Assembly (NCBI RefSeq): GCF_003732545.1 | Contig: NZ_AYKF01000068.1 | Location: forward strand, 1 to 54,949 | DNA: 54,949 bases | From: Salinisphaera orenii subsp. halophila YIM 95161 | GTDB lineage: Bacteria; Pseudomonadota; Gammaproteobacteria; Nevskiales; Salinisphaeraceae | Direction: 5' to 3' | In this document: positions 1-54,949 of the stretch, one piece after another | Position numbering within the stretch: the stretch's first letter is position 1 | How the letters are laid out: each line of letters starts with the position of its first letter | Translations under genes and position numbers: made by a program | The notes under the pieces: generated by a model | The model's database searches: none | Told to the model about the DNA's origin: nothing | Seen by the model: only the letters and a program-made list of their open reading frames with translations

Positions 1-309
1 GCGGTGATGCAGGTGTGCGGCGGCTCGCAGTCGTTCAACGTGGTCAACACGCTGCGCGTACTGGGGCGCTGGATGCGCATGGTCACCATCCCCAACCAGT
101 CGTCGGTGCCCAAGGCGTTCAACGAGTTCGACGAGGCCGGGCGCATGCACGCCTCGCCCTACTACGACCGCGTGGTGGACGTGATGGAGGAGCTGGTGAA
201 GTTCACGCGCCTGCTGCGCGACCACACGGATTATCTGACCGATCGCTACTCGGAGCGCCGCGAAAGCCCCGAAACGCTCTCACAGCGAGTCAATCAGAAA
301 GCGATCTGA
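1..309 (+). CDS. arsH: ArsH-type organoarsenical NADPH:FMN oxidoreductase, C-terminal part
   Basis: This is the last 102 codons of a gene that begins before the window; the frame is open from base 1. The visible part contains the GRWMRM and IPNQSSV stretches, the [18 protein letters not shown] segment and a charged DRYSERRES tail, which I recognise as the C-terminus of ArsH. ArsH proteins are tetrameric cytoplasmic FMN-dependent oxidoreductases that oxidise trivalent organoarsenicals to less toxic forms and sit in ars operons. The flavodoxin-like N-terminal FMN-binding part lies outside the window, so completeness cannot be judged. No other ars gene follows. The stop is followed directly by a diverged dispersed repeat that resembles the sequence after the AEC transporter gene near 33.5 kb. 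Confidence 0.85.
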
Positions 310-545
310 AGCCTGTCGGCACGTCGTCCGAACGCCGCGTCGCAGACCGCCGATCGCCGATCGCCCCCGCGGGGCTGATTCGGCACGCGTGGCGAGCGAC
401 GTTCGAGACTCGCCACGCCCCGGGGCGCGATGGGCGGCGCGCCCCTTCGGACCAGGCGCTCATGACACGCACGAGAAGCCAAACCGGAGCGTCCCGGTAC
501 GCTCGCGCAGCGCGACCGTGCGGCACTGACTTCACCTCGTTCCGC
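303..545. repeat. Dispersed noncoding repeat, copy A (diverged)
   Basis: The sequence starting at the arsH stop codon aligns by eye with 33527-33775, in the same orientation. Shared blocks include an AGCCTG-CG-CACGTC start, CGCCGCGTCG, GTGGCGAGC-ACG and a GCGCCCC stretch, with indels between them. Both copies begin within a few bases of a plus-strand stop codon. There is no convincing reading frame: frames in all phases are open only because GC is high. Its nature (decayed mobile element, repetitive extragenic element or RNA) is unknown. Confidence 0.45.
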
Positions 546-687
546 CGCGGAACAGCGTTCGGATCGGGCCCGGATGGCCCGTTCGAGCCCGCCACCCTTG
601 CCGCGCGGGCGGCAAGCGGCGCCCGTCTCAGCCCGGCTCGCCCGCCGTGTGCCGCAGGCGCTCGACACACCTCGGGTGCCGCGGCAG
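546..687. other. Gene-free stretch upstream of the DUF190 stop
   Basis: With copy A of the repeat this makes about 380 bases without a supported gene. Open frames on both strands give arginine- and proline-rich translations with no recognisable domain. I see no strong terminator or promoter in it. Confidence 0.5.
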
Positions 688-1008
688 CTATTCGGCCGAG
701 CCGAACTGCCAGTAGTCGATGGCGCGGCGCAGACAGAACACCGCGATCTCCTCCTCCTCGACCGCGCGGATGAGCGCGTCCGCCTCGCCGCCGTCGAGCA
801 CGAACATCAGCTCCTCGGGCTCGTCGGCCAGCTCGAAGAAGTGCGCCGCATGGGCATGCCCGCTGACCCCGGTACCTTCGGCGTCGACCCGTCGGGTCGA
901 GCGCGTCACGCCCTGACGGCGGGCAATGTCGGCGACCGTATCGAGCACCGGCCGGCCGTCGTGCGCGCGCGAGCGCGGGGCCATGAATATCACTTCGAAA
1001 CCCTTCAT
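688..1008 (-). CDS. DUF190 family protein, CrcB partner
   Basis: A 106-residue cytoplasmic protein of the DUF190 family. Members are small PII-like ferredoxin-fold proteins, very often encoded next to the fluoride channel CrcB. Seen here: an N-terminal MKGFEVIF strand, an [12 protein letters not shown] segment, a central helix with an EGTGVSGH loop, and an acidic VEEEEIAVF strand near the end. Its ATG overlaps the crcB stop by four bases (ATGA), so the two are translationally coupled and crcB is read first. A regulatory role for fluoride export is an inference from this pairing. Length matches the family, and nothing looks broken. Confidence 0.8.
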
Positions 1009-1409
1009 CGTGCGACTCCGAGCAGTTGACGCAGAATGGCCACTGTACCCAGTCCCAGCGCGGTCATGGCCAGCGAGCCGGCCACGTGCACCGCGATGCC
1101 CGCGACAGCCCAGCCGAGGCGGCCGGCCTGGATCTGGGTGAGTATCTCGGCGGAGAAGGTCGAGAAGGTGGTCAGGGCGCCGAGAAAGCCGGTGATCACC
1201 GCCAGCTTCCAGAACGCCGACAGTTCCGGCAGCGCCGCGAACACCGCGATGGCGATCCCGATCAGCCAGGCCCCGAGCAGATTCGCGGCCAGCGTGCCCG
1301 GGGGCAGGTTGGGAAAGAGTGCGTTCAGACCCAGGCCCAGCGCCCAGCGCAGATTGGCGCCACAGGCCGCGCCCAGCGCGATCGCGAACATCGAGACCGG
1401 AATCGACAT
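1005..1409 (-). CDS. crcB: Fluoride ion channel CrcB (Fluc)
   Basis: A 134-residue inner-membrane protein with four predicted transmembrane helices. It shows the family signatures GANLRW near residue 17 (the GxxxRW/Y motif), the [14 protein letters not shown] segment and the [10 protein letters not shown] motif in the third helix. CrcB/Fluc proteins form dual-topology dimers that export fluoride passively. A single crcB gene, as here, is the homodimer type. The ATG at 1409 is the family-like N-terminus. I looked for the conserved fluoride riboswitch core in the 75 bases between this gene and yeiH and did not see it, so control may be constitutive. It is followed by the coupled DUF190 gene. 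Confidence 0.92.
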
Positions 1410-1484
1410 CGCTTCACCGTCGAGAATCGAATCGACCGGCGATTAAATCAGAGCGTCGGCCCGGGCGCGAGCGCCGGCAGCGGC

Positions 1485-2543
1485 TCAGCTGACGATCAGC
1501 GCCCCGCCCAGTGCCAGCAGACTGATCCAGACCGCCACCAGCGCGCCCAGCGCCAACGGCCGCCAGCCGAGCCGCGCGACCGCGACCAGACGCGTCTGCA
1601 GGCCCATGGCGACCATCGCCGCGGCCAGCAGCGCCGAATCCACCGCCACGAGCCCGTCGCGCAGATCCGTCGACAAGGGCAGCACCGAATTCAGCCCCAC
1701 CATGACCACGAACAGCACCACGAACCATGGAAACGGCGCGCGGCCCGCCGCCGTTTCCTGCCCCGATCCGCCGGCCCGGCGATGCCACCAGAACGCCAGT
1801 ATCGCGCAGACCGGGGCCAGCAGTGCGACGCGCGAGAGCTTGTACAGACTGGCGTCCACGCCGGCCTGGGCATCGACGGCGAAGCCCGCCGCCACCGCCT
1901 GGGCGACCTCATGGATGGAGCTGCCGGCCCAGGCGGCATAGGCGGCCTCGCTCAGGCCGAGATGGGCCGCGATCACCGGGTAGGCGAACATTGCGACGGT
2001 GCCGAACACGGTCACGATGGCGATCGCACAGGCCACATCCTGTTCGCGGCCCCGGATCACGCCGTCGACCGCGACCACGGCGGAGGCGCCACAGATGCCC
2101 GTACCCGACCCTACCAGCACGCTGAGCGTGTCCGGCAGGCCGAGCGCACGGCCGGCCACGACCGCCAGCGCCAGCGTGCTCGCCACCGCGAGCACGACCA
2201 GGGCCAGACCGCCGGCGCCGACGGTGAGCATGTCCTGAAACACGAGCCGGAAACCGAGCAGGACGATGCCCGCGCGCAGCAGATAGTGCAGCGTCCAGCG
2301 CACCCCCGGCTCGACCGCCGCCGGCAGCGACACGCACAGACGCACGCCCACACCGAAGAGAATGCCGACGGTGAGCGCGCTCAGCGGCACGACCGCATTG
2401 AGCGCCGGCCAGGCGGCGACCGCGTAGGACAGCCCCGCCAGCCCGACACAGAGCACCAGCCCGGGCAGAATCGCGGGCAGCCGGGCAAACGCCCCGTCTC
2501 CGCCGCGCGAGGCTGAAAGCGCCTCCGCTGGTCTCGTCGCCAT
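1485..2543 (-). CDS. yeiH: YeiH/UPF0324 family putative sulfate (sulfite) exporter
   Basis: A 352-residue membrane protein with about ten hydrophobic helices. The YeiH family is recognisable by the LLRAGIVLLGFRL helix, the GTGICGASA motif and the SIHEVAQAVAAGF motif. The family is annotated as a putative sulfate exporter. In enterobacteria yeiH is linked to the LysR regulator YeiE and to sulfite exposure. The same arrangement is here: a LysR gene reads away from yeiH, and palindromes lie between them. The ATG at 2543 has an AGGAG ribosome-binding site seven bases upstream. Substrate is inferred from the family only. Confidence 0.85.
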   Translation of the reverse strand: MATRPAEALSASRGGDGAFARLPAILPGLVLCVGLAGLSYAVAAWPALNAVVPLSALTVGILFGVGVRLCVSLPAAVEPGVRWTLHYLLRAGIVLLGFRLVFQDMLTVGAGGLALVVLAVASTLALAVVAGRALGLPDTLSVLVGSGTGICGASAVVAVDGVIRGREQDVACAIAIVTVFGTVAMFAYPVIAAHLGLSEAAYAAWAGSSIHEVAQAVAAGFAVDAQAGVDASLYKLSRVALLAPVCAILAFWWHRRAGGSGQETAAGRAPFPWFVVLFVVMVGLNSVLPLSTDLRDGLVAVDSALLAAAMVAMGLQTRLVAVARLGWRPLALGALVAVWISLLALGGALIVS

Positions 2544-2603
2544 GCCGGACTCCTGAAGAATGGAATGGCATGACCATAAAACCGGCAGTTATTATTAAAA
2601 ATC

Positions 2604-2640
2604 GAATACTTTCTATTCCATGATTCGGCATCGCCGAATC
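2604..2640. promoter_or_regulatory. Two palindromes between yeiH and the LysR gene, candidate operators
   Basis: 2604-2618 reads GAATA-N5-TATTC, a perfect inverted repeat that fits the T-N11-A core of LysR sites. 2622-2640 reads GATTCGGC-ATC-GCCGAATC, a perfect 8-bp inverted repeat. Both lie in the short AT-rich gap between divergent yeiH and its regulator. Binding by the LysR product is inferred from the usual arrangement of divergent LysR pairs. Confidence 0.55.
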
Positions 2641-2652
2641 GGGGCATCGGAC

Positions 2653-3576
2653 ATGACGACGCTGCACTTCACCCTGCGCCAGCTCGAGATATTCGCGGCG
2701 GTGGTGCGCACCGGCCAGGTCAAGCGGGCCGCCGCGGCGCTCCACCTGAGCCAGGCGGCCGTCAGCCAGGCACTGCGCGAACTGGCCGAAGCCCTGGACC
2801 TCACCCTGTTCGAGCGCGACGGCCGGCGGATCGTGCCCACTGCGGCGGCGCGCCAGCTGCTGCGGCTGGCTGCAGCACCCATGGCCGAGTTCGACGCCCT
2901 CCCCGGCCGGCTGCGGCCGTCGGCGGACAATGCCGAACTGGCCGGCGACATCCGGATCGCCGCCTCCAGCACCATCGCCCGCTACATTCTGCCGTCGGCG
3001 CTCGCCGCCGTACGCCGCGAACACCCGGCGCTCGACCTGGCCGTGATCTCCGGCAACAGCAGCCAGGCCGAGGCGCATGTGGCCGCACTCGAAGCCGATA
3101 TCGGCTTCATCGAGGGCCCGCCGACACGCGACGACCTGCACGCCGCCGCCTGGCGCACCGACACGCTGCAGATCATCGCGCCGCCGGATTATCCGGTGGC
3201 CGCGGTGTCGCCGACCGACCTCGCCGCCCACCCCTGGGTGGCCCGCGAGCCCGGCTCGGGCACCCGGGCGGTGTTCGAACAGAGCCTCGCTCTGGCAGGG
3301 CTGGCGGCTCCGCAGGCGCATCTGGTCATCGACGACAGCGGCGCGATCGTGCGCGCCGTGGCGGCCGGCGCCGGCCTGGCCTGCGTGAGCCGGCTGGCCG
3401 CCATACAGGCCAGCGCCAACGCCCGCGTGCAGTGTCTCGACCTGCCCGGCCTGTCGCTGCAGCGGCCCCTGTGGTGCCTGTCGCGCGCCGGCCATGCGCA
3501 CTCGCCGCTGATCGAGCGCTTCCGCGCCACGCTCGACGGAGCGATCGGCGTGGACTTCGACGAATCAGACGCTTAA
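2653..3576 (+). CDS. LysR-family regulator, YeiE-like
   Basis: A 307-residue transcription factor. The N-terminal winged helix-turn-helix spans residues 3-62 and contains TLRQLEIFAAV, the SQAAVSQALRELAE recognition helix and LFERDGRR. The rest is a LysR substrate-binding domain with IAASSTIARYILP near residue 90 and a GAGLACVSR segment. The divergent yeiH neighbour and the sequence suggest the YeiE/CysB-like branch, so the ligand may be an oxidised sulfur anion (inference). An upstream in-frame ATG at 2620 would place the 8-bp palindrome inside the gene. I prefer the ATG at 2653, which has GGGG about nine bases upstream and gives the family-like N-terminus. Autoregulation through the divergent palindromes is likely. 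Confidence 0.88.
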   Translation: MTTLHFTLRQLEIFAAVVRTGQVKRAAAALHLSQAAVSQALRELAEALDLTLFERDGRRIVPTAAARQLLRLAAAPMAEFDALPGRLRPSADNAELAGDIRIAASSTIARYILPSALAAVRREHPALDLAVISGNSSQAEAHVAALEADIGFIEGPPTRDDLHAAAWRTDTLQIIAPPDYPVAAVSPTDLAAHPWVAREPGSGTRAVFEQSLALAGLAAPQAHLVIDDSGAIVRAVAAGAGLACVSRLAAIQASANARVQCLDLPGLSLQRPLWCLSRAGHAHSPLIERFRATLDGAIGVDFDESDA

Positions 3577-3637
3577 GCGCATGTTAATCGGCTTCGCCTA
3601 GCCTTGCGGAGGTGATTTCGAGGAACCGGAGATTCCC

Positions 3638-4210
3638 ATGAACATTCGTCGCACCACGCTCGCCGGCGTCACCGGCCTTATCTTGGCCAGCGCCGGCACG
3701 ACGGCCTTCGCGGAGCAGCCGGACGGCGTCTATTCGGCCGATCAGCTGCTCGATGCCGATGTCTACATGAGCAACTCGGACGAGGAGATCGGCGAGATCG
3801 ACGACATCGTGTTCGACAACAACATGACCATCAAGTCGTTCGTGGTCGAGACCGAGAACAGCTTCGGCCTGGCCGGCAAATCGTATGTCGTCGCGCCCGA
3901 TCAGTTGAGCGTCGAAACCATGGAAGGCGACGAGGCCACCGAGCCCGAGTACCGCGTGACGATCGAAGGCGACGCCGACACGATCTCGCAGTATCCGGTC
4001 TACAACGACAGCTGGTGGAACAACACCCAGGCCCAGGCCGTCGACGCCTGGCAGCAGACCAAAGAGAGCGCCAGCAATGCCTGGACAGAGCTCAAGGAAG
4101 GCACGAACAACCTGATCGATCGCGCCCAGGGTCAGAGCGAAGATGCGGCTGACGCCGTCGACGACTCGGCCGACGCCATGGAGAATTCCGCCGAGGACGC
4201 GACCAACTGA
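3638..4210 (+). CDS. Exported PRC-barrel domain protein
   Basis: A 190-residue protein with a signal peptide (MNIRRTTLAGVTGLILASAG, then an AFA-E cleavage site near residue 25). A PRC-barrel-like domain follows at about residues 33-110: the YSADQLLDADVY start, then EEIGEIDDIVFDNN and a KSYVVAPDQL strand. The last 70 residues are helical, acidic and Ala/Gln/Asn-rich with a WWNN patch. The overall charge is strongly acidic, which fits a periplasmic protein of a halophile. PRC barrels are small beta domains found in photosystem H subunits and RimM; exported versions have no settled function. It has a GGAG ribosome-binding site and its own terminator, so it is probably monocistronic. Confidence 0.75.
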   Translation: MNIRRTTLAGVTGLILASAGTTAFAEQPDGVYSADQLLDADVYMSNSDEEIGEIDDIVFDNNMTIKSFVVETENSFGLAGKSYVVAPDQLSVETMEGDEATEPEYRVTIEGDADTISQYPVYNDSWWNNTQAQAVDAWQQTKESASNAWTELKEGTNNLIDRAQGQSEDAADAVDDSADAMENSAEDATN

Positions 4211-4242
4211 TCGCCACACGGCGTTCCGCATGACCGGGTTGC

Positions 4243-4273
4243 AGGACGAGGGGCCACGGCCCCTCGTCCTTTG
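4243..4273 (+). terminator. Rho-independent terminator after the PRC-barrel gene
   Basis: A perfect 13-bp stem (AGGACGAGGGGCC at 4243-4255 with its complement at 4258-4270) closes on an AC, followed by a short TTTG. The U-tract is weak, but the stem is long and placed 32 bases after the stop. Confidence 0.75.
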
Positions 4274-4444
4274 TGCGCGGGAACCGGCCCGCAAAACTTC
4301 CCGGAGCGCGCCGACGGGCCGTATGCCGACCGACGATCCGTGACGGCCGTTCAGGCTGCCCCGGGCGTTCTCCATCATTGATCGAACGCCGGGCCGCGGT
4401 ATGATCCGGGCTGATCTTCACCCGTCGGCACAAGGAGCCGCCGC

Positions 4445-5164
4445 ATGAGTCAGAACAACGGCCGGTCCAGTCTGTTTGGCGTGCTGTTCATGCCCGCCCT
4501 CATCCTGGGCGGACTGATCGTGCTCGCCCTCATCGTCATCAGCGTCCAGAGCGGCTCGGATACGCCCACCCGCACCGGCAACGACAACACCCGTGAGGTC
4601 GACTCGGACACGCTCGCCCGTTTCAATGAAGAGTTCGATGACCTGGGAGTGAGCGTGGGCGATGCCGATGCCCCGATCACCATCCGCGAATTCGCGGACT
4701 ATCAGTGCCCGGCCTGCGCCTCGTTCGCGCCCGTCGCCAAGCAGATCCGCGAAGACCTCGTGGACGCCGGCGAGGCTCGCTTCGTGTTCTTCGATTTCCC
4801 TCTGCCGATGCACGATCACGCCCGGCAGGCGGCCTCGGCCGCGCGCTGCGCCGCGCGTCAGGACCGGTTCTGGGCCTATCACGACCGCCTGTTCGAGACC
4901 CAGAGCGAGTGGGCCCAGGCCGGCGATCCCACCAGCCTGTTCCTGGACATGGCCGTGGAGACCGGCGTCAACGCCGACCGCCTGGAGCAGTGCCTGGCCC
5001 AGGGCGCGACCGACGACGTGATCGCGCAGAATCTGGAGGCCGGCAAGGCCATCGGCCTGCGCGCCACACCGACCATCCTCGTGGGCAACCGCCTCTTCTC
5101 GGGCGGCGTCAGCTTCGAGCGCATCCAGCGGGCTGTGGATGCCCAGACCGACGGCGCGGACTGA
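4445..5164 (+). CDS. DsbA-family thiol-disulfide oxidoreductase, membrane-anchored
   Basis: A 239-residue protein with an N-terminal membrane anchor (residues 10-35, FGVLFMPALILGGLIVLALI) and a periplasmic DsbA-like thioredoxin domain (about 68-235). The redox motif is C88-P-A-C91 after REFADYQ, and the cis-proline loop is at T208-P209-T210. This matches the DsbA/BdbD-like group (Thioredoxin_4) that oxidises or isomerises exported proteins. An extra pair of cysteines (135 and 183) sits in the helical insert. GGAG lies upstream of the ATG. It seems to stand alone, and no DsbB-like partner is visible, so whether it is an oxidase or a reductase is open. Confidence 0.85.
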   Translation: MSQNNGRSSLFGVLFMPALILGGLIVLALIVISVQSGSDTPTRTGNDNTREVDSDTLARFNEEFDDLGVSVGDADAPITIREFADYQCPACASFAPVAKQIREDLVDAGEARFVFFDFPLPMHDHARQAASAARCAARQDRFWAYHDRLFETQSEWAQAGDPTSLFLDMAVETGVNADRLEQCLAQGATDDVIAQNLEAGKAIGLRATPTILVGNRLFSGGVSFERIQRAVDAQTDGAD

Positions 5165-5612
5165 TAGCCCGACGCGGCGAGGGCCGGACCCGGTCAACGA
5201 TGGCACCGCCTGCCGCGGCTTTCGCAGTCGGGATCACACCACCGCTTAGCGTCGGACGCAGTCGCCAGCGGCCAGCCGCATGACACCGCGGATCAATACG
5301 CCATCGAGAGCCGCGCAGCGAGCCGCCGACCACCGGGCCCGAGGCTGAACCGATTGCACCGCACCGGCAGGAGCGCCTGTCGGTGCAACGATGACGGCCA
5401 TCTCGAAAACCATCATCGATAAGCGGACACGGGCTGGGGACGATTCCGGCATCCCGGCCCCTGAAATCGGACCTTTGTTCCATGGCGGCAACCACGAGCC
5501 ACGGAACAACGTCCAAGGTCCGGATGCGCGCGGCGTCAGAGCCAGGCCTGTCGCATGAGGCGGACCGACGTTCCCCGAAAAGAGACCGTTCGCATGCCCC
5601 GGCTCCCTGCCG
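5165..5612. other. 448-base gene-free region between convergent genes
   Basis: No supported gene on either strand. The first 190 bases show nothing I recognise. The second half holds three consecutive hairpins (5354-5522). It lies after the plus-strand DsbA-like gene and after the minus-strand GTPase gene, so it could hold 3' ends or an unannotated RNA. Confidence 0.5.
5354..5522. other. Cluster of three hairpins, candidate structured RNA
   Basis: Hairpin 1: GCACCGGCAGG (5361-5371) pairs with CCTGTCGGTGC (5376-5386) over an AGCG loop with one G-T pair. An upstream TTGCACCG (5354-5361) can compete for CGGTGCAA (5381-5388). Hairpin 2: CGATGACGG (5389-5397) pairs with CCATCATCG (5410-5418) with one mismatch. 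Hairpin 3: CGGACCTT (5468-5475) pairs with AAGGTCCG (5515-5522), continued by TGTTCC (5476-5481) with GGAACA (5503-5508) across a six-base bulge. Function unknown. Confidence 0.45.
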
Positions 5613-7094
5613 TTAGCAGTCGCGCTCGACGTCGGCGAGGGTATCGATCAGCGCGGTCAGCGCCTCGCCGCTGTAGACGGATTCGTCGCGATCGCGGGCC
5701 ACGGCCCGAAACCAGCGCGCCAGCGTCTTCTGGCGCGCGGAGGGCATGTTCTGGGCGATGCCCTCGGCGTGCTCCAGCGTGGCCGCGAGGCGGGTTTCGC
5801 CGCGGCGGGCGTGGGCGCGCAACAGCACCTGGCGATAGCGGATCAGACTGGCATCCAGCAGCACCCAGGCGAAGTTCGGATTGCGGGGCGGACCGAGCGT
5901 GATGCGCCGGCCGCCGAAGACACCGCGCGGTGCGAAATCGAGCTTGAGCGTGGGCAGTGCTTCGCCCTTGAAGAAGGCGAGCGCGCCGCCGCCGAGCCCG
6001 CCGAGCAACGCGCCGACGCCCAGACTGTGGCCAAGCGTCATCGCGTCCACCCCGAGACCCGCGCCGGCACCGACCGCAGCCCCGACCACCGTAAGCTGAC
6101 GCCGCGTCAGGCCGAGCCGGCGCCAAGTCTCGTCGCTGGCCAGATCGAGGTCGTCGCCGAAGCCGGCCCGCGCCTCGGCGCGTACCGCGTGATGGCGATA
6201 GAGATCGAGCAGCGCGTCCGCGGTCTCGCGCTCGAGTGCCGCGATCGCCTCGAAGTAATGCCGGGTCGCCCGTTCGACCGCGGCGTGCCGGTCGGCGACA
6301 GGCGTCGGCCCGTCCTCGGCGAAGCTCGCGCTCTCGCGCCGGGTGAGCGCGGCACGCAGAAACGACTGGATATGCTCGGCGGCACGCTCGCGCCGTTGGA
6401 CCCATTCCGCGTCGAGCAGGGCCGTGGTGGCCTCCAGATGGTCGCGATCACGCTCGTCGATCTGATTGAGCGCGGCGAGCAGGTCGCGGCGCGCGGCGAA
6501 ACGCGCCTGATGGGCATCGAAGACGCGCACGAGATTGAAGGCCTTGCCGAGATGCTCGCGCCATTCGTCCCGCTGCGGCGTGTCGCGTGCCGCGTCGTCG
6601 CCGTGCACGTTGAGTACGGCCAGCCGGGCGCGGCCGGAGAAACGCAGGATCTCGATCTCGGCGAGAAAGCTGTCATAGACCGGTACGTCCGGATCGATGA
6701 CGTAGACGATCCCCGCGCCCTCGATCAGCGGTTCGAGCAGCCGGCATTCGTCCTCGAATTCGTGCGTGCCGCGATAGGCCTCGACGAAACGGCGCAGCGT
6801 CGCCAATCCCGGCGCGGTGCGCGCGTCCTCGTTGAGCGCACGGATCGCGCGCAGCGCCTCGATCGGCTGCTGGAAGCCGGGCGTGTCGATGAAGCGCAGC
6901 CGCTCGACGCCGTCGAGCACCAGCGACAGGCGCTGGCAGCGGGTGGTCTCGCCGGGCTCGGGCGAGATGCGGATGATGCGGTCATCGTCCTCCTCAAGCA
7001 GCGTCGCGAGCACGGCGGACTTGCCCATGTTGACCTTGCCCACCACCGCGAAGCACGGCACGGACGGCGTCACCCACTCGTGCGGCTCGGCCAT
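5613..7094 (-). CDS. GTPase with DUF3482 domain
   Basis: A 493-residue P-loop GTPase. The G1 loop is GKVNMGKS at residues 19-26, the switch II motif is DTPG at 69-72, and NVHGD at 161-165 sits where G proteins have NKxD. A helical region follows to about 335. Residues 335-374 are a glycine-zipper hydrophobic stretch (VVGAAVGAGAGLGV, GALLGGLGGGALAFF) that looks membrane-inserting. A soluble C-terminal domain with the FGGRRITLGPPRNPNFAWVL segment completes the DUF3482 architecture. The upstream partner is a DUF2868 membrane protein, whose stop lies just before this start. I chose the ATG at 7094 because GGAG lies about seven bases upstream; an ATG at 7112 is also possible. Function is unknown. 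Confidence 0.82.
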   Translation of the reverse strand: MAEPHEWVTPSVPCFAVVGKVNMGKSAVLATLLEEDDDRIIRISPEPGETTRCQRLSLVLDGVERLRFIDTPGFQQPIEALRAIRALNEDARTAPGLATLRRFVEAYRGTHEFEDECRLLEPLIEGAGIVYVIDPDVPVYDSFLAEIEILRFSGRARLAVLNVHGDDAARDTPQRDEWREHLGKAFNLVRVFDAHQARFAARRDLLAALNQIDERDRDHLEATTALLDAEWVQRRERAAEHIQSFLRAALTRRESASFAEDGPTPVADRHAAVERATRHYFEAIAALERETADALLDLYRHHAVRAEARAGFGDDLDLASDETWRRLGLTRRQLTVVGAAVGAGAGLGVDAMTLGHSLGVGALLGGLGGGALAFFKGEALPTLKLDFAPRGVFGGRRITLGPPRNPNFAWVLLDASLIRYRQVLLRAHARRGETRLAATLEHAEGIAQNMPSARQKTLARWFRAVARDRDESVYSGEALTALIDTLADVERDC

Positions 7095-7095
7095 G

Positions 7096-8511
7096 TCAGC
7101 GCTCCGGGGCATAAGCCGCGACCTCGGTGGCCGGATCGCGCAGGCCGTCGATGAAGGCCGTCCAGCGCTCCAGATGCGCCGGCGCCGGCGGCGCCGGCCG
7201 CCCCTCGCTACGCGCGAACACGACCCAAGTCAACGGCGTGCGCGGGCCCAGGCGCGCACGCAGACGGGCCTGCAGGCTCGCGGCCTGGCGCGGCGACAGG
7301 CCCCAGTCCTCGACGAGGAGCACGACATGGTCCGGGTCGGTGCCGAGGGCGGCTTCGGCCGCGGCTTCGGCCTCGTCGTCGAGGACATTGACCCGATGAT
7401 CGGCTTCGGGATTCACGCGCAGGCCACGCAGCAGGAACCCGCGCACGTCGGCCCCGCGCACGCCATGACCGCCGACATCCAGCACCAGCGCGCCGTCGGC
7501 GGCGGCCGGGGCGACCGCCCCCCGCTCGACCGCGGTCAGGCCGCGCCAGAGTGCCCGATGCCGCGGCGCCTGGAAGTCGAGCGCGGCCAGCGCCCGCCGC
7601 TGGCGCCATTCCGTCGCCGCCAGCAGCAGAAGACGCGGCAACACGCCCCAGACCAGCAGCGCCATCAGCAGAAAGCGCCACCACGGGCCCACCACCGCCG
7701 CACCGCCCGGCACCTGCCGGACGCCTTCGGCGAAGCGTGCACGGCTGGCCTCGATGGTGGCCGGATCCGGCCGGGCGGCCGGCCAGGCCCAGGCCCAGGG
7801 CGCCGCCGCGCCCTCGACCACGCGTTCGACCAGGGCGCCGGTCTGTGGCGTGGCCTCCCAGTAGAAACGCACGTCGTAGACCAGCAGCGCCCCCGCAAAG
7901 GCGAGCACCAGACCGGTGGCGAAGCCCAGCCCGCCCCACTGCAGCGTGCCGGACAGCGCCGACGTGAACACCCGCGCGCCCCCGCTGTCGAGCAGGCGGG
8001 CATCGCGCAGGGCCGCGGTCCGCGAGGCATCACCGCCGAGCCGCCCGGCGAGCGCCGTCACCGCGCCGACCCCCGCCTCCAGCCCGGCCCCCGTGCGCCG
8101 ACCGGCCAGACGCGCGACCAGCACGGCGACGAAGACGAGCCACGGCAGCACCAGCGTGGCACCCGCGAACACGATCACGTGCACGGCCTGGGCGTTGCCG
8201 GCCACCAGCCCGCCAATGAGCGCGAACGCGCTCACCGCCATCAGCCCGAACAGCAGCAGCCGCGCCAGCCGCAGCCCGCGCAGCCAGAGCGCGCCGGGTG
8301 CGAGTGCGGCGTCGGCACGCCGTCTTTCGAGCCAGGCGCGCAGCCCGGCGCGGCGCCGCGCCCGCTCGTCGCCGCCCGGCAGTCGCGGGCGAACGTCCCG
8401 GGCGAACACCATGCGCTCATGCGGGTCGGGCGCGACGCCGCGGGCGAGCTCGACCTCGAAATCGATGAGATCCGCCAGCGTCCACCGCCCGGCATGCGCC
8501 TCTGTCTTCAT
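7096..8511 (-). CDS. DUF2868 membrane protein, partner of the DUF3482 GTPase
   Basis: A 471-residue protein with a cytoplasmic N-terminus that begins WTLADLIDFEVELARG, as in DUF2868. Predicted membrane helices are near residues 83-107, 109-137, 187-212 and about 275-300. The C-terminal soluble domain contains VLLVEDWGLSPRQAASLQARL and looks like a small Rossmann-type fold. It is immediately upstream of the GTPase gene, with only a base between its stop and the next ATG; this pairing is common for the two families. Together they look like a membrane-recruited GTPase module of unknown job. It starts 36 bases from the stop of the small oxidase subunit, so it may be read from the oxidase promoter. 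Confidence 0.8.
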   Translation of the reverse strand: MKTEAHAGRWTLADLIDFEVELARGVAPDPHERMVFARDVRPRLPGGDERARRRAGLRAWLERRRADAALAPGALWLRGLRLARLLLFGLMAVSAFALIGGLVAGNAQAVHVIVFAGATLVLPWLVFVAVLVARLAGRRTGAGLEAGVGAVTALAGRLGGDASRTAALRDARLLDSGGARVFTSALSGTLQWGGLGFATGLVLAFAGALLVYDVRFYWEATPQTGALVERVVEGAAAPWAWAWPAARPDPATIEASRARFAEGVRQVPGGAAVVGPWWRFLLMALLVWGVLPRLLLLAATEWRQRRALAALDFQAPRHRALWRGLTAVERGAVAPAAADGALVLDVGGHGVRGADVRGFLLRGLRVNPEADHRVNVLDDEAEAAAEAALGTDPDHVVLLVEDWGLSPRQAASLQARLRARLGPRTPLTWVVFARSEGRPAPPAPAHLERWTAFIDGLRDPATEVAAYAPER

Positions 8512-8547
8512 GAAGGCGGCCCGTCTTCGCGGAAACCGGCAGGGGAT

Positions 8548-8667
8548 TCAGTGCGCGAGCACGAAGAATATGAACTCGCGGAAGACGAATGCCGCCGTGC
8601 CGCAGACGGCCAGGCTGGCCACGGCGAGGCCGACGAACCAGAGCAGCCGGCGTGTGGTTTCGCCCAT
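8548..8667 (-). CDS. 39-residue single-helix protein, likely third subunit of the CIO bd oxidase
   Basis: Translating the 21-base-spaced gap after cioB gives MGETTRRLLWFVGLAVASLA at the N-terminus, a single transmembrane helix over about residues 8-30, and an FREFIFFVLAH end. GGAG lies seven bases before the ATG. Small one-helix subunits (CydX, CydZ/CioZ, DUF2474) are usual directly after cydB/cioB and stabilise the haem sites. I cannot place this one firmly in a named family. Position, size, topology and ribosome-binding site make it a real gene. Confidence 0.75.
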   Translation of the reverse strand: MGETTRRLLWFVGLAVASLAVCGTAAFVFREFIFFVLAH

Positions 8668-8688
8668 ACGAACACTCCGAAGCGCGGG

Positions 8689-9699
8689 CTAGTGATAACC
8701 CATGTCCCGGCTGACCTTGCCGCGGAAAATCCAGTACGACCAGCCGGTGTAGAACAGGATGAACGGCAGCAGAAAGACCATGCCCACAAGCAGGAATCGC
8801 TGGCTCTCGGGCGGCGCCGCGGCGTTCCAGATGGTCAGATCGGGCGGGATGATATGCGGCCAGAAACTGGCCGCCAGCCCCCCGTAACCAACGGCGAACA
8901 TGGCCAGCGAGAGCAAAAACGGCCAGTATTCGGACCGCCGCAGCACGCTGGCGTAGAGCGCGTAGGAGACCGCGACCGCGGCCAGCGGGAACGGCACCAG
9001 CAGCAACGCATGCGGCAGGCCGAACCAGCGCTGGGCGTAGTCGCCGTCGAGAAACGGCACGTACAGGCTGACGAGCGCCATGCAGACGATCACGCCGGTG
9101 AGGAGCATGCGGCTCCAGCCGTAGGCCTTCTGCTGCAGGTTGCCGGCGGTCTTCATCACCATCCAGGTCGCACCCAGCAGAGCATAGCCCACCACCAGCG
9201 ACACCCCGGTCAGCAGCGAGAACGGCGACAGCCAGTCGAACACGCCGCCCACGTACTGCGCGCCGTCCGTCGCCACGCCCTGCACGATCGCACCCAGGGT
9301 CACGCCCTGGCAGAAGGTGGCCACGATGGAACCGAAGTTGAAGGCGGTGTTCCAGCCGAACTTGCGCTCGGCCTTGAAGCGGAACTCGAAGGCGACGCCG
9401 CGGAAGATCAGCGCGATCAGCATGAGCGACAGCGGCAGATACAGCGCCGGCAGCAGCACCGTGTAGGCGGCCGGGAACGCCGCGAGCAGGCCGGTGCCGC
9501 CGAGCACCAGCCAGGTCTCGTTGCCGTCCCAGATCGGCGCCACCGAGTTCATCATGATGTCGCGCTCGTACTCGCCGTGGGCGAACCCGGACAGGATGCC
9601 GATGCCCAGCACGAACCCGTCGAGCAGCACGTACATGAACACACCGAAGCCGATGATGCCGAACCAGACCAGCGGCAGGAGATCGATCGTCGTGGTCAT
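8689..9699 (-). CDS. cioB: Cytochrome bd-type (cyanide-insensitive) quinol oxidase subunit II
   Basis: A 336-residue membrane protein with about nine helices, subunit II of the bd oxidase. Family marks: LPLVWFGIIGFGVFMYVLLDGF at the start, WDGNETWLVLGG, FRGVAFEFRFK, and the C-terminal LPFILFYTGWSYWIFRGKV. It binds no haem in the CIO group but supports CioA assembly. The ATG at 9699 overlaps the cioA stop by four bases. An in-frame extension upstream runs through cioA in another frame and is not real. The next gene is the 39-residue small subunit. Confidence 0.93.
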   Translation of the reverse strand: MTTTIDLLPLVWFGIIGFGVFMYVLLDGFVLGIGILSGFAHGEYERDIMMNSVAPIWDGNETWLVLGGTGLLAAFPAAYTVLLPALYLPLSLMLIALIFRGVAFEFRFKAERKFGWNTAFNFGSIVATFCQGVTLGAIVQGVATDGAQYVGGVFDWLSPFSLLTGVSLVVGYALLGATWMVMKTAGNLQQKAYGWSRMLLTGVIVCMALVSLYVPFLDGDYAQRWFGLPHALLLVPFPLAAVAVSYALYASVLRRSEYWPFLLSLAMFAVGYGGLAASFWPHIIPPDLTIWNAAAPPESQRFLLVGMVFLLPFILFYTGWSYWIFRGKVSRDMGYH

Positions 9700-11087
9700 G
9701 TCTCGCTCGTCGACTCGTCGGGATAGGCCAGCGGCCGCGCCGGGGTGGCGGGCGTCTCGGACTGGGTCACGTCGGGGCGGCGCTCCGGACCGGTGCGGAT
9801 GATCCGCAGAATATAGTAGAGCCCGGCGCCGAAGACGATGCCATAGACCACCACGAAGGTGACCAGCGTGGCCGCCACACTCGGTGCGGCCACCGGCGAC
9901 AGCGAGTCGGAGGTGCGCATCAGCCCGTAGACGGTGTAGGGCTGGCGCCCGATCTCGGTGGTGATCCAGCCCGCCAGCACGGCCACGAAACCCGAAGGCG
10001 CCATCGCCACCAGAAAACGGTGATAGCGCGGGGAATCGTACAGCCGGCGCCGGAACGCCAGCCACAGGCCGGTCACCCCCGCGACCAGCATGAGCAGCCC
10101 GAGCCCTACCATGATCCGGAACGAAAAGAAGATGGGCGCCACCGGCGGCCGCTCGTCGCGGGGAAAGTCCTTCAGCCCGGTGAGTTCGCCGTTCCACTCA
10201 TGGGTCAGGATCAGGCTCGCCACGTTGGGCAGGGCGATCTCGTAGTGATTGGTCTCGGCCTCGGCGTCGGGCCAGGCGAACAGCGCCAGCGCCGCGCCGC
10301 GCTCGGTCTCCCAGTGGGCTTCCATCGCCGCGATCTTGGCCGGCTGATACTCCAGCGTCTTCAGCCCGTGCAGATCACCGGCCAAAATCTGCAGCGGCGT
10401 GACGATGGACACGAACCCGACGCCCATCGTCAGCATGACCCGGGCGGACTCGTGCGCCGTGCCCTTGAGCCGGTACCAGGCCCCCACCGCGAGGATCACG
10501 AAGGCGGTGGTCAGATAGGCGGCCAGCACCATGTGCACCAGCCGGTAGGGGAACGACGGGTTGAACACGATCTTCCACCAGTCCACCGGGTAGAACACGC
10601 CGTCGCGGATCTCGAAGCCCGCCGGCGTGTGCATCCACGAATTGGCGGACAGGATCCAGAACGCCGACAGCGTCGTGCCCAGCCCCACCGTCACCGTGGC
10701 GATGAAGTGCAGCTTCGGCCCCACCTTGTTCCAGCCGAACAGCATGATGCCGAGGAAGGTCGCCTCCAGGAAGAAGGCGGTGAGCACCTCGTAGGTGAAC
10801 AACGGCCCCAGCACCGGCGCGGTGGCCTCCGCGAATCGGGACCAGTTGGTCCCGAACTGGAAGCTCATGACGATGCCCGAGACCACGCCCATGCCGAACG
10901 AGACCGCGAAGATCTTGACCCAGAAGTGATACAGGCGCCGATACACGTCGCGCCGGGTCCACAGGTACAGCCCCTCGCACATCGCCAGCCAGCTCGCCAG
11001 GCCGATGGTGAAGGCCGGGAACAGAATGTGGAACGACACCACGAAGGCGAACTGAACACGGGACAGGATTTCCGGATCGAGAGACAT
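9696..11087 (-). CDS. cioA: Cytochrome bd-type (cyanide-insensitive) quinol oxidase subunit I
   Basis: A 463-residue integral membrane subunit that carries the haems and the quinol site and reduces O2 to water without pumping. Haem ligand candidates are H20 (SFHILFP) and H185 (RLVHMVLAAY). The acidic pair in the FTYEVLTAFFLEATFLG helix is E100 and E108. EIGRQPYTVYGLMRT is the conserved GRQP segment. The periplasmic Q-loop is short, as in CIO-type enzymes and unlike E. coli CydA. This branch is typically resistant to cyanide. It is transcribed first in cioA-cioB-small subunit, with a divergent moaA upstream and two palindromes in the shared promoter region. Confidence 0.93.
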   Translation of the reverse strand: MSLDPEILSRVQFAFVVSFHILFPAFTIGLASWLAMCEGLYLWTRRDVYRRLYHFWVKIFAVSFGMGVVSGIVMSFQFGTNWSRFAEATAPVLGPLFTYEVLTAFFLEATFLGIMLFGWNKVGPKLHFIATVTVGLGTTLSAFWILSANSWMHTPAGFEIRDGVFYPVDWWKIVFNPSFPYRLVHMVLAAYLTTAFVILAVGAWYRLKGTAHESARVMLTMGVGFVSIVTPLQILAGDLHGLKTLEYQPAKIAAMEAHWETERGAALALFAWPDAEAETNHYEIALPNVASLILTHEWNGELTGLKDFPRDERPPVAPIFFSFRIMVGLGLLMLVAGVTGLWLAFRRRLYDSPRYHRFLVAMAPSGFVAVLAGWITTEIGRQPYTVYGLMRTSDSLSPVAAPSVAATLVTFVVVYGIVFGAGLYYILRIIRTGPERRPDVTQSETPATPARPLAYPDESTSET

Positions 11088-11112
11088 CGGACGCGGCTCC
11101 AGCGGGCCCCGG

Positions 11113-11168
11113 GATGGGTCCCCATCATACGTGGACTCAACGTTTCCGGATTATACCCGGCGGGGTAT
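11113..11168. promoter_or_regulatory. Two palindromes in the cioA-moaA divergent gap
   Basis: GATGGG-TC-CCCATC at 11113-11126 and ATACCC-GGCG-GGGTAT at 11153-11168 are perfect 6-bp inverted repeats about 26 and 66 bases before the cioA start. No FNR/ANR consensus (TTGAT-N4-ATCAA) is present, so the regulator is unknown. Chance is possible in GC-rich DNA. Confidence 0.35.
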
Positions 11169-11291
11169 TACCGGTCGATCTCGGCGGCCGGCCCCGGGCG
11201 GAATCGAACGCGCCGACCGGGGCCAGGGTTGTGAGTCGACGCCACAGGCCCGATCATGTCATCAGGATCAATCCATCAAACGGCGTCACCC

Positions 11292-12320
<1,029 letters not shown>

Positions 12321-12332
12321 CCGCCGGCCCGG

Positions 12333-12800
12333 ATGACACCCGCCATCCAGCGGCTCGAACAGCTCGGCATCGAGCATGCGGTGCACGGCTACGAGCCTGC
12401 GCGCGCCTCCAGCGACTACGGCATCGACGCCTCGGCGCAGCTCGGCGTGCCCGCGGAACGCGTGTTCAAGACGCTGATCGCCGAACTCGACACGCACGAA
12501 CTGGTCGTCGCCGTGGTCCCGGTGTCGCATCGCCTGCACATGAAGAGCCTGGCCCGCGCCATCGGTGCAAAGAAGGCCTTCATGGCCGATCGCGCCCGGG
12601 TCGAGAAGACCACCGGCTACGTGCTCGGCGGGGTCAGCCCGCTGGGCCAGAAGACGGCGCTGCGCAGCGTCATCGACACCTCGGCGCAGGCGTTCGACAC
12701 GATCTTCGTCAGCGGCGGCCGCCGCGGCCTGGAGATCGAGATCGGCCCGGACACGCTGTGCGCACTGATCGAGGGCCTGTTCACCGACTTGGTGCGCTGA
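12333..12800 (+). CDS. ybaK: Cys-tRNA(Pro)/Cys-tRNA(Cys) deacylase YbaK
   Basis: A 155-residue YbaK/EbsC family protein. These free-standing cytoplasmic editing enzymes hydrolyse Cys mischarged on tRNA(Pro). The conserved lysine is K46 in RVFKTLI, and the GYVLGGVSPLGQK loop and FVSGGRRGLEIEIGP segment are typical. It starts 12 bases after the moaA stop, so it is probably cotranscribed with moaA without any functional link. Length is normal. Confidence 0.92.
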   Translation: MTPAIQRLEQLGIEHAVHGYEPARASSDYGIDASAQLGVPAERVFKTLIAELDTHELVVAVVPVSHRLHMKSLARAIGAKKAFMADRARVEKTTGYVLGGVSPLGQKTALRSVIDTSAQAFDTIFVSGGRRGLEIEIGPDTLCALIEGLFTDLVR

Positions 12801-13141
12801 CGCCGCCATCGACCGGGCGGGCGTCGCGTCGGCGCGGTTGCGGCAGACGATCGGCGGCCGGCGATCGTGCCCGTGGCGCGGGCCGCGGGCCGCATCTGCC
12901 GGGCGCGCCGGCATCCCGCCGATCGGCATGGCCGGCATCTTGCTTTATCGAACGCGTATTCCCGGAGCGAGGCAATCGGACTACTCTGGGGCCAGGGGGA
13001 TTTTTCGGCCCGCCATCCGCGGATGGGCGCTGTCGTTGAATCAGCTGTGTGGCATTCGGGGGCGGATGCAGCGACCCGACCGGTGTCTGTCGTCCATGGC
13101 AGACGATCTTTCGGTACACGACATCGTGAGAGGGTCCGACT
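12801..13141. other. Gene-free leader before the glutamate-type symporter
   Basis: 341 bases between ybaK and the symporter gene, in the same direction. Frames here have arginine-rich translations and no domain. The last 60 bases contain the GAGAGGG ribosome-binding site for the symporter. I could not pick out a convincing promoter. Confidence 0.45.
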
Positions 13142-14572
13142 ATGACTGCCGACTGGATTGGTTTTTCCCTGCTGATGCTGGCGATCCTGCTGTACGCCGG
13201 CAAATGGGTGCGCATGCACTGGCGCCCCGCCCAGCAGCTGTTTCTGCCCGCCTCGATTCTGGCCGGTGCGATCGGGCTGCTGCTCGGACCCGGCGTGCTC
13301 GGCGCGATCATGCGTACGGTCGGCGGCGAGGAGGCGCCGCTCGCCCAGGGCGCGATTCCGGCATCGATGCTCGACGTCTGGAGCGACCTGCCGGGCCTGC
13401 TCATCAACGTGGTCTTCGCCACCCTGCTGCTCGGCGTGCCGCTGCCCAAGTGGAAACGGGTCTGGGGCCTGGCCGGCCCGCAGCTTGCCTTCGGCGTGAC
13501 CCTGGGCGCCGGCCAGTACGTGATCGGCATCCTTATCGCCGCCTTCATCCTCGCGCCCTTCTTCGGCTTGCCGCTGATGGCCGGCGCGCTGATCGAGATC
13601 GGCTTCGAAGGCGGCCACGGCACTGCCGCCGGTCTGCAGGAAACCTTCGCGGAACTGGGCTTCGCCGACGGCGCTGATCTGGCCGTGGGCATGGCCACGG
13701 TCGGCGTGATCTCGGGCATCGTGTTCGGCATCATCCTGATCAACTGGGGCGTGCGCACCGGCAAGAGCGCGGTACTGGACAAGGCCGTCGACAGCATCCC
13801 ACACCATCAACGCCGCGGACTGGTCAGCGAGGACGAGCGTCCACTTTCCGCCGGCGGCATGACGGTACGCTCGGAATCGATCGAGCCGCTGACCCTGCAC
13901 TTCGCATTCATCGCCATGGCGATCCTCATCGGCCTCGGCTTTCTGGAGGCGATGGCCTGGGTCGAGAGCGTGACCTGGGGCGCCGGCGAGAACGGGGTGG
14001 AGCTGCTCGGCGCGGTGCCACTGTTCCCGCTGGCCATGATCGGCGGCCTGGTGGTCCAGCAGCTGCTCACGCGCTTCGACACCCACAACCTGCTCGATCG
14101 CGATCTGATGGTGCGCATCCAGGGGTTCGCGCTGGACCTGCTCATCGCGGCCGCGATCGCCAGCCTGTCGCTGAAGGTGATCGCCGACAACCTGGTGCCG
14201 TTCCTCCTGCTCGGGCTCGCCGGCATCGCCTGGAACGTGGGCATGTTCCTGTGGCTGGCGCCGCGCATCATCCCCAAGTACTGGTTCGAGCGCGGTATCG
14301 GCGATATCGGCCAGTCCATGGGCGTGACCGCGACCGGGCTGATCCTCATGAAGATCGCCGATCCGGACAACAAGACGCCGGCCTACGAGGCGTTCGGCTA
14401 CAAGCAGATGGTGTTCGAGCCGTTCTTCGGCGGCGGACTGGTCACCGGCCTCGCCCTGCCGGTGATCTACAACTTCGGCGCCTGGCCGCTGTTCGGGGTG
14501 ATGCTCGCGCTGGTGGCGATCGGCATCGGCTCCGGGCTGTTCTACTTCGCCAAACTCGAACAGGAGCCGTAA
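13142..14572 (+). CDS. Sodium:glutamate symporter family (ESS/GltS-like) transporter
   Basis: A 476-residue inner-membrane transporter of the Na+/glutamate symporter fold, with about eleven hydrophobic helices in two inverted halves. Seen: LLLINVVFATLLLG-like helices, the re-entrant EIGFEGGHGTAAGLQETF motif in the first half, and the GIGDIGQSMGVTATGLILMKI motif in the second. A hydrophilic loop at about residues 205-245 separates the halves. Substrate may be glutamate or another dicarboxylate; the family is not uniform. GAGAGGG lies upstream of the ATG, and a strong terminator follows, so it appears monocistronic. Confidence 0.85.
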   Translation: MTADWIGFSLLMLAILLYAGKWVRMHWRPAQQLFLPASILAGAIGLLLGPGVLGAIMRTVGGEEAPLAQGAIPASMLDVWSDLPGLLINVVFATLLLGVPLPKWKRVWGLAGPQLAFGVTLGAGQYVIGILIAAFILAPFFGLPLMAGALIEIGFEGGHGTAAGLQETFAELGFADGADLAVGMATVGVISGIVFGIILINWGVRTGKSAVLDKAVDSIPHHQRRGLVSEDERPLSAGGMTVRSESIEPLTLHFAFIAMAILIGLGFLEAMAWVESVTWGAGENGVELLGAVPLFPLAMIGGLVVQQLLTRFDTHNLLDRDLMVRIQGFALDLLIAAAIASLSLKVIADNLVPFLLLGLAGIAWNVGMFLWLAPRIIPKYWFERGIGDIGQSMGVTATGLILMKIADPDNKTPAYEAFGYKQMVFEPFFGGGLVTGLALPVIYNFGAWPLFGVMLALVAIGIGSGLFYFAKLEQEP

Positions 14573-14606
14573 TCGCTTCCTTCGACGACGCCTGACCAGT
14601 CAGACC

Positions 14607-14641
14607 GGGCCCGGCGCGCCGCACGCGTGCCGGGCCCTTTT
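14607..14641 (+). terminator. Rho-independent terminator after the symporter gene
   Basis: GGGCCCGGC (14607-14615) pairs with GCCGGGCCC (14629-14637), followed by TTTT on the plus strand. It is 35 bases after the stop and also insulates the minus-strand ligD genes that end just beyond. Confidence 0.85.
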
Positions 14642-14653
14642 CGTGCTGGCGGT

Positions 14654-15529
14654 TCAGGCGCGCTCGAGCCGGTCCGCGGCGTCGGCCAGACTCTGGCGAT
14701 GGCGGTCGATATCGGCCCAGGGGCAGTCGCGCTGGGCCAGCCGGCGAAAGATATTGCCGATATGGAAACGGCGCGGGCCGAGCTTGGCGTCGCCGAGTTC
14801 GTCCCAGTCCAGCGGGGTGGCGATCGGCGCGCCCGGCTTGGCGCGCACAGAATACGGCGCGATGCCGGTCTGGGCGTAGGCGTTGCGGCGGATATCCAGA
14901 TACAGCCGCCCGCCGCGCTTGGCCTTGCGATGGGCGGTGGTGAAATCGTCGGGGCGCGCGTCGGCGAGCCGCTCGGCCACCCGCTCGGCGAAATCGCGCA
15001 CGGCGTCGAAATCCGCGCTGCGATCCAGCGGCACGACGACATGCAGGCCGGACGAGCCGGTGGTCATCACGAACGCGCTCAGATCGAGCGCGGCAAGGCG
15101 CTCGCGCACCGCCCTGGCGGCGTCGACCACGAGCGCGAAATCGTCGTCCGCCGGATCCAGATCGAAGATCAGCCGGTCCGGATGATGCGGGCGATCATGG
15201 CGCGACAGCCACACGTGAAAGGCGATCGCGGCCTGGTCCACCAGCCAGACAAGCGCATCGGCGTCGTTGGCCAGCGCGTGGGTGATGCGGCCGTCCTCCT
15301 TGTCGACGGTCACGCGCTCGATCCAGTCCGGGTAGTGATCGGCGACGCTCTTCTGGATGAAGTTCACGCCGTCGATGCCGTCGGGAAAACGATGCAGGGT
15401 GAGCGGCCGATCCTTGAGATGCGGCAGCATCGTCGGCGCGATACGGCGGTAGTAGTCGGCCAGATCGCCCTTGCTGTAGCCGGCCTCGGGAAAGAACGTC
15501 TTGTCGGCGTTGTCGATCTGGATACGCAT
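14654..15529 (-). CDS. LigD-type primase/polymerase domain as a separate protein
   Basis: A 291-residue archaeo-eukaryotic primase fold protein, equal to the POL domain of bacterial LigD. It begins IDNADKTFFPEAGYSKGDLADYY. It carries the RLIFDLDPADDDF motif with the two metal-binding aspartates and the MTTGSSGLHVVVPL motif near residue 155. In non-homologous end joining this domain adds ribonucleotides and fills gaps at broken ends. It lies 10 bases after the ligase gene stop in the order phosphoesterase-ligase-polymerase, which is the domain order of single-chain Pseudomonas-type LigD. Nothing looks truncated; start and stop agree with a free-standing domain. Confidence 0.9.
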   Translation of the reverse strand: MRIQIDNADKTFFPEAGYSKGDLADYYRRIAPTMLPHLKDRPLTLHRFPDGIDGVNFIQKSVADHYPDWIERVTVDKEDGRITHALANDADALVWLVDQAAIAFHVWLSRHDRPHHPDRLIFDLDPADDDFALVVDAARAVRERLAALDLSAFVMTTGSSGLHVVVPLDRSADFDAVRDFAERVAERLADARPDDFTTAHRKAKRGGRLYLDIRRNAYAQTGIAPYSVRAKPGAPIATPLDWDELGDAKLGPRRFHIGNIFRRLAQRDCPWADIDRHRQSLADAADRLERA

Positions 15530-15539
15530 GGCGGACTCC

Positions 15540-16550
15540 TCAGGTGCGCGCCGGGGCGACTTCGCGCACGACCTCGCGCGGGTCCTTGTCGTCGCGCTCA
15601 CCGACATAGCTGGGGTGGCGCAGGCGCCCGTCCTCGGTCCATTCGGTGAACGCGACCTCGGCCACGCGTTCGGGCTCGACCCAGTGCACGCCGCGCTCGC
15701 TCGGCGCATCCGCGAATGGCGGCGTGGCCCGTTCGAGGGACGCCAGCACGTCATGCAGGCGCGTGAGTTCCGCCTCGTCGAAACCGGTGCCGACACGCCC
15801 CGCGTAGCGCAGCGCATCGTCCTCGTAGTAGCCCACGAGCAACGCGCCGAAGCCGCTGCGGCTGCCCTGCGGCTCGGTGTAGCCGCCGATCACCAGCTCC
15901 TGGCCCTGGCTGCACTTGAGCTTGAGCCAGCGCTGGGAGCGCCCGCGCCGATACGGGCTGTCGGCCTGCTTGGCGAGCACGCCCTCCCAGCCCTTGCGAC
16001 AGGCCTCGGCGTGATAGGCCTCGCCGACGCCGTTACGGTGGGCCGCATAGCGCAGCCGGCCGCCGAAGCTGAAATGCCCGCGCAGCAGGTTCTTGCGATC
16101 GCGCAGGGCGACCCGGCGCAAGTCCAGGCCGTCCAGCCAGGGGCAGTCGAAGGCATAGAAATGGATCGCGATACCGCTGTCGCGTGCGGCCTGCGGCTCG
16201 CTGATGCCGGCGCGTTGTTGCAGCCGCGCGAAACTCGTTGCATGGCCATCGAAGGCCACGACCTCGCCGTCGAGCACGAAGCGCCGGTGCGGCTGGGCCG
16301 CGAACGCATCGACCAGCTCCGGAAAATGGTCGTTACGCGACTGGCCGTTGCGGGTGAGCAACTCGACGTGATCGCCGTCGCGAAACACCAGCAGACGGAT
16401 GCCGTCGAACTTGCGCTCGAACAGCCAGTCGTCGTCGGAGAACGGCGTATCCGCGAGCGTGGCCAGCATCGGCTCGAAATGACGCGGCATGCGCGAACGC
16501 CGCGCCACGTCGAGTACGTGGTCGGGCAGTTCGTCGCGCCAGTCAGCCAT
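15540..16550 (-). CDS. ATP-dependent DNA ligase, LigD LIG domain as a separate protein
   Basis: A 336-residue ligase. The adenylated lysine is K47 in ERKFDGIR (KxDG motif I). Motif III-like VLDGEVVAFD, motif IV GWEGVLAKQ and motif V WLKLKC follow. An OB-fold comprises roughly the last 110 residues (ELVIGGYTEPQGSR onward). It seals nicks after end processing. Its ATG overlaps the phosphoesterase stop by eight bases, so translation is coupled. Together the three genes rebuild a full LigD. No ku gene is seen in the window. Confidence 0.9.
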   Translation of the reverse strand: MADWRDELPDHVLDVARRSRMPRHFEPMLATLADTPFSDDDWLFERKFDGIRLLVFRDGDHVELLTRNGQSRNDHFPELVDAFAAQPHRRFVLDGEVVAFDGHATSFARLQQRAGISEPQAARDSGIAIHFYAFDCPWLDGLDLRRVALRDRKNLLRGHFSFGGRLRYAAHRNGVGEAYHAEACRKGWEGVLAKQADSPYRRGRSQRWLKLKCSQGQELVIGGYTEPQGSRSGFGALLVGYYEDDALRYAGRVGTGFDEAELTRLHDVLASLERATPPFADAPSERGVHWVEPERVAEVAFTEWTEDGRLRHPSYVGERDDKDPREVVREVAPART

Positions 16551-17163
16551 CGCCGTGGCCCTCGTCGCGCACGATGTCGTAGAGTTCGCGGTCGCTGATC
16601 ACCGACGCCGGCTCGGTGTTGACCGGGTTGCGGCGCGCGTCGGCGCGGTCGTCGTCCATCTTGACCAGCAGCCACTGGCGCTTGCCCTTCTGGGTACGAA
16701 AATGGGTGAGCGAATAGCCGCCGGCGATCTTGTGCCCGTACAGCGTGACGGTGAGATGGCCGTCGTCGAAGCACTCCGCCAGGGTCTTGTCGATCTCGCC
16801 GTCGTCGTTGCGTTTCGCGTTGTTGAACGTGCCCGTATCCCAGACCAGCACGGTGCCGCCGCCGTACTGATCGTCGGGAATGGTGCCCTCGAAATCGGCG
16901 TAGTCGAGCGGATGGTCCTCGGTCTCGACGGCGAGGCGCTTGTCGCGCGGGTCGGTCGACGGGCCCTTGGGCACCGCCCAGGACTTGAGCACGCCGTCGA
17001 TCTCGAGCCGGAAGTCGTAGTGCAGCGTGGAGGCGTCGTGCTTCTGGATCACGAAGATCGGCGTCTCGTCCTTCGCGCTGCGCCCCGCCTCGCCGCGCGG
17101 CTCGGGGCTGCGCTCGGGGTCGCGTCGATCACGATACTGCCGGAGCTTGTCATCGCGGGCCAT
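16543..17163 (-). CDS. LigD-type 3'-phosphoesterase domain as a separate protein
   Basis: A 206-residue protein equal to the PE domain of LigD. After a charged N-terminus of about 35 residues comes FVIQKHDASTLHYDFRLEID, whose His and Asp residues bind the metal. LKSWAVPKGPS and the DYADFEGTIPDDQYGGGTV segment with a metal-binding His just before it (EDHPLDY) follow. The domain trims 3'-ribonucleotides and 3'-phosphates at breaks. It is first in the three-gene minus-strand operon and diverges from the cytosine deaminase gene. Confidence 0.9.
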   Translation of the reverse strand: MARDDKLRQYRDRRDPERSPEPRGEAGRSAKDETPIFVIQKHDASTLHYDFRLEIDGVLKSWAVPKGPSTDPRDKRLAVETEDHPLDYADFEGTIPDDQYGGGTVLVWDTGTFNNAKRNDDGEIDKTLAECFDDGHLTVTLYGHKIAGGYSLTHFRTQKGKRQWLLVKMDDDRADARRNPVNTEPASVISDRELYDIVRDEGHGDG

Positions 17164-17311
17164 GGGCCCTCCATCGCGCGGGCGTTTCGACCTCCTTTTG
17201 TAGCCCGATCGCGCGCGCCTGCCTACCCGGGCAACTACGCAGGCGTGCCCTGCGGCGCTCGCCGCGCGTCGTCGACCGCTCTAGAATCGGACTTTTGGAC
17301 GCAGCGAGACG

Positions 17312-17779
17312 ATGAACGATTCCACATTCATGGCCGAGGCTCTGGCCGAGGCGCGGCGTGGCCACGACGAGGGCGGCGTGCCGATCGGCTGCGTGCTGGT
17401 GCGCGACGGCGAGATCGTCGGTGCCGGCCACAACCGGCGCGTGCAGCGCGACAGCGCCATCCTCCACGCCGAGATGGACGCACTGGAGGCCACGGGTCGA
17501 CAGCCCGGCGCCTTCTACCGCGACGTCACCCTCTACACCACGCTCTCGCCCTGCGCCATGTGCACGGGCGCTATTCTGCTCTACGGCATTCCCCGGGTCG
17601 TGATCGGCGAACACGAGAGCTTCATGGGCGAGGAGGATCTGCTGATCGAACGCGGCGTGCAGGTCAGCGTTCTGAACAACCACGACTGCCGCACTCTCAT
17701 TCAGCGCTTCATGGCGGACAAGCCGTCGCTCTGGCATGAGGACATCGCGGAACAAGACGATGCGCCAGCGTCGCGTTAA
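17312..17779 (+). CDS. Cytosine deaminase, fungal Fcy1-like zinc deaminase
   Basis: A 155-residue zinc-dependent cytidine/deoxycytidylate deaminase fold enzyme. The zinc site is H52-A-E54 (LHAEMDALE) and C81-A-M-C84 (TTLSPCAMCTGAI). From memory it follows yeast cytosine deaminase closely along its whole length: GGVPIG near the start, LYTTLSPC, YGIPR, a Phe at 104 and the C-terminal W141-HED motif that closes the active site in the yeast enzyme. It should convert cytosine to uracil and ammonia. Most bacteria use the unrelated amidohydrolase-type CodA instead. With upp and uraA at 23-25 kb it completes a cytosine-to-UMP salvage route. It diverges from the ligD-like operon. Confidence 0.85.
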   Translation: MNDSTFMAEALAEARRGHDEGGVPIGCVLVRDGEIVGAGHNRRVQRDSAILHAEMDALEATGRQPGAFYRDVTLYTTLSPCAMCTGAILLYGIPRVVIGEHESFMGEEDLLIERGVQVSVLNNHDCRTLIQRFMADKPSLWHEDIAEQDDAPASR

Positions 17780-17989
17780 TTCCAGACTAACAAATAATTG
17801 ATCTTATTCAGGAACGGATAAAGACATGATTATTTAATTCTCAAAATACCACCTGAAATGCCTGTTCAAGACAATGAAACGAATCATTCATATATTTAAG
17901 TATTGTTTCATCTCTATGAAATAAATTATTTTTTTCGTATCGATTAACTCGAAGGAACCCATAGAACGGGCCAAGGTCTTTCATGATTC
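17780..17989 (+). promoter_or_regulatory. AT-rich leader with alternative pairing before the glycosyltransferase
   Basis: These 210 bases are strikingly AT-rich against GC-rich surroundings. GTTTCAT (17905-17911) can pair upstream with ATGAAAC (17874-17880), or its TTTCAT (17906-17911) can pair downstream with ATGAAA (17916-17921) over a CTCT loop. The downstream hairpin is followed by seven Ts at 17929-17935. That geometry resembles an antiterminator/terminator switch or a weak terminator for the deaminase gene. Promoter and H-NS-like silencing functions are also possible. Confidence 0.45.
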
Positions 17990-18961
17990 ATGGCAGAATC
18001 AGAAAGGATCGAAGTGACCCGTCATCGGCGCCCGCAGGATAACCCGTGCACGCTGGCCCACCGGGGCCGCCCCGAGTCCATCAGCCTGATCGTGTCGTCC
18101 TACAATCAGCCCCGATCGCTGGCGCTGGTGCTCGATGCGCTCACGCGACAGAGCTGGCGTGCCGACGAGATCATCATCGCCGACGACGGCTCGCGGCCGC
18201 CGACGTTCGCGGCGATCGAGCGGTTCGCGGCGCATCCGGCGCTACCGCCGATCCGTGTGCTGACCCAGCCCGACGAGGGCTTTCGCAAGACCGTGGCGCT
18301 CAACGGCGCGATCCTCGCCAGTCGCGGCCAGCAGCTGCTGTTCCTCGACGGCGACGTCATACCGTCACCCGACTGGATCGAGCGCCACCGCGCCAGCTAT
18401 CGGCCGATGGGATACGCGGTCGGCGACTACGTCCGCCTCGATCGCCGCGACAGTCTCGATCTGTACGCACTGCGCGCCGACGGCGACCGGCTGGACGACC
18501 GCCGGGCCACCCTGGTGGCCGCGCAGCGGCGCTACCTGTTCAAGCGCGCCGCCCGGGCCCGCTTCCACATGCTCTGCCGCAAGACGATGCGCCCGAGACT
18601 GCTCGGCGGCAACTTCTCGGTCGACCGCGGCCTGCTGTTCGGCGTCAACGGATTCGACGAGCGCTTCGTCGGCTGCGGCGGCGAGGATTCCAACCTGCGC
18701 AATCGTCTGAACCGCTACGGCGGCCGCCCCAGCAGCCTGATCCGCAGCGCCGTCGGCCTGCATCTGAGCCCCGGGCTCGACGACCCGCAGGCGGCGCGCA
18801 ATCGCATCAGCTATCTCGACAGCCCGCTGCGACACGAGCCCCCGACCCGGCGGGCGCGCACGGGGCTCGCCGAGCGCCTGAGCGGCGGCCGCGGCATGCC
18901 GGAACAGCCCGCACCGGAGGCGGCGCCGGGAGTGCGCGGCCGGCTGCCCGATCCGGCCTGA
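17990..18961 (+). CDS. Family 2 glycosyltransferase with galactosyltransferase-like C-terminal domain
   Basis: A 323-residue GT-A glycosyltransferase. The N-terminal domain begins ISLIVSSYNQPRSLALVLDAL and has IIIADDGSR for the nucleotide and FLDGDV as the DxD-type metal site. A C-terminal Glyco_transf_7C-like segment contains GGNFSV and FVGCGGEDSNLRNRLNRYG, which binds acceptor in related chondroitin and N-acetylgalactosaminyl transferases. The last 45 residues are Pro/Arg-rich and probably disordered. An in-frame GTG at 18014 has a good AAGGAT site and is a possible alternative start. It stands alone after an AT-rich leader and may act on a surface glycan; the acceptor is unknown. Confidence 0.85.
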   Translation: MAESERIEVTRHRRPQDNPCTLAHRGRPESISLIVSSYNQPRSLALVLDALTRQSWRADEIIIADDGSRPPTFAAIERFAAHPALPPIRVLTQPDEGFRKTVALNGAILASRGQQLLFLDGDVIPSPDWIERHRASYRPMGYAVGDYVRLDRRDSLDLYALRADGDRLDDRRATLVAAQRRYLFKRAARARFHMLCRKTMRPRLLGGNFSVDRGLLFGVNGFDERFVGCGGEDSNLRNRLNRYGGRPSSLIRSAVGLHLSPGLDDPQAARNRISYLDSPLRHEPPTRRARTGLAERLSGGRGMPEQPAPEAAPGVRGRLPDPA

Positions 18962-18971
18962 GCCGAGCGCC

Positions 18972-21059
18972 TCAGTCCCAGAGACGGCGCGCGGCCGCGC
19001 CGACGTCGAGGGCCGCGCGCAGCGAGGCCGGTGCGGCGGCCGACACTGGCGCGTCGACCGGCGTGCCGACATCGCGGGCACTGAAACAGGCACGTACCGC
19101 GGGGGTCATGAAGCGGCTGATCGCGCCGTAGACGTGGCGATCGCCCAGGCGGCGCTGCTCGGTCACGTGGTAGCGCAGCGGCGAGACCACCTCCAGCACG
19201 TTCCGCGCCCGCGTGAAGGCCACGTACAGCAGCCGGCGCTCCTCCTCGAGGTCGGCCGGCGAGCGCGCGGTGTACTCGCTCGGGAAGGTGCCGTCGGCCA
19301 CGTGAAGCAGATAGACGCTGTCGAACTCCCGCCCCTTGGCGCTGTGCACGGTCGACAGCACCAGATAATCCTCGTCGAGGTGGGCGTCGTCGTTGTGGTC
19401 GCCGGTGGCCGCCGGCGGATCGAGTGTGAGCTCGGTGAGAAACCGGTCCCGATCGCGGTAGCGAGCGGCGATGCGCACCAGATCGTCGATGTCGCCGGCG
19501 CGCGCCGTGGTCGGCGCCTCGTAGCGGTCGGGCAACTGCGCCTTGAGCCATTCCGCGGCCGGCTCCAACGTCGCCGGCCAGCCCCCCGCGCCCTCCGCCA
19601 GAGCCGCCACGGTATCCACCAGCCCGCACCAGGCCTCGGCGTCGGCCTGCCGGGGCGCCGGCTGCCGACCGAGCCTCACCAGCGACCAGTCGTCGGCCTC
19701 CAGCCGTTCGAACGCGCGTTGGGCCGAGGCCGGGCCGACGCCGGGCACGATCTGCAGCGCGCGGTACGCCGCGATCTGGTTTGCCGGGTTGGCCGCCCAG
19801 CGCACCAGCGCCAGCAGGTCCTTGACGTGGGCGGCGTCGAGAAACTTCAGGCCGCCGTACTTGCGGTAGGGAATGTCGCGCCGGACCAGTTCGATCTCCA
19901 CCTCGTTGGCGTGGTGGGCGTTGCGGAACAGCACCGCCTGCTGCTTGAGGGCCACGCCGGTCTCGCGCCGGGCCAGCACCTGCTCGATCACGTGGCGGGC
20001 TTCGTCGGCGCCGTCGTGGGCGATGATATGACGCGGTCGCAGGCCGGCGCCGCGCGCGCTCGCGAGCTGCTTGTCGTAGCGCCGCGCGGCGTCGGCCATG
20101 AGCGTGTTGGCCGCGTCCAGGATCGCCTGGGTCGAACGGTAATTGCGCTCCAGCCGCACCACGCGCGCACCGGCGTACTGGTCCGCGAAGCCTAGAATAT
20201 TGTCGACATCGGCGGCCCGGAAGCCGTAGATGGCCTGGGCGTCGTCGCCGACCACGCACAACCCGGCGCCGGTCGGCGCCAGGCCGCGCAGGATCTCGGC
20301 CTGCAGCAGATTGGTGTCCTGATACTCGTCGACGAGCACGTGATCGAAGCGCGCGGCCAGACCGGCCGCCAGCCCCGGCTCGCGCATCATGAGCGCCCAG
20401 TGGAGCAGCAGATCATCGTAGTCGAGCAGCGCCAGATGCTGCTTGCGCTCGGTGTAGTGCGCAAACAGCCGCTTGAGCGCATCGTGATGGGCCACGCACC
20501 AGGGAAAACGCGTCTCGAGCACGGCCGCGAGCTTGGCCCGCCGATTGACGACCTGGGAGTAGATGGCGAGACACGTGTCCTTGCGCGGGAAACGGCGCGT
20601 GCGCAGCGCGAGACCGAGCTGCTGACGGCAGACATCGATCAGATCGGCCGCGTCCGCGCGGTCCAGGATCGAGAAGTTCGGACTCAGGCCGAGCGCCGGG
20701 GCGTATTCGCGCAACAGGCGGGCGCCGATCGCGTGAAACGTGCCCGCCCAGGGCAGCGACACGGCCTGACCGCGACGCCCGCGCGCCGCCAGCGCGGCGT
20801 CGCAGATGCCGCGGGCACGCCGGGTCATCTCCTCGGCCGCGCGCCGGGAGAAGGTCAGCAGCAGAATCCGGCGCGCGTCCACGCCGGACAGCACCAGATG
20901 GGCCGCGCGGTGCGACAGCGTCTGCGTCTTGCCGGTCCCCGCACCGGCGATCACCAGCAGCGGATCGCTGGTCAGCCCCGCGGCGGTATCGGGCCGGGCG
21001 AAGGTCACCGCACTGCGCTGGCGTTCGTTGAGATCCTCGAGATGGGCGGTGTCGGTCAT
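18972..21059 (-). CDS. UvrD/Rep-like superfamily 1 DNA helicase
   Basis: A 695-residue ATP-dependent 3'-5' helicase. Motifs in order: LNERQRSAVTF (Q motif), AGAGTGKT (Walker A, near residue 36), LLLTFSRRAAEEM (Ia), DEYQDTN (Walker B), VVGDDAQAIYGFRAA (III), VRLERNYRST (IV), STVHSAKGREFD (V) and LLYVAFTRAR (VI). The C-terminal tail is short. It resembles stand-alone UvrD/Rep/PcrA proteins, with no fused nuclease domain. The protein could be a second helicase beside housekeeping UvrD. I chose the ATG at 21059; an ATG 54 bases upstream is in frame. It diverges from the aminotransferase gene. Confidence 0.88.
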   Translation of the reverse strand: MTDTAHLEDLNERQRSAVTFARPDTAAGLTSDPLLVIAGAGTGKTQTLSHRAAHLVLSGVDARRILLLTFSRRAAEEMTRRARGICDAALAARGRRGQAVSLPWAGTFHAIGARLLREYAPALGLSPNFSILDRADAADLIDVCRQQLGLALRTRRFPRKDTCLAIYSQVVNRRAKLAAVLETRFPWCVAHHDALKRLFAHYTERKQHLALLDYDDLLLHWALMMREPGLAAGLAARFDHVLVDEYQDTNLLQAEILRGLAPTGAGLCVVGDDAQAIYGFRAADVDNILGFADQYAGARVVRLERNYRSTQAILDAANTLMADAARRYDKQLASARGAGLRPRHIIAHDGADEARHVIEQVLARRETGVALKQQAVLFRNAHHANEVEIELVRRDIPYRKYGGLKFLDAAHVKDLLALVRWAANPANQIAAYRALQIVPGVGPASAQRAFERLEADDWSLVRLGRQPAPRQADAEAWCGLVDTVAALAEGAGGWPATLEPAAEWLKAQLPDRYEAPTTARAGDIDDLVRIAARYRDRDRFLTELTLDPPAATGDHNDDAHLDEDYLVLSTVHSAKGREFDSVYLLHVADGTFPSEYTARSPADLEEERRLLYVAFTRARNVLEVVSPLRYHVTEQRRLGDRHVYGAISRFMTPAVRACFSARDVGTPVDAPVSAAAPASLRAALDVGAAARRLWD

Positions 21060-21199
21060 GTGCCCAGTCTCGCCCCGGCGGTGGGTCAGATCACGACCCG
21101 GCGCGCTCGGCAACCGCCTCGGCGAGCGGTTAGACTACGAACCGAACACAGGCGGCGCCCGGCCCGCGCGGGCCCGCATTCAACGAGGAACGAAAGCGC

Positions 21200-22390
21200 A
21201 TGTTCGAAGCGATCGAGCGGGTGCCCGGAGACGCGATTCTCGGGCTCATCCAGGCGTTCAAGGACGACCCCAATCCCGACAAGGTGGATCTGGGCGTCGG
21301 CGTCTACCGCGACGAGGACGGCGGCACGCCGATCATGCGCGCGGTCAAGGCGGCCGAGCAGCGGCTGGTCGACACCGAGGCGACCAAGGCCTACATCGGC
21401 TCCCACGGCGATCCCGACTACGGCCGGCATGTACTCGAGACCGTGCTCGGCGCCGACAGCGCGGTGCTGGCCGACAACCGCGCGAGCGCGACCCAGTCCC
21501 CGGGCGGCACCGGCGCATTGCGCCTGGCCGCGGACTTCATCGCCGCACAGCTGCCGGGCAAATCGATCTGGCTGTCGGACCCGACCTGGCCGAACCACAA
21601 GGGCGTGTTCGGGGCGGCCGGTCTCGACATGCAGTTCTACCCCTACGTCGACGCCGACAACCGGCTCGATTTCGACGGCATGCTGGCCGCGCTCAAACAG
21701 ATCCCGCAGGGCGACGTCGTGCTGCTGCACGCCTGCTGCCACAATCCGACCGGCTTCGATCTGTCCGCCGAACAGTGGCAGCAGGTGCTGTCGGTCGTTC
21801 AGGAGCGTGAGCTGCTGCCGCTCGTGGACTTCGCCTACCAGGGCTTCGGCGACGGGCTGGAGGCGGACGCCTACGGCGTGCGGCTGCTGGCCGAGCATCT
21901 CGACGAGATGCTGATCACCCAGTCCTGCTCGAAGAACTTCGGTATCTATCGCGAGCGCACCGGCTGCTTCATCGCGATCGCCAAGGACGCCGAGGACATG
22001 GCCGACGTGCGCTCGCAGCTGGCGATCACCGCGCGCGAGAACTACTCCAATCCGCCGGCCCACGGCAGCGCGATCGTGGCCACCATCTTCGAGTCCGAGG
22101 AGCTGACCGCGATGTGGCGCGAGGAACTCGACGAGATGCGCAGCCGCATCAACAACCTGCGCAGCGATTTCGTCAAGGCGCTGGCGCCGCACGGCCTCGA
22201 CCGGCGCTTCGCCCACGTCGCCGAGCAGCGCGGCATGTTCTCGTTCACCGGCCTGCAGCCGGAACACGTGGAGGCGCTGCGCGACCGGCACAGCATCTAC
22301 ATGGTCAAGTCCGGCCGCGCCAACGTGGCGGGGCTCAACCGAGCCAATCTCGACTACGTCTGCAACGCCATCGCCGATGTCGTGAAGTAG
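21200..22390 (+). CDS. Aromatic/aspartate aminotransferase (class I, AspC/TyrB type)
   Basis: A 396-residue PLP-dependent aminotransferase of subgroup I-alpha. The Schiff-base lysine is K245 in QSCSKNFGIYRERTG. HNPTGFDLS (Asn) and VDFAYQGFGDGLE (Asp and Tyr for the cofactor) and the N-terminal VDLGVGVYRDE are typical of AspC/TyrB/PhhC. It swaps amino groups between aspartate or aromatic amino acids and 2-oxoglutarate in the cytoplasm. Sequence alone does not separate aspartate from aromatic specificity. GAGGAACG lies before the ATG. The following EamA exporter gene is in the same direction. Confidence 0.92.
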   Translation: MFEAIERVPGDAILGLIQAFKDDPNPDKVDLGVGVYRDEDGGTPIMRAVKAAEQRLVDTEATKAYIGSHGDPDYGRHVLETVLGADSAVLADNRASATQSPGGTGALRLAADFIAAQLPGKSIWLSDPTWPNHKGVFGAAGLDMQFYPYVDADNRLDFDGMLAALKQIPQGDVVLLHACCHNPTGFDLSAEQWQQVLSVVQERELLPLVDFAYQGFGDGLEADAYGVRLLAEHLDEMLITQSCSKNFGIYRERTGCFIAIAKDAEDMADVRSQLAITARENYSNPPAHGSAIVATIFESEELTAMWREELDEMRSRINNLRSDFVKALAPHGLDRRFAHVAEQRGMFSFTGLQPEHVEALRDRHSIYMVKSGRANVAGLNRANLDYVCNAIADVVK

Positions 22391-22432
22391 ACCGCCACCC
22401 ACGCCCGGTGCCGGGCGACAACGCCGCCGACA

Positions 22433-22463
22433 CGAGGCCCGTCCGCCGCCGGCGCGGGCCTCG
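22433..22463 (+). terminator. Stem-loop between the aminotransferase and EamA genes
   Basis: CGAGGCCCG (22433-22441) pairs perfectly with CGGGCCTCG (22455-22463). There is no T-tract, so it may be an mRNA 3'-end stabiliser or a weak, factor-assisted terminator rather than an intrinsic one. Confidence 0.45.
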
Positions 22464-22510
22464 ATCCTGACCGCGGCCGGCGCCGGCCGATGCCGAAAGC
22501 GGCCCGCGCC

Positions 22511-23410
22511 ATGTCCGAACACAACACCTGGAAAGTCCCCTTCGCCCTGTTCGTGGCGGTGCTCGGGGTCTCGGCCTCGGCGCCGCTGGTCAAGCTCGCC
22601 GAAGCGCCGGCCGCGGCGGTCGCGGCCTATCGCATGCTCTTCTCCACCCTGCTGCTGCTGCCGGTCGTGGCGCTGGCCCACCGCAGCGAGCTCGCCGGCA
22701 TGCGCCGCAGCGATCTGCTCCACTGCCTGGTCGCGGGCACGCTGCTCGGCTTTCATTTCCTGGCCTGGTTCGTGTCGCTGGACTACACCACGGTGGCCAG
22801 CTCGGTGACGCTGGCCACCCTGCAGCCGCTGTTCGCCTTCATGCTCGCCTATTTCATGTTCGGCGAGCGGCTGCGCCCCCGAGCGTTCGCCGGCGCTTTG
22901 CTCTCGATCGCCGGCGCCATGGTGATCGGCTGGGGCGATATCGCGGTCTCGGGCATGGCGCTGCTCGGCGACGCGCTGGCCCTGCTCGGCGCCGCACTCG
23001 CCACCGGCTATTTCTTCGCCGGTTATCGCGCCCGTCAGCATCTGTCGCTCAATGCCTACACGTTCGTGGTCTACGCCACCGCGGCGGTGGTGCTGCTGGG
23101 CTACTGCGCGGTTGCGGGCGTACCGCTGACGGGCTTCGCCGGTGCCGACTGGGGCGTGTTCGTGGCCCTGGCCGTGTTTCCCACCCTGCTCGGCCACTCG
23201 GTGTTCAACTGGAGCATGCGTTACGTCAGCGCCACGGTGATCTCCGTTGTGATCCTCTGCGAGCCGATCGGCGCCTCGGCCCTGGCGTGGCTCATGTTTG
23301 GCACGCTGCCGCAGGCCAGCCACTACATCGGCGGCGCGGCGGTGCTGGCCGGCGTGCTGGTGTTCATGCGCTATCGCAATCCGCCCGCACCGGCGAGTGC
23401 GAGCGGCTGA
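22511..23410 (+). CDS. EamA/DMT-superfamily transporter
   Basis: A 299-residue membrane protein with ten predicted helices in two EamA repeats. Seen: AAYRMLFSTLLLLPV, SLDYTTVASSVTLATLQPLF and FGERLRPRAFAGALL in the first half, and VFPTLLGHSVFNWSMRYVSATVISVVILCEP in the second. The LGHSVFNW and ILCEPIG features are typical of the RhaT/YdcZ-like exporters of metabolites. Substrate unknown. An in-frame ATG at 22490 is an alternative; neither has a clear ribosome-binding site. It ends only nine bases before the convergent uraA stop. Confidence 0.85.
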   Translation: MSEHNTWKVPFALFVAVLGVSASAPLVKLAEAPAAAVAAYRMLFSTLLLLPVVALAHRSELAGMRRSDLLHCLVAGTLLGFHFLAWFVSLDYTTVASSVTLATLQPLFAFMLAYFMFGERLRPRAFAGALLSIAGAMVIGWGDIAVSGMALLGDALALLGAALATGYFFAGYRARQHLSLNAYTFVVYATAAVVLLGYCAVAGVPLTGFAGADWGVFVALAVFPTLLGHSVFNWSMRYVSATVISVVILCEPIGASALAWLMFGTLPQASHYIGGAAVLAGVLVFMRYRNPPAPASASG

Positions 23411-23419
23411 GTCGTCGCC

Positions 23420-24676
23420 TCAGTCGCCGCGGCGCGTCTGCGGCAAAACGAGATTCAGCACCACGCCGAGCACGCCGGCGAGCGCGATGCCCTCCAGCGT
23501 GAAATCGCCCGCCGAGAAGCTCAGCCCGCCGATGCCGGTGATCAGGACCAGTCCGACCACGGCGAGATTGCGCGGCTCGGTGAGATCCTCGCCGGAGCGC
23601 ATCAGGCTGTTCATGCCCACGACCACGATCGCGCCGAACAGCAGCACGATGATGCCGCCCATCACCGGCGTCGGAATGCTGGCCAGCAGCGCCCCCAGCT
23701 TGCCGACGAAGGCAAAGGCGATGGCGAAGCCCGCGGCCCAGGTCATCAGCGCCGGATTGAAGGCGCGCGTCAGCGTCACCGCGCCGGTGACCTCCGAGTA
23801 GGTGGTGTTGGGCGGCCCGCCCATGAAGCCGGCCAGCGAGGTCGCCAGGCCGTCGCCGAGCATGGTGCGATCCACACCCGGGTCCTTGAGATAGTCGCGC
23901 CCGGTGACCGAACGGATGGCGATGATGTCGCCGAAATGCTCGATCGCCGGGGCGATCGCCACCGGTATCATGTACAGCACGGCCTGCCCGTTCCAGCTCG
24001 GGGCGACGAATTCCGGCGCCGCGAACCACGGCGCCTCGGCGATGGCCGCCAGATCCACCAGCCCCAGGGGCAGGCTGACCAGGTAACCGGCGAGCACGCC
24101 GCAGAGAATCGGCACCAGCGAGAGGAAACCGCGCCCCAGCAGCGACACGGCCACGGTCACCGCGAGCGACACGCCGGCTGCCACCAGCGCCAGCGGCTCG
24201 GCGACCAGCACGTCGGTGCCGTCGCCGTTGTGTCCCGTAGCCAGATTCACCGCCACCGGCGCCAGAACCAGCCCGATGACCATGATCACCGGGCCGGTGA
24301 CGATCGGCGGCAGCAGGCGCGTGATCACGCCCACGCCGCGCCAGCGGATGACCAGACTCAGCGCGATGTAGACCAGCCCCGCCGCGATCAGGCCGCACAG
24401 CGTGCCCGGTATGCCCCAGGTCTCGACCCCGTAGAGGATCGGCGCGATGAAGGCGAACGACGACCCGAGAAACACCGGCACGCGACCGCGGGTGACGACC
24501 TGGAAGACCAGCGTGCCCAGGCCGGCCGTGAACAGCGCCACGTTCGGATCGAGCCCGGTGAGCAGCGGCACCAGCACCAGCGAGCCGAAGGCCACGAACA
24601 GCATCTGGGCCCCCAGCAGCCCGTCGCGCAGCCTGAAGCGATAATCGTTGGCGCCGGCCTCGAGCGTATTCGCCAT
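23420..24676 (-). CDS. uraA: Uracil permease UraA (NCS2 family)
   Basis: A 418-residue uracil:H+ symporter with about 14 helices. Key family features: VFLGSSFAFIAPI, the AIEHFGDIIAIRSVTGRD segment with the substrate-binding Glu, and GGPPNTTYSEVTGAV with the second Glu of the uracil site. It imports uracil for Upp, whose gene lies directly upstream in the same operon. A GGGGGAAG site precedes the ATG. Between upp and uraA sits a GC-rich hairpin that may lower permease expression relative to upp. Confidence 0.93.
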   Translation of the reverse strand: MANTLEAGANDYRFRLRDGLLGAQMLFVAFGSLVLVPLLTGLDPNVALFTAGLGTLVFQVVTRGRVPVFLGSSFAFIAPILYGVETWGIPGTLCGLIAAGLVYIALSLVIRWRGVGVITRLLPPIVTGPVIMVIGLVLAPVAVNLATGHNGDGTDVLVAEPLALVAAGVSLAVTVAVSLLGRGFLSLVPILCGVLAGYLVSLPLGLVDLAAIAEAPWFAAPEFVAPSWNGQAVLYMIPVAIAPAIEHFGDIIAIRSVTGRDYLKDPGVDRTMLGDGLATSLAGFMGGPPNTTYSEVTGAVTLTRAFNPALMTWAAGFAIAFAFVGKLGALLASIPTPVMGGIIVLLFGAIVVVGMNSLMRSGEDLTEPRNLAVVGLVLITGIGGLSFSAGDFTLEGIALAGVLGVVLNLVLPQTRRGD

Positions 24677-24700
24677 GTCTTCCCCCGGAGTGGATCCATC

Positions 24701-24720
24701 CGGCCGGTCGAAGCCGGCCG
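24701..24720 (-). other. Intercistronic hairpin between upp and uraA
   Basis: CGGCCGG (24701-24707) pairs with CCGGCCG (24714-24720) over TCGAAG (CTTCGA on the transcribed strand). There is no U-tract. It could stabilise the upp message or separate expression of the two genes. Confidence 0.45.
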
Positions 24721-24736
24721 TGCTGCTGTGATCGGT

Positions 24737-25369
24737 CTACTTGGTGCCGTACATGCGATCGCCGGCGTCACCCAGCCCCGGCCGGATATAGCCGTGTTCG
24801 TCGAGCCGCTCGTCGAGGGCGGCGGTGAACACGGGCACGTCCGGATGAGCTTCGCGCAGGGCCGCCACACCCTCGGGCGCGGCCAGCAGGCACAGGAACT
24901 TGATCTGGCGCGCGCCCTGTTTCTTCAGATGGGTGAGCGCGGCGATGGCCGAATTGCCGGTCGCCAGCATCGGGTCGACCACGATCACCCGGCGCTCGCC
25001 GATGTCCGCCGGCACCTTGCAGTAGTACTCGACCGCCTCCAGCGACTCCGGGTCGCGGAACATGCCGATGTGGCCCACCCGCGCCGAGGGCAGCAGCTCC
25101 ACCATCCCCTCCAGCAGGCCGTTGCCCGCGCGCAGAATCGACACGAAGCACAGCTTCTTGCCCGCCAGCCGCGGCGCGTCCATCTCTTCCATCGGCGTTT
25201 CGATACGCTCGGTGGTCAACTCCAGATCGCGGGTGATCTCGTAGGTCAGCAGATGGGCGATCTCGCGCAGCAGGCTGCGGAATTTCTGCGTGGACGCCGT
25301 CTTGCGGCGCATGAGCGTGAGTTTGTGCGCGATCAGCGGATGATTGATGACGGTGACGTTGTCGTCCAT
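24737..25369 (-). CDS. upp: Uracil phosphoribosyltransferase
   Basis: A 210-residue type I phosphoribosyltransferase that makes UMP from uracil and PRPP. The PRPP loop is [14 protein letters not shown], and the C-terminal uracil loop contains [31 protein letters not shown] is the conserved N-terminal pocket segment. It is upstream of uraA, and the pair is a standard uracil salvage operon. The nearby cytosine deaminase at 17.3 kb would feed it. Length matches the family exactly. Confidence 0.96.
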
Positions 25370-25505
25370 GGCCGGGCTCTCCCTGGTGTCTGTGCGGGCA
25401 TCGGGCGGCAGACGGCGCGTCGCCGCGAACCGCCGCCGGCGGCCGCCCGCGCTCATGCTACAACGCCATGCCGCAATCGCCATGCCACCATCGCCGCGCC
25501 GCCGC

Positions 25506-26441
25506 TCACGGCGCCCCGGTCGTGAAGGCCGCGGCCTGCTCGAGCAGCCAGTCGATGAACCCCGCGGCGGGCGGCGGCGGCTCGCCACGCGCCGGCAGCA
25601 GCAGCTCATAGGTGAACGGCGAGGCCAGCCGGTATCGCGTCCCGAACGGCGGCACCAGCACGCCGCTGGCGATCCGGTCCGCGGCCAGCACGCTGGTCGC
25701 CAGGGCCACGCCGCGCCCGGCGATGGCCTGATCCAGGGCCATGCCGAACAGTGAGTAACGCCGGCGCACGGCCACCGGCACCTGCGGGGCACCGGCCGCC
25801 TCCAGCCACTGCCGCCAGCCCGGAAACAGCTCCGCCTGATGCGACAGCCAGGTGACGTGCAGGAGCCGGTGCCGGGCCAGGTCGGCCGGCTGCTCGAGCG
25901 GCGGCCCGTGCTCGAGCAGCGTCGGCGCGCAGACCGGGAACACGGTCTCGGTCATCAGCGAGCGGCTGCGCACGCCCGGCCACGGCCCCTGGCCGTAGCG
26001 GATCGCCAGCTGGGCACGATCCGGGCTCCAGTCCGGCTCGATCAGCGCGGGGCTCGCCTCGAGGGCGAGATCGATATCGGGGTGACGGGCCTCGAAGTCG
26101 GCCAGCCGCGGCAGCAGCCAGTGTTGGATGAGCGACGGCGAGGCGCTCACGGTCAGCGCCATCGCCGGGGCGTCCGCGACCCGGGCGCGGTCGACGCCGG
26201 CCGCCAGCCGCGCCAGTGCGGACTCGACCTCATCGGCCAGCCGGCGGCCGCGTGCGGTCAGGGCGACCCCGTGGGCGAAGCGCTCGAAGACCGGCGCGTT
26301 GAGATACGTCTCCAGCTGCCGGACCTGGCGGCTGATCGCCCCCGGACTGACATTCATCTCGTCGGCCGCGGCCCTGAAGCTCTCGTGACGCGCGGCGGCG
26401 GCGAAGGCGCGGAGAGCGTTGAGCGGCAGTCGCGCGGGCAT
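25506..26441 (-). CDS. LysR-family regulator, GcvA-like
   Basis: A 311-residue transcription factor with an N-terminal helix-turn-helix ([18 protein letters not shown], then [13 protein letters not shown]) and a LysR substrate-binding domain. The LNALRAF start, the PPFGTRYRL segment and the overall layout resemble the GcvA/AmpR branch. It diverges from an EamA exporter gene with a 99-base gap, so that exporter is the likely target, as commonly found for this pairing. The effector is unknown. Confidence 0.88.
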
Positions 26442-26540
26442 GGCGTTGCGTTTTCCTGAGCCTGAACCCGCAGTTTAATCGTTTGCCGCCCCGGGCGCCG
26501 GGTGATCCACTGGGCGCGTCTTTTCGCCACGGCCCGCCGC

Positions 26541-27497
26541 ATGACCCGCGCAACCACCGCCTCGCCAACCGATGCCGCCCCCGCTACGCGCCGCGCGCTC
26601 GATGCGCAGGGCAGCCTGCTGATGCTCGTGTTCTGCGCCGCACTGGGGCTGCAGCAGGTGGCGATCAAGGCCGTGGCCGCGGACATCGCACCGCTGGCGC
26701 AGATCGGCATCCGGTCGCTGCTTGCCGCGGTGCTCGTCGTCGGCGTCGCCTGGGCCCGCGGCGTGCGTCCGACCCACGCCCGCGCGGTGTTCTGGCCGGG
26801 TGTGGCCGCCGGCATCGGCTTCGCCTGCGAATTCAGCCTCGTGGCCCTGGGGCTGGGCTACACCACGGCCTCGCACATGTCGGTGTTTCTCTACACCGCC
26901 CCCATCTTCGCCGCGCTCGGGCTGCATTTCCTGGTACCCGGCGAACAGCTCGGCCCGCGCCACTGGGCCGGCATCGCCCTGGCCTTCGCGGGCATCGTCT
27001 GCGCGATGGCGCCCTGGCAGAATTCGAACGGCACTGACGTGGCCGGATTGATCATCGGCGATCTGCTGGGCACGCTGGCCGGCCTGGGCTGGGCGGCGAC
27101 CACGATCGTCATCCGGACGACGCGTCTGTCGGAGGAGCGCCCGGTGCTGACGCTGTCCTACCAGCTCACCATCGCCGGAGTCGCACTGGTAGTCGTCGCC
27201 GGGCTGTTCGGCGACCTGTCGACGATCCGCGTGACGCCGCTCATGCTCGCGAGCATGAGCTTCCAGACGCTGGGCATCGCCTTCGGCATGCTCCTGCTCT
27301 GGTTCGCGCTGCTGCGGCGGTATCTGGCCTCCCGGCTGGGCGTGTTCTCCTTCCTGTCGCCGGTGTTCGGCGTCCTGTTCGGAGCCCTCCTGCTCGGCGA
27401 CCCGCTGACCGCCAACTTCGTGCTCGGCGGTATTGCCATCCTCGCGGGGGTGGTTCTCGTCAGCGCCCCGACCCGGCGCACGCGCGACCCGGCCTGA
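26541..27497 (+). CDS. EamA/DMT-superfamily transporter
   Basis: A 318-residue membrane protein with about ten helices in two EamA repeats. Features: LMLVFCAALGLQQVAIK, LGYTTASHMSVFLYTAPIFAALG, RHWAGIALAFAGIV and the closing FVLGGIAILAGVVLVS helix. A GTG at 26502 is also in frame but would add an uncharacteristic leader, so the ATG at 26541 is preferred. The divergent GcvA-like regulator probably controls it. It converges on the TRAP transporter gene. Substrate unknown. Confidence 0.85.
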   Translation: MTRATTASPTDAAPATRRALDAQGSLLMLVFCAALGLQQVAIKAVAADIAPLAQIGIRSLLAAVLVVGVAWARGVRPTHARAVFWPGVAAGIGFACEFSLVALGLGYTTASHMSVFLYTAPIFAALGLHFLVPGEQLGPRHWAGIALAFAGIVCAMAPWQNSNGTDVAGLIIGDLLGTLAGLGWAATTIVIRTTRLSEERPVLTLSYQLTIAGVALVVVAGLFGDLSTIRVTPLMLASMSFQTLGIAFGMLLLWFALLRRYLASRLGVFSFLSPVFGVLFGALLLGDPLTANFVLGGIAILAGVVLVSAPTRRTRDPA

Positions 27498-27636
27498 GGC
27501 GCCCGAGTCGCCGGGGCGCGAGGCGTCCCGCAGCCGTGCGGGGGACGAGCCGCGACGGCGAATTGTCCACGACCGCCGGGTTCCGGCGCCGCCGCTTTGG
27601 AGTCGCCCTGGCCGGCGTGTCGCGACCGGGCCGCGG

Positions 27637-29841
27637 CTAGGCCGACGAGGCGCCCGCCGGGCGCGCACCGCCGGCACCGCCGCGCACCATGAGCAGCGCC
27701 ACCGCCACGACGGCGCCGACGGCATCGCTGATCAGCCCCGGATAGATCAGCGCGAGCGCGCCGACCAGCGCCAGCAGCCGCCAGAACACGCCGAGCGGCG
27801 CCCGCAGATAGCCCTCGACCGCCACCGCCAGCAGGCCGACGCCGAGCGCGCCGGTCAGAGCCACGGCAGTCACGTTGAGCCAGGTGGCGTCGATCATGAG
27901 CATGCTGTGGGCGAACACGAACATATAGGGCACGACAAAGCCGGCGATCGCCAGCTTCATGGCCTGCACACCGGTGGCGTTGGGCGAGCCGCCGGAGATC
28001 CCCGAGCCGGCGTAGGCCGCCAGTGCGACCGGCGGCGTGAGATTCGCGAATATGCCGAAGTAGAACACGAACATGTGCGCGACGAAGATCGCGGTGTCGT
28101 TCGAACCGGCCAGCTCCCGGAACAACGGCAGTTCCAGCAGGATGGGCGCGGCCATGGTCGAGGTGATGATGTAGCAGGGAATGCTCGGCAGCCCCATGCC
28201 CAGCACGATCGACGCCGCCATCGTCAGCGCCAGCGTGACCAGCAGGCGCAGCATGTCGAACGGGATCGCCTCGCCCATGGTCACCACGGCATCGGCCGCG
28301 TCCAGGGCGATGCCGGTCAGCGTGGCCACACCGACGATCACGCCCACCGCCGCGCAGGCGATGGCCACGGGGATGGCGTTGCGCACGCCTTCGGTCATGG
28401 CGTCGCGACAGGCGGCCAGATCCATGACCTCGGAGGTCACCGGCAGGCGCGAGCGCACGGCGTTGATCGCCGCGGGCAGCGCAATGATGGCGAAAAGCCA
28501 GAGCCGGCTCGCCGGCAGGCCCGGCATCGCCCGCCCGTCGATCACGGCCAGAATCTGCGGCTCGAGAACGAGCGCGGCCAGCACCGCGGACAGAGCCGCG
28601 ACCAGACGCCAGGTGCCGCAGATCAGAACCGTCGCCGCGATGGACCAGAAAGCGGCGAAGAACGGCGCATAGCCCTCGAAGATGAGCCACAGCAGGATCA
28701 CCATCGGCAGCAGCAGATGGCCGCGCTTGAGCATGACGTCGCTGAGCGGCGTCAGTTCCGAGCGCGGGATGCCGGACAGGCCGTTGCGCAGTGCCCGCAG
28801 ATGGACCTGGAACAGGATGCCGAGATAGAACAGCAGCGCCGGGATGATGCCCGCGAGCATCACCTGGGTGTAGGGCACGCCCAGCACCTCGGCCATGATG
28901 AAGGCCGCCGCGCCCATGATCGGCGGCAGAATCTGGCCGCCCACGCTGGAGGCCGCCTCCACCGCGCCGGCGAAGTTCGCCTTGTAGCCGGTGCGTTTCA
29001 TCAGCGGGATCGTGAACGCGCCGGTCGTGACCACGTTGGCGATGGCCGAGCCGTTGATCGAGCCGAGAAAACCGCTGGCGACCACGGCCACCTTGGCCGG
29101 GCCGCCGCGCGAGGGCCCGGCCACCGCCAGGGCGAGATCGTTGAACAGCTGGCCGAGCCCCGACTTGACCAGAAAGGCGCCGAAGAGAATGAACAGGATG
29201 ATGTAGCTGGCCGACACCGCGATCGCCGTACCCAGCAGCCCTTCGGTGATATAGACCAGATGCGACATGATCTGGCGCGACGTGGCCAGCACGATGTCGG
29301 CGTTGAGCACCGAATACAGCGAGAGCTTGGCGTAGAAGGCGTAGCCCAGAAAGATCAGGGCCAGACCCGGCAGCCCCCAGCCCGTCACCCGGCGCGCGGC
29401 GTCGATGACCAGCAGCACCGCGGCGAAACCGACCGCCATGTCGAGATTGGTGATCCGTCCCGCCGAAGCAATCACCCGGTCGGCCGCGAACAGCATGTAG
29501 ACGCCGATGGCGAAGGCCGCCAGCGCCAGCAGCGCGTCCAGCCAGGGCACCCGGTCGCGCGGGCTGCTGCGGGTCAGCGGGAACAGGACGAAGGTCAGCG
29601 CCAGCAGCGTGTAGAGATGGATGCTGCGCTGGACCACGTCGACCAGCGGACCGGCGAACGAGGTGTAGAGATGGAACAGGCCGAGCAGCACGCAGGCCGC
29701 CACCACACCCTGCATGACGATACCCGGCAGGCGGTGGCGCACGAGGCTCTCGCGGTCGTATTTCTCGAGCGTCTCGCGCGCGGCGCTGTCCGGCTCGGGC
29801 GCATCGTCTGCCACGGCATCGCGGCGATCGGACGTATTCAT
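27637..29841 (-). CDS. TRAP transporter fused permease (DctQM type, TAXI system)
   Basis: A 734-residue fusion of the small (DctQ-like, first ~180 residues) and large (DctM-like) permease subunits, with about 18 helices. Family segments: GGPAKVAVVASGFLGSINGS, NVVTTGAFTIPLMKRTGY, AAASSVGGQILPPIMGAAAF and VLGMGLPSIPCYI. TAXI-type TRAP systems use this fused form, driven by ion gradients. The DUF1850 gene and the TAXI binding protein gene lie directly upstream in the same operon. Substrates for such systems are mostly undefined (glutamate or 2-oxoglutarate in a few). Confidence 0.93.
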   Translation of the reverse strand: MNTSDRRDAVADDAPEPDSAARETLEKYDRESLVRHRLPGIVMQGVVAACVLLGLFHLYTSFAGPLVDVVQRSIHLYTLLALTFVLFPLTRSSPRDRVPWLDALLALAAFAIGVYMLFAADRVIASAGRITNLDMAVGFAAVLLVIDAARRVTGWGLPGLALIFLGYAFYAKLSLYSVLNADIVLATSRQIMSHLVYITEGLLGTAIAVSASYIILFILFGAFLVKSGLGQLFNDLALAVAGPSRGGPAKVAVVASGFLGSINGSAIANVVTTGAFTIPLMKRTGYKANFAGAVEAASSVGGQILPPIMGAAAFIMAEVLGVPYTQVMLAGIIPALLFYLGILFQVHLRALRNGLSGIPRSELTPLSDVMLKRGHLLLPMVILLWLIFEGYAPFFAAFWSIAATVLICGTWRLVAALSAVLAALVLEPQILAVIDGRAMPGLPASRLWLFAIIALPAAINAVRSRLPVTSEVMDLAACRDAMTEGVRNAIPVAIACAAVGVIVGVATLTGIALDAADAVVTMGEAIPFDMLRLLVTLALTMAASIVLGMGLPSIPCYIITSTMAAPILLELPLFRELAGSNDTAIFVAHMFVFYFGIFANLTPPVALAAYAGSGISGGSPNATGVQAMKLAIAGFVVPYMFVFAHSMLMIDATWLNVTAVALTGALGVGLLAVAVEGYLRAPLGVFWRLLALVGALALIYPGLISDAVGAVVAVALLMVRGGAGGARPAGASSA

Positions 29842-29855
29842 GGAGCGGGCCTACC

Positions 29856-30356
29856 TCATCCGGAACAGCGCGCAATCAGCGCCGGCAGCACACGATACAA
29901 CGGCAACCGCCTGTTTTCGATCACCAGGATCGGCTTCTTCCCCGGCGTGGACAGGGCATGCCAGTGGCCGTCGTGGCGGAGGCTGTAATCCTCGGCGGCG
30001 GCGGCCTGGACGGCCAGCGGATCGACGATGCGGTGGATGTCGTGCATCACCACCCAACCGTCCTCCAGCGTGGTGCGCCGACCGGCGGCGGCCGGCACGC
30101 CCGCACCGAAGGTCTTGAAACGGGTGGACACGAGCTCGATCGCACCGTCCCGCACCACGAACGCCTCGATCCACGCCTCCTTCTCCACGGAATGCGTCCA
30201 GCGCAGCGCGAAGCGCGCACCCTCGCCGCCGGCGAAGGCCGCGCGAATCACGCCGTCGTGGCGAACCACCAACCAGGGCCGCGGCCAGAGCAGTGCGACG
30301 GCCGCCAGGATGAGCAGGGCCGCGACACCGACGAGGCCGACCGGCCGCAGGCGCAT
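29856..30356 (-). CDS. DUF1850 domain protein of a TRAP-TAXI operon
   Basis: A 166-residue protein with one N-terminal membrane segment (VGLVGVAALLILAAVALLW) and a DUF1850 domain. Seen: FALRWTHSVEKEAWIEAFVV and STRFKTFGAGVP, plus conserved His-rich stretches (DDG-like HDIHR). The family is almost always found between TAXI binding protein and fused permease genes, as here. Function is not known. The spacing to both neighbours is below 25 bases, so the three genes are one operon. Confidence 0.82.
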   Translation of the reverse strand: MRLRPVGLVGVAALLILAAVALLWPRPWLVVRHDGVIRAAFAGGEGARFALRWTHSVEKEAWIEAFVVRDGAIELVSTRFKTFGAGVPAAAGRRTTLEDGWVVMHDIHRIVDPLAVQAAAAEDYSLRHDGHWHALSTPGKKPILVIENRRLPLYRVLPALIARCSG

Positions 30357-30377
30357 GCCGGCCGGCCCCGCCCGCGA

Positions 30378-31463
30378 TCAGGCGCTGTCGTCGCTATTGT
30401 CGCTGTCGTCGGACGAGGAGGTATCGCCCTCGTCGCCGGAATCCTCGCTGTCGCCGTTCGGCTCGTAGAACGTCTTGGCGCCGTCGGCCAGCGGTACCAC
30501 GAGATCCTGACCCATGGTGCTGCGGTCGAAGCCCTTGAGCGCGCCCACCGAGACCTTGTCGGTGCCCAGGTAGTCATAGAGACGGCTGGCGAGCTCCTCG
30601 GACACCCTGGACTCCATCGAGCCGGGCACGATCAGGATGTTGCGGATGGCGACCGTATTCACGGCCTCGTCCAGATCGTAGCGCTCGGCCGCATTCGCCG
30701 GGATCTCGTATTCCTCGTAGTACGGATACTTGTCCAGCAGTTTCGAGGCGGTGTCGCCGTCGACTTCGATGAAGTTGACCTCGGTGTTCTGCATCAGCCC
30801 GGTGATGCTCGAGTTGGGCACGCCCGAGGTGAAGAACGCCGCGTCCAGATTGCCGTTGCCCATCTCGGTGACGCTGTCCGCGTAGCCGGTGTGGCTGACC
30901 TTGCCGAGATCGTCGTAGGTCATGCCGGCCGCCTCGATCACCTTCTTGGCGCTGGCTTCGACGCCGGAGCCGACCTTGCCCACGCCGATGCGCTTGCCTT
31001 CCATGTCGGCCACACTCTCGATGTCGCTGTCCGCGGTGGCCACGATCTGGACCACGTTGGGATACAGCCCGGCGATGGTCTTGATGTCGGCCTCGCGATC
31101 CTCGAACTGGTTCTGGCCGTTGATTGCGTCATAGGCGACATCGCTCATCACCAGCGCGATCTGGTTGGTGCCGTCCTCGATGTTGTTGATGTTCTGCACC
31201 GACGCACCGGTCGACACCACCTGCACGTTATCCACGGCGTCGCTGGCCTCGAACACGCCCTTGAGCGCGCCGCCGATGGGATAGTAGCTGCCCGACGTGC
31301 CGCCGGTGCCGAAGATGAGGTTGACCGGCTCGCTGGCCCCGTCCGAGCCGTTGGACGCATCCGCCGAGGCGGTCTCGTCGTCGCCCCCGCCGCTGCCGCA
31401 GCCGACAAGCAGTACGGCGGCGATGGCCGTCATCACAGCCGGTTTCCAGACGCGATTCCCCAT
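30378..31463 (-). CDS. TAXI-family TRAP solute-binding lipoprotein
   Basis: A 361-residue periplasmic binding protein anchored as a lipoprotein: the signal ends LLVGC with C22. The TAXI domain begins NLIFGTGGTSGSYYPIGGAL and has GASVQNINNIEDG, QIVATADSDIESVADMEGK and a VAIRNILIVPGSM segment. The last 24 residues are almost only Ser, Asp, Glu and Gly, which is unusual. It is the first gene of the TRAP operon, with a GAGGTG site before the ATG. The acidic bias fits a halophile. Substrate unknown. Confidence 0.92.
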   Translation of the reverse strand: MGNRVWKPAVMTAIAAVLLVGCGSGGGDDETASADASNGSDGASEPVNLIFGTGGTSGSYYPIGGALKGVFEASDAVDNVQVVSTGASVQNINNIEDGTNQIALVMSDVAYDAINGQNQFEDREADIKTIAGLYPNVVQIVATADSDIESVADMEGKRIGVGKVGSGVEASAKKVIEAAGMTYDDLGKVSHTGYADSVTEMGNGNLDAAFFTSGVPNSSITGLMQNTEVNFIEVDGDTASKLLDKYPYYEEYEIPANAAERYDLDEAVNTVAIRNILIVPGSMESRVSEELASRLYDYLGTDKVSVGALKGFDRSTMGQDLVVPLADGAKTFYEPNGDSEDSGDEGDTSSSDDSDNSDDSA

Positions 31464-31583
31464 GTTTCACCTCGTTATGATGCGTTGATGATCGGCACGG
31501 CCCGCGTACCGATCGGATTCGACGCCGTCTGTGTACCAGCCGGGCGCCGCCGTCCGCAATGCGGCCATGGTGGCATAGGCTGG

Positions 31584-32438
31584 TCAGCCGGCCGTCAGCC
31601 GCCAGTCGCCGGCGTAGACGTTGAAGCGGTTCGCGCGCAGGAAACCGACCAGCGTGATGTCGAAATCGCGCGCCAGCGACACCGCGTAGCTGCTCGGCGC
31701 GGAGATCGCGCAGACCACCGGCAGGCCCGCCATCACGCTCTTCTGCAGCAGTTCGTAGCTGGCCCGGCCGGACAGCAGCAGGATGTGATCGGACAACGGC
31801 AGCCGGTCGTTCAGCAGCGCCCAGCCCACCAGCTTGTCGAGCGCGTTGTGCCGGCCGACATCCTCGCGCAGGGCGATCAGCTCGCCGCGGGCATCGAACA
31901 GCCCCGCGGCATGCAGCCCGCCGGTGGATTCGAACACGCCCTGATCCGCGCGCAGCCGGTCCGGCAGCGACAGCAGCAGCTGCGGGTCGAGTACCGGCGC
32001 CGGCGTCTCGCTCGCCCGGCCGCGACCGGGGCGCGGCGGCGAGAAGCTCGGCTTGCCGCAGACCCCGCAGGCACTGGTGGCCAGCGTGTTGCGCTCGATT
32101 CGGTCCAGCCGGCCGCGCGCCTCGGGTTTGAGCATCAGGCGCATCACATCGGCCTCGCCGGGCGCGGGCTTGAGATAGACGATGTCCGCAGGCGAACGCA
32201 CCACGCCCTCGCCGTGCATCAGCCCCGCCACCAGTTCCCGATCGGCGCCGGGGGTACGCATGGTGATCAGCGGATCGGCCCCGGCGACATGGATCTCCAG
32301 CGCCCGTTCGACCGCCAGATGGTCGTCGCAGGCGGCGAGCTCGCCGTCGGCATAGGCCTGGATGGTGGCCTTCTGCCGCGAGGCGTCGTCGCGTGTCTCG
32401 GCGTCGGAGCGGTAAGGGAGATCGTCGATCGCGTTCAT
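31584..32438 (-). CDS. fdhD: Formate dehydrogenase sulfurtransferase FdhD
   Basis: A 284-residue FdhD. It transfers sulfur from IscS to the Mo-bisPGD cofactor, which activates formate dehydrogenases. The catalytic CGVCGK motif follows NTLATSA, and FESTGGLHAAGLFD, EDVGRHNALDKLVGWAL and SGRASYELLQKSVMAGLPVV are family hallmarks. An in-frame GTG at 32474 would extend it; I take the ATG at 32438. It serves the oxidoreductase at 34.7-37.7 kb, though an AEC transporter gene in the other direction lies between them. Confidence 0.94.
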   Translation of the reverse strand: MNAIDDLPYRSDAETRDDASRQKATIQAYADGELAACDDHLAVERALEIHVAGADPLITMRTPGADRELVAGLMHGEGVVRSPADIVYLKPAPGEADVMRLMLKPEARGRLDRIERNTLATSACGVCGKPSFSPPRPGRGRASETPAPVLDPQLLLSLPDRLRADQGVFESTGGLHAAGLFDARGELIALREDVGRHNALDKLVGWALLNDRLPLSDHILLLSGRASYELLQKSVMAGLPVVCAISAPSSYAVSLARDFDITLVGFLRANRFNVYAGDWRLTAG

Positions 32439-32585
32439 CACCTTACGGTAACCGATGCGCCGGGCGCCCGGCACGCGGGTTCATGTATCGCACAGCAACG
32501 CGCACGGCTACAATGCGCGGTCCTCGCGTGCCCGCGCCGATGACTGCCGGCCGCGCCACGCCCCGTCAGCCGACCCCGCGCGCCC

Positions 32586-33533
32586 ATGGCCCTGTCCGAC
32601 GTCTTCTTCCAGTCGATCAACATCACGCTACCGGTCTTTCTGATGGTGTTCGCCGGGATCGTGCTCCGCCGCGCCGGCTGGATCGACGACCGCTTCATCG
32701 GCACCGCCTCGGCGCTGGTGTTCAAGATCTGCATGCCGGCGCTGATCTTCGTGAGCATCGTCAAGGCGGATCTCGCCACCGCCTTTCTGCCGGACCTGAT
32801 GGCCTACTTCGCGCTGGCGACCGTGGCCAGCTTCGCGCTGACCTGGGGCTGGGCGCTGTGGCGCGTGCCCGAGGCCGAGCGGGGTGTCTACGTCCAGGGG
32901 GCCTTTCGTGGCAACTGCGGCATCATGGGCTTCGCGCTGGCCGCGAGCATGTACGGCGACTGGGGCCTGTCCGCCGGCGGCATCCTGGTGGGGCTGGTGA
33001 TCCTGCTCTATAACGTGCTTTCGGTGATCGTGCTGAGCTGGTATCAGCCGGGCCAGCCGGCGGACTGGCGCAGCATCGGCCGCGGCATCGCCACCAACCC
33101 CCTGATCCTGGCCACGGTGGTCGCGATACCGGTGGCCGCCAGCGGCCTGTCGCTGCCGGACTGGCTGATGACCTCGGGCGAGTATTTCGCCGGGCTCACG
33201 CTGCCGCTGGCGCTGATCTGCATCGGCGGCACGCTGTCGCTCGGCGCGCTCTACGAGGCCCGCGGCATCGCCTTCGGCGCGGCCATGATCAAGATGGTGA
33301 TCTTTCCGGCGCTGGCCACCTTCGTGGCCTGGCTGTGCGGCTTCGCAGGCCGGGAGTTGGGGCTGCTGTTCCTGTATTTCTCGGCGCCCACGGCGGCGGC
33401 CAGCTTCATCATGGTGCAGGCCATGGGCGGCAACGCGAAGCTCGCCGCCAACATCGTCGCGGTAACGACCCTGGCCGCCAGCATCACCATGACCGGCGGC
33501 GTCTTCGGCCTACGCCTCGCGGGACTGATCTAG
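32586..33533 (+). CDS. AEC family (auxin efflux carrier-type) permease
   Basis: A 315-residue membrane protein with ten helices. Features: LPVFLMVFAGIVLRRAGWI, FKICMPALIFVSIVK, QGAFRGNCGIMGFALA and SAPTAAASFIMVQAMGGNAKLAANIV. Bacterial AEC members move malate, malonate or other small carboxylates. Position between fdhD and the oxidoreductase locus makes an organic acid plausible, but that is inference. Its stop sits at the edge of repeat copy B. Confidence 0.87.
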   Translation: MALSDVFFQSINITLPVFLMVFAGIVLRRAGWIDDRFIGTASALVFKICMPALIFVSIVKADLATAFLPDLMAYFALATVASFALTWGWALWRVPEAERGVYVQGAFRGNCGIMGFALAASMYGDWGLSAGGILVGLVILLYNVLSVIVLSWYQPGQPADWRSIGRGIATNPLILATVVAIPVAASGLSLPDWLMTSGEYFAGLTLPLALICIGGTLSLGALYEARGIAFGAAMIKMVIFPALATFVAWLCGFAGRELGLLFLYFSAPTAAASFIMVQAMGGNAKLAANIVAVTTLAASITMTGGVFGLRLAGLI

Positions 33534-33775
33534 AGCCTGACGACACGTCACACGAGCGCCGCGTCGGCAACCGCACGTCGTGGGCGGCAAGGTGCGAGTC
33601 GCCGATCGTGGCGAGCCACGACGAAGACTGGCGACGTCGCGGGCCGCGCATGGTTGATTTTCATGGGCGCCCCAACCCGACGGGCCAAGCGCTGTCGCGC
33701 GGCCACCCAGCGTTGCCGCACGCTGGCGCGCGTGACGGCGTGGCGCGCACGACGCCTCGTCTTCCCGGGCCACAG
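33527..33775. repeat. Dispersed noncoding repeat, copy B (diverged)
   Basis: It aligns with 303-545 in the same orientation: GATCT-(A)GAGCCTG start, CACGTC, CGCCGCGTCG, GTGGCGAGC-ACG and later GCGT--CCG-ACGCT blocks. Like copy A it begins at a plus-strand stop codon and has no believable reading frame. Confidence 0.45.
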
Positions 33776-34188
33776 CCCCTGGCGCGGCGCGTATGACGTG
33801 CCAACAGGCCCTGACCGCCGATCTGAGCCACAGCGGTCCGTTCAGTTCACGCAGTCCGCGGCGGGTTGCGCGCGGGTGCCCCGACCCTTCGTTCCCATTT
33901 GCCACCTCCGACCGCACCGGCGCCTGTTCGGGTATGCCGGGGAAAGGCGCCACCTGAATGCAGCCCGCGGCACGAAGAATCGTCAATGCCGGTTGACGGG
34001 ATATCGTCCCGCCCTTCGGACGGTGCCCGCGTTCGGTCACCAGCGTGACGCCGGCCGACCCAGGAACGCTCCGGGAACGACCCGGCCCGATCTGCACGGT
34101 CGACGGAATCGCGGCGCCCGGCGGCAACGCGACCTGCGCTTATGGCATCGACAGGCCACGGCCCGGCGCACGCGGCGCGCCCCGCGGC
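33776..34188. other. Gene-free region between repeat copy B and the DUF1641 gene
   Basis: Together with copy B this makes 655 bases without a supported gene. Frames on both strands (for example one of 205 residues on the minus strand) give Arg/Pro/Gly-rich translations lacking any domain. A short GGGA-TATCG-TCCC hairpin is at about 34000. Nothing else recognised. Confidence 0.45.
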
Positions 34189-34707
34189 TCAGGTCTCGCC
34201 CGGCTCGGGCTTGGTCTCCGTCTGCTCGGATCCCTCGGCCTGTTCGCGACGCGCCGCCGAGAAGGCCTTGGCGCCGGCGATCAGGGGAGCCAGGGCCGAC
34301 CAGAGTTCCTTATCGTGCATCAGCTTGAACACGCCGGTCATGCCCGGCGGATTGTAGGGCGTGTTCTCGTCAGCCGGTTCGCCGGCTTTGTCGAGCCCGA
34401 CCTGGGCCGCGGCCAGCGTGCGCTCGAGCCGATCGGGATCGATGCGCCCGAGCTGCTGGGCGAGCACGAGCAGATTGCGGAAACCGGCCCGGCCCTGCGG
34501 CGTGTTCATGCCTTCGAGCGCGATGGTGGAAATCTCGGGCATGGCACCCGTGAAATCCTTGAGCCAGCGGATCACGCCGGACTCGTAGAGCTCGTCGAGC
34601 AGACCGTTGATCTCGGCGACGCGACTTTCGAACTGCGCCATCTCGGATTCGGTCTCGGACCGGAAGCGCTTCGCATCGGCCGGCCGGTACTGGATCTGTT
34701 CTGCCAT
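34189..34707 (-). CDS. DUF1641 family protein, formate dehydrogenase-associated
   Basis: A 172-residue soluble protein of the DUF1641 family. Seen: LLDELYESGVIRWLKDF, a helical middle, and a GMTGVFKLMHDKELWSAL segment before an acidic Glu/Pro tail. In Bacillus the homologues YrhD and YjgD are encoded with formate dehydrogenase-like YrhE and YjgC. The same pairing is present here, 39 bases after the oxidoreductase gene. It may be an assembly factor or a small subunit; the role is not established. GAGG lies nine bases before the ATG. Confidence 0.82.
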   Translation of the reverse strand: MAEQIQYRPADAKRFRSETESEMAQFESRVAEINGLLDELYESGVIRWLKDFTGAMPEISTIALEGMNTPQGRAGFRNLLVLAQQLGRIDPDRLERTLAAAQVGLDKAGEPADENTPYNPPGMTGVFKLMHDKELWSALAPLIAGAKAFSAARREQAEGSEQTETKPEPGET

Positions 34708-34746
34708 CGGTACGTGCCTCGATTCGCTGAGTGGCGCCTGCGTGGC

Positions 34747-37746
<3,000 letters not shown>

Positions 37747-37855
37747 CTGCGTCTCCTGGTTGCCACTGGTCTGGGCCATGCATCACGCGTGCCCGGCGCC
37801 TCCGGGCTGCGATCGCCCGGCCGCCGCCGGCCGGTCGGGACCGGGTGCGGCGCCG

Positions 37856-37978
37856 CTAGCCGGTGAACAGGCGCAGCGCGCCGCTCAATGTTTCGATGAA
37901 TCCCCAGAGCGCGGGCAGGGTCACCATGGCCCAGAGGCCCGCGACCTGCCATGTCGGCGTGGTGCTGTGTTCGCTCAT
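37856..37978 (-). CDS. 40-residue membrane peptide, likely small subunit of the OFA-type transporter
   Basis: Translation of the minus strand gives MSEHSTTPTWQVAGLWAMVT at the start, one transmembrane helix (about residues 11-34) and an ending RLFTG. AGGAGAG lies right before the ATG. Small one-helix proteins are often encoded directly after oxalate/formate-type MFS genes and are named MFS transporter small subunit. Position, 75 bases after that gene, fits. It is too short for most gene callers. Its role is inferred. Confidence 0.75.
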   Translation of the reverse strand: MSEHSTTPTWQVAGLWAMVTLPALWGFIETLSGALRLFTG

Positions 37979-38053
37979 CAGTCTCTCCTGCAGGATGCAG
38001 ACGATTCAATCCGTAGAAACAACGACCCGGGCGGCCTCGACCGCACCGGCCCG

Positions 38054-39415
38054 TCAGGCCGCGTCATCCGGATCACCCTGGTAGTGATGCTTTTCGGCAA
38101 CCGGACGCACCAGCAGGTTGCAGACCAGTCCCGCGGCCAGCAGCGCGACCATGACATAGAGCGTCGTGGTGTAGGCATCGGCGGGCGCGACGCCCGATTC
38201 GATGCGCCCCTCGCGCAGCTGGTTGAGCAGCACGGGGCCGACGACGCCGGCCGCGGACCAGGCCGTGAGCAGCCGGCCGTGAATGGCCCCGACGTGCATC
38301 GTGCCGAAGATGTCCCGCAGGTAGGCGGGCACGGTCGCGAAGCCGCCGCCGTACATGGACACGATGATGCAGGCGGCGAGCACGAACAGCACGATGTTGC
38401 CGGCCGCCGCCACGTTGGGCACCAGCGCATAGAGCGCCATCCCAATCACGAAGAAACAGATGTAGGTCATCTTGCGGCCGATGTAATCGGACAGCGACGC
38501 CCAGAAGAAACGCCCGGCCATGTTGAAGATCGACAGCACGCCCACGAAGCCGGCCGCCGCGGCCGAACTCACGCCGACCATCTCCTGGGCCATGGGCGAG
38601 GCCTGCTCCAGCAGCGCGATGCCGGCGGTGACGTTGAGAAACAGCACCAGCCAGATCAGATAGAACTGCGGGGTGCGCATGGACTGGCTCACGTGCACGT
38701 GGTGGCGCGTGATCATGCGGCTCTGCTGGCCCTGGGCCTCCGGATCGAAGCCCGCCGGCTTCCAGCCCTCGGCCGGTATGCGCACGATCAGCGCGCCGAT
38801 CATCATGAACAGAAAGTAGATCACGCCCATGGCCACGAACGTCGAGCCGACGCCGACCGACTCGGGCCCGTCGAAGAAGGCCATGAGCGAGGTGGCCAGC
38901 GGCGAGCCGATCATCGCACCGCCGCCGAAGCCCATGATCGCCATGCCGGTCGCCAGCCCCGGGCGGTCGGGAAACCACTTGATGAGCGTGGAGACCGGCG
39001 AGATGTAGCCGATGCCCAGACCGATGCCGCCGAGTACGCCGTAGCCCAGATAGATCAGCCAGATCTGATGCGTCCAGACGCCGAAGGCCGAAATGATGAA
39101 GCCGCCGCCGAAGCAGCACGCGGCCAGCGCCATCGCCTTGCGCGGCCCGACGCGCTCGAGCCACTGCCCGCCGAAGGCCGCGGCCAGCCCCAGCACGGCG
39201 ATCGCCAGCGAGAAGATCCAAGCCAGCGTCGGCTGCGACCAGTCCGCCGCCGCCGATTCGCTCACGCCGACGACACGCGTCAGCGGCAGCTTGAACACGG
39301 AGAACGCGTACACCTGGCCGATGCACAGGTGAATGCACAGTGCCGCGGGCGGCACCATCCAGCGATTGAAGCCGGGCTTGGCGACGATGCTGGACTTGTC
39401 GAAGAATCCGGCCAT
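38054..39415 (-). CDS. OFA family MFS transporter (oxalate/formate antiporter type)
   Basis: A 453-residue major facilitator with twelve helices. OFA features: IHLCIGQVYAFSVFK in helix 1, GPRKAMALAACCFGGGF (A-motif region), GIGYISPVSTLIKWFPDRPGLATGMAIMGFGGGA and RFFWASLSDYIGRK. The family includes OxlT, which swaps oxalate for formate, and several monocarboxylate carriers. Position between moeA and the oxidoreductase gene suggests it moves the substrate or product of that enzyme. A GGGGGAAATC site precedes the ATG. An 11-bp-spaced direct repeat lies upstream. Confidence 0.9.
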   Translation of the reverse strand: MAGFFDKSSIVAKPGFNRWMVPPAALCIHLCIGQVYAFSVFKLPLTRVVGVSESAAADWSQPTLAWIFSLAIAVLGLAAAFGGQWLERVGPRKAMALAACCFGGGFIISAFGVWTHQIWLIYLGYGVLGGIGLGIGYISPVSTLIKWFPDRPGLATGMAIMGFGGGAMIGSPLATSLMAFFDGPESVGVGSTFVAMGVIYFLFMMIGALIVRIPAEGWKPAGFDPEAQGQQSRMITRHHVHVSQSMRTPQFYLIWLVLFLNVTAGIALLEQASPMAQEMVGVSSAAAAGFVGVLSIFNMAGRFFWASLSDYIGRKMTYICFFVIGMALYALVPNVAAAGNIVLFVLAACIIVSMYGGGFATVPAYLRDIFGTMHVGAIHGRLLTAWSAAGVVGPVLLNQLREGRIESGVAPADAYTTTLYVMVALLAAGLVCNLLVRPVAEKHHYQGDPDDAA

Positions 39416-39481
39416 GATTTCCCCCGGTGGTCAGTGGGCGCGGCAAACGATTGCGCGCGACCGAAGCCTACCACTCAGACT

Positions 39482-39499
39482 GCATGTAGCGCGCATGTA
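39482..39499. promoter_or_regulatory. Direct repeat upstream of the OFA transporter gene
   Basis: GCATGTA occurs at 39482-39488 and 39493-39499, 11 bases apart (one helical turn), 67-84 bases before the transporter start. This is the arrangement of many activator sites. No regulator gene is adjacent, so this is only suggestive. Confidence 0.35.
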
Positions 39500-39543
39500 T
39501 CGCACGAAAGTCTAACCCCGCCGTGCAACCCGAGACCGGCCGC

Positions 39544-40794
39544 TCAGGCGATCGGCGGCGCCGGCTGGCCCCAGACCGGCTGCGCCATCGGCTCGACCGT
39601 GACCGGCGTGCCGGCCGCGACGTCGCCGCAGTCCGCCGGCAGCACGATGAAGCAGTCCGCGCGGCTCATCGAACGCATCACGCCCGAGCCCTGATGATCG
39701 ACGGCCACCACCTCGGAGGCCGCGCCGTCGAAGGCCATGCAGCCGCGCAGGTAGTGCTCGCGGCCGGGTTTCTTGCGCAGATCCGTGCGGGTGGGCAGCG
39801 TGAAGCGCACCGGCGCCGCGGGGGTGCCGCCGGCCAGGCGCACCAGCGCCGGCCGCACCAGCTGGACGAAGGTCACCGCGGTCGACACCGGGTTGCCAGG
39901 CAGGCCGAAAAAGCGCGCGTCACCGAGCGTGCCGAAGGCGAGCGGCTTGCCCGGCTTGATCGCCACGCGCCAGAAGTCGACGCTGCCGCGGTCGGCGAGC
40001 ACGTCCAGGACGAAATCGGCCGCGCCCACCGAGACTCCGCCGCTGGTGACCACCGCATCCGCCGTCATCGCCCGGTCGAACGCCGCAGCCAGCGCCGCGC
40101 GCGAATCGCCGACCACGCCCAGATCGACGCCCTCCATGCCGAGCTCGGCCAGCACCGCGGCGAGACCGTGACGATTGCTGTCGTAGATCTCGCCCGGCGC
40201 CAGCGGCCCGTCGATCGGGCGCAGCTCGTCACCGGTGGAGAAAAACGCCACCCGCGGCCGGCGATACACCGCCACCCGATGCGCGCCGACCGAGGCCAGC
40301 ACCGCGATATCGGCCGGCCGCAGATAGTGGCCGGGCCCGAGCACCGCCTCGCCGCGGGCCAGGTCCTCGCCGGCCGGGCGGATGTTGTCGCCACGCGCGG
40401 GCACACGCTCGATCACGACATCGTCGCCCTCCGTGCGCGTGTTCTCCTGCATCACCACCGTATCCACGCCCGCGGGCACGACCGCCCCGGTCATGATGCG
40501 TACGCACTCGCCCGCGCCCACGCGCGCGGGGAAGGGATGACCCGCCAGGACCTCGCCGACCACCCGCAGACGCGCGCCGTCGGCCGGCGCTTGCGCGGCG
40601 GCGAAGCCGAAGCCGTCCATCGAGGCATTGTCGGCCCCCGGCACGTCCACGCCTGCGGTCACGGTCTCGGCGAGCACGCGGTGCAGCGCCTCGGGCAGCG
40701 CCAGCGTCTGCGTGTCGGTGATCGGCGAGATGGCGGCCACGATGCGTGCCCGTGCCTCGGCCAGCGGCATCGGGCCGTTTCGGGACTCGGCCAT
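39544..40794 (-). CDS. moeA: Molybdopterin molybdenumtransferase MoeA
   Basis: A 416-residue enzyme that inserts molybdate into adenylylated molybdopterin. Family marks: ADNASMDGFGFA near residue 55, CVRIMTGAVVPAGVDTVVMQE, RPAGEDLARGEAVL, FSTGDEL, YDSNRHGL and VTSGGVSVGAADFV, then LPGNPVSTAVTFVQLVRP. It lies 35 bases after mobA and 128 bases before the OFA gene, all on the minus strand. It provides the cofactor for the oxidoreductase at 34.7-37.7 kb. Length is normal. Confidence 0.95.
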   Translation of the reverse strand: MAESRNGPMPLAEARARIVAAISPITDTQTLALPEALHRVLAETVTAGVDVPGADNASMDGFGFAAAQAPADGARLRVVGEVLAGHPFPARVGAGECVRIMTGAVVPAGVDTVVMQENTRTEGDDVVIERVPARGDNIRPAGEDLARGEAVLGPGHYLRPADIAVLASVGAHRVAVYRRPRVAFFSTGDELRPIDGPLAPGEIYDSNRHGLAAVLAELGMEGVDLGVVGDSRAALAAAFDRAMTADAVVTSGGVSVGAADFVLDVLADRGSVDFWRVAIKPGKPLAFGTLGDARFFGLPGNPVSTAVTFVQLVRPALVRLAGGTPAAPVRFTLPTRTDLRKKPGREHYLRGCMAFDGAASEVVAVDHQGSGVMRSMSRADCFIVLPADCGDVAAGTPVTVEPMAQPVWGQPAPPIA

Positions 40795-40829
40795 GATCGA
40801 CTCCTAAATGGGGTGGGCGGATGGCCACA

Positions 40830-41417
40830 CTACAGCCGCGCGGCGATCGCGCGGGCATCGGCCTCGGCGTTGACGTTGGCGAAGGCGTCGCAGTCGGGCC
40901 AGGCGACCGACACGCATGTCAGCCGCCGATGCCAGGCGTGGACCGCCCGTACGCCGTCGGCGCGCGCGGCTTCGAGATCCGCCAGCAGCGCGCGACGCAG
41001 CAGGGCGTGCAGCGGCTGTGTCCGCCCCGCGCAGCTCGCCACGGCCAGGTCGGCCGAGGCATGCAGCGCCTCACCCAGCCGTGGCGCCAGGTCCAGCGGC
41101 AGCGCCGGCGTGTCGACCGGCACGATCAGCACGTACGGCGTGGCGGCCGCGTGCAGCAACGCCGCGATCCCGGCCAGCGGGCCATCGAAATCGGTGCGGT
41201 CGTCGGGAACCACGCGATGCCCGAGCGCCCGATAGCGGGCCAGGCTGCGGTTGGCGCTGATCACCGCCGCGGCGCACTGGGGCGCCACCCGCGCCAGCGT
41301 GCGCGTGATCAGCGGTTGTCCGTCGAGCCGGTACCAGCCTTTATCGACCCCGCCCAGCCGCCGGCCCCGGCCGCCGGCGAGCACGCCGGCCGTGATGCGA
41401 TCGCGGGCGATGTTCAT
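40830..41417 (-). CDS. mobA: Molybdenum cofactor guanylyltransferase MobA
   Basis: A 195-residue nucleotidyltransferase that attaches GMP to Mo-molybdopterin to make the bisPGD form used by the Fdh-type enzyme downstream. The GTP loop is AGVLAGGRGRRLGGVDKG, followed by PQCAAAVISANRS, DDRTDFDGPLAGI and VPVDTPALP. It is the first gene of the minus-strand block mobA-moeA-OFA-peptide-fdhA-DUF1641. The ATG at 41417 gives the family N-terminus; the longer in-frame reading is an artefact. Confidence 0.92.
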   Translation of the reverse strand: MNIARDRITAGVLAGGRGRRLGGVDKGWYRLDGQPLITRTLARVAPQCAAAVISANRSLARYRALGHRVVPDDRTDFDGPLAGIAALLHAAATPYVLIVPVDTPALPLDLAPRLGEALHASADLAVASCAGRTQPLHALLRRALLADLEAARADGVRAVHAWHRRLTCVSVAWPDCDAFANVNAEADARAIAARL

Positions 41418-41653
41418 GGCCCATATCCTGACGCCGACACGCCCTCTCGACAACGCGGCCGACCGATCGGCACATAGGGCGCCGGCACGGCACGGCACGG
41501 CCACGGGCCCGTCGCCGCATCGTTGCCTACGCAGACGCGGTCGTGACGCGGCGCGCGCATCCGGTCACCACCCCACAACGCCATCCGCAGCGCGTAAGCC
41601 GGCGGTCAGGCGCGCGCGCTACCATGCCGTCACAGCCTTCGATCAGAGCCGCC

Positions 41654-42409
41654 ATGCGACGCCGACTCGTCACTCTTCTCGCCACCGGCGCATTGTTCGC
41701 CACGGCCGCGGCCGGCGCCCAGGATCTGGGCGATCGCTTCAAGGCCTTCGTCGACCAGGTCAACGGCGACGACAGCACGAGCGCGGCTCGCCAGCTGCCG
41801 GAGAGCGAGGTCGTCTCCGGCCTAAAGGCCGCCCTCGCCGACGGCGCCTCGGCGGCGGTTACGCAGCTGGGCCGCAGCGACGGATTCTGGGGCGACGAGG
41901 CCCGCCGCATCGCGCTGCCCGGCTGGATGGACAGCGCCGCGGGCATGCTGCGCCAGGCCGGCTACGGCGAGCGGCTCGACGGCCTGCAACTCCACATGAA
42001 CCGGGCGGCCGAACAGGCCACCGCGGAGGCCGGACCGATTCTGCGCGAGACGATCAACGCCATGAGCGTGGCCGACGCCTTTGCCGTGCTCCGCGGCTCG
42101 GACACCGCAGCGACCGAATATCTGCGCGACCACGCCGGCGAGACGCTGGCCGACAAGTTCGAGCCGATCGTGGCCCGGACCACGGCCCAGTCCCACGCCG
42201 CCTCCGCCTACCGCGCGCTGACCTCGCGCGCCAAGCCGATGCTGTCGTTCGTACCCGGGATGGACCTGAATCTCGACGACTATGTCACCCGGCAGGCGCT
42301 GGACGGTCTGTTCGCCGTGATCGGGAAGCAGGAGCGCGCGATTCGCGAGAACCCCGCCGAGCGCGGCACGGCCCTGCTGGAGAAGGTCTTCTCGGCCACC
42401 TCCAGCTGA
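41654..42409 (+). CDS. Exported DUF4197 protein
   Basis: A 251-residue protein with a signal peptide (MRRRLVTLLATGALFATAAA, cleavage near GAQ). A DUF4197 domain fills the rest: EVVSGLKAALADGASAAVTQL, LPGWMDSAAGMLRQAGYG, LHMNRAAEQATAEAGPI and VTRQALDGLFAVIGKQE at the C-terminus. The family is common in proteobacteria, periplasmic, all-helical and of unknown function. In-frame ATGs at 41543 and 41624 are less likely because they would bury the signal peptide. No linked gene suggests a role. Confidence 0.85.
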   Translation: MRRRLVTLLATGALFATAAAGAQDLGDRFKAFVDQVNGDDSTSAARQLPESEVVSGLKAALADGASAAVTQLGRSDGFWGDEARRIALPGWMDSAAGMLRQAGYGERLDGLQLHMNRAAEQATAEAGPILRETINAMSVADAFAVLRGSDTAATEYLRDHAGETLADKFEPIVARTTAQSHAASAYRALTSRAKPMLSFVPGMDLNLDDYVTRQALDGLFAVIGKQERAIRENPAERGTALLEKVFSATSS

Positions 42410-42487
42410 CCGCGAGACCGGCGACGCGACCACGGTCGTCGGCCCACCCGACGACGGCGCGACCGTCGATTTCGCAGGCGCCGACGC

Positions 42488-43123
42488 TCAGGCGGTGAAG
42501 CGCTGGCGCCTCGGGGCGAGGCGTTCCAGAAAGGCCTGCTGGTCGGCCAGGATCCGTCGATTGGCGAGGATGAGCCATTCCGCGAGATTGGGCTCGTAGG
42601 GCAGCGCCAGCAGCGACATGCCGGCCTGCTCGGGCGTGCGGTCGTCCTTGTAGCGGTTGCAGGCCTCGCAGGTGGACACGACGTTGGTCCATTCGTGCAC
42701 CCCGCCCTTCGAGCGCGGCACGACGTGCTCGATCTGCATCTGGCTGAAGCCGAGGCGGGTGCCGCAGTACAGACAGAGCCCGCCGTCGCGGTGATAGAGC
42801 TCGCGCCGGGTCAGGGCCGGGACCAGATTGCGGGCGAAGCGATGCGAGCGGTCGCGCACCGCGATGATGGAATCGATCGCCAGCTCGCTGCGGATGCCGG
42901 TCTCGCGCGACCGGCCGCCGCGCAGGCAGATCTTCTCGCTGCCGGCCTCCCAGGCGATCTTGTCGGTGAAGTAGAGACTCACCGCCTCCCGCCAATCCAC
43001 CCATTCCACGGGCAGGCCGCCGGCATCGAGCTTGAGTATGCGTGGAATCACGTCCACGGGATCATCCTCTTCGGTTGCCGCGTCGTCATTCTCGCGCGGG
43101 CATGTGACCGCGCCTTGACGCAT
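42488..43123 (-). CDS. HNH endonuclease family protein
   Basis: A 211-residue protein with an HNH zinc-binding nuclease fold at about residues 110-165: C117-x2-C120, H133 in QIEHVVPRSKGG, N147, and C152-x2-C155 followed by NRYKDDRTPE. The N-terminal half contains a WREAVSLYFTDKIAWE segment, typical of a widespread group of chromosomal HNH proteins that are not homing or phage terminase nucleases. Residues 11-24 are acidic. It diverges from the RND pump operon. The biological role of this HNH group is not settled; it may be in DNA repair or restriction. Confidence 0.83.
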   Translation of the reverse strand: MRQGAVTCPRENDDAATEEDDPVDVIPRILKLDAGGLPVEWVDWREAVSLYFTDKIAWEAGSEKICLRGGRSRETGIRSELAIDSIIAVRDRSHRFARNLVPALTRRELYHRDGGLCLYCGTRLGFSQMQIEHVVPRSKGGVHEWTNVVSTCEACNRYKDDRTPEQAGMSLLALPYEPNLAEWLILANRRILADQQAFLERLAPRRQRFTA

Positions 43124-43241
43124 GATCTGTTGTACCGGATATCCATCGCCTCGCGCAATCGCCCGGTGCGTAACGATTATTCGATACTACTTTAATCTAC
43201 ACTAGGCGGATGCGCTCCGCTCCGCCGAATCCCCCGTCCGG

Positions 43242-44435
43242 ATGACGACGCGTCGCCTGCTTGTCATCCTCGGCGTTGCCGCGCTCGTCGCCGCGGCGCT
43301 GTATTGGCGGTCGGCGCCCGAGCCGACCGAGGCCGCCGCGGCGACCCGGGAAGTGGCGGTCGAGATCACGCCCGTCGAGCGCGCCGCGATCGACGATCTT
43401 CGCGAGTTCTCCGGCAGCCTCGAGGCCAGCGCCCGGCTGACGGTGGCCCCCAAGATCGCCGGCCAGATCGAGCGCGTGGCGGTGGATATCGGCGACACGG
43501 TCGCGCGCGGCGACCTGCTGGTCACCCTCGACGACGACGAATACCGCCAGGCGCTGGCCGAGGCCGAAGCCCAGCTGGAAGTCGCCCGGGCCGAGCTCGA
43601 CCGGGCCGAGAGCGACGCCGCCAACGCCCGGCGCACGCTGTCGCGGGTACGCTCGCTCAACGACAAGGGCATCGCCCCAGACGCCGAGCTCGACGACGCC
43701 GAGTCGCAGGCGGCCAACGCCCGCTCGGCGCTGTCGGTCGCGCGTGCCGGCATCGCCGAGGCCCGCGCCCGGGTCGAGACCGCGCGGGTGCGGCTCGGCT
43801 ACACCGAGATCGACGCCGACTGGCCCGGCGCGGACGACGAACGCGTGGTGGGCGAACGCAGCGTCGAGCCCGGGGACACGGTCGCGGCCAACACCTCGTT
43901 GCTCAGCGTGGTGTCGGTCACGCCGCTGACCGCCGTGATCCAGGTCCCGGAAGCGATCTACACCCGCCTGGCCGTGGGCCGGAGCGCGCGCCTGCGCGTG
44001 GCCGGTGCGGCCGAGGCCACCCACAACGCGGTGATCGAGCGCATCGCGCCGGTGTTCGATCCGGACACCCGGCGCGCCCGCGTGGAACTGTCGGTGGACA
44101 ACGAGGGCGGCCGGCTCGCGCCGGGCATGTTCGTGCGCATCGGTCTGGTCGCCGAGCACCTCGAGGCCGCGCCCGTGGTGCCGCGGGCCGCCCTGGTCGA
44201 ACGCGGCGGCGAAACCGGCGTGTTCCTCGTCGACGAGGCAGCCGGCGTAGCCCGCTTCCACGCGGTCGAGGTCGCCTTCCGCAACCGCGAGCGGGCCGCC
44301 ATCCGCAGCCCGGCCACGCTCGACGGCCAGGTCGTGACCCTGGGCCAGGCGCAGCTCGAGGACGGCATCGCGGTCGACTTCGACGCCGGCGACGCGGGCG
44401 GCGCCGACGCCGCGGAGCCGCCGGCCACGCCATGA
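43242..44435 (+). CDS. RND efflux periplasmic adaptor (membrane fusion protein)
   Basis: A 397-residue adaptor with an N-terminal membrane anchor (LLVILGVAALVAAALYW). A lipoyl/barrel-sandwich domain (SLEASARLTVAPKIAGQIERV), a coiled-coil hairpin (about residues 100-170, rich in Ala/Glu/Arg) and a beta-barrel domain follow. The end is rich in Asp and Ala. It links the inner-membrane pump with the outer-membrane channel. Its stop overlaps the pump ATG by four bases. The ATG has no clear ribosome-binding site. HNH endonuclease lies on the other side of the promoter gap. Confidence 0.9.
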   Translation: MTTRRLLVILGVAALVAAALYWRSAPEPTEAAAATREVAVEITPVERAAIDDLREFSGSLEASARLTVAPKIAGQIERVAVDIGDTVARGDLLVTLDDDEYRQALAEAEAQLEVARAELDRAESDAANARRTLSRVRSLNDKGIAPDAELDDAESQAANARSALSVARAGIAEARARVETARVRLGYTEIDADWPGADDERVVGERSVEPGDTVAANTSLLSVVSVTPLTAVIQVPEAIYTRLAVGRSARLRVAGAAEATHNAVIERIAPVFDPDTRRARVELSVDNEGGRLAPGMFVRIGLVAEHLEAAPVVPRAALVERGGETGVFLVDEAAGVARFHAVEVAFRNRERAAIRSPATLDGQVVTLGQAQLEDGIAVDFDAGDAGGADAAEPPATP

Positions 44436-47400
44436 GATCGCTGCCGGCGTTCGCGGTCGCCCGGCCGATCACCACCTGCATGGTCATGGCGATCGCGCTG
44501 CTGCTCGGCGGCGTGGCCCTGATGCGGCTGCCGGTGGACCTGCTGCCCGACATCGAGACCCCCACGCTGACGGTGTCGGTGGATTACGAGAACGCCGCCC
44601 CCGAGACCATGGAGGAACTGGTCACGCGGCCGGTCGAGCAGGCGGTGGCCGCCACCCCGGGGCTGGAGGAGATGGAGTCGACCTCGGTCGAGGGCACGGC
44701 CGACGTCACCCTGCGCTTCGGCTGGGGTGTGGACATCGACGCCGCCGCCAACGACGTCCGCGACCGGCTGTTCTCCGAACTCGACGACCTGCCCGACGAC
44801 GCCAGCCGGCCGCGGCTGCGCAAGTTCGACACCGCCGATCTGCCGGTCATGGGGCTGGGCCTGGCCAGCACCATCGATCCCATCGAGCTGCGCCGGCTGA
44901 TCGACAACCAGCTGTCCTATCGACTGCAGCAGATCCAGGGCGTGGCCGCGGTCGAGATCTGGGGCGAACCGGAGCGCGAGATTCAGGTGAATCTGGATTT
45001 CGACCGGGTGCGCGCGCTGGATCTGTCGCTGACCGACATCCGCGACACGCTCGCCGCGGCCAACCGCAACCTGCCCGCGGGCTCGATCGAGATCGGCAAC
45101 CAGGAACTGGTGCTGCGCACACCGGGGCGCTTCAGCGACCTCGACGATCTGCGCAGCGCGGTGGTGCTCATGCGCGAGGACACGCCGATCACGCTCGGCG
45201 ACATCGCCACCGTGGTCGACACCCAGCAGCGCGAGGAACGCCTGATCCGCATCAACGGCGAGCGCGGGGTGCGCATGGGCGTGCGCAAGCAGTCGGGGGC
45301 CAACACGGTCGAGGTCGCGCGCCGGCTCACTGACGAGATCGCCGAGCTCAACCGCGAGTTCCCCCAGGTCCGAATCAGCGCCTATTTCAACACCGCGGAC
45401 TACATCAATCGTTCGATCGCCAACGTCTCGCGGGCGCTGATCTACGGCAGCGTGCTGGCGTTCGTGGTGCTGCTGGTCTTCCTCGGCCATCTGCGCGCCG
45501 CGCTGGCGGTTTCGCTGGCCATCCCCGTGTCGCTGATCGCCACCTTCGGACTCATGTACGGCGCCGGCTACACCCTGAATCTGATGACCCTCGGCGGACT
45601 GGCGCTGGGCGTGGGCATGATGGTCGACTCGGCGATCGTGGTGCTCGAAAACATCCAGCGACGACGCAGCGAGTTCGGCGAGGATCCGCTCGCCTCGGCC
45701 GTGGCGGGCACCGACGAAGTCGCCGGGGCGATCATCGCCAGCACGCTGACCACGCTCGCGATCTTCATCCCCATGCTGTTCGCGCGCGAGCTCTCGGGCC
45801 AGCTGTTCCAGACGCTCGCGGTGGTGGTGGCCTTCGCGCTGGCCTGCTCGCTGGCGGTCGCGCTGACGCTCATGCCGATGCTCACCGCGCGTGTGGTCGG
45901 GGTCGCGCAGCCGCCGCGCTCGCGCGCCGTCCAGTCGCTGTTCGCCCGCGCCGGCCGTCTCTACGATCGCCTTCACCACGGCTACCGGCGCGCGCTCGAC
46001 GCCGCGCTGGTCGCACCGCGGCGGGTGCTCCTCGTGGCCGTTCTCGCCAGCCTCGCCGCGCTCGCCGGCTTCGGCCAGCTCGGCACCGAATTCATGCCCG
46101 CCTCGGACGAGGGCGAGGTCCGCGTCGATCTGGAGATGCCGCCGGGCACCCGTCTGGACGTCATGGACGCCCAGACCCGCAAGGCCGAGGCGATCGTGCG
46201 CGCGCGGGTGCCGGAGGCGCTGTCGGTGGTCACGAGCGTGGGCAGCGGCGGCTATCGCGCCGACGCCGGCGCCGAGGCCGACATCCGCATCGAACTGCCG
46301 CCGACGGCCGCGCGCGAGCGTTCCAGCGCCGACGTCGCCGCCGACCTGCGGGCCGCGATCGGCACCCTGCCCGACACCGAGGTGCGCGTGCGGGTGCGCC
46401 AGCCGTTCTTCTTCCGCATGCTGGATTTCGGCGGCGAGGACGAGAGCGTGCAGGTGGAGGTGCGCGGCTACGACTTCGACGTGCTCGAACGGCTGTCGGG
46501 CCGGCTGCAGACCGAGATCGCCGGCATCGACGGCATCACCGACGTGCGCGCCTCGCGCACCGGTGGCGCGCCCCAGCGCGACATCATCATCGACCGCGAT
46601 GCCGCTGCCGACCGCGGCGTGACGGTCGAAGCGATCGGCGAGACGGTCGAGACCGCGATCGCCGGCACCAACGCCGGCTATTATCTCGACGACGGCGACG
46701 AGGTGCGCGTGCGGGTGCAGTTAAACGACCCGATGCAGGTCGCCCCGGAGCAGATCCTCGATCTGCCGGTGCCGGTCAGCGGCTCGGGCCGCGACGGCGC
46801 GCGCGTGCGACTGGGCGACGTCGCGACGATCGTCGAGGCCGTCGGCCCGATCGTGATCGAGCGCCAGAACCAGCAGCGCCTGGTCTCGGTCTATGCCAAC
46901 GTGGCCGATCGTGATCTCGGCTCGGTGGTCGCCGACGTGCAGGCCGCCCTCGACGACATCGCGCTGCCGGCCAACTACGACATGCAGCTGGTGGGCGAAT
47001 ACGAGGAACAGGTGGAGGCGTTCCGCGAGCTGGGCATCAACGTCGCGCTCGCCCTGCTGCTGGTGTACATGGTGATGGCCTGTCTCTACGAATCCCTGAT
47101 CGATCCGCTGATCGTGATGACCACGGTGCCGCTGGCGCTGATCGGTGTGGTCGCCACGCTCGCCGCCACCGGGACCACGCTCAACTCGCAGTCGCTGCTG
47201 GGCTGTCTCATGCTCATCGGCATCGTCGTCAACAACGCGATTCTCATCGTCGATCAGGCCAACGCCCTGCAGCGCGACGGACTCGCCGCGCTGGCCGCGG
47301 TGCGCGAAGCCGGACGGCGGCGCCTGCGCCCAATCCTGATGACCGCGGCCACGACGGTGTTCGCGCTGGTACCGCTGGCCATCGGCGCGGGCGAGGGCTC

Positions 47401-47533
47401 GGAATCGCAGGCGCCGCTGGCGCGGGCGGTGATCGGCGGCATGACCACGGCCACGCTGATCACGCTGATCGTCATCCCCGTGGTCTATGCCGGCGTGCAT
47501 CGCGCCTGGCCGCCGCGCGGACACGCGGCATGA
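44432..47533 (+). CDS. RND efflux transporter permease (HAE1-like)
   Basis: A 1033-residue inner-membrane pump with twelve helices and two large periplasmic loops. N-terminal helix [20 protein letters not shown] is followed by [19 protein letters not shown], then [20 protein letters not shown] in helix 4 with the proton-relay Asp. The C-terminal half repeats this with [13 protein letters not shown]. Drugs or other toxic compounds are the likely cargo; the exact cargo cannot be inferred. The N-terminus was taken at 44432, where it overlaps the adaptor stop; a much longer open frame upstream reads the adaptor in a wrong phase. The overlap with the TolC-like gene is again four bases. Confidence 0.93.
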
Positions 47534-49089
47534 GCCGGCGCATCGCGGCGCTGGCCGGTCTCCTGCTGGCGACGAGCGCGGCCAGCCTGACCGCCGCCGC
47601 GGTGGAGGCGGACAATCTCGTGCTGCCGCCGGAACTGACCGAGGTCGGCGCCCGCGGCACCCTGGACCTGTCGGTCGAGGAAGCGGTCGCCCTCGCGATC
47701 CAGCACAACGCCTCGCTGCGTGCCGAACGCCAGCAGCCGATCATCGCCGGCACCTTCGCGGCCGTCGAGCGCGCCGTGTTCGACCCCAGCGTGTTCGCCA
47801 CCGTGGAACGCTCGCGGGAGGTCACCGAGCGCGTCTCCGAGGACATCCAGCAGAATTTCGATGTCCGCAGCGAGCAGGAGACGGCCCGCGCCGGCCTGCG
47901 CCAGACCCTGCCCACGGGCACCGAGCTGGAGATCAGCCTGGAACAGGACCTGTCCGAGTCCAACCGCTCGCCGCGACAGGCGGGCACCCGCGCCGGCCTC
48001 TCCATCACCCAGGCCCTGCTGCGCGGTTTCGGTATCGATACCAATCTGGTCGCGCTGCGCCAGGCCCGCGCCGATGTCCAGGCCTCGGCCTACGAGCTGC
48101 GCGGCTTCGTGACGTCACTGGTCGCGGACGTGGAATCCACCTACTGGGACTATCTCGGCGCGCGCCGGCGGATCGACATCCTCGAAAACGCGCTCGAAGT
48201 CGCCCGACGGCAGTCGCGCGAGGCCCGCGCCCGTATCGAGGCCGGCACCGTTGCCGAGGTCGAGGAGGCCGCCTTCGCCGCCGAGGCCGCCCGCCGGCGC
48301 CAGGACCTGATCGACGGCCGCGCCGAGGCGCGCCGGCTGCGCACGCGGCTGCTGCAACTCATCAGCGTGCCCGGCCGCACCCGCTTCGAGCGTGCGATCG
48401 AGCCGACCACGCCCGTGGCCACCGAGGCCGCGCCGCTCGACACCGCCGGCGAATACGTCGACCTGGCCCGCCGGCGCCGCCCCGAGATCAACCAGGCGCG
48501 GCTGGAGCTGGCCCGCAACGAACTCGAGGTCGTGGCCACCCGCAACGGGCTGCTGCCGCGGCTGGACCTGTTCGTGACCCTCGGCCAGACCGGCTTCGGC
48601 GAGAACTACGGCCGCGCCTACGACACCCTCGACAATCGCAACACCTACGATCTGTCCGGGGCGCTGGAATTCGAGTATCCGCTGGGCAACCGCGCGGCCC
48701 GGGCCCGCGATCGGCGCGCCCGGGCCGGCCGGCGGCAGGCCGAGGCCAGCCTGGAGAATCTCGCCGGGGTGATCGAGTCGGATGTCCGCTACGCGCTGAT
48801 CGAGGCCGATCGCGCGGCCGCCCAGATCGAGGCGTCGGCGGTGACCGTGCGCGAGCGGGAACGCACGCTCGAGGCCGAGCGGGCGCGCTTCGAAGTGGGA
48901 CGTTCGACCGCCCTGCTGGTGGCCCAGGCCCAGCGCGACCTGCTCACCGCACGGCTGGATCGCATCGATGCCTTCATCGGCTATCGCCAGGCGCTGATCG
49001 AGCTGTACGTGGCGGACGGAACGCTGCTCACCCGTCGTCTGATCGAGGCCCCGGGGGATCGTTCGCCAACGACGCCGTGGCGCGACTGA
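47530..49089 (+). CDS. TolC-family outer-membrane channel
   Basis: A 519-residue outer-membrane efflux protein with a signal peptide of about 24 residues and no lipobox. Two TolC repeats are seen. The first begins LSVEEAVALAIQHNASLRAER and the second includes YVDLARRRRPEINQARLELARNELEVVA. Long helices rich in Arg/Ala/Glu are typical. It completes a tripartite pump with the adaptor and RND genes, with four-base coupling to the latter. A hairpin lies beyond the stop. Confidence 0.88.
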   Translation: MSRRIAALAGLLLATSAASLTAAAVEADNLVLPPELTEVGARGTLDLSVEEAVALAIQHNASLRAERQQPIIAGTFAAVERAVFDPSVFATVERSREVTERVSEDIQQNFDVRSEQETARAGLRQTLPTGTELEISLEQDLSESNRSPRQAGTRAGLSITQALLRGFGIDTNLVALRQARADVQASAYELRGFVTSLVADVESTYWDYLGARRRIDILENALEVARRQSREARARIEAGTVAEVEEAAFAAEAARRRQDLIDGRAEARRLRTRLLQLISVPGRTRFERAIEPTTPVATEAAPLDTAGEYVDLARRRRPEINQARLELARNELEVVATRNGLLPRLDLFVTLGQTGFGENYGRAYDTLDNRNTYDLSGALEFEYPLGNRAARARDRRARAGRRQAEASLENLAGVIESDVRYALIEADRAAAQIEASAVTVRERERTLEAERARFEVGRSTALLVAQAQRDLLTARLDRIDAFIGYRQALIELYVADGTLLTRRLIEAPGDRSPTTPWRD

Positions 49090-49382
49090 TCAAAGCCGCC
49101 GGACCATAGAAAACCGGCCGGTGCGATGCACCGGCCGGAAGCCGCGATTGACACAACGACCGGAGGAGATGTCGCGCGGGCGCATTGGAGGAGAGCAATA
49201 CGGCGCAGGTCGCTGTGCACTGTTGCTAAAGCAAGACTGGTGCCAGTTTTCGGCCGGACGCGATGCCGCTCACCCGGCTTTTCGGGCGCCGACCGGCGGC
49301 CGACAGCCGCAAACCGGCCCTTCGACGCGGCCCCGGAACCGGCGCCGCGGTCGTCCGCGCCCCGTCCTGGTGCGCGTGTGGC
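49090..49382. other. Convergent intergenic region with small hairpins
   Basis: 293 bases between tolC-like and thiolase genes, read toward each other. It contains the strong hairpin at 49114-49138, and smaller stems TTGC-TAAA-GCAA and ACTGG-TG-CCAGT with a following TTTT on the plus strand (near 49223-49255), a possible plus-strand terminator. GGAGGAG occurs twice (near 49159 and 49185) without a start codon at the right distance. Confidence 0.45.
49111..49138 (-). terminator. Terminator for the minus-strand thiolase gene
   Basis: CCGGCCGGTGC (49114-49124) pairs perfectly with GCACCGGCCGG (49128-49138) over GAT. The AAAA just left of it is a U-tract on the minus strand. It lies about 245 bases beyond the thiolase stop and 24 bases after the tolC-like stop, so it may also block plus-strand transcription. 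Confidence 0.65.
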
Positions 49383-50576
49383 CTAGCGCTGCAGCGCCAG
49401 CGCCACGCCCTGACCGCCGCCGATACACAGCGTCGCCAGCCCCTTCCGGGCGTCGCGCCGCCGCATCTCGTGGATCAGCGTGACCAGAATGCGGCAGCCG
49501 GACGCACCGATCGGGTGCCCGAGGGCGATGGCCCCGCCGTTGACGTTGACCCGCTCGATGTCCCAATCCAGCTGGCGGCCGACGGCGATCGACTGGGCGG
49601 CGAAGGCCTCGTTGGCCTCGATCAGGTCGAGATCGGGCATCGTCCAGCCGGCGCGGGCCAGGCAGCGCTGGCTGGCCGGCACCGGCCCGATGCCCATGAG
49701 CGCCGGGTCGACGCCGGCGCTGGCATAGCCGGCGAGCGTGGCCAGCGGCGTCAGCCCCAGCGCTTCGCACCGGGCCTGCGTGGTCACCACCACGGCCGCG
49801 GCGCCGTCGTTGAGCCCCGAGGCGTTGCCCGCGGTGACGCTGCCGTCACGCGTGAACGCGGGCTTGAGGCCGGACAGCCCCTCGGCGGTCACCCCCGGAC
49901 GCGGGCCCTCGTCGCGGGCGAAGGCGATGGCATCGCCCTTCTTCTGCGGCACCTCGATCGGCAGCACCTCGTCCTCGAAACGCCCGTGCTTGAGCGCTTC
50001 CTCGGCGCGCTGCTGCGAACGCGCGGCAAAGGCGTCCTGTTCCTCGCGGGAAATGCGGTACTTCTGGGCCACGTTCTCGGCGGTCTGGCCCATGTGATAG
50101 CCGTTGAAGGCGTCCCAGAGGCCGTCGCGGATCATGGTGTCCACGAGCGCCCAGTCGCCCATGCGCTTGCCGGTGCGCGAGCCGGGCAGCACGTGCGCCG
50201 CGCTGCTCATGTTCTCCTGACCGCCGGCGACCACCAGTTCGGCATCGCCGAGCGCGACCGCCTGGGCGGCCAGCATGACCGCCTTGAGACCGCTGCCGCA
50301 GACCTTGTTGATGGTCATGGCCGGCACGGTGTCGGGCAGACCGGCCCGGATCGCCGACTGACGAGCCGGATTCTGGCCCTCGCCGGCGGTGAGCACCTGC
50401 CCCATGATCACCTCGTCGACGGCGTCGGCCGCGATGCCGTGATTCGCCAGCAGGCCACGGATGACGTGGGCGCCGAGATCGACCGCGGACACGTCGGCCA
50501 GCGTGCCGCCGAAGCGGCCGATGGCGGTGCGCCCGGCGGCGGCGATGACGATATTGTCGTTCACTGGGTCGTTCAC
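49383..50576 (-). CDS. Acetyl-CoA C-acetyltransferase (thiolase)
   Basis: A 397-residue biosynthetic-type thiolase that condenses two acetyl-CoA to acetoacetyl-CoA, or reverses it. The nucleophile is C93 in [18 protein letters not shown] follows, then [16 protein letters not shown] with H354, and C384 in [11 protein letters not shown]. It may serve PHB synthesis, fatty acid degradation or ketone use; no pha or atoDA gene is adjacent. The start is a GTG with GGAGG eight bases upstream, lying in an exact 12-bp tandem duplication that offers a second in-frame GTG at 50564. A terminator-like hairpin precedes the gene. Confidence 0.93.
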
Positions 50577-50579
50577 TGG
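50556..50579 (-). repeat. 12-bp tandem duplication over the thiolase start codon
   Basis: Two identical 12-bp units (CCAGTGAACGAC on the minus strand), at 50568-50579 and 50556-50567. Each carries a GTG, so two in-frame starts follow the one ribosome-binding site. The N-terminal NDPVNDN peptide results. Confidence 0.85.
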
Positions 50580-50598
50580 AATGCCTCCCGATAAACCG

Positions 50599-50619
50599 AA
50601 AAACCCGGCGCAAGCCGGG
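50599..50619 (-). terminator. Terminator-like hairpin just upstream of the thiolase gene
   Basis: CCCGGC (50604-50609) pairs with GCCGGG (50614-50619) over GCAA, followed on the minus strand by five Us (50603-50599). It lies 23 bases before the thiolase start, so it either blocks read-through from acs or acts as an attenuator in the thiolase leader. Confidence 0.7.
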
Positions 50620-50706
50620 CTCTGATGACCGTCAGTCTAACCAAAAAGGCGGCCCGATGACGCCGCGCCCGGCCGCCGCTCGCGACCGCGGCCGGGCGAT
50701 ATCCAT

Positions 50707-50753
50707 AAAAAAGGCCGGACCGGCCGGCGCGATGCACCGTAACCGGCCCGGCC
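50707..50753 (-). terminator. Rho-independent terminator of acs
   Basis: On the minus strand GGCCGG (50753-50748) pairs with CCGGCC (50718-50713), extended by CCGG/CCGG after a mismatch, then six Us (50712-50707). It lies 27 bases after the acs stop. The loop region shares GCGATGCACCG with the hairpin at 49111-49138. Confidence 0.85.
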
Positions 50754-50779
50754 ACCCCCTGACGGGGCGCAGGCGCGGG

Positions 50780-52735
50780 TCAGCTACCCTTGGCCTGCAG
50801 CTGATCGAGGATCTGCGGGTTCTCCAGCGTCGACACGTCCTGGGTCACCTCATCGCCCCGGGCCACGGTCCGCAGCAGCCGGCGCATGATCTTGCCGGAG
50901 CGCGTCTTCGGCAGACCGTCGGCGAACCGGATCTCCTCGGGCTTGGCGATGGCCCCCAGCTGCTGGGCGACCCAGTCGCGCAGATCGCTGGCCAGCTTGT
51001 CGTTGCCGTCGTCGTTCTTGAGGATGACGAAGGCCACGATGCATTCGCCCTTGACGTCGTGCGGGCGGCTGACCACCGCCGCTTCGGAGACCGCGCTGTG
51101 GGCCACGAGGGCGGACTCGACCTCCATCGTGCCCATGCGATGACCGGAGATGTTCACCACGTCGTCGATGCGGCCGAGGATGCGGAAGTTGCCCTGCTCA
51201 TCACGCTGGGCCGAATCGCCCGCCACATAGGTGTGGGCGTCGTACATGCCGAAGTAAGTCTCCTTGTAGCGGTCCGGGTCGCCCCAGATCGTACGCAGCA
51301 TGTACGGCCACGGCTTGGTGATGACCAGCACGCCGCCGGCGTTGGCATCGGTTATCGGGGCGCCCGATTCGTCGAGGATGTCGGCGACGATGCCGGGCAG
51401 CGGATAGGTCACCGAGCCGGGCTTGGTGCTCGTCGTCTGCGGCAGCGGCGAGATCATGTGCGCGCCGGTCTCGGTCTGCCACCAGGTGTCCACGATCGGG
51501 CAGCGCTCCTTGCCGATCACCTGCCGGTACCACATCCAGGCTTCGGGATTGATCGGCTCACCGACCGTACCGAGGATACGCAGGCTGTCCAGCGCGTGGC
51601 GCTGCGGGTATTCGTCGCCCTGCTTCATCAGCGCGCGGATGGCGGTCGGCGCCGTGTAGAAGATGCTGACCTGATGGGTGTCCACCATCTTCCAGAAGCG
51701 ATCCGGCTCCGGATAGGTGGGCACGCCCTCGAACATGACCTGGGTGGCGCCGCAGGCGGTCGGGCCGTAGGTGATGTAGGTATGACCGGTGATCCAGCCG
51801 ACGTCAGCCGTGCACCAGAAGACGTCATCGTCACCCAGATCGAAGACCCAGCGGCAGCTGCAGATCGCCCCGAGCAGGTAGCCCGCGGAGGCGTGCTGGA
51901 TACCCTTCGGCTTGCCGGTGGAACCGGAGGTGTAGAGGATGAACAGCGGATGCTCCGCGTTCACCCATTCCGGCTCGCACTCGTCGGCCTGGCCGTCGAC
52001 GATATCGTGCCACCACACGTCGCGACCGTCGGCCATGGTCACGTCGGTGCCCGAGCGCTTGTAGACGACCACCGTCTCAATCGAGGCGCAGCCCTCGGAC
52101 AGCGCCTGGTCGGCGACCTCCTTGAGCGCGATCAGCTTGCCGCCGCGATAGTTGCCGTCGGCGGTGATCAGCATCTTGGCCTCGGCGTCGTCGATGCGGT
52201 CCCGCAGCGCCGGCGCGGAGAAGCCGCCGAAGACCACCGAGTGGATCGCACCGATGCGCGCACAGGCCAGCATGGCAACGGCCGCCTGCGGAATGTTGGG
52301 CAGATAGATGACCGCCCGATCGCCCTTGCCCAGGCCCTTGGCCTTCAGGGCGTTGGCAAAGCGACAGACGCGCGCATGCAGCTCCCGATAGGAGATGTGC
52401 TCGACCTCGCCATCGTCGCCCTCGAAGATGATCGCGGTCTTGTCGCCGCGGGTCGCCAGATGCCGGTCGAGGCAGTTGTAGGCGACGTTCATCTCGCCAT
52501 CGGCGAACCATTTGAAGAACGGGGCGTCCGAATCATCGAGGACCTGCGAGAAGGGCTTGTGCCAATCCAGATGATCCTTGGCCTGCTGGGCCCAGAAGCC
52601 TTCGTGATCGGCCTCGGCGGCCTCGCGAAGGGCGTTGATCTCGGACGGCTTGAGATGTGCGCCGTCGAGAAACGCCTGGGGCGGATCGAACTGACGATCC
52701 TCCTTCAGGACGGATTCGATCTTGTTGTCGGCCAT
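50780..52735 (-). CDS. acs: Acetyl-CoA synthetase
   Basis: A 651-residue AMP-forming ligase that activates acetate with ATP and CoA. Motifs: [15 protein letters not shown] (P-loop-like A3), [10 protein letters not shown] (A5), [10 protein letters not shown] (A7) and, near the end, the regulated lysine around residue 615 in [12 protein letters not shown] in GWITGHTY favours acetate over longer acids, as in enteric Acs. The ATG at 52735 has GGAG six bases upstream; an upstream ATG at 52759 is less likely. It carries its own terminator and lies upstream of the thiolase gene. Confidence 0.96.
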
Positions 52736-52873
52736 GAATACTCCGTGAAGCGATCGCAAACACTGTCAGCATACGCATCTGGAGGCTTTGTCTGCATAAG
52801 ACGAAAGGCGTAGGCCCGTGTCTTTGCAACGCGTCCTCGCCGCCATCAGCAAGGACAAGAAGCCAGGCCGGTT

Positions 52874-52892
52874 AATAATAATCGTTCGCATC
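52874..52892. promoter_or_regulatory. Candidate Fur box upstream of exbB
   Basis: AATAATAATCGTTCGCATC resembles Fur sites (11 of 19 bases match the classical GATAATGATAATCATTATC; the right half resembles pseudomonad variants). It lies 77-95 bases before the exbB start in an AT-rich patch. Iron repression of the TonB system is the usual rule. Confidence 0.55.
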
Positions 52893-52968
52893 TAGCGCGC
52901 TTTTGCGCCATACTGCTTCGCCTTGTTTGCGCCGCATCGCGCTGCACTCACGCCAAGGAAACGACGCC

Positions 52969-53721
52969 ATGACGCCAGACAGTTCGCCCATTCTCGATCT
53001 CGCCGGTCTGTTCGAGTTGCTGCGTCTGGGCGGTCCGGTGGTCGCTGTTCTGGGCGTGATGTCGATCTTCGGCTTCGCCATCGCGCTGCTCAAGCTCTGG
53101 CAGTACGCCAGCGTTCGCGTGGGCCGGCGGCGGTTCATCACGCCGGCGCTGTCGCAGTGGCGCGCGGGCGAACGCGACCAGGCCATCGCCGCGCTGGCCG
53201 CCGAGCGCAACCCCATCGCCGACACGCTGGCGGTGGCCATGCGCGGGGTCGCCTCCGGCGCGGACACGGCCATCGTGCGGGAGGAGGCCGCCCGCGTGGG
53301 CGCGCGCCACCTCAGCCGGATGCGCCACTACTTCCGCCCACTCGAGGTCATCGGCGCCCTGGCGCCGCTGATCGGTCTGCTGGGCACGGTCATGGGCATG
53401 ATCTCGGCCTTCCAGCAGCTGGCCAGCGCCGGCAGCCAGGTCGACCCGTCGGTGCTGTCCGACGGCATCTGGGAGGCGCTCTTGACCACCGCCGTGGGCC
53501 TGATCGTGGCGATCCCGGCGGTCGCCGTGCTCAACTGGTTCGAGCGGATCGTCGAGCGCCTGCACGAGGACATGCAGGACACGCTCACCCGCTTTTTCAC
53601 CCGCCACGAGGCCACCGGCTTCGATCACGCCGCGACGCCGTTCGCGGAACCGAAGCCCGGTTCGAACGAATCCCCCGGCGAGGCCGACGCCGGCAGCCGC
53701 CGCGCCTCGCATGCATATTGA
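52969..53721 (+). CDS. exbB: ExbB/TolQ/MotA-family proton channel protein
   Basis: A 250-residue inner-membrane protein with three helices (about 22-44, 126-148, 171-189). Family features: the APLIGLLGTVMGMISAF helix 2 motif with pore-lining Thr, WEALLTTAVGLIVAIPAV in helix 3 and a cytoplasmic loop between helices 1 and 2. It forms a pentamer around the ExbD pair and energises TonB. The ATG at 52969 is preceded by AAGGAA; the longer frame from 52903 is unlikely. It overlaps the next gene by 11 bases. Confidence 0.9.
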   Translation: MTPDSSPILDLAGLFELLRLGGPVVAVLGVMSIFGFAIALLKLWQYASVRVGRRRFITPALSQWRAGERDQAIAALAAERNPIADTLAVAMRGVASGADTAIVREEAARVGARHLSRMRHYFRPLEVIGALAPLIGLLGTVMGMISAFQQLASAGSQVDPSVLSDGIWEALLTTAVGLIVAIPAVAVLNWFERIVERLHEDMQDTLTRFFTRHEATGFDHAATPFAEPKPGSNESPGEADAGSRRASHAY

Positions 53722-54115
53722 AACGCTCAAGCGGCGCAAGCACACGATCAGCCTGACGCCGCTCATCGACGTCGTATTCATCCTGCTCGTGTTCTTCATG
53801 CTCGCCACGAGCTTCACCGACTGGCGGCCGATCGGGCTGGCCACCGGCACCACCGAGGCCACCCCCGGCCAGACGCCGCCCGCCGTGGTCCGGGTGCTCG
53901 CCGACGGCAGCCTGCGCTATCGCGAACAAACCCATGCGCCCGGCGAGCTGGCCGCGCGGCTGATCGCCGCCCGTGAGACGGACGAAATCTCGGCGGTGAT
54001 CGTCCAGCCCGACGCGGAGACCGATCTCGAGGCGACCGTCGCCGCGCTGGATGCGCTGTCCGGCGCGGGCGTGGCACCGATGTCGCTGTCGACCACCGGC
54101 GGTTCCGCCCCATGA
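53711..54115 (+). CDS. exbD: ExbD family protein 1
   Basis: A 134-residue protein with one N-terminal membrane helix (about residues 17-35) and a periplasmic domain. The conserved proton-carrying Asp is D20 in LTPLIDVVFILLVFF. It begins 11 bases inside exbB and ends in a four-base overlap with a second ExbD gene, so all are translated together. In the ExbB pentamer two ExbD helices sit in the pore; here one may come from each paralogue. Confidence 0.9.
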   Translation: MHIETLKRRKHTISLTPLIDVVFILLVFFMLATSFTDWRPIGLATGTTEATPGQTPPAVVRVLADGSLRYREQTHAPGELAARLIAARETDEISAVIVQPDAETDLEATVAALDALSGAGVAPMSLSTTGGSAP

Positions 54116-54513
54116 TCGTACCCCCGCCGAAGCGGCCGCGATCCACGGAAGACAACATCTTGCCGCTGATCAACGTCGTCTTCCTGCTGCTGATCTTCTT
54201 CATGCTGGCGGGGGTGCTCACCCAGAGTCCGCCCTTCAGCCTGACGCCACCGAGCAGCGTCGAGACCGAGGATTCGGCCCAGCTGGAATCGCGGGTGCTG
54301 TCGATATCCGCCGACGGTGAACTGGCCATGAGCGGCGAGCGCATCGACGACGCGGCGCTGCGCGAGGCCCTCGCCGACTGGCCGGACGACAAACCCCTGC
54401 AGATCCGAGCCGACGGCGGGCTCAAGGCGAGTGAACTCACCGCCGTGTTCGACCTGCTGCGCGAACTCGGCATCGCCGAGGTCAATCTGCTCACGCGCCA
54501 CGACGACTCATGA
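54112..54513 (+). CDS. ExbD family protein 2, with Asn at the conserved Asp position
   Basis: A 133-residue ExbD-like protein. One membrane helix (about 17-36) reads [18 protein letters not shown]. The position of the essential Asp is N21, so on its own it should not carry protons. The periplasmic domain (residues 40-133) looks intact, with [15 protein letters not shown] and [17 protein letters not shown]. It follows exbD1 by a four-base overlap and precedes tonB by another. A partner role in a mixed ExbD dimer is an inference. Confidence 0.88.
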
Positions 54514-54949
54514 CGCGAATCCGTTTTCGACACTGGCTGGTCGTCCTCGCGATCGCCCTCGTCGCGCACGCCGCGCTGCTGGTGCGTTTCCAGGTCGAGA
54601 CGACGCTGGCCGGCGGCTCGGCCGGCAACCAGGGCGTGCGTATCGCGCTCGCCTCCGAACAGGGGGCGCCGCAGCCCGAACAGCGGGCCGCGGACGACAC
54701 CCCCCGCGAGCCGCCGAGCGAACCCGAGGAGCCGGCCGAACAAGACCAACCCGAGCCCGAGCCAAAGCCCGCGCCGGAACCGCTCCCCGAGCCGCAGCCG
54801 GAACCGACACCCGACCCCGAACCCACGACAGCCCCCGAGCCTGAACCGGAGCCCGAACCGGAGCCCGAACCGGAGCCCGAACCGGAGCCTGAACCGGAGC
54901 CTGAACCGGAGCCTGAACCGGAGCCTGAACCGGAGCCTGAACCGGAGCC
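54510..54949 (+). CDS. tonB: TonB-like energy transducer, N-terminal part
   Basis: The first 146 codons of a gene that runs off the right edge. A short basic cytoplasmic N-terminus is followed by one membrane helix (about residues 9-26, [17 protein letters not shown]). The His in AHAALL matches the conserved helix His of TonB. A linker rich in Pro/Glu follows and becomes a pure Glu-Pro repeat from residue 110 to the edge. The C-terminal receptor-binding domain is outside the window. The gene overlaps exbD2 by four bases, so exbB-exbD-exbD-tonB is one unit. Confidence 0.82.
54837..54949 (+). repeat. 12-bp tandem repeat coding for Glu-Pro in tonB
   Basis: Nine full copies of GAGCCYGAACCG and a partial tenth run to the last base. 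Copies 2-4 have C and the rest T at the variable base. Each unit codes Glu-Pro-Glu-Pro and preserves the frame, so length changes would vary the spacer length only. Confidence 0.95.

Follow-up and report, generated by a model that had tools for sequence, protein, structure and literature searches.

Stand-alone LigD-type enzymes without Ku in Salinisphaera: a co-inherited PE-LIG-POL operon that may serve Ku-independent gap and break repair

Ku and LigD are commonly regarded as a single system. In fused LigD, such as that of Pseudomonas aeruginosa and Mycobacterium, the 3′-phosphoesterase (PE), the ATP-dependent DNA ligase (LIG) and the primase-polymerase (POL) are domains of one chain, in that order. 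It is already published that many organisms encode these parts as separate genes within an operon (available passages of PMC4797286 and PMC5663958), and the separate NHEJ set of Methanocella paludicola has Ku in its core complex (PMC4797286). Sharda et al. 2020 found LigD without Ku in 619/5973 genomes, 90% of these LigD-only genomes being without POL and PE; the accessible part of that survey does not link the lack of Ku to a stand-alone lineage, and it files PE-POL without LIG as NHEJ-negative (PMC7719229). Mycobacterial LigC/Prim-PolC complexes perform excision repair, and with a one-nucleotide gap LigD and Prim-PolC co-purify while Ku does not (excerpts of PMC5663958). Furthermore, the LigD ligase domain has 5′-dRP lyase activity, and a Ku-independent role of LigD has been proposed (excerpts of PMC4770248). 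In the open-licence literature we found no report of a Ku-free stand-alone lineage, nor of LigD in Salinisphaera.

We analyzed a 54,949-nt stretch, the window, of NZ_AYKF01000068.1 from Salinisphaera orenii subsp. halophila YIM 95161 (GCF_003732545.1, here G000), in which the original prediction had described LigD parts as three separate, intact genes. This description is confirmed (Table 1): the genes follow the LigD domain order, each open reading frame has its own start and stop, the start of LIG overlaps the stop of PE by 8 bases (16543-16550), and POL begins 10 bases past the LIG stop (spacing 15530-15539). The list of open reading frames gives POL as 14654-15817 owing to an earlier in-frame ATG within LIG, and we prefer the start at 15529 because the TIGR02778 match begins at residue 3 and relatives agree. 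The prediction's view that a frameshift was unlikely is also borne out, and sequencing errors joining the frames at the junctions are excluded because the same separate frames recur, in the same order and place, in eight other genus members. By-eye alignment of the region upstream of PE in 8 species showed no clear common motif. Among the neighbors, the transporter-like gene occupies the same locus in five other genus members (88-99% identical), and most of the genus loci read have the helicase in the vicinity of the triple. A Bacillota bin (L096) also has a related helicase close to its POL.

Table 1. Features of the window, with Pfam and NCBIfam matches (NCBIfam scores in bits, with cut-off)
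Feature	Position	Strand	Matches and basis
Site between ybaK and the transporter-like gene, empty; its G003/G005 counterpart holds a ku-ku-fused-ligD cassette	12801..13141		gene positions
Transporter-like, hydrophobic protein, 476 aa	13142..14572	+	no Pfam or NCBIfam match at 1e-3
POL, stand-alone LigD-type primase-polymerase, 291 aa	14654..15529	-	PF21686 (2.2e-93); TIGR02778 (276.3, cut-off 214.7)
LIG, stand-alone LigD-type ATP-dependent DNA ligase, 336 aa	15540..16550	-	PF01068 (1.8e-29), PF04679 (3.2e-32); TIGR02779 (304.3, cut-off 227.75)
PE, stand-alone LigD-type 3′-phosphoesterase, 206 aa	16543..17163	-	PF13298 (1.7e-43); TIGR02777 (210.7, cut-off 144)
UvrD/PcrA-like helicase	18972..21113	-	score far under PcrA and UvrD cut-offs

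The solved chains closest to PE and POL both come from the separate NHEJ set of M. paludicola (5dmp at 170.8 bits for PE; 5dmu at 311.4 bits for POL, compared with 176.6 for 2iru). The catalytic residues of PE, in a numbering that we take from P. aeruginosa LigD, are invariant in 10/10 genus rows (H42, H48, D50, R52, H84, Y88). Invariance extends to LIG K47, E189, K194, K210 and K212 (11/11 rows), mapped by alignment to residues listed in the available text of PMC4770248, and to POL D123, D125, D212, K10, K20, R47, P49 and F57 (9/9 rows), where the wedge residues were mapped from PMC4797286, also seen in part. Across phyla the residue pattern is the same with few exceptions; PE H42, for example, is present in 19/21 three-gene rows (one gap, one Y). 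The catalytic residues of all three proteins are intact, and POL also keeps its 5′-phosphate-docking residues.

Like the Methanocella genes, the Salinisphaera genes are separate and operonic, and for PE and POL, which this comparison covers, the proteins belong to the same lineage in both trees; unlike Methanocella, G000 has no Ku match (PMC4797286, available sections). The set shares with fused LigD its three domains, their order and their catalytic residues but consists of three chains without Ku, and it lies on the opposite side of the PE and LIG trees, with weaker support for POL. Set against archaeo-prokaryotic NHEJ, PE, LIG and POL with intact catalytic residues are all there, but the genome gave no Ku match. 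LIG scores 304.3 bits on the LigD ligase model and 141.1 bits (cut-off 296) on NF006078, which we take to be the LigC model. POL aligns to the 350-residue 6sa0, presumably Prim-PolC, only up to residue 303 of that chain, where POL nearly ends. Mycobacterial LigC/Prim-PolC is similar in pairing a stand-alone POL with a ligase, and offers the proposed parallel for Ku-independent gap repair (PMC5663958, in excerpt); unlike it, the Salinisphaera set has PE.

The absence of Ku, originally noted for the window, extends to the whole assembly: a PF02735 search of the G000 genome (3,791,007 bases, 98.66% complete) gave 0 matches, with a positive Bacillus subtilis control. Ku calls throughout rest on PF02735 searches and a rebuilt KU HMM; an apparent Ku-LigD fusion in L206 was an antisense match of an earlier KU HMM and was discarded. 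Among 14 genus members, Ku was found in Salinisphaera sp. NP40 (G003) and Salinisphaera shabanensis E1L3A (G005) and not in the other 12. Nine of the 14 have the full triple: G000, G003, G005, S. hydrothermalis C41B8 (G006), G007, G008, a record labelled Endozoicomonas sp. G2_2 (G009), S. orenii MK-B5 (G012) and G013. In all nine it is at the same locus, adjoined by a divergently oriented deaminase gene, and G012, the nearest to G000, has 94-99% protein identity there. The triple is vertically inherited within the genus, and 7/9 full triples are in Ku-less genomes, including the single-contig, 99% complete G008. The other five genomes have PE and LIG with a broken POL (G001); LIG, a PE with an internal deletion and a POL stub (G002); LIG and a PE fragment without POL (G011); PE and POL without LIG (G004); or none of the three (G010, 87% complete). 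Since parts are broken or lost in G001, G002, G011 and G004, the set is dispensable. LIG alone is intact at L059 and L060 (G002, G011), where PE and POL decayed, so it may have a use of its own.

In G003 and G005, the transporter-like gene and ybaK are separated by a cassette of two ku genes and a gene for a fused LigD of 880 residues, all reading in one direction, opposite to that of the triple. Both the window and G009 have an empty cassette site, which in the window gave no ku or fused ligD match. Ku in the genus belongs with this other, fused LigD, apart from the triple, and since it goes with a cassette that the window lacks, nothing indicates that the triple once had its own Ku in the genus. 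Tandem pairs of adjacent, diverged ku genes occur in Salinisphaera, Alcanivorax and two Gemmatimonadetes bins (L041, L042, L203, L204, L205), adjoining a fused LigD at L041, L042 and L203, and possibly make a two-subunit Ku.

Nei-Gojobori estimates of dN/dS, with P by Fisher test, indicate that each gene of the triple is under strong purifying selection in two Ku-less species, G006 and G008 (PE 0.155, LIG 0.136, POL 0.083; each P < 1e-15), so the proteins are in use without Ku at least there. For G000 and G012, which differ by few changes, dN/dS is 0.353 for PE (P = 0.016), 0.170 for LIG (3e-08) and 0.274 for POL (0.021); six flanking genes range from 0.077 to 0.323, and LIG and PE evolve no slower than certain of them.

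The original prediction offered two histories for the separate genes, one in which they precede fusion and one in which a fused gene came apart afterwards. We built quick maximum-likelihood trees of each part with fused LigD, with SH-aLRT support only; the trees are unrooted and show separation, not whether the stand-alone or the fused state came first. In the PE tree, 32 stand-alone rows stand apart from 16 fused ones (support 99). In the LIG tree, 21/22 stand-alone rows group together (support 97); the exception is L080, an atypical ligase encoded on the opposite strand, and a tree constrained to unite all 22 is not rejected (p-AU 0.459). The POL tree separates 44 stand-alone from 26 fused rows at support 89, which is not starred. 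L030, a fused row whose genome is 62% complete, and M. tuberculosis POL have long branches and a marginal placement. In the PE and POL trees, Methanocella groups with the stand-alone rows. By these trees the genes belong to a stand-alone lineage distinct from fused LigD, less firmly for POL, and three unrelated origins, which would have told against the prediction, did not appear. Forcing the Salinisphaera stand-alone POLs into a clade with the fused LigD POLs of the same genus was rejected (p-AU 3.2e-05), and with it the idea that the triple arose when the fused LigD of a relative split late. Later splits or truncations occur as well, since four POLs encoded separately (L061, L163, L170, L178) are placed within the fused group. 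The genomes of these are mostly Ku-bearing (G113, G290 and G416 with Ku, G354 without), and Ku absence therefore tracks lineage, not splitting as such. At L061 (6750-10060; G113, a 1.4-Mb genome), Ku, PE, LIG and POL form one row of separate frames, with LIG spanning two overlapping frames; this is a separate, later split that retains Ku.

Among the best 80 of 569 confirmed relatives in named genomes, the POL reading frame is separate from LIG in every case, and PE, LIG and POL stand side by side in that order at 17 loci: five in Salinisphaera, five in Alphaproteobacteria (two in Stappiaceae), three in Actinomycetota, and one each in Zixibacteria, Bacteroidota, Chlamydiota and a Thioalkalivibrio bin, one of the 17 (L079) with a weak PE match. 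In 608 plasmid records, the top two POL matches are on large Streptomyces replicons (54% and 49%), and the other 10 matches listed are about 40% identical; phage gave two weak POL matches, in unannotated records.

We next compared POL type with Ku across two evenly drawn samples, one of 398 genomes from the phylum and one of 385 from the class to which G425 belongs, using a Salinisphaera POL model (A1) and PF02735. Ku was found in 88/398 and 54/385 genomes, and 144 genomes in the union have POL, 12 of them common to both samples. Genomes with a Salinisphaera-type POL, defined as at least 299.9 bits on A1, had Ku in 0/7 cases, compared with 129/137 for other POLs (P = 2.9e-08, Fisher's exact test, which ignores relatedness; the cut-off was chosen once the scores were known and showed a break from 262.9 to 299.9 bits). 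By sample, P is 3.6e-05 (phylum) and 1.1e-05 (class of G425). The Salinisphaera-type POL lineage is thus associated with Ku absence in sampled Pseudomonadota. The seven genomes represent seven families, with PE-LIG-POL in G000, G425 and G849 and PE-POL pairs with no LIG beside them in G337, G181, G682 and G610. The eight Ku-less genomes among the others have fused LigD (G184, G471, G805), a separate POL (G267, G354, G872) or a fragment (G445), and include G636. One of these, G267 (262.9 bits), has a stand-alone POL on the stand-alone side of the tree and no Ku; moving it to the Salinisphaera type gives 0/8 against 129/136.

Ku absence is less uniform across named genomes. Among 50 of the best 80 (the 30 left out all being Streptomyces), 24 genomes with a Salinisphaera-type POL have Ku, 18/20 in Actinomycetota and 6/30 in all others. 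The actinomycetotal fraction therefore argues against a universal rule, and many Ku-less named genomes are bins, for which absence is weaker. In five of the six non-actinomycetotal genomes with Ku (two Salinisphaera, an Alcanivorax with a fused LIG-POL reading frame, a Gemmatimonadetes bin and a Dehalococcoidia bin), Ku adjoins its own fused LigD; the sixth is represented by a contig of only 3.3 kb. Within the stretches analyzed around the best 80, Ku occurs at three loci, two in Salinisphaera and L118. Broken LigD genes were seen at L182 (G234) and L063 (G032), with Ku likewise only as fragments in G234 and found on a different contig in G032; both are a fused system being lost.

Together, our results suggest, with a probability of roughly one half, that this is a working stand-alone LigD-type set, a co-inherited PE-LIG-POL operon of a lineage apart from fused LigD that acts in Ku-independent gap and break repair. 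That these long-separate enzymes occur without Ku in the related bacteria sampled points to a repair task with no need for Ku, and the Ku-independent route raised in the original prediction is the best reading of the data. By analogy with mycobacterial LigC/Prim-PolC, the set would most likely trim, fill and seal gapped DNA and single-strand breaks, such as the base-excision intermediates of cells that are not growing. PE would clean 3′ ends of 3′-phosphate and 3′-ribonucleotides, POL would dock on the 5′-phosphate across a short gap and fill it, and LIG would then seal; the intact opposite strand would keep the ends together throughout, so that under this proposal an end-bridging Ku would not be required. 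The PE-POL pairs without LIG in 4/7 sampled genomes are easier to reconcile with the processing of gaps than with machinery devoted to end joining. An all-against-all comparison of reading frames from 33 stand-alone loci was dominated by PE, LIG, POL and their antisense shadows; the next gene families occur in only 8/33 and 6/33 loci, at varied distances, and neither a shared base-excision gene nor a DNA-end-bridging protein was found in these 33 loci. Three points make gap and single-strand-break repair our best guess: some sets have no LIG, no extra gene is common to the loci, and the literature describes LigC/Prim-PolC repair and Ku-free binding of LigD at a one-nucleotide gap (PMC5663958). 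Counting against this proposal, the set is dispensable within the genus, LIG and PE evolve between G000 and G012 no slower than certain flanking genes, the 33 loci have no base-excision gene as a common neighbor, Ku accompanies a Salinisphaera-type POL in 18/20 named actinomycetotal genomes, and the Methanocella relatives work with Ku (PMC4797286, as excerpted).

An unlikely competitor is Ku-independent joining of double-strand breaks, in which POL pairs ends via short homologies, PE trims and LIG seals. PolDom can bring two DNA ends together without Ku, and the lysine of the 5′-phosphate pocket (K10) and the wedge arginine (R47) are retained in POL. Loop 1 and Loop 2 are also common to archaeal and mycobacterial POL (available passages of PMC4797286). 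However, nothing here indicates end-bridging activity, LIG is not beside the set in four of the seven sampled genomes, and the M. tuberculosis wedge residue F64 is I58 in all nine genus rows. Ordinary end joining with an end-binding protein encoded elsewhere and missed by PF02735 strikes us as improbable. A fixed HMM may miss a very diverged or unrelated protein, and a Mu Gam search of the genome gave no match with its control equally silent, but PF02735 readily found Ku in both samples and, beyond the three enzymes, no gene is common to more than 8/33 stand-alone loci.

The decayed copies in G001, G002, G011 and G004 could mark a relic, a former Ku-LigD system decaying since Ku was lost. Yet all three frames are open in 9/14 genus genomes, selection is strong in the Ku-less G006/G008 pair, and Ku in the genus accompanies a different, fused LigD at a site empty in the window, which leaves this explanation with a very small chance. 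A fused LigD recently split by frameshift, or an error at the junctions, would account for the shared PE-LIG-POL order but is contradicted by separate frames in 9/14 genus members and in other phyla and is excluded by the PE, LIG and POL trees; we give it practically no weight.

Whether these sets amount to a third branch of the LigD family is an even call: an old stand-alone PE-(LIG)-POL lineage in Pseudomonadota and other phyla, Ku-free and under selection in Pseudomonadota, coexisting in some species with a separately acquired Ku-LigD cassette, and with a job distinct from NHEJ and LigC. Genomes with LigD parts and no Ku have been counted before, as the "LigD only" class of Sharda et al. 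2020 (PMC7719229, accessible text), and surveys that require LIG overlook PE-POL sets. The presence of PE, LIG and POL does not imply NHEJ in a genome. A lineage with all LigD activities and no Ku provides natural test organisms for LigD enzymes acting alone, and what they do alone is the question raised by reports of Ku-independent LigD (PMC4770248, in the passages available).
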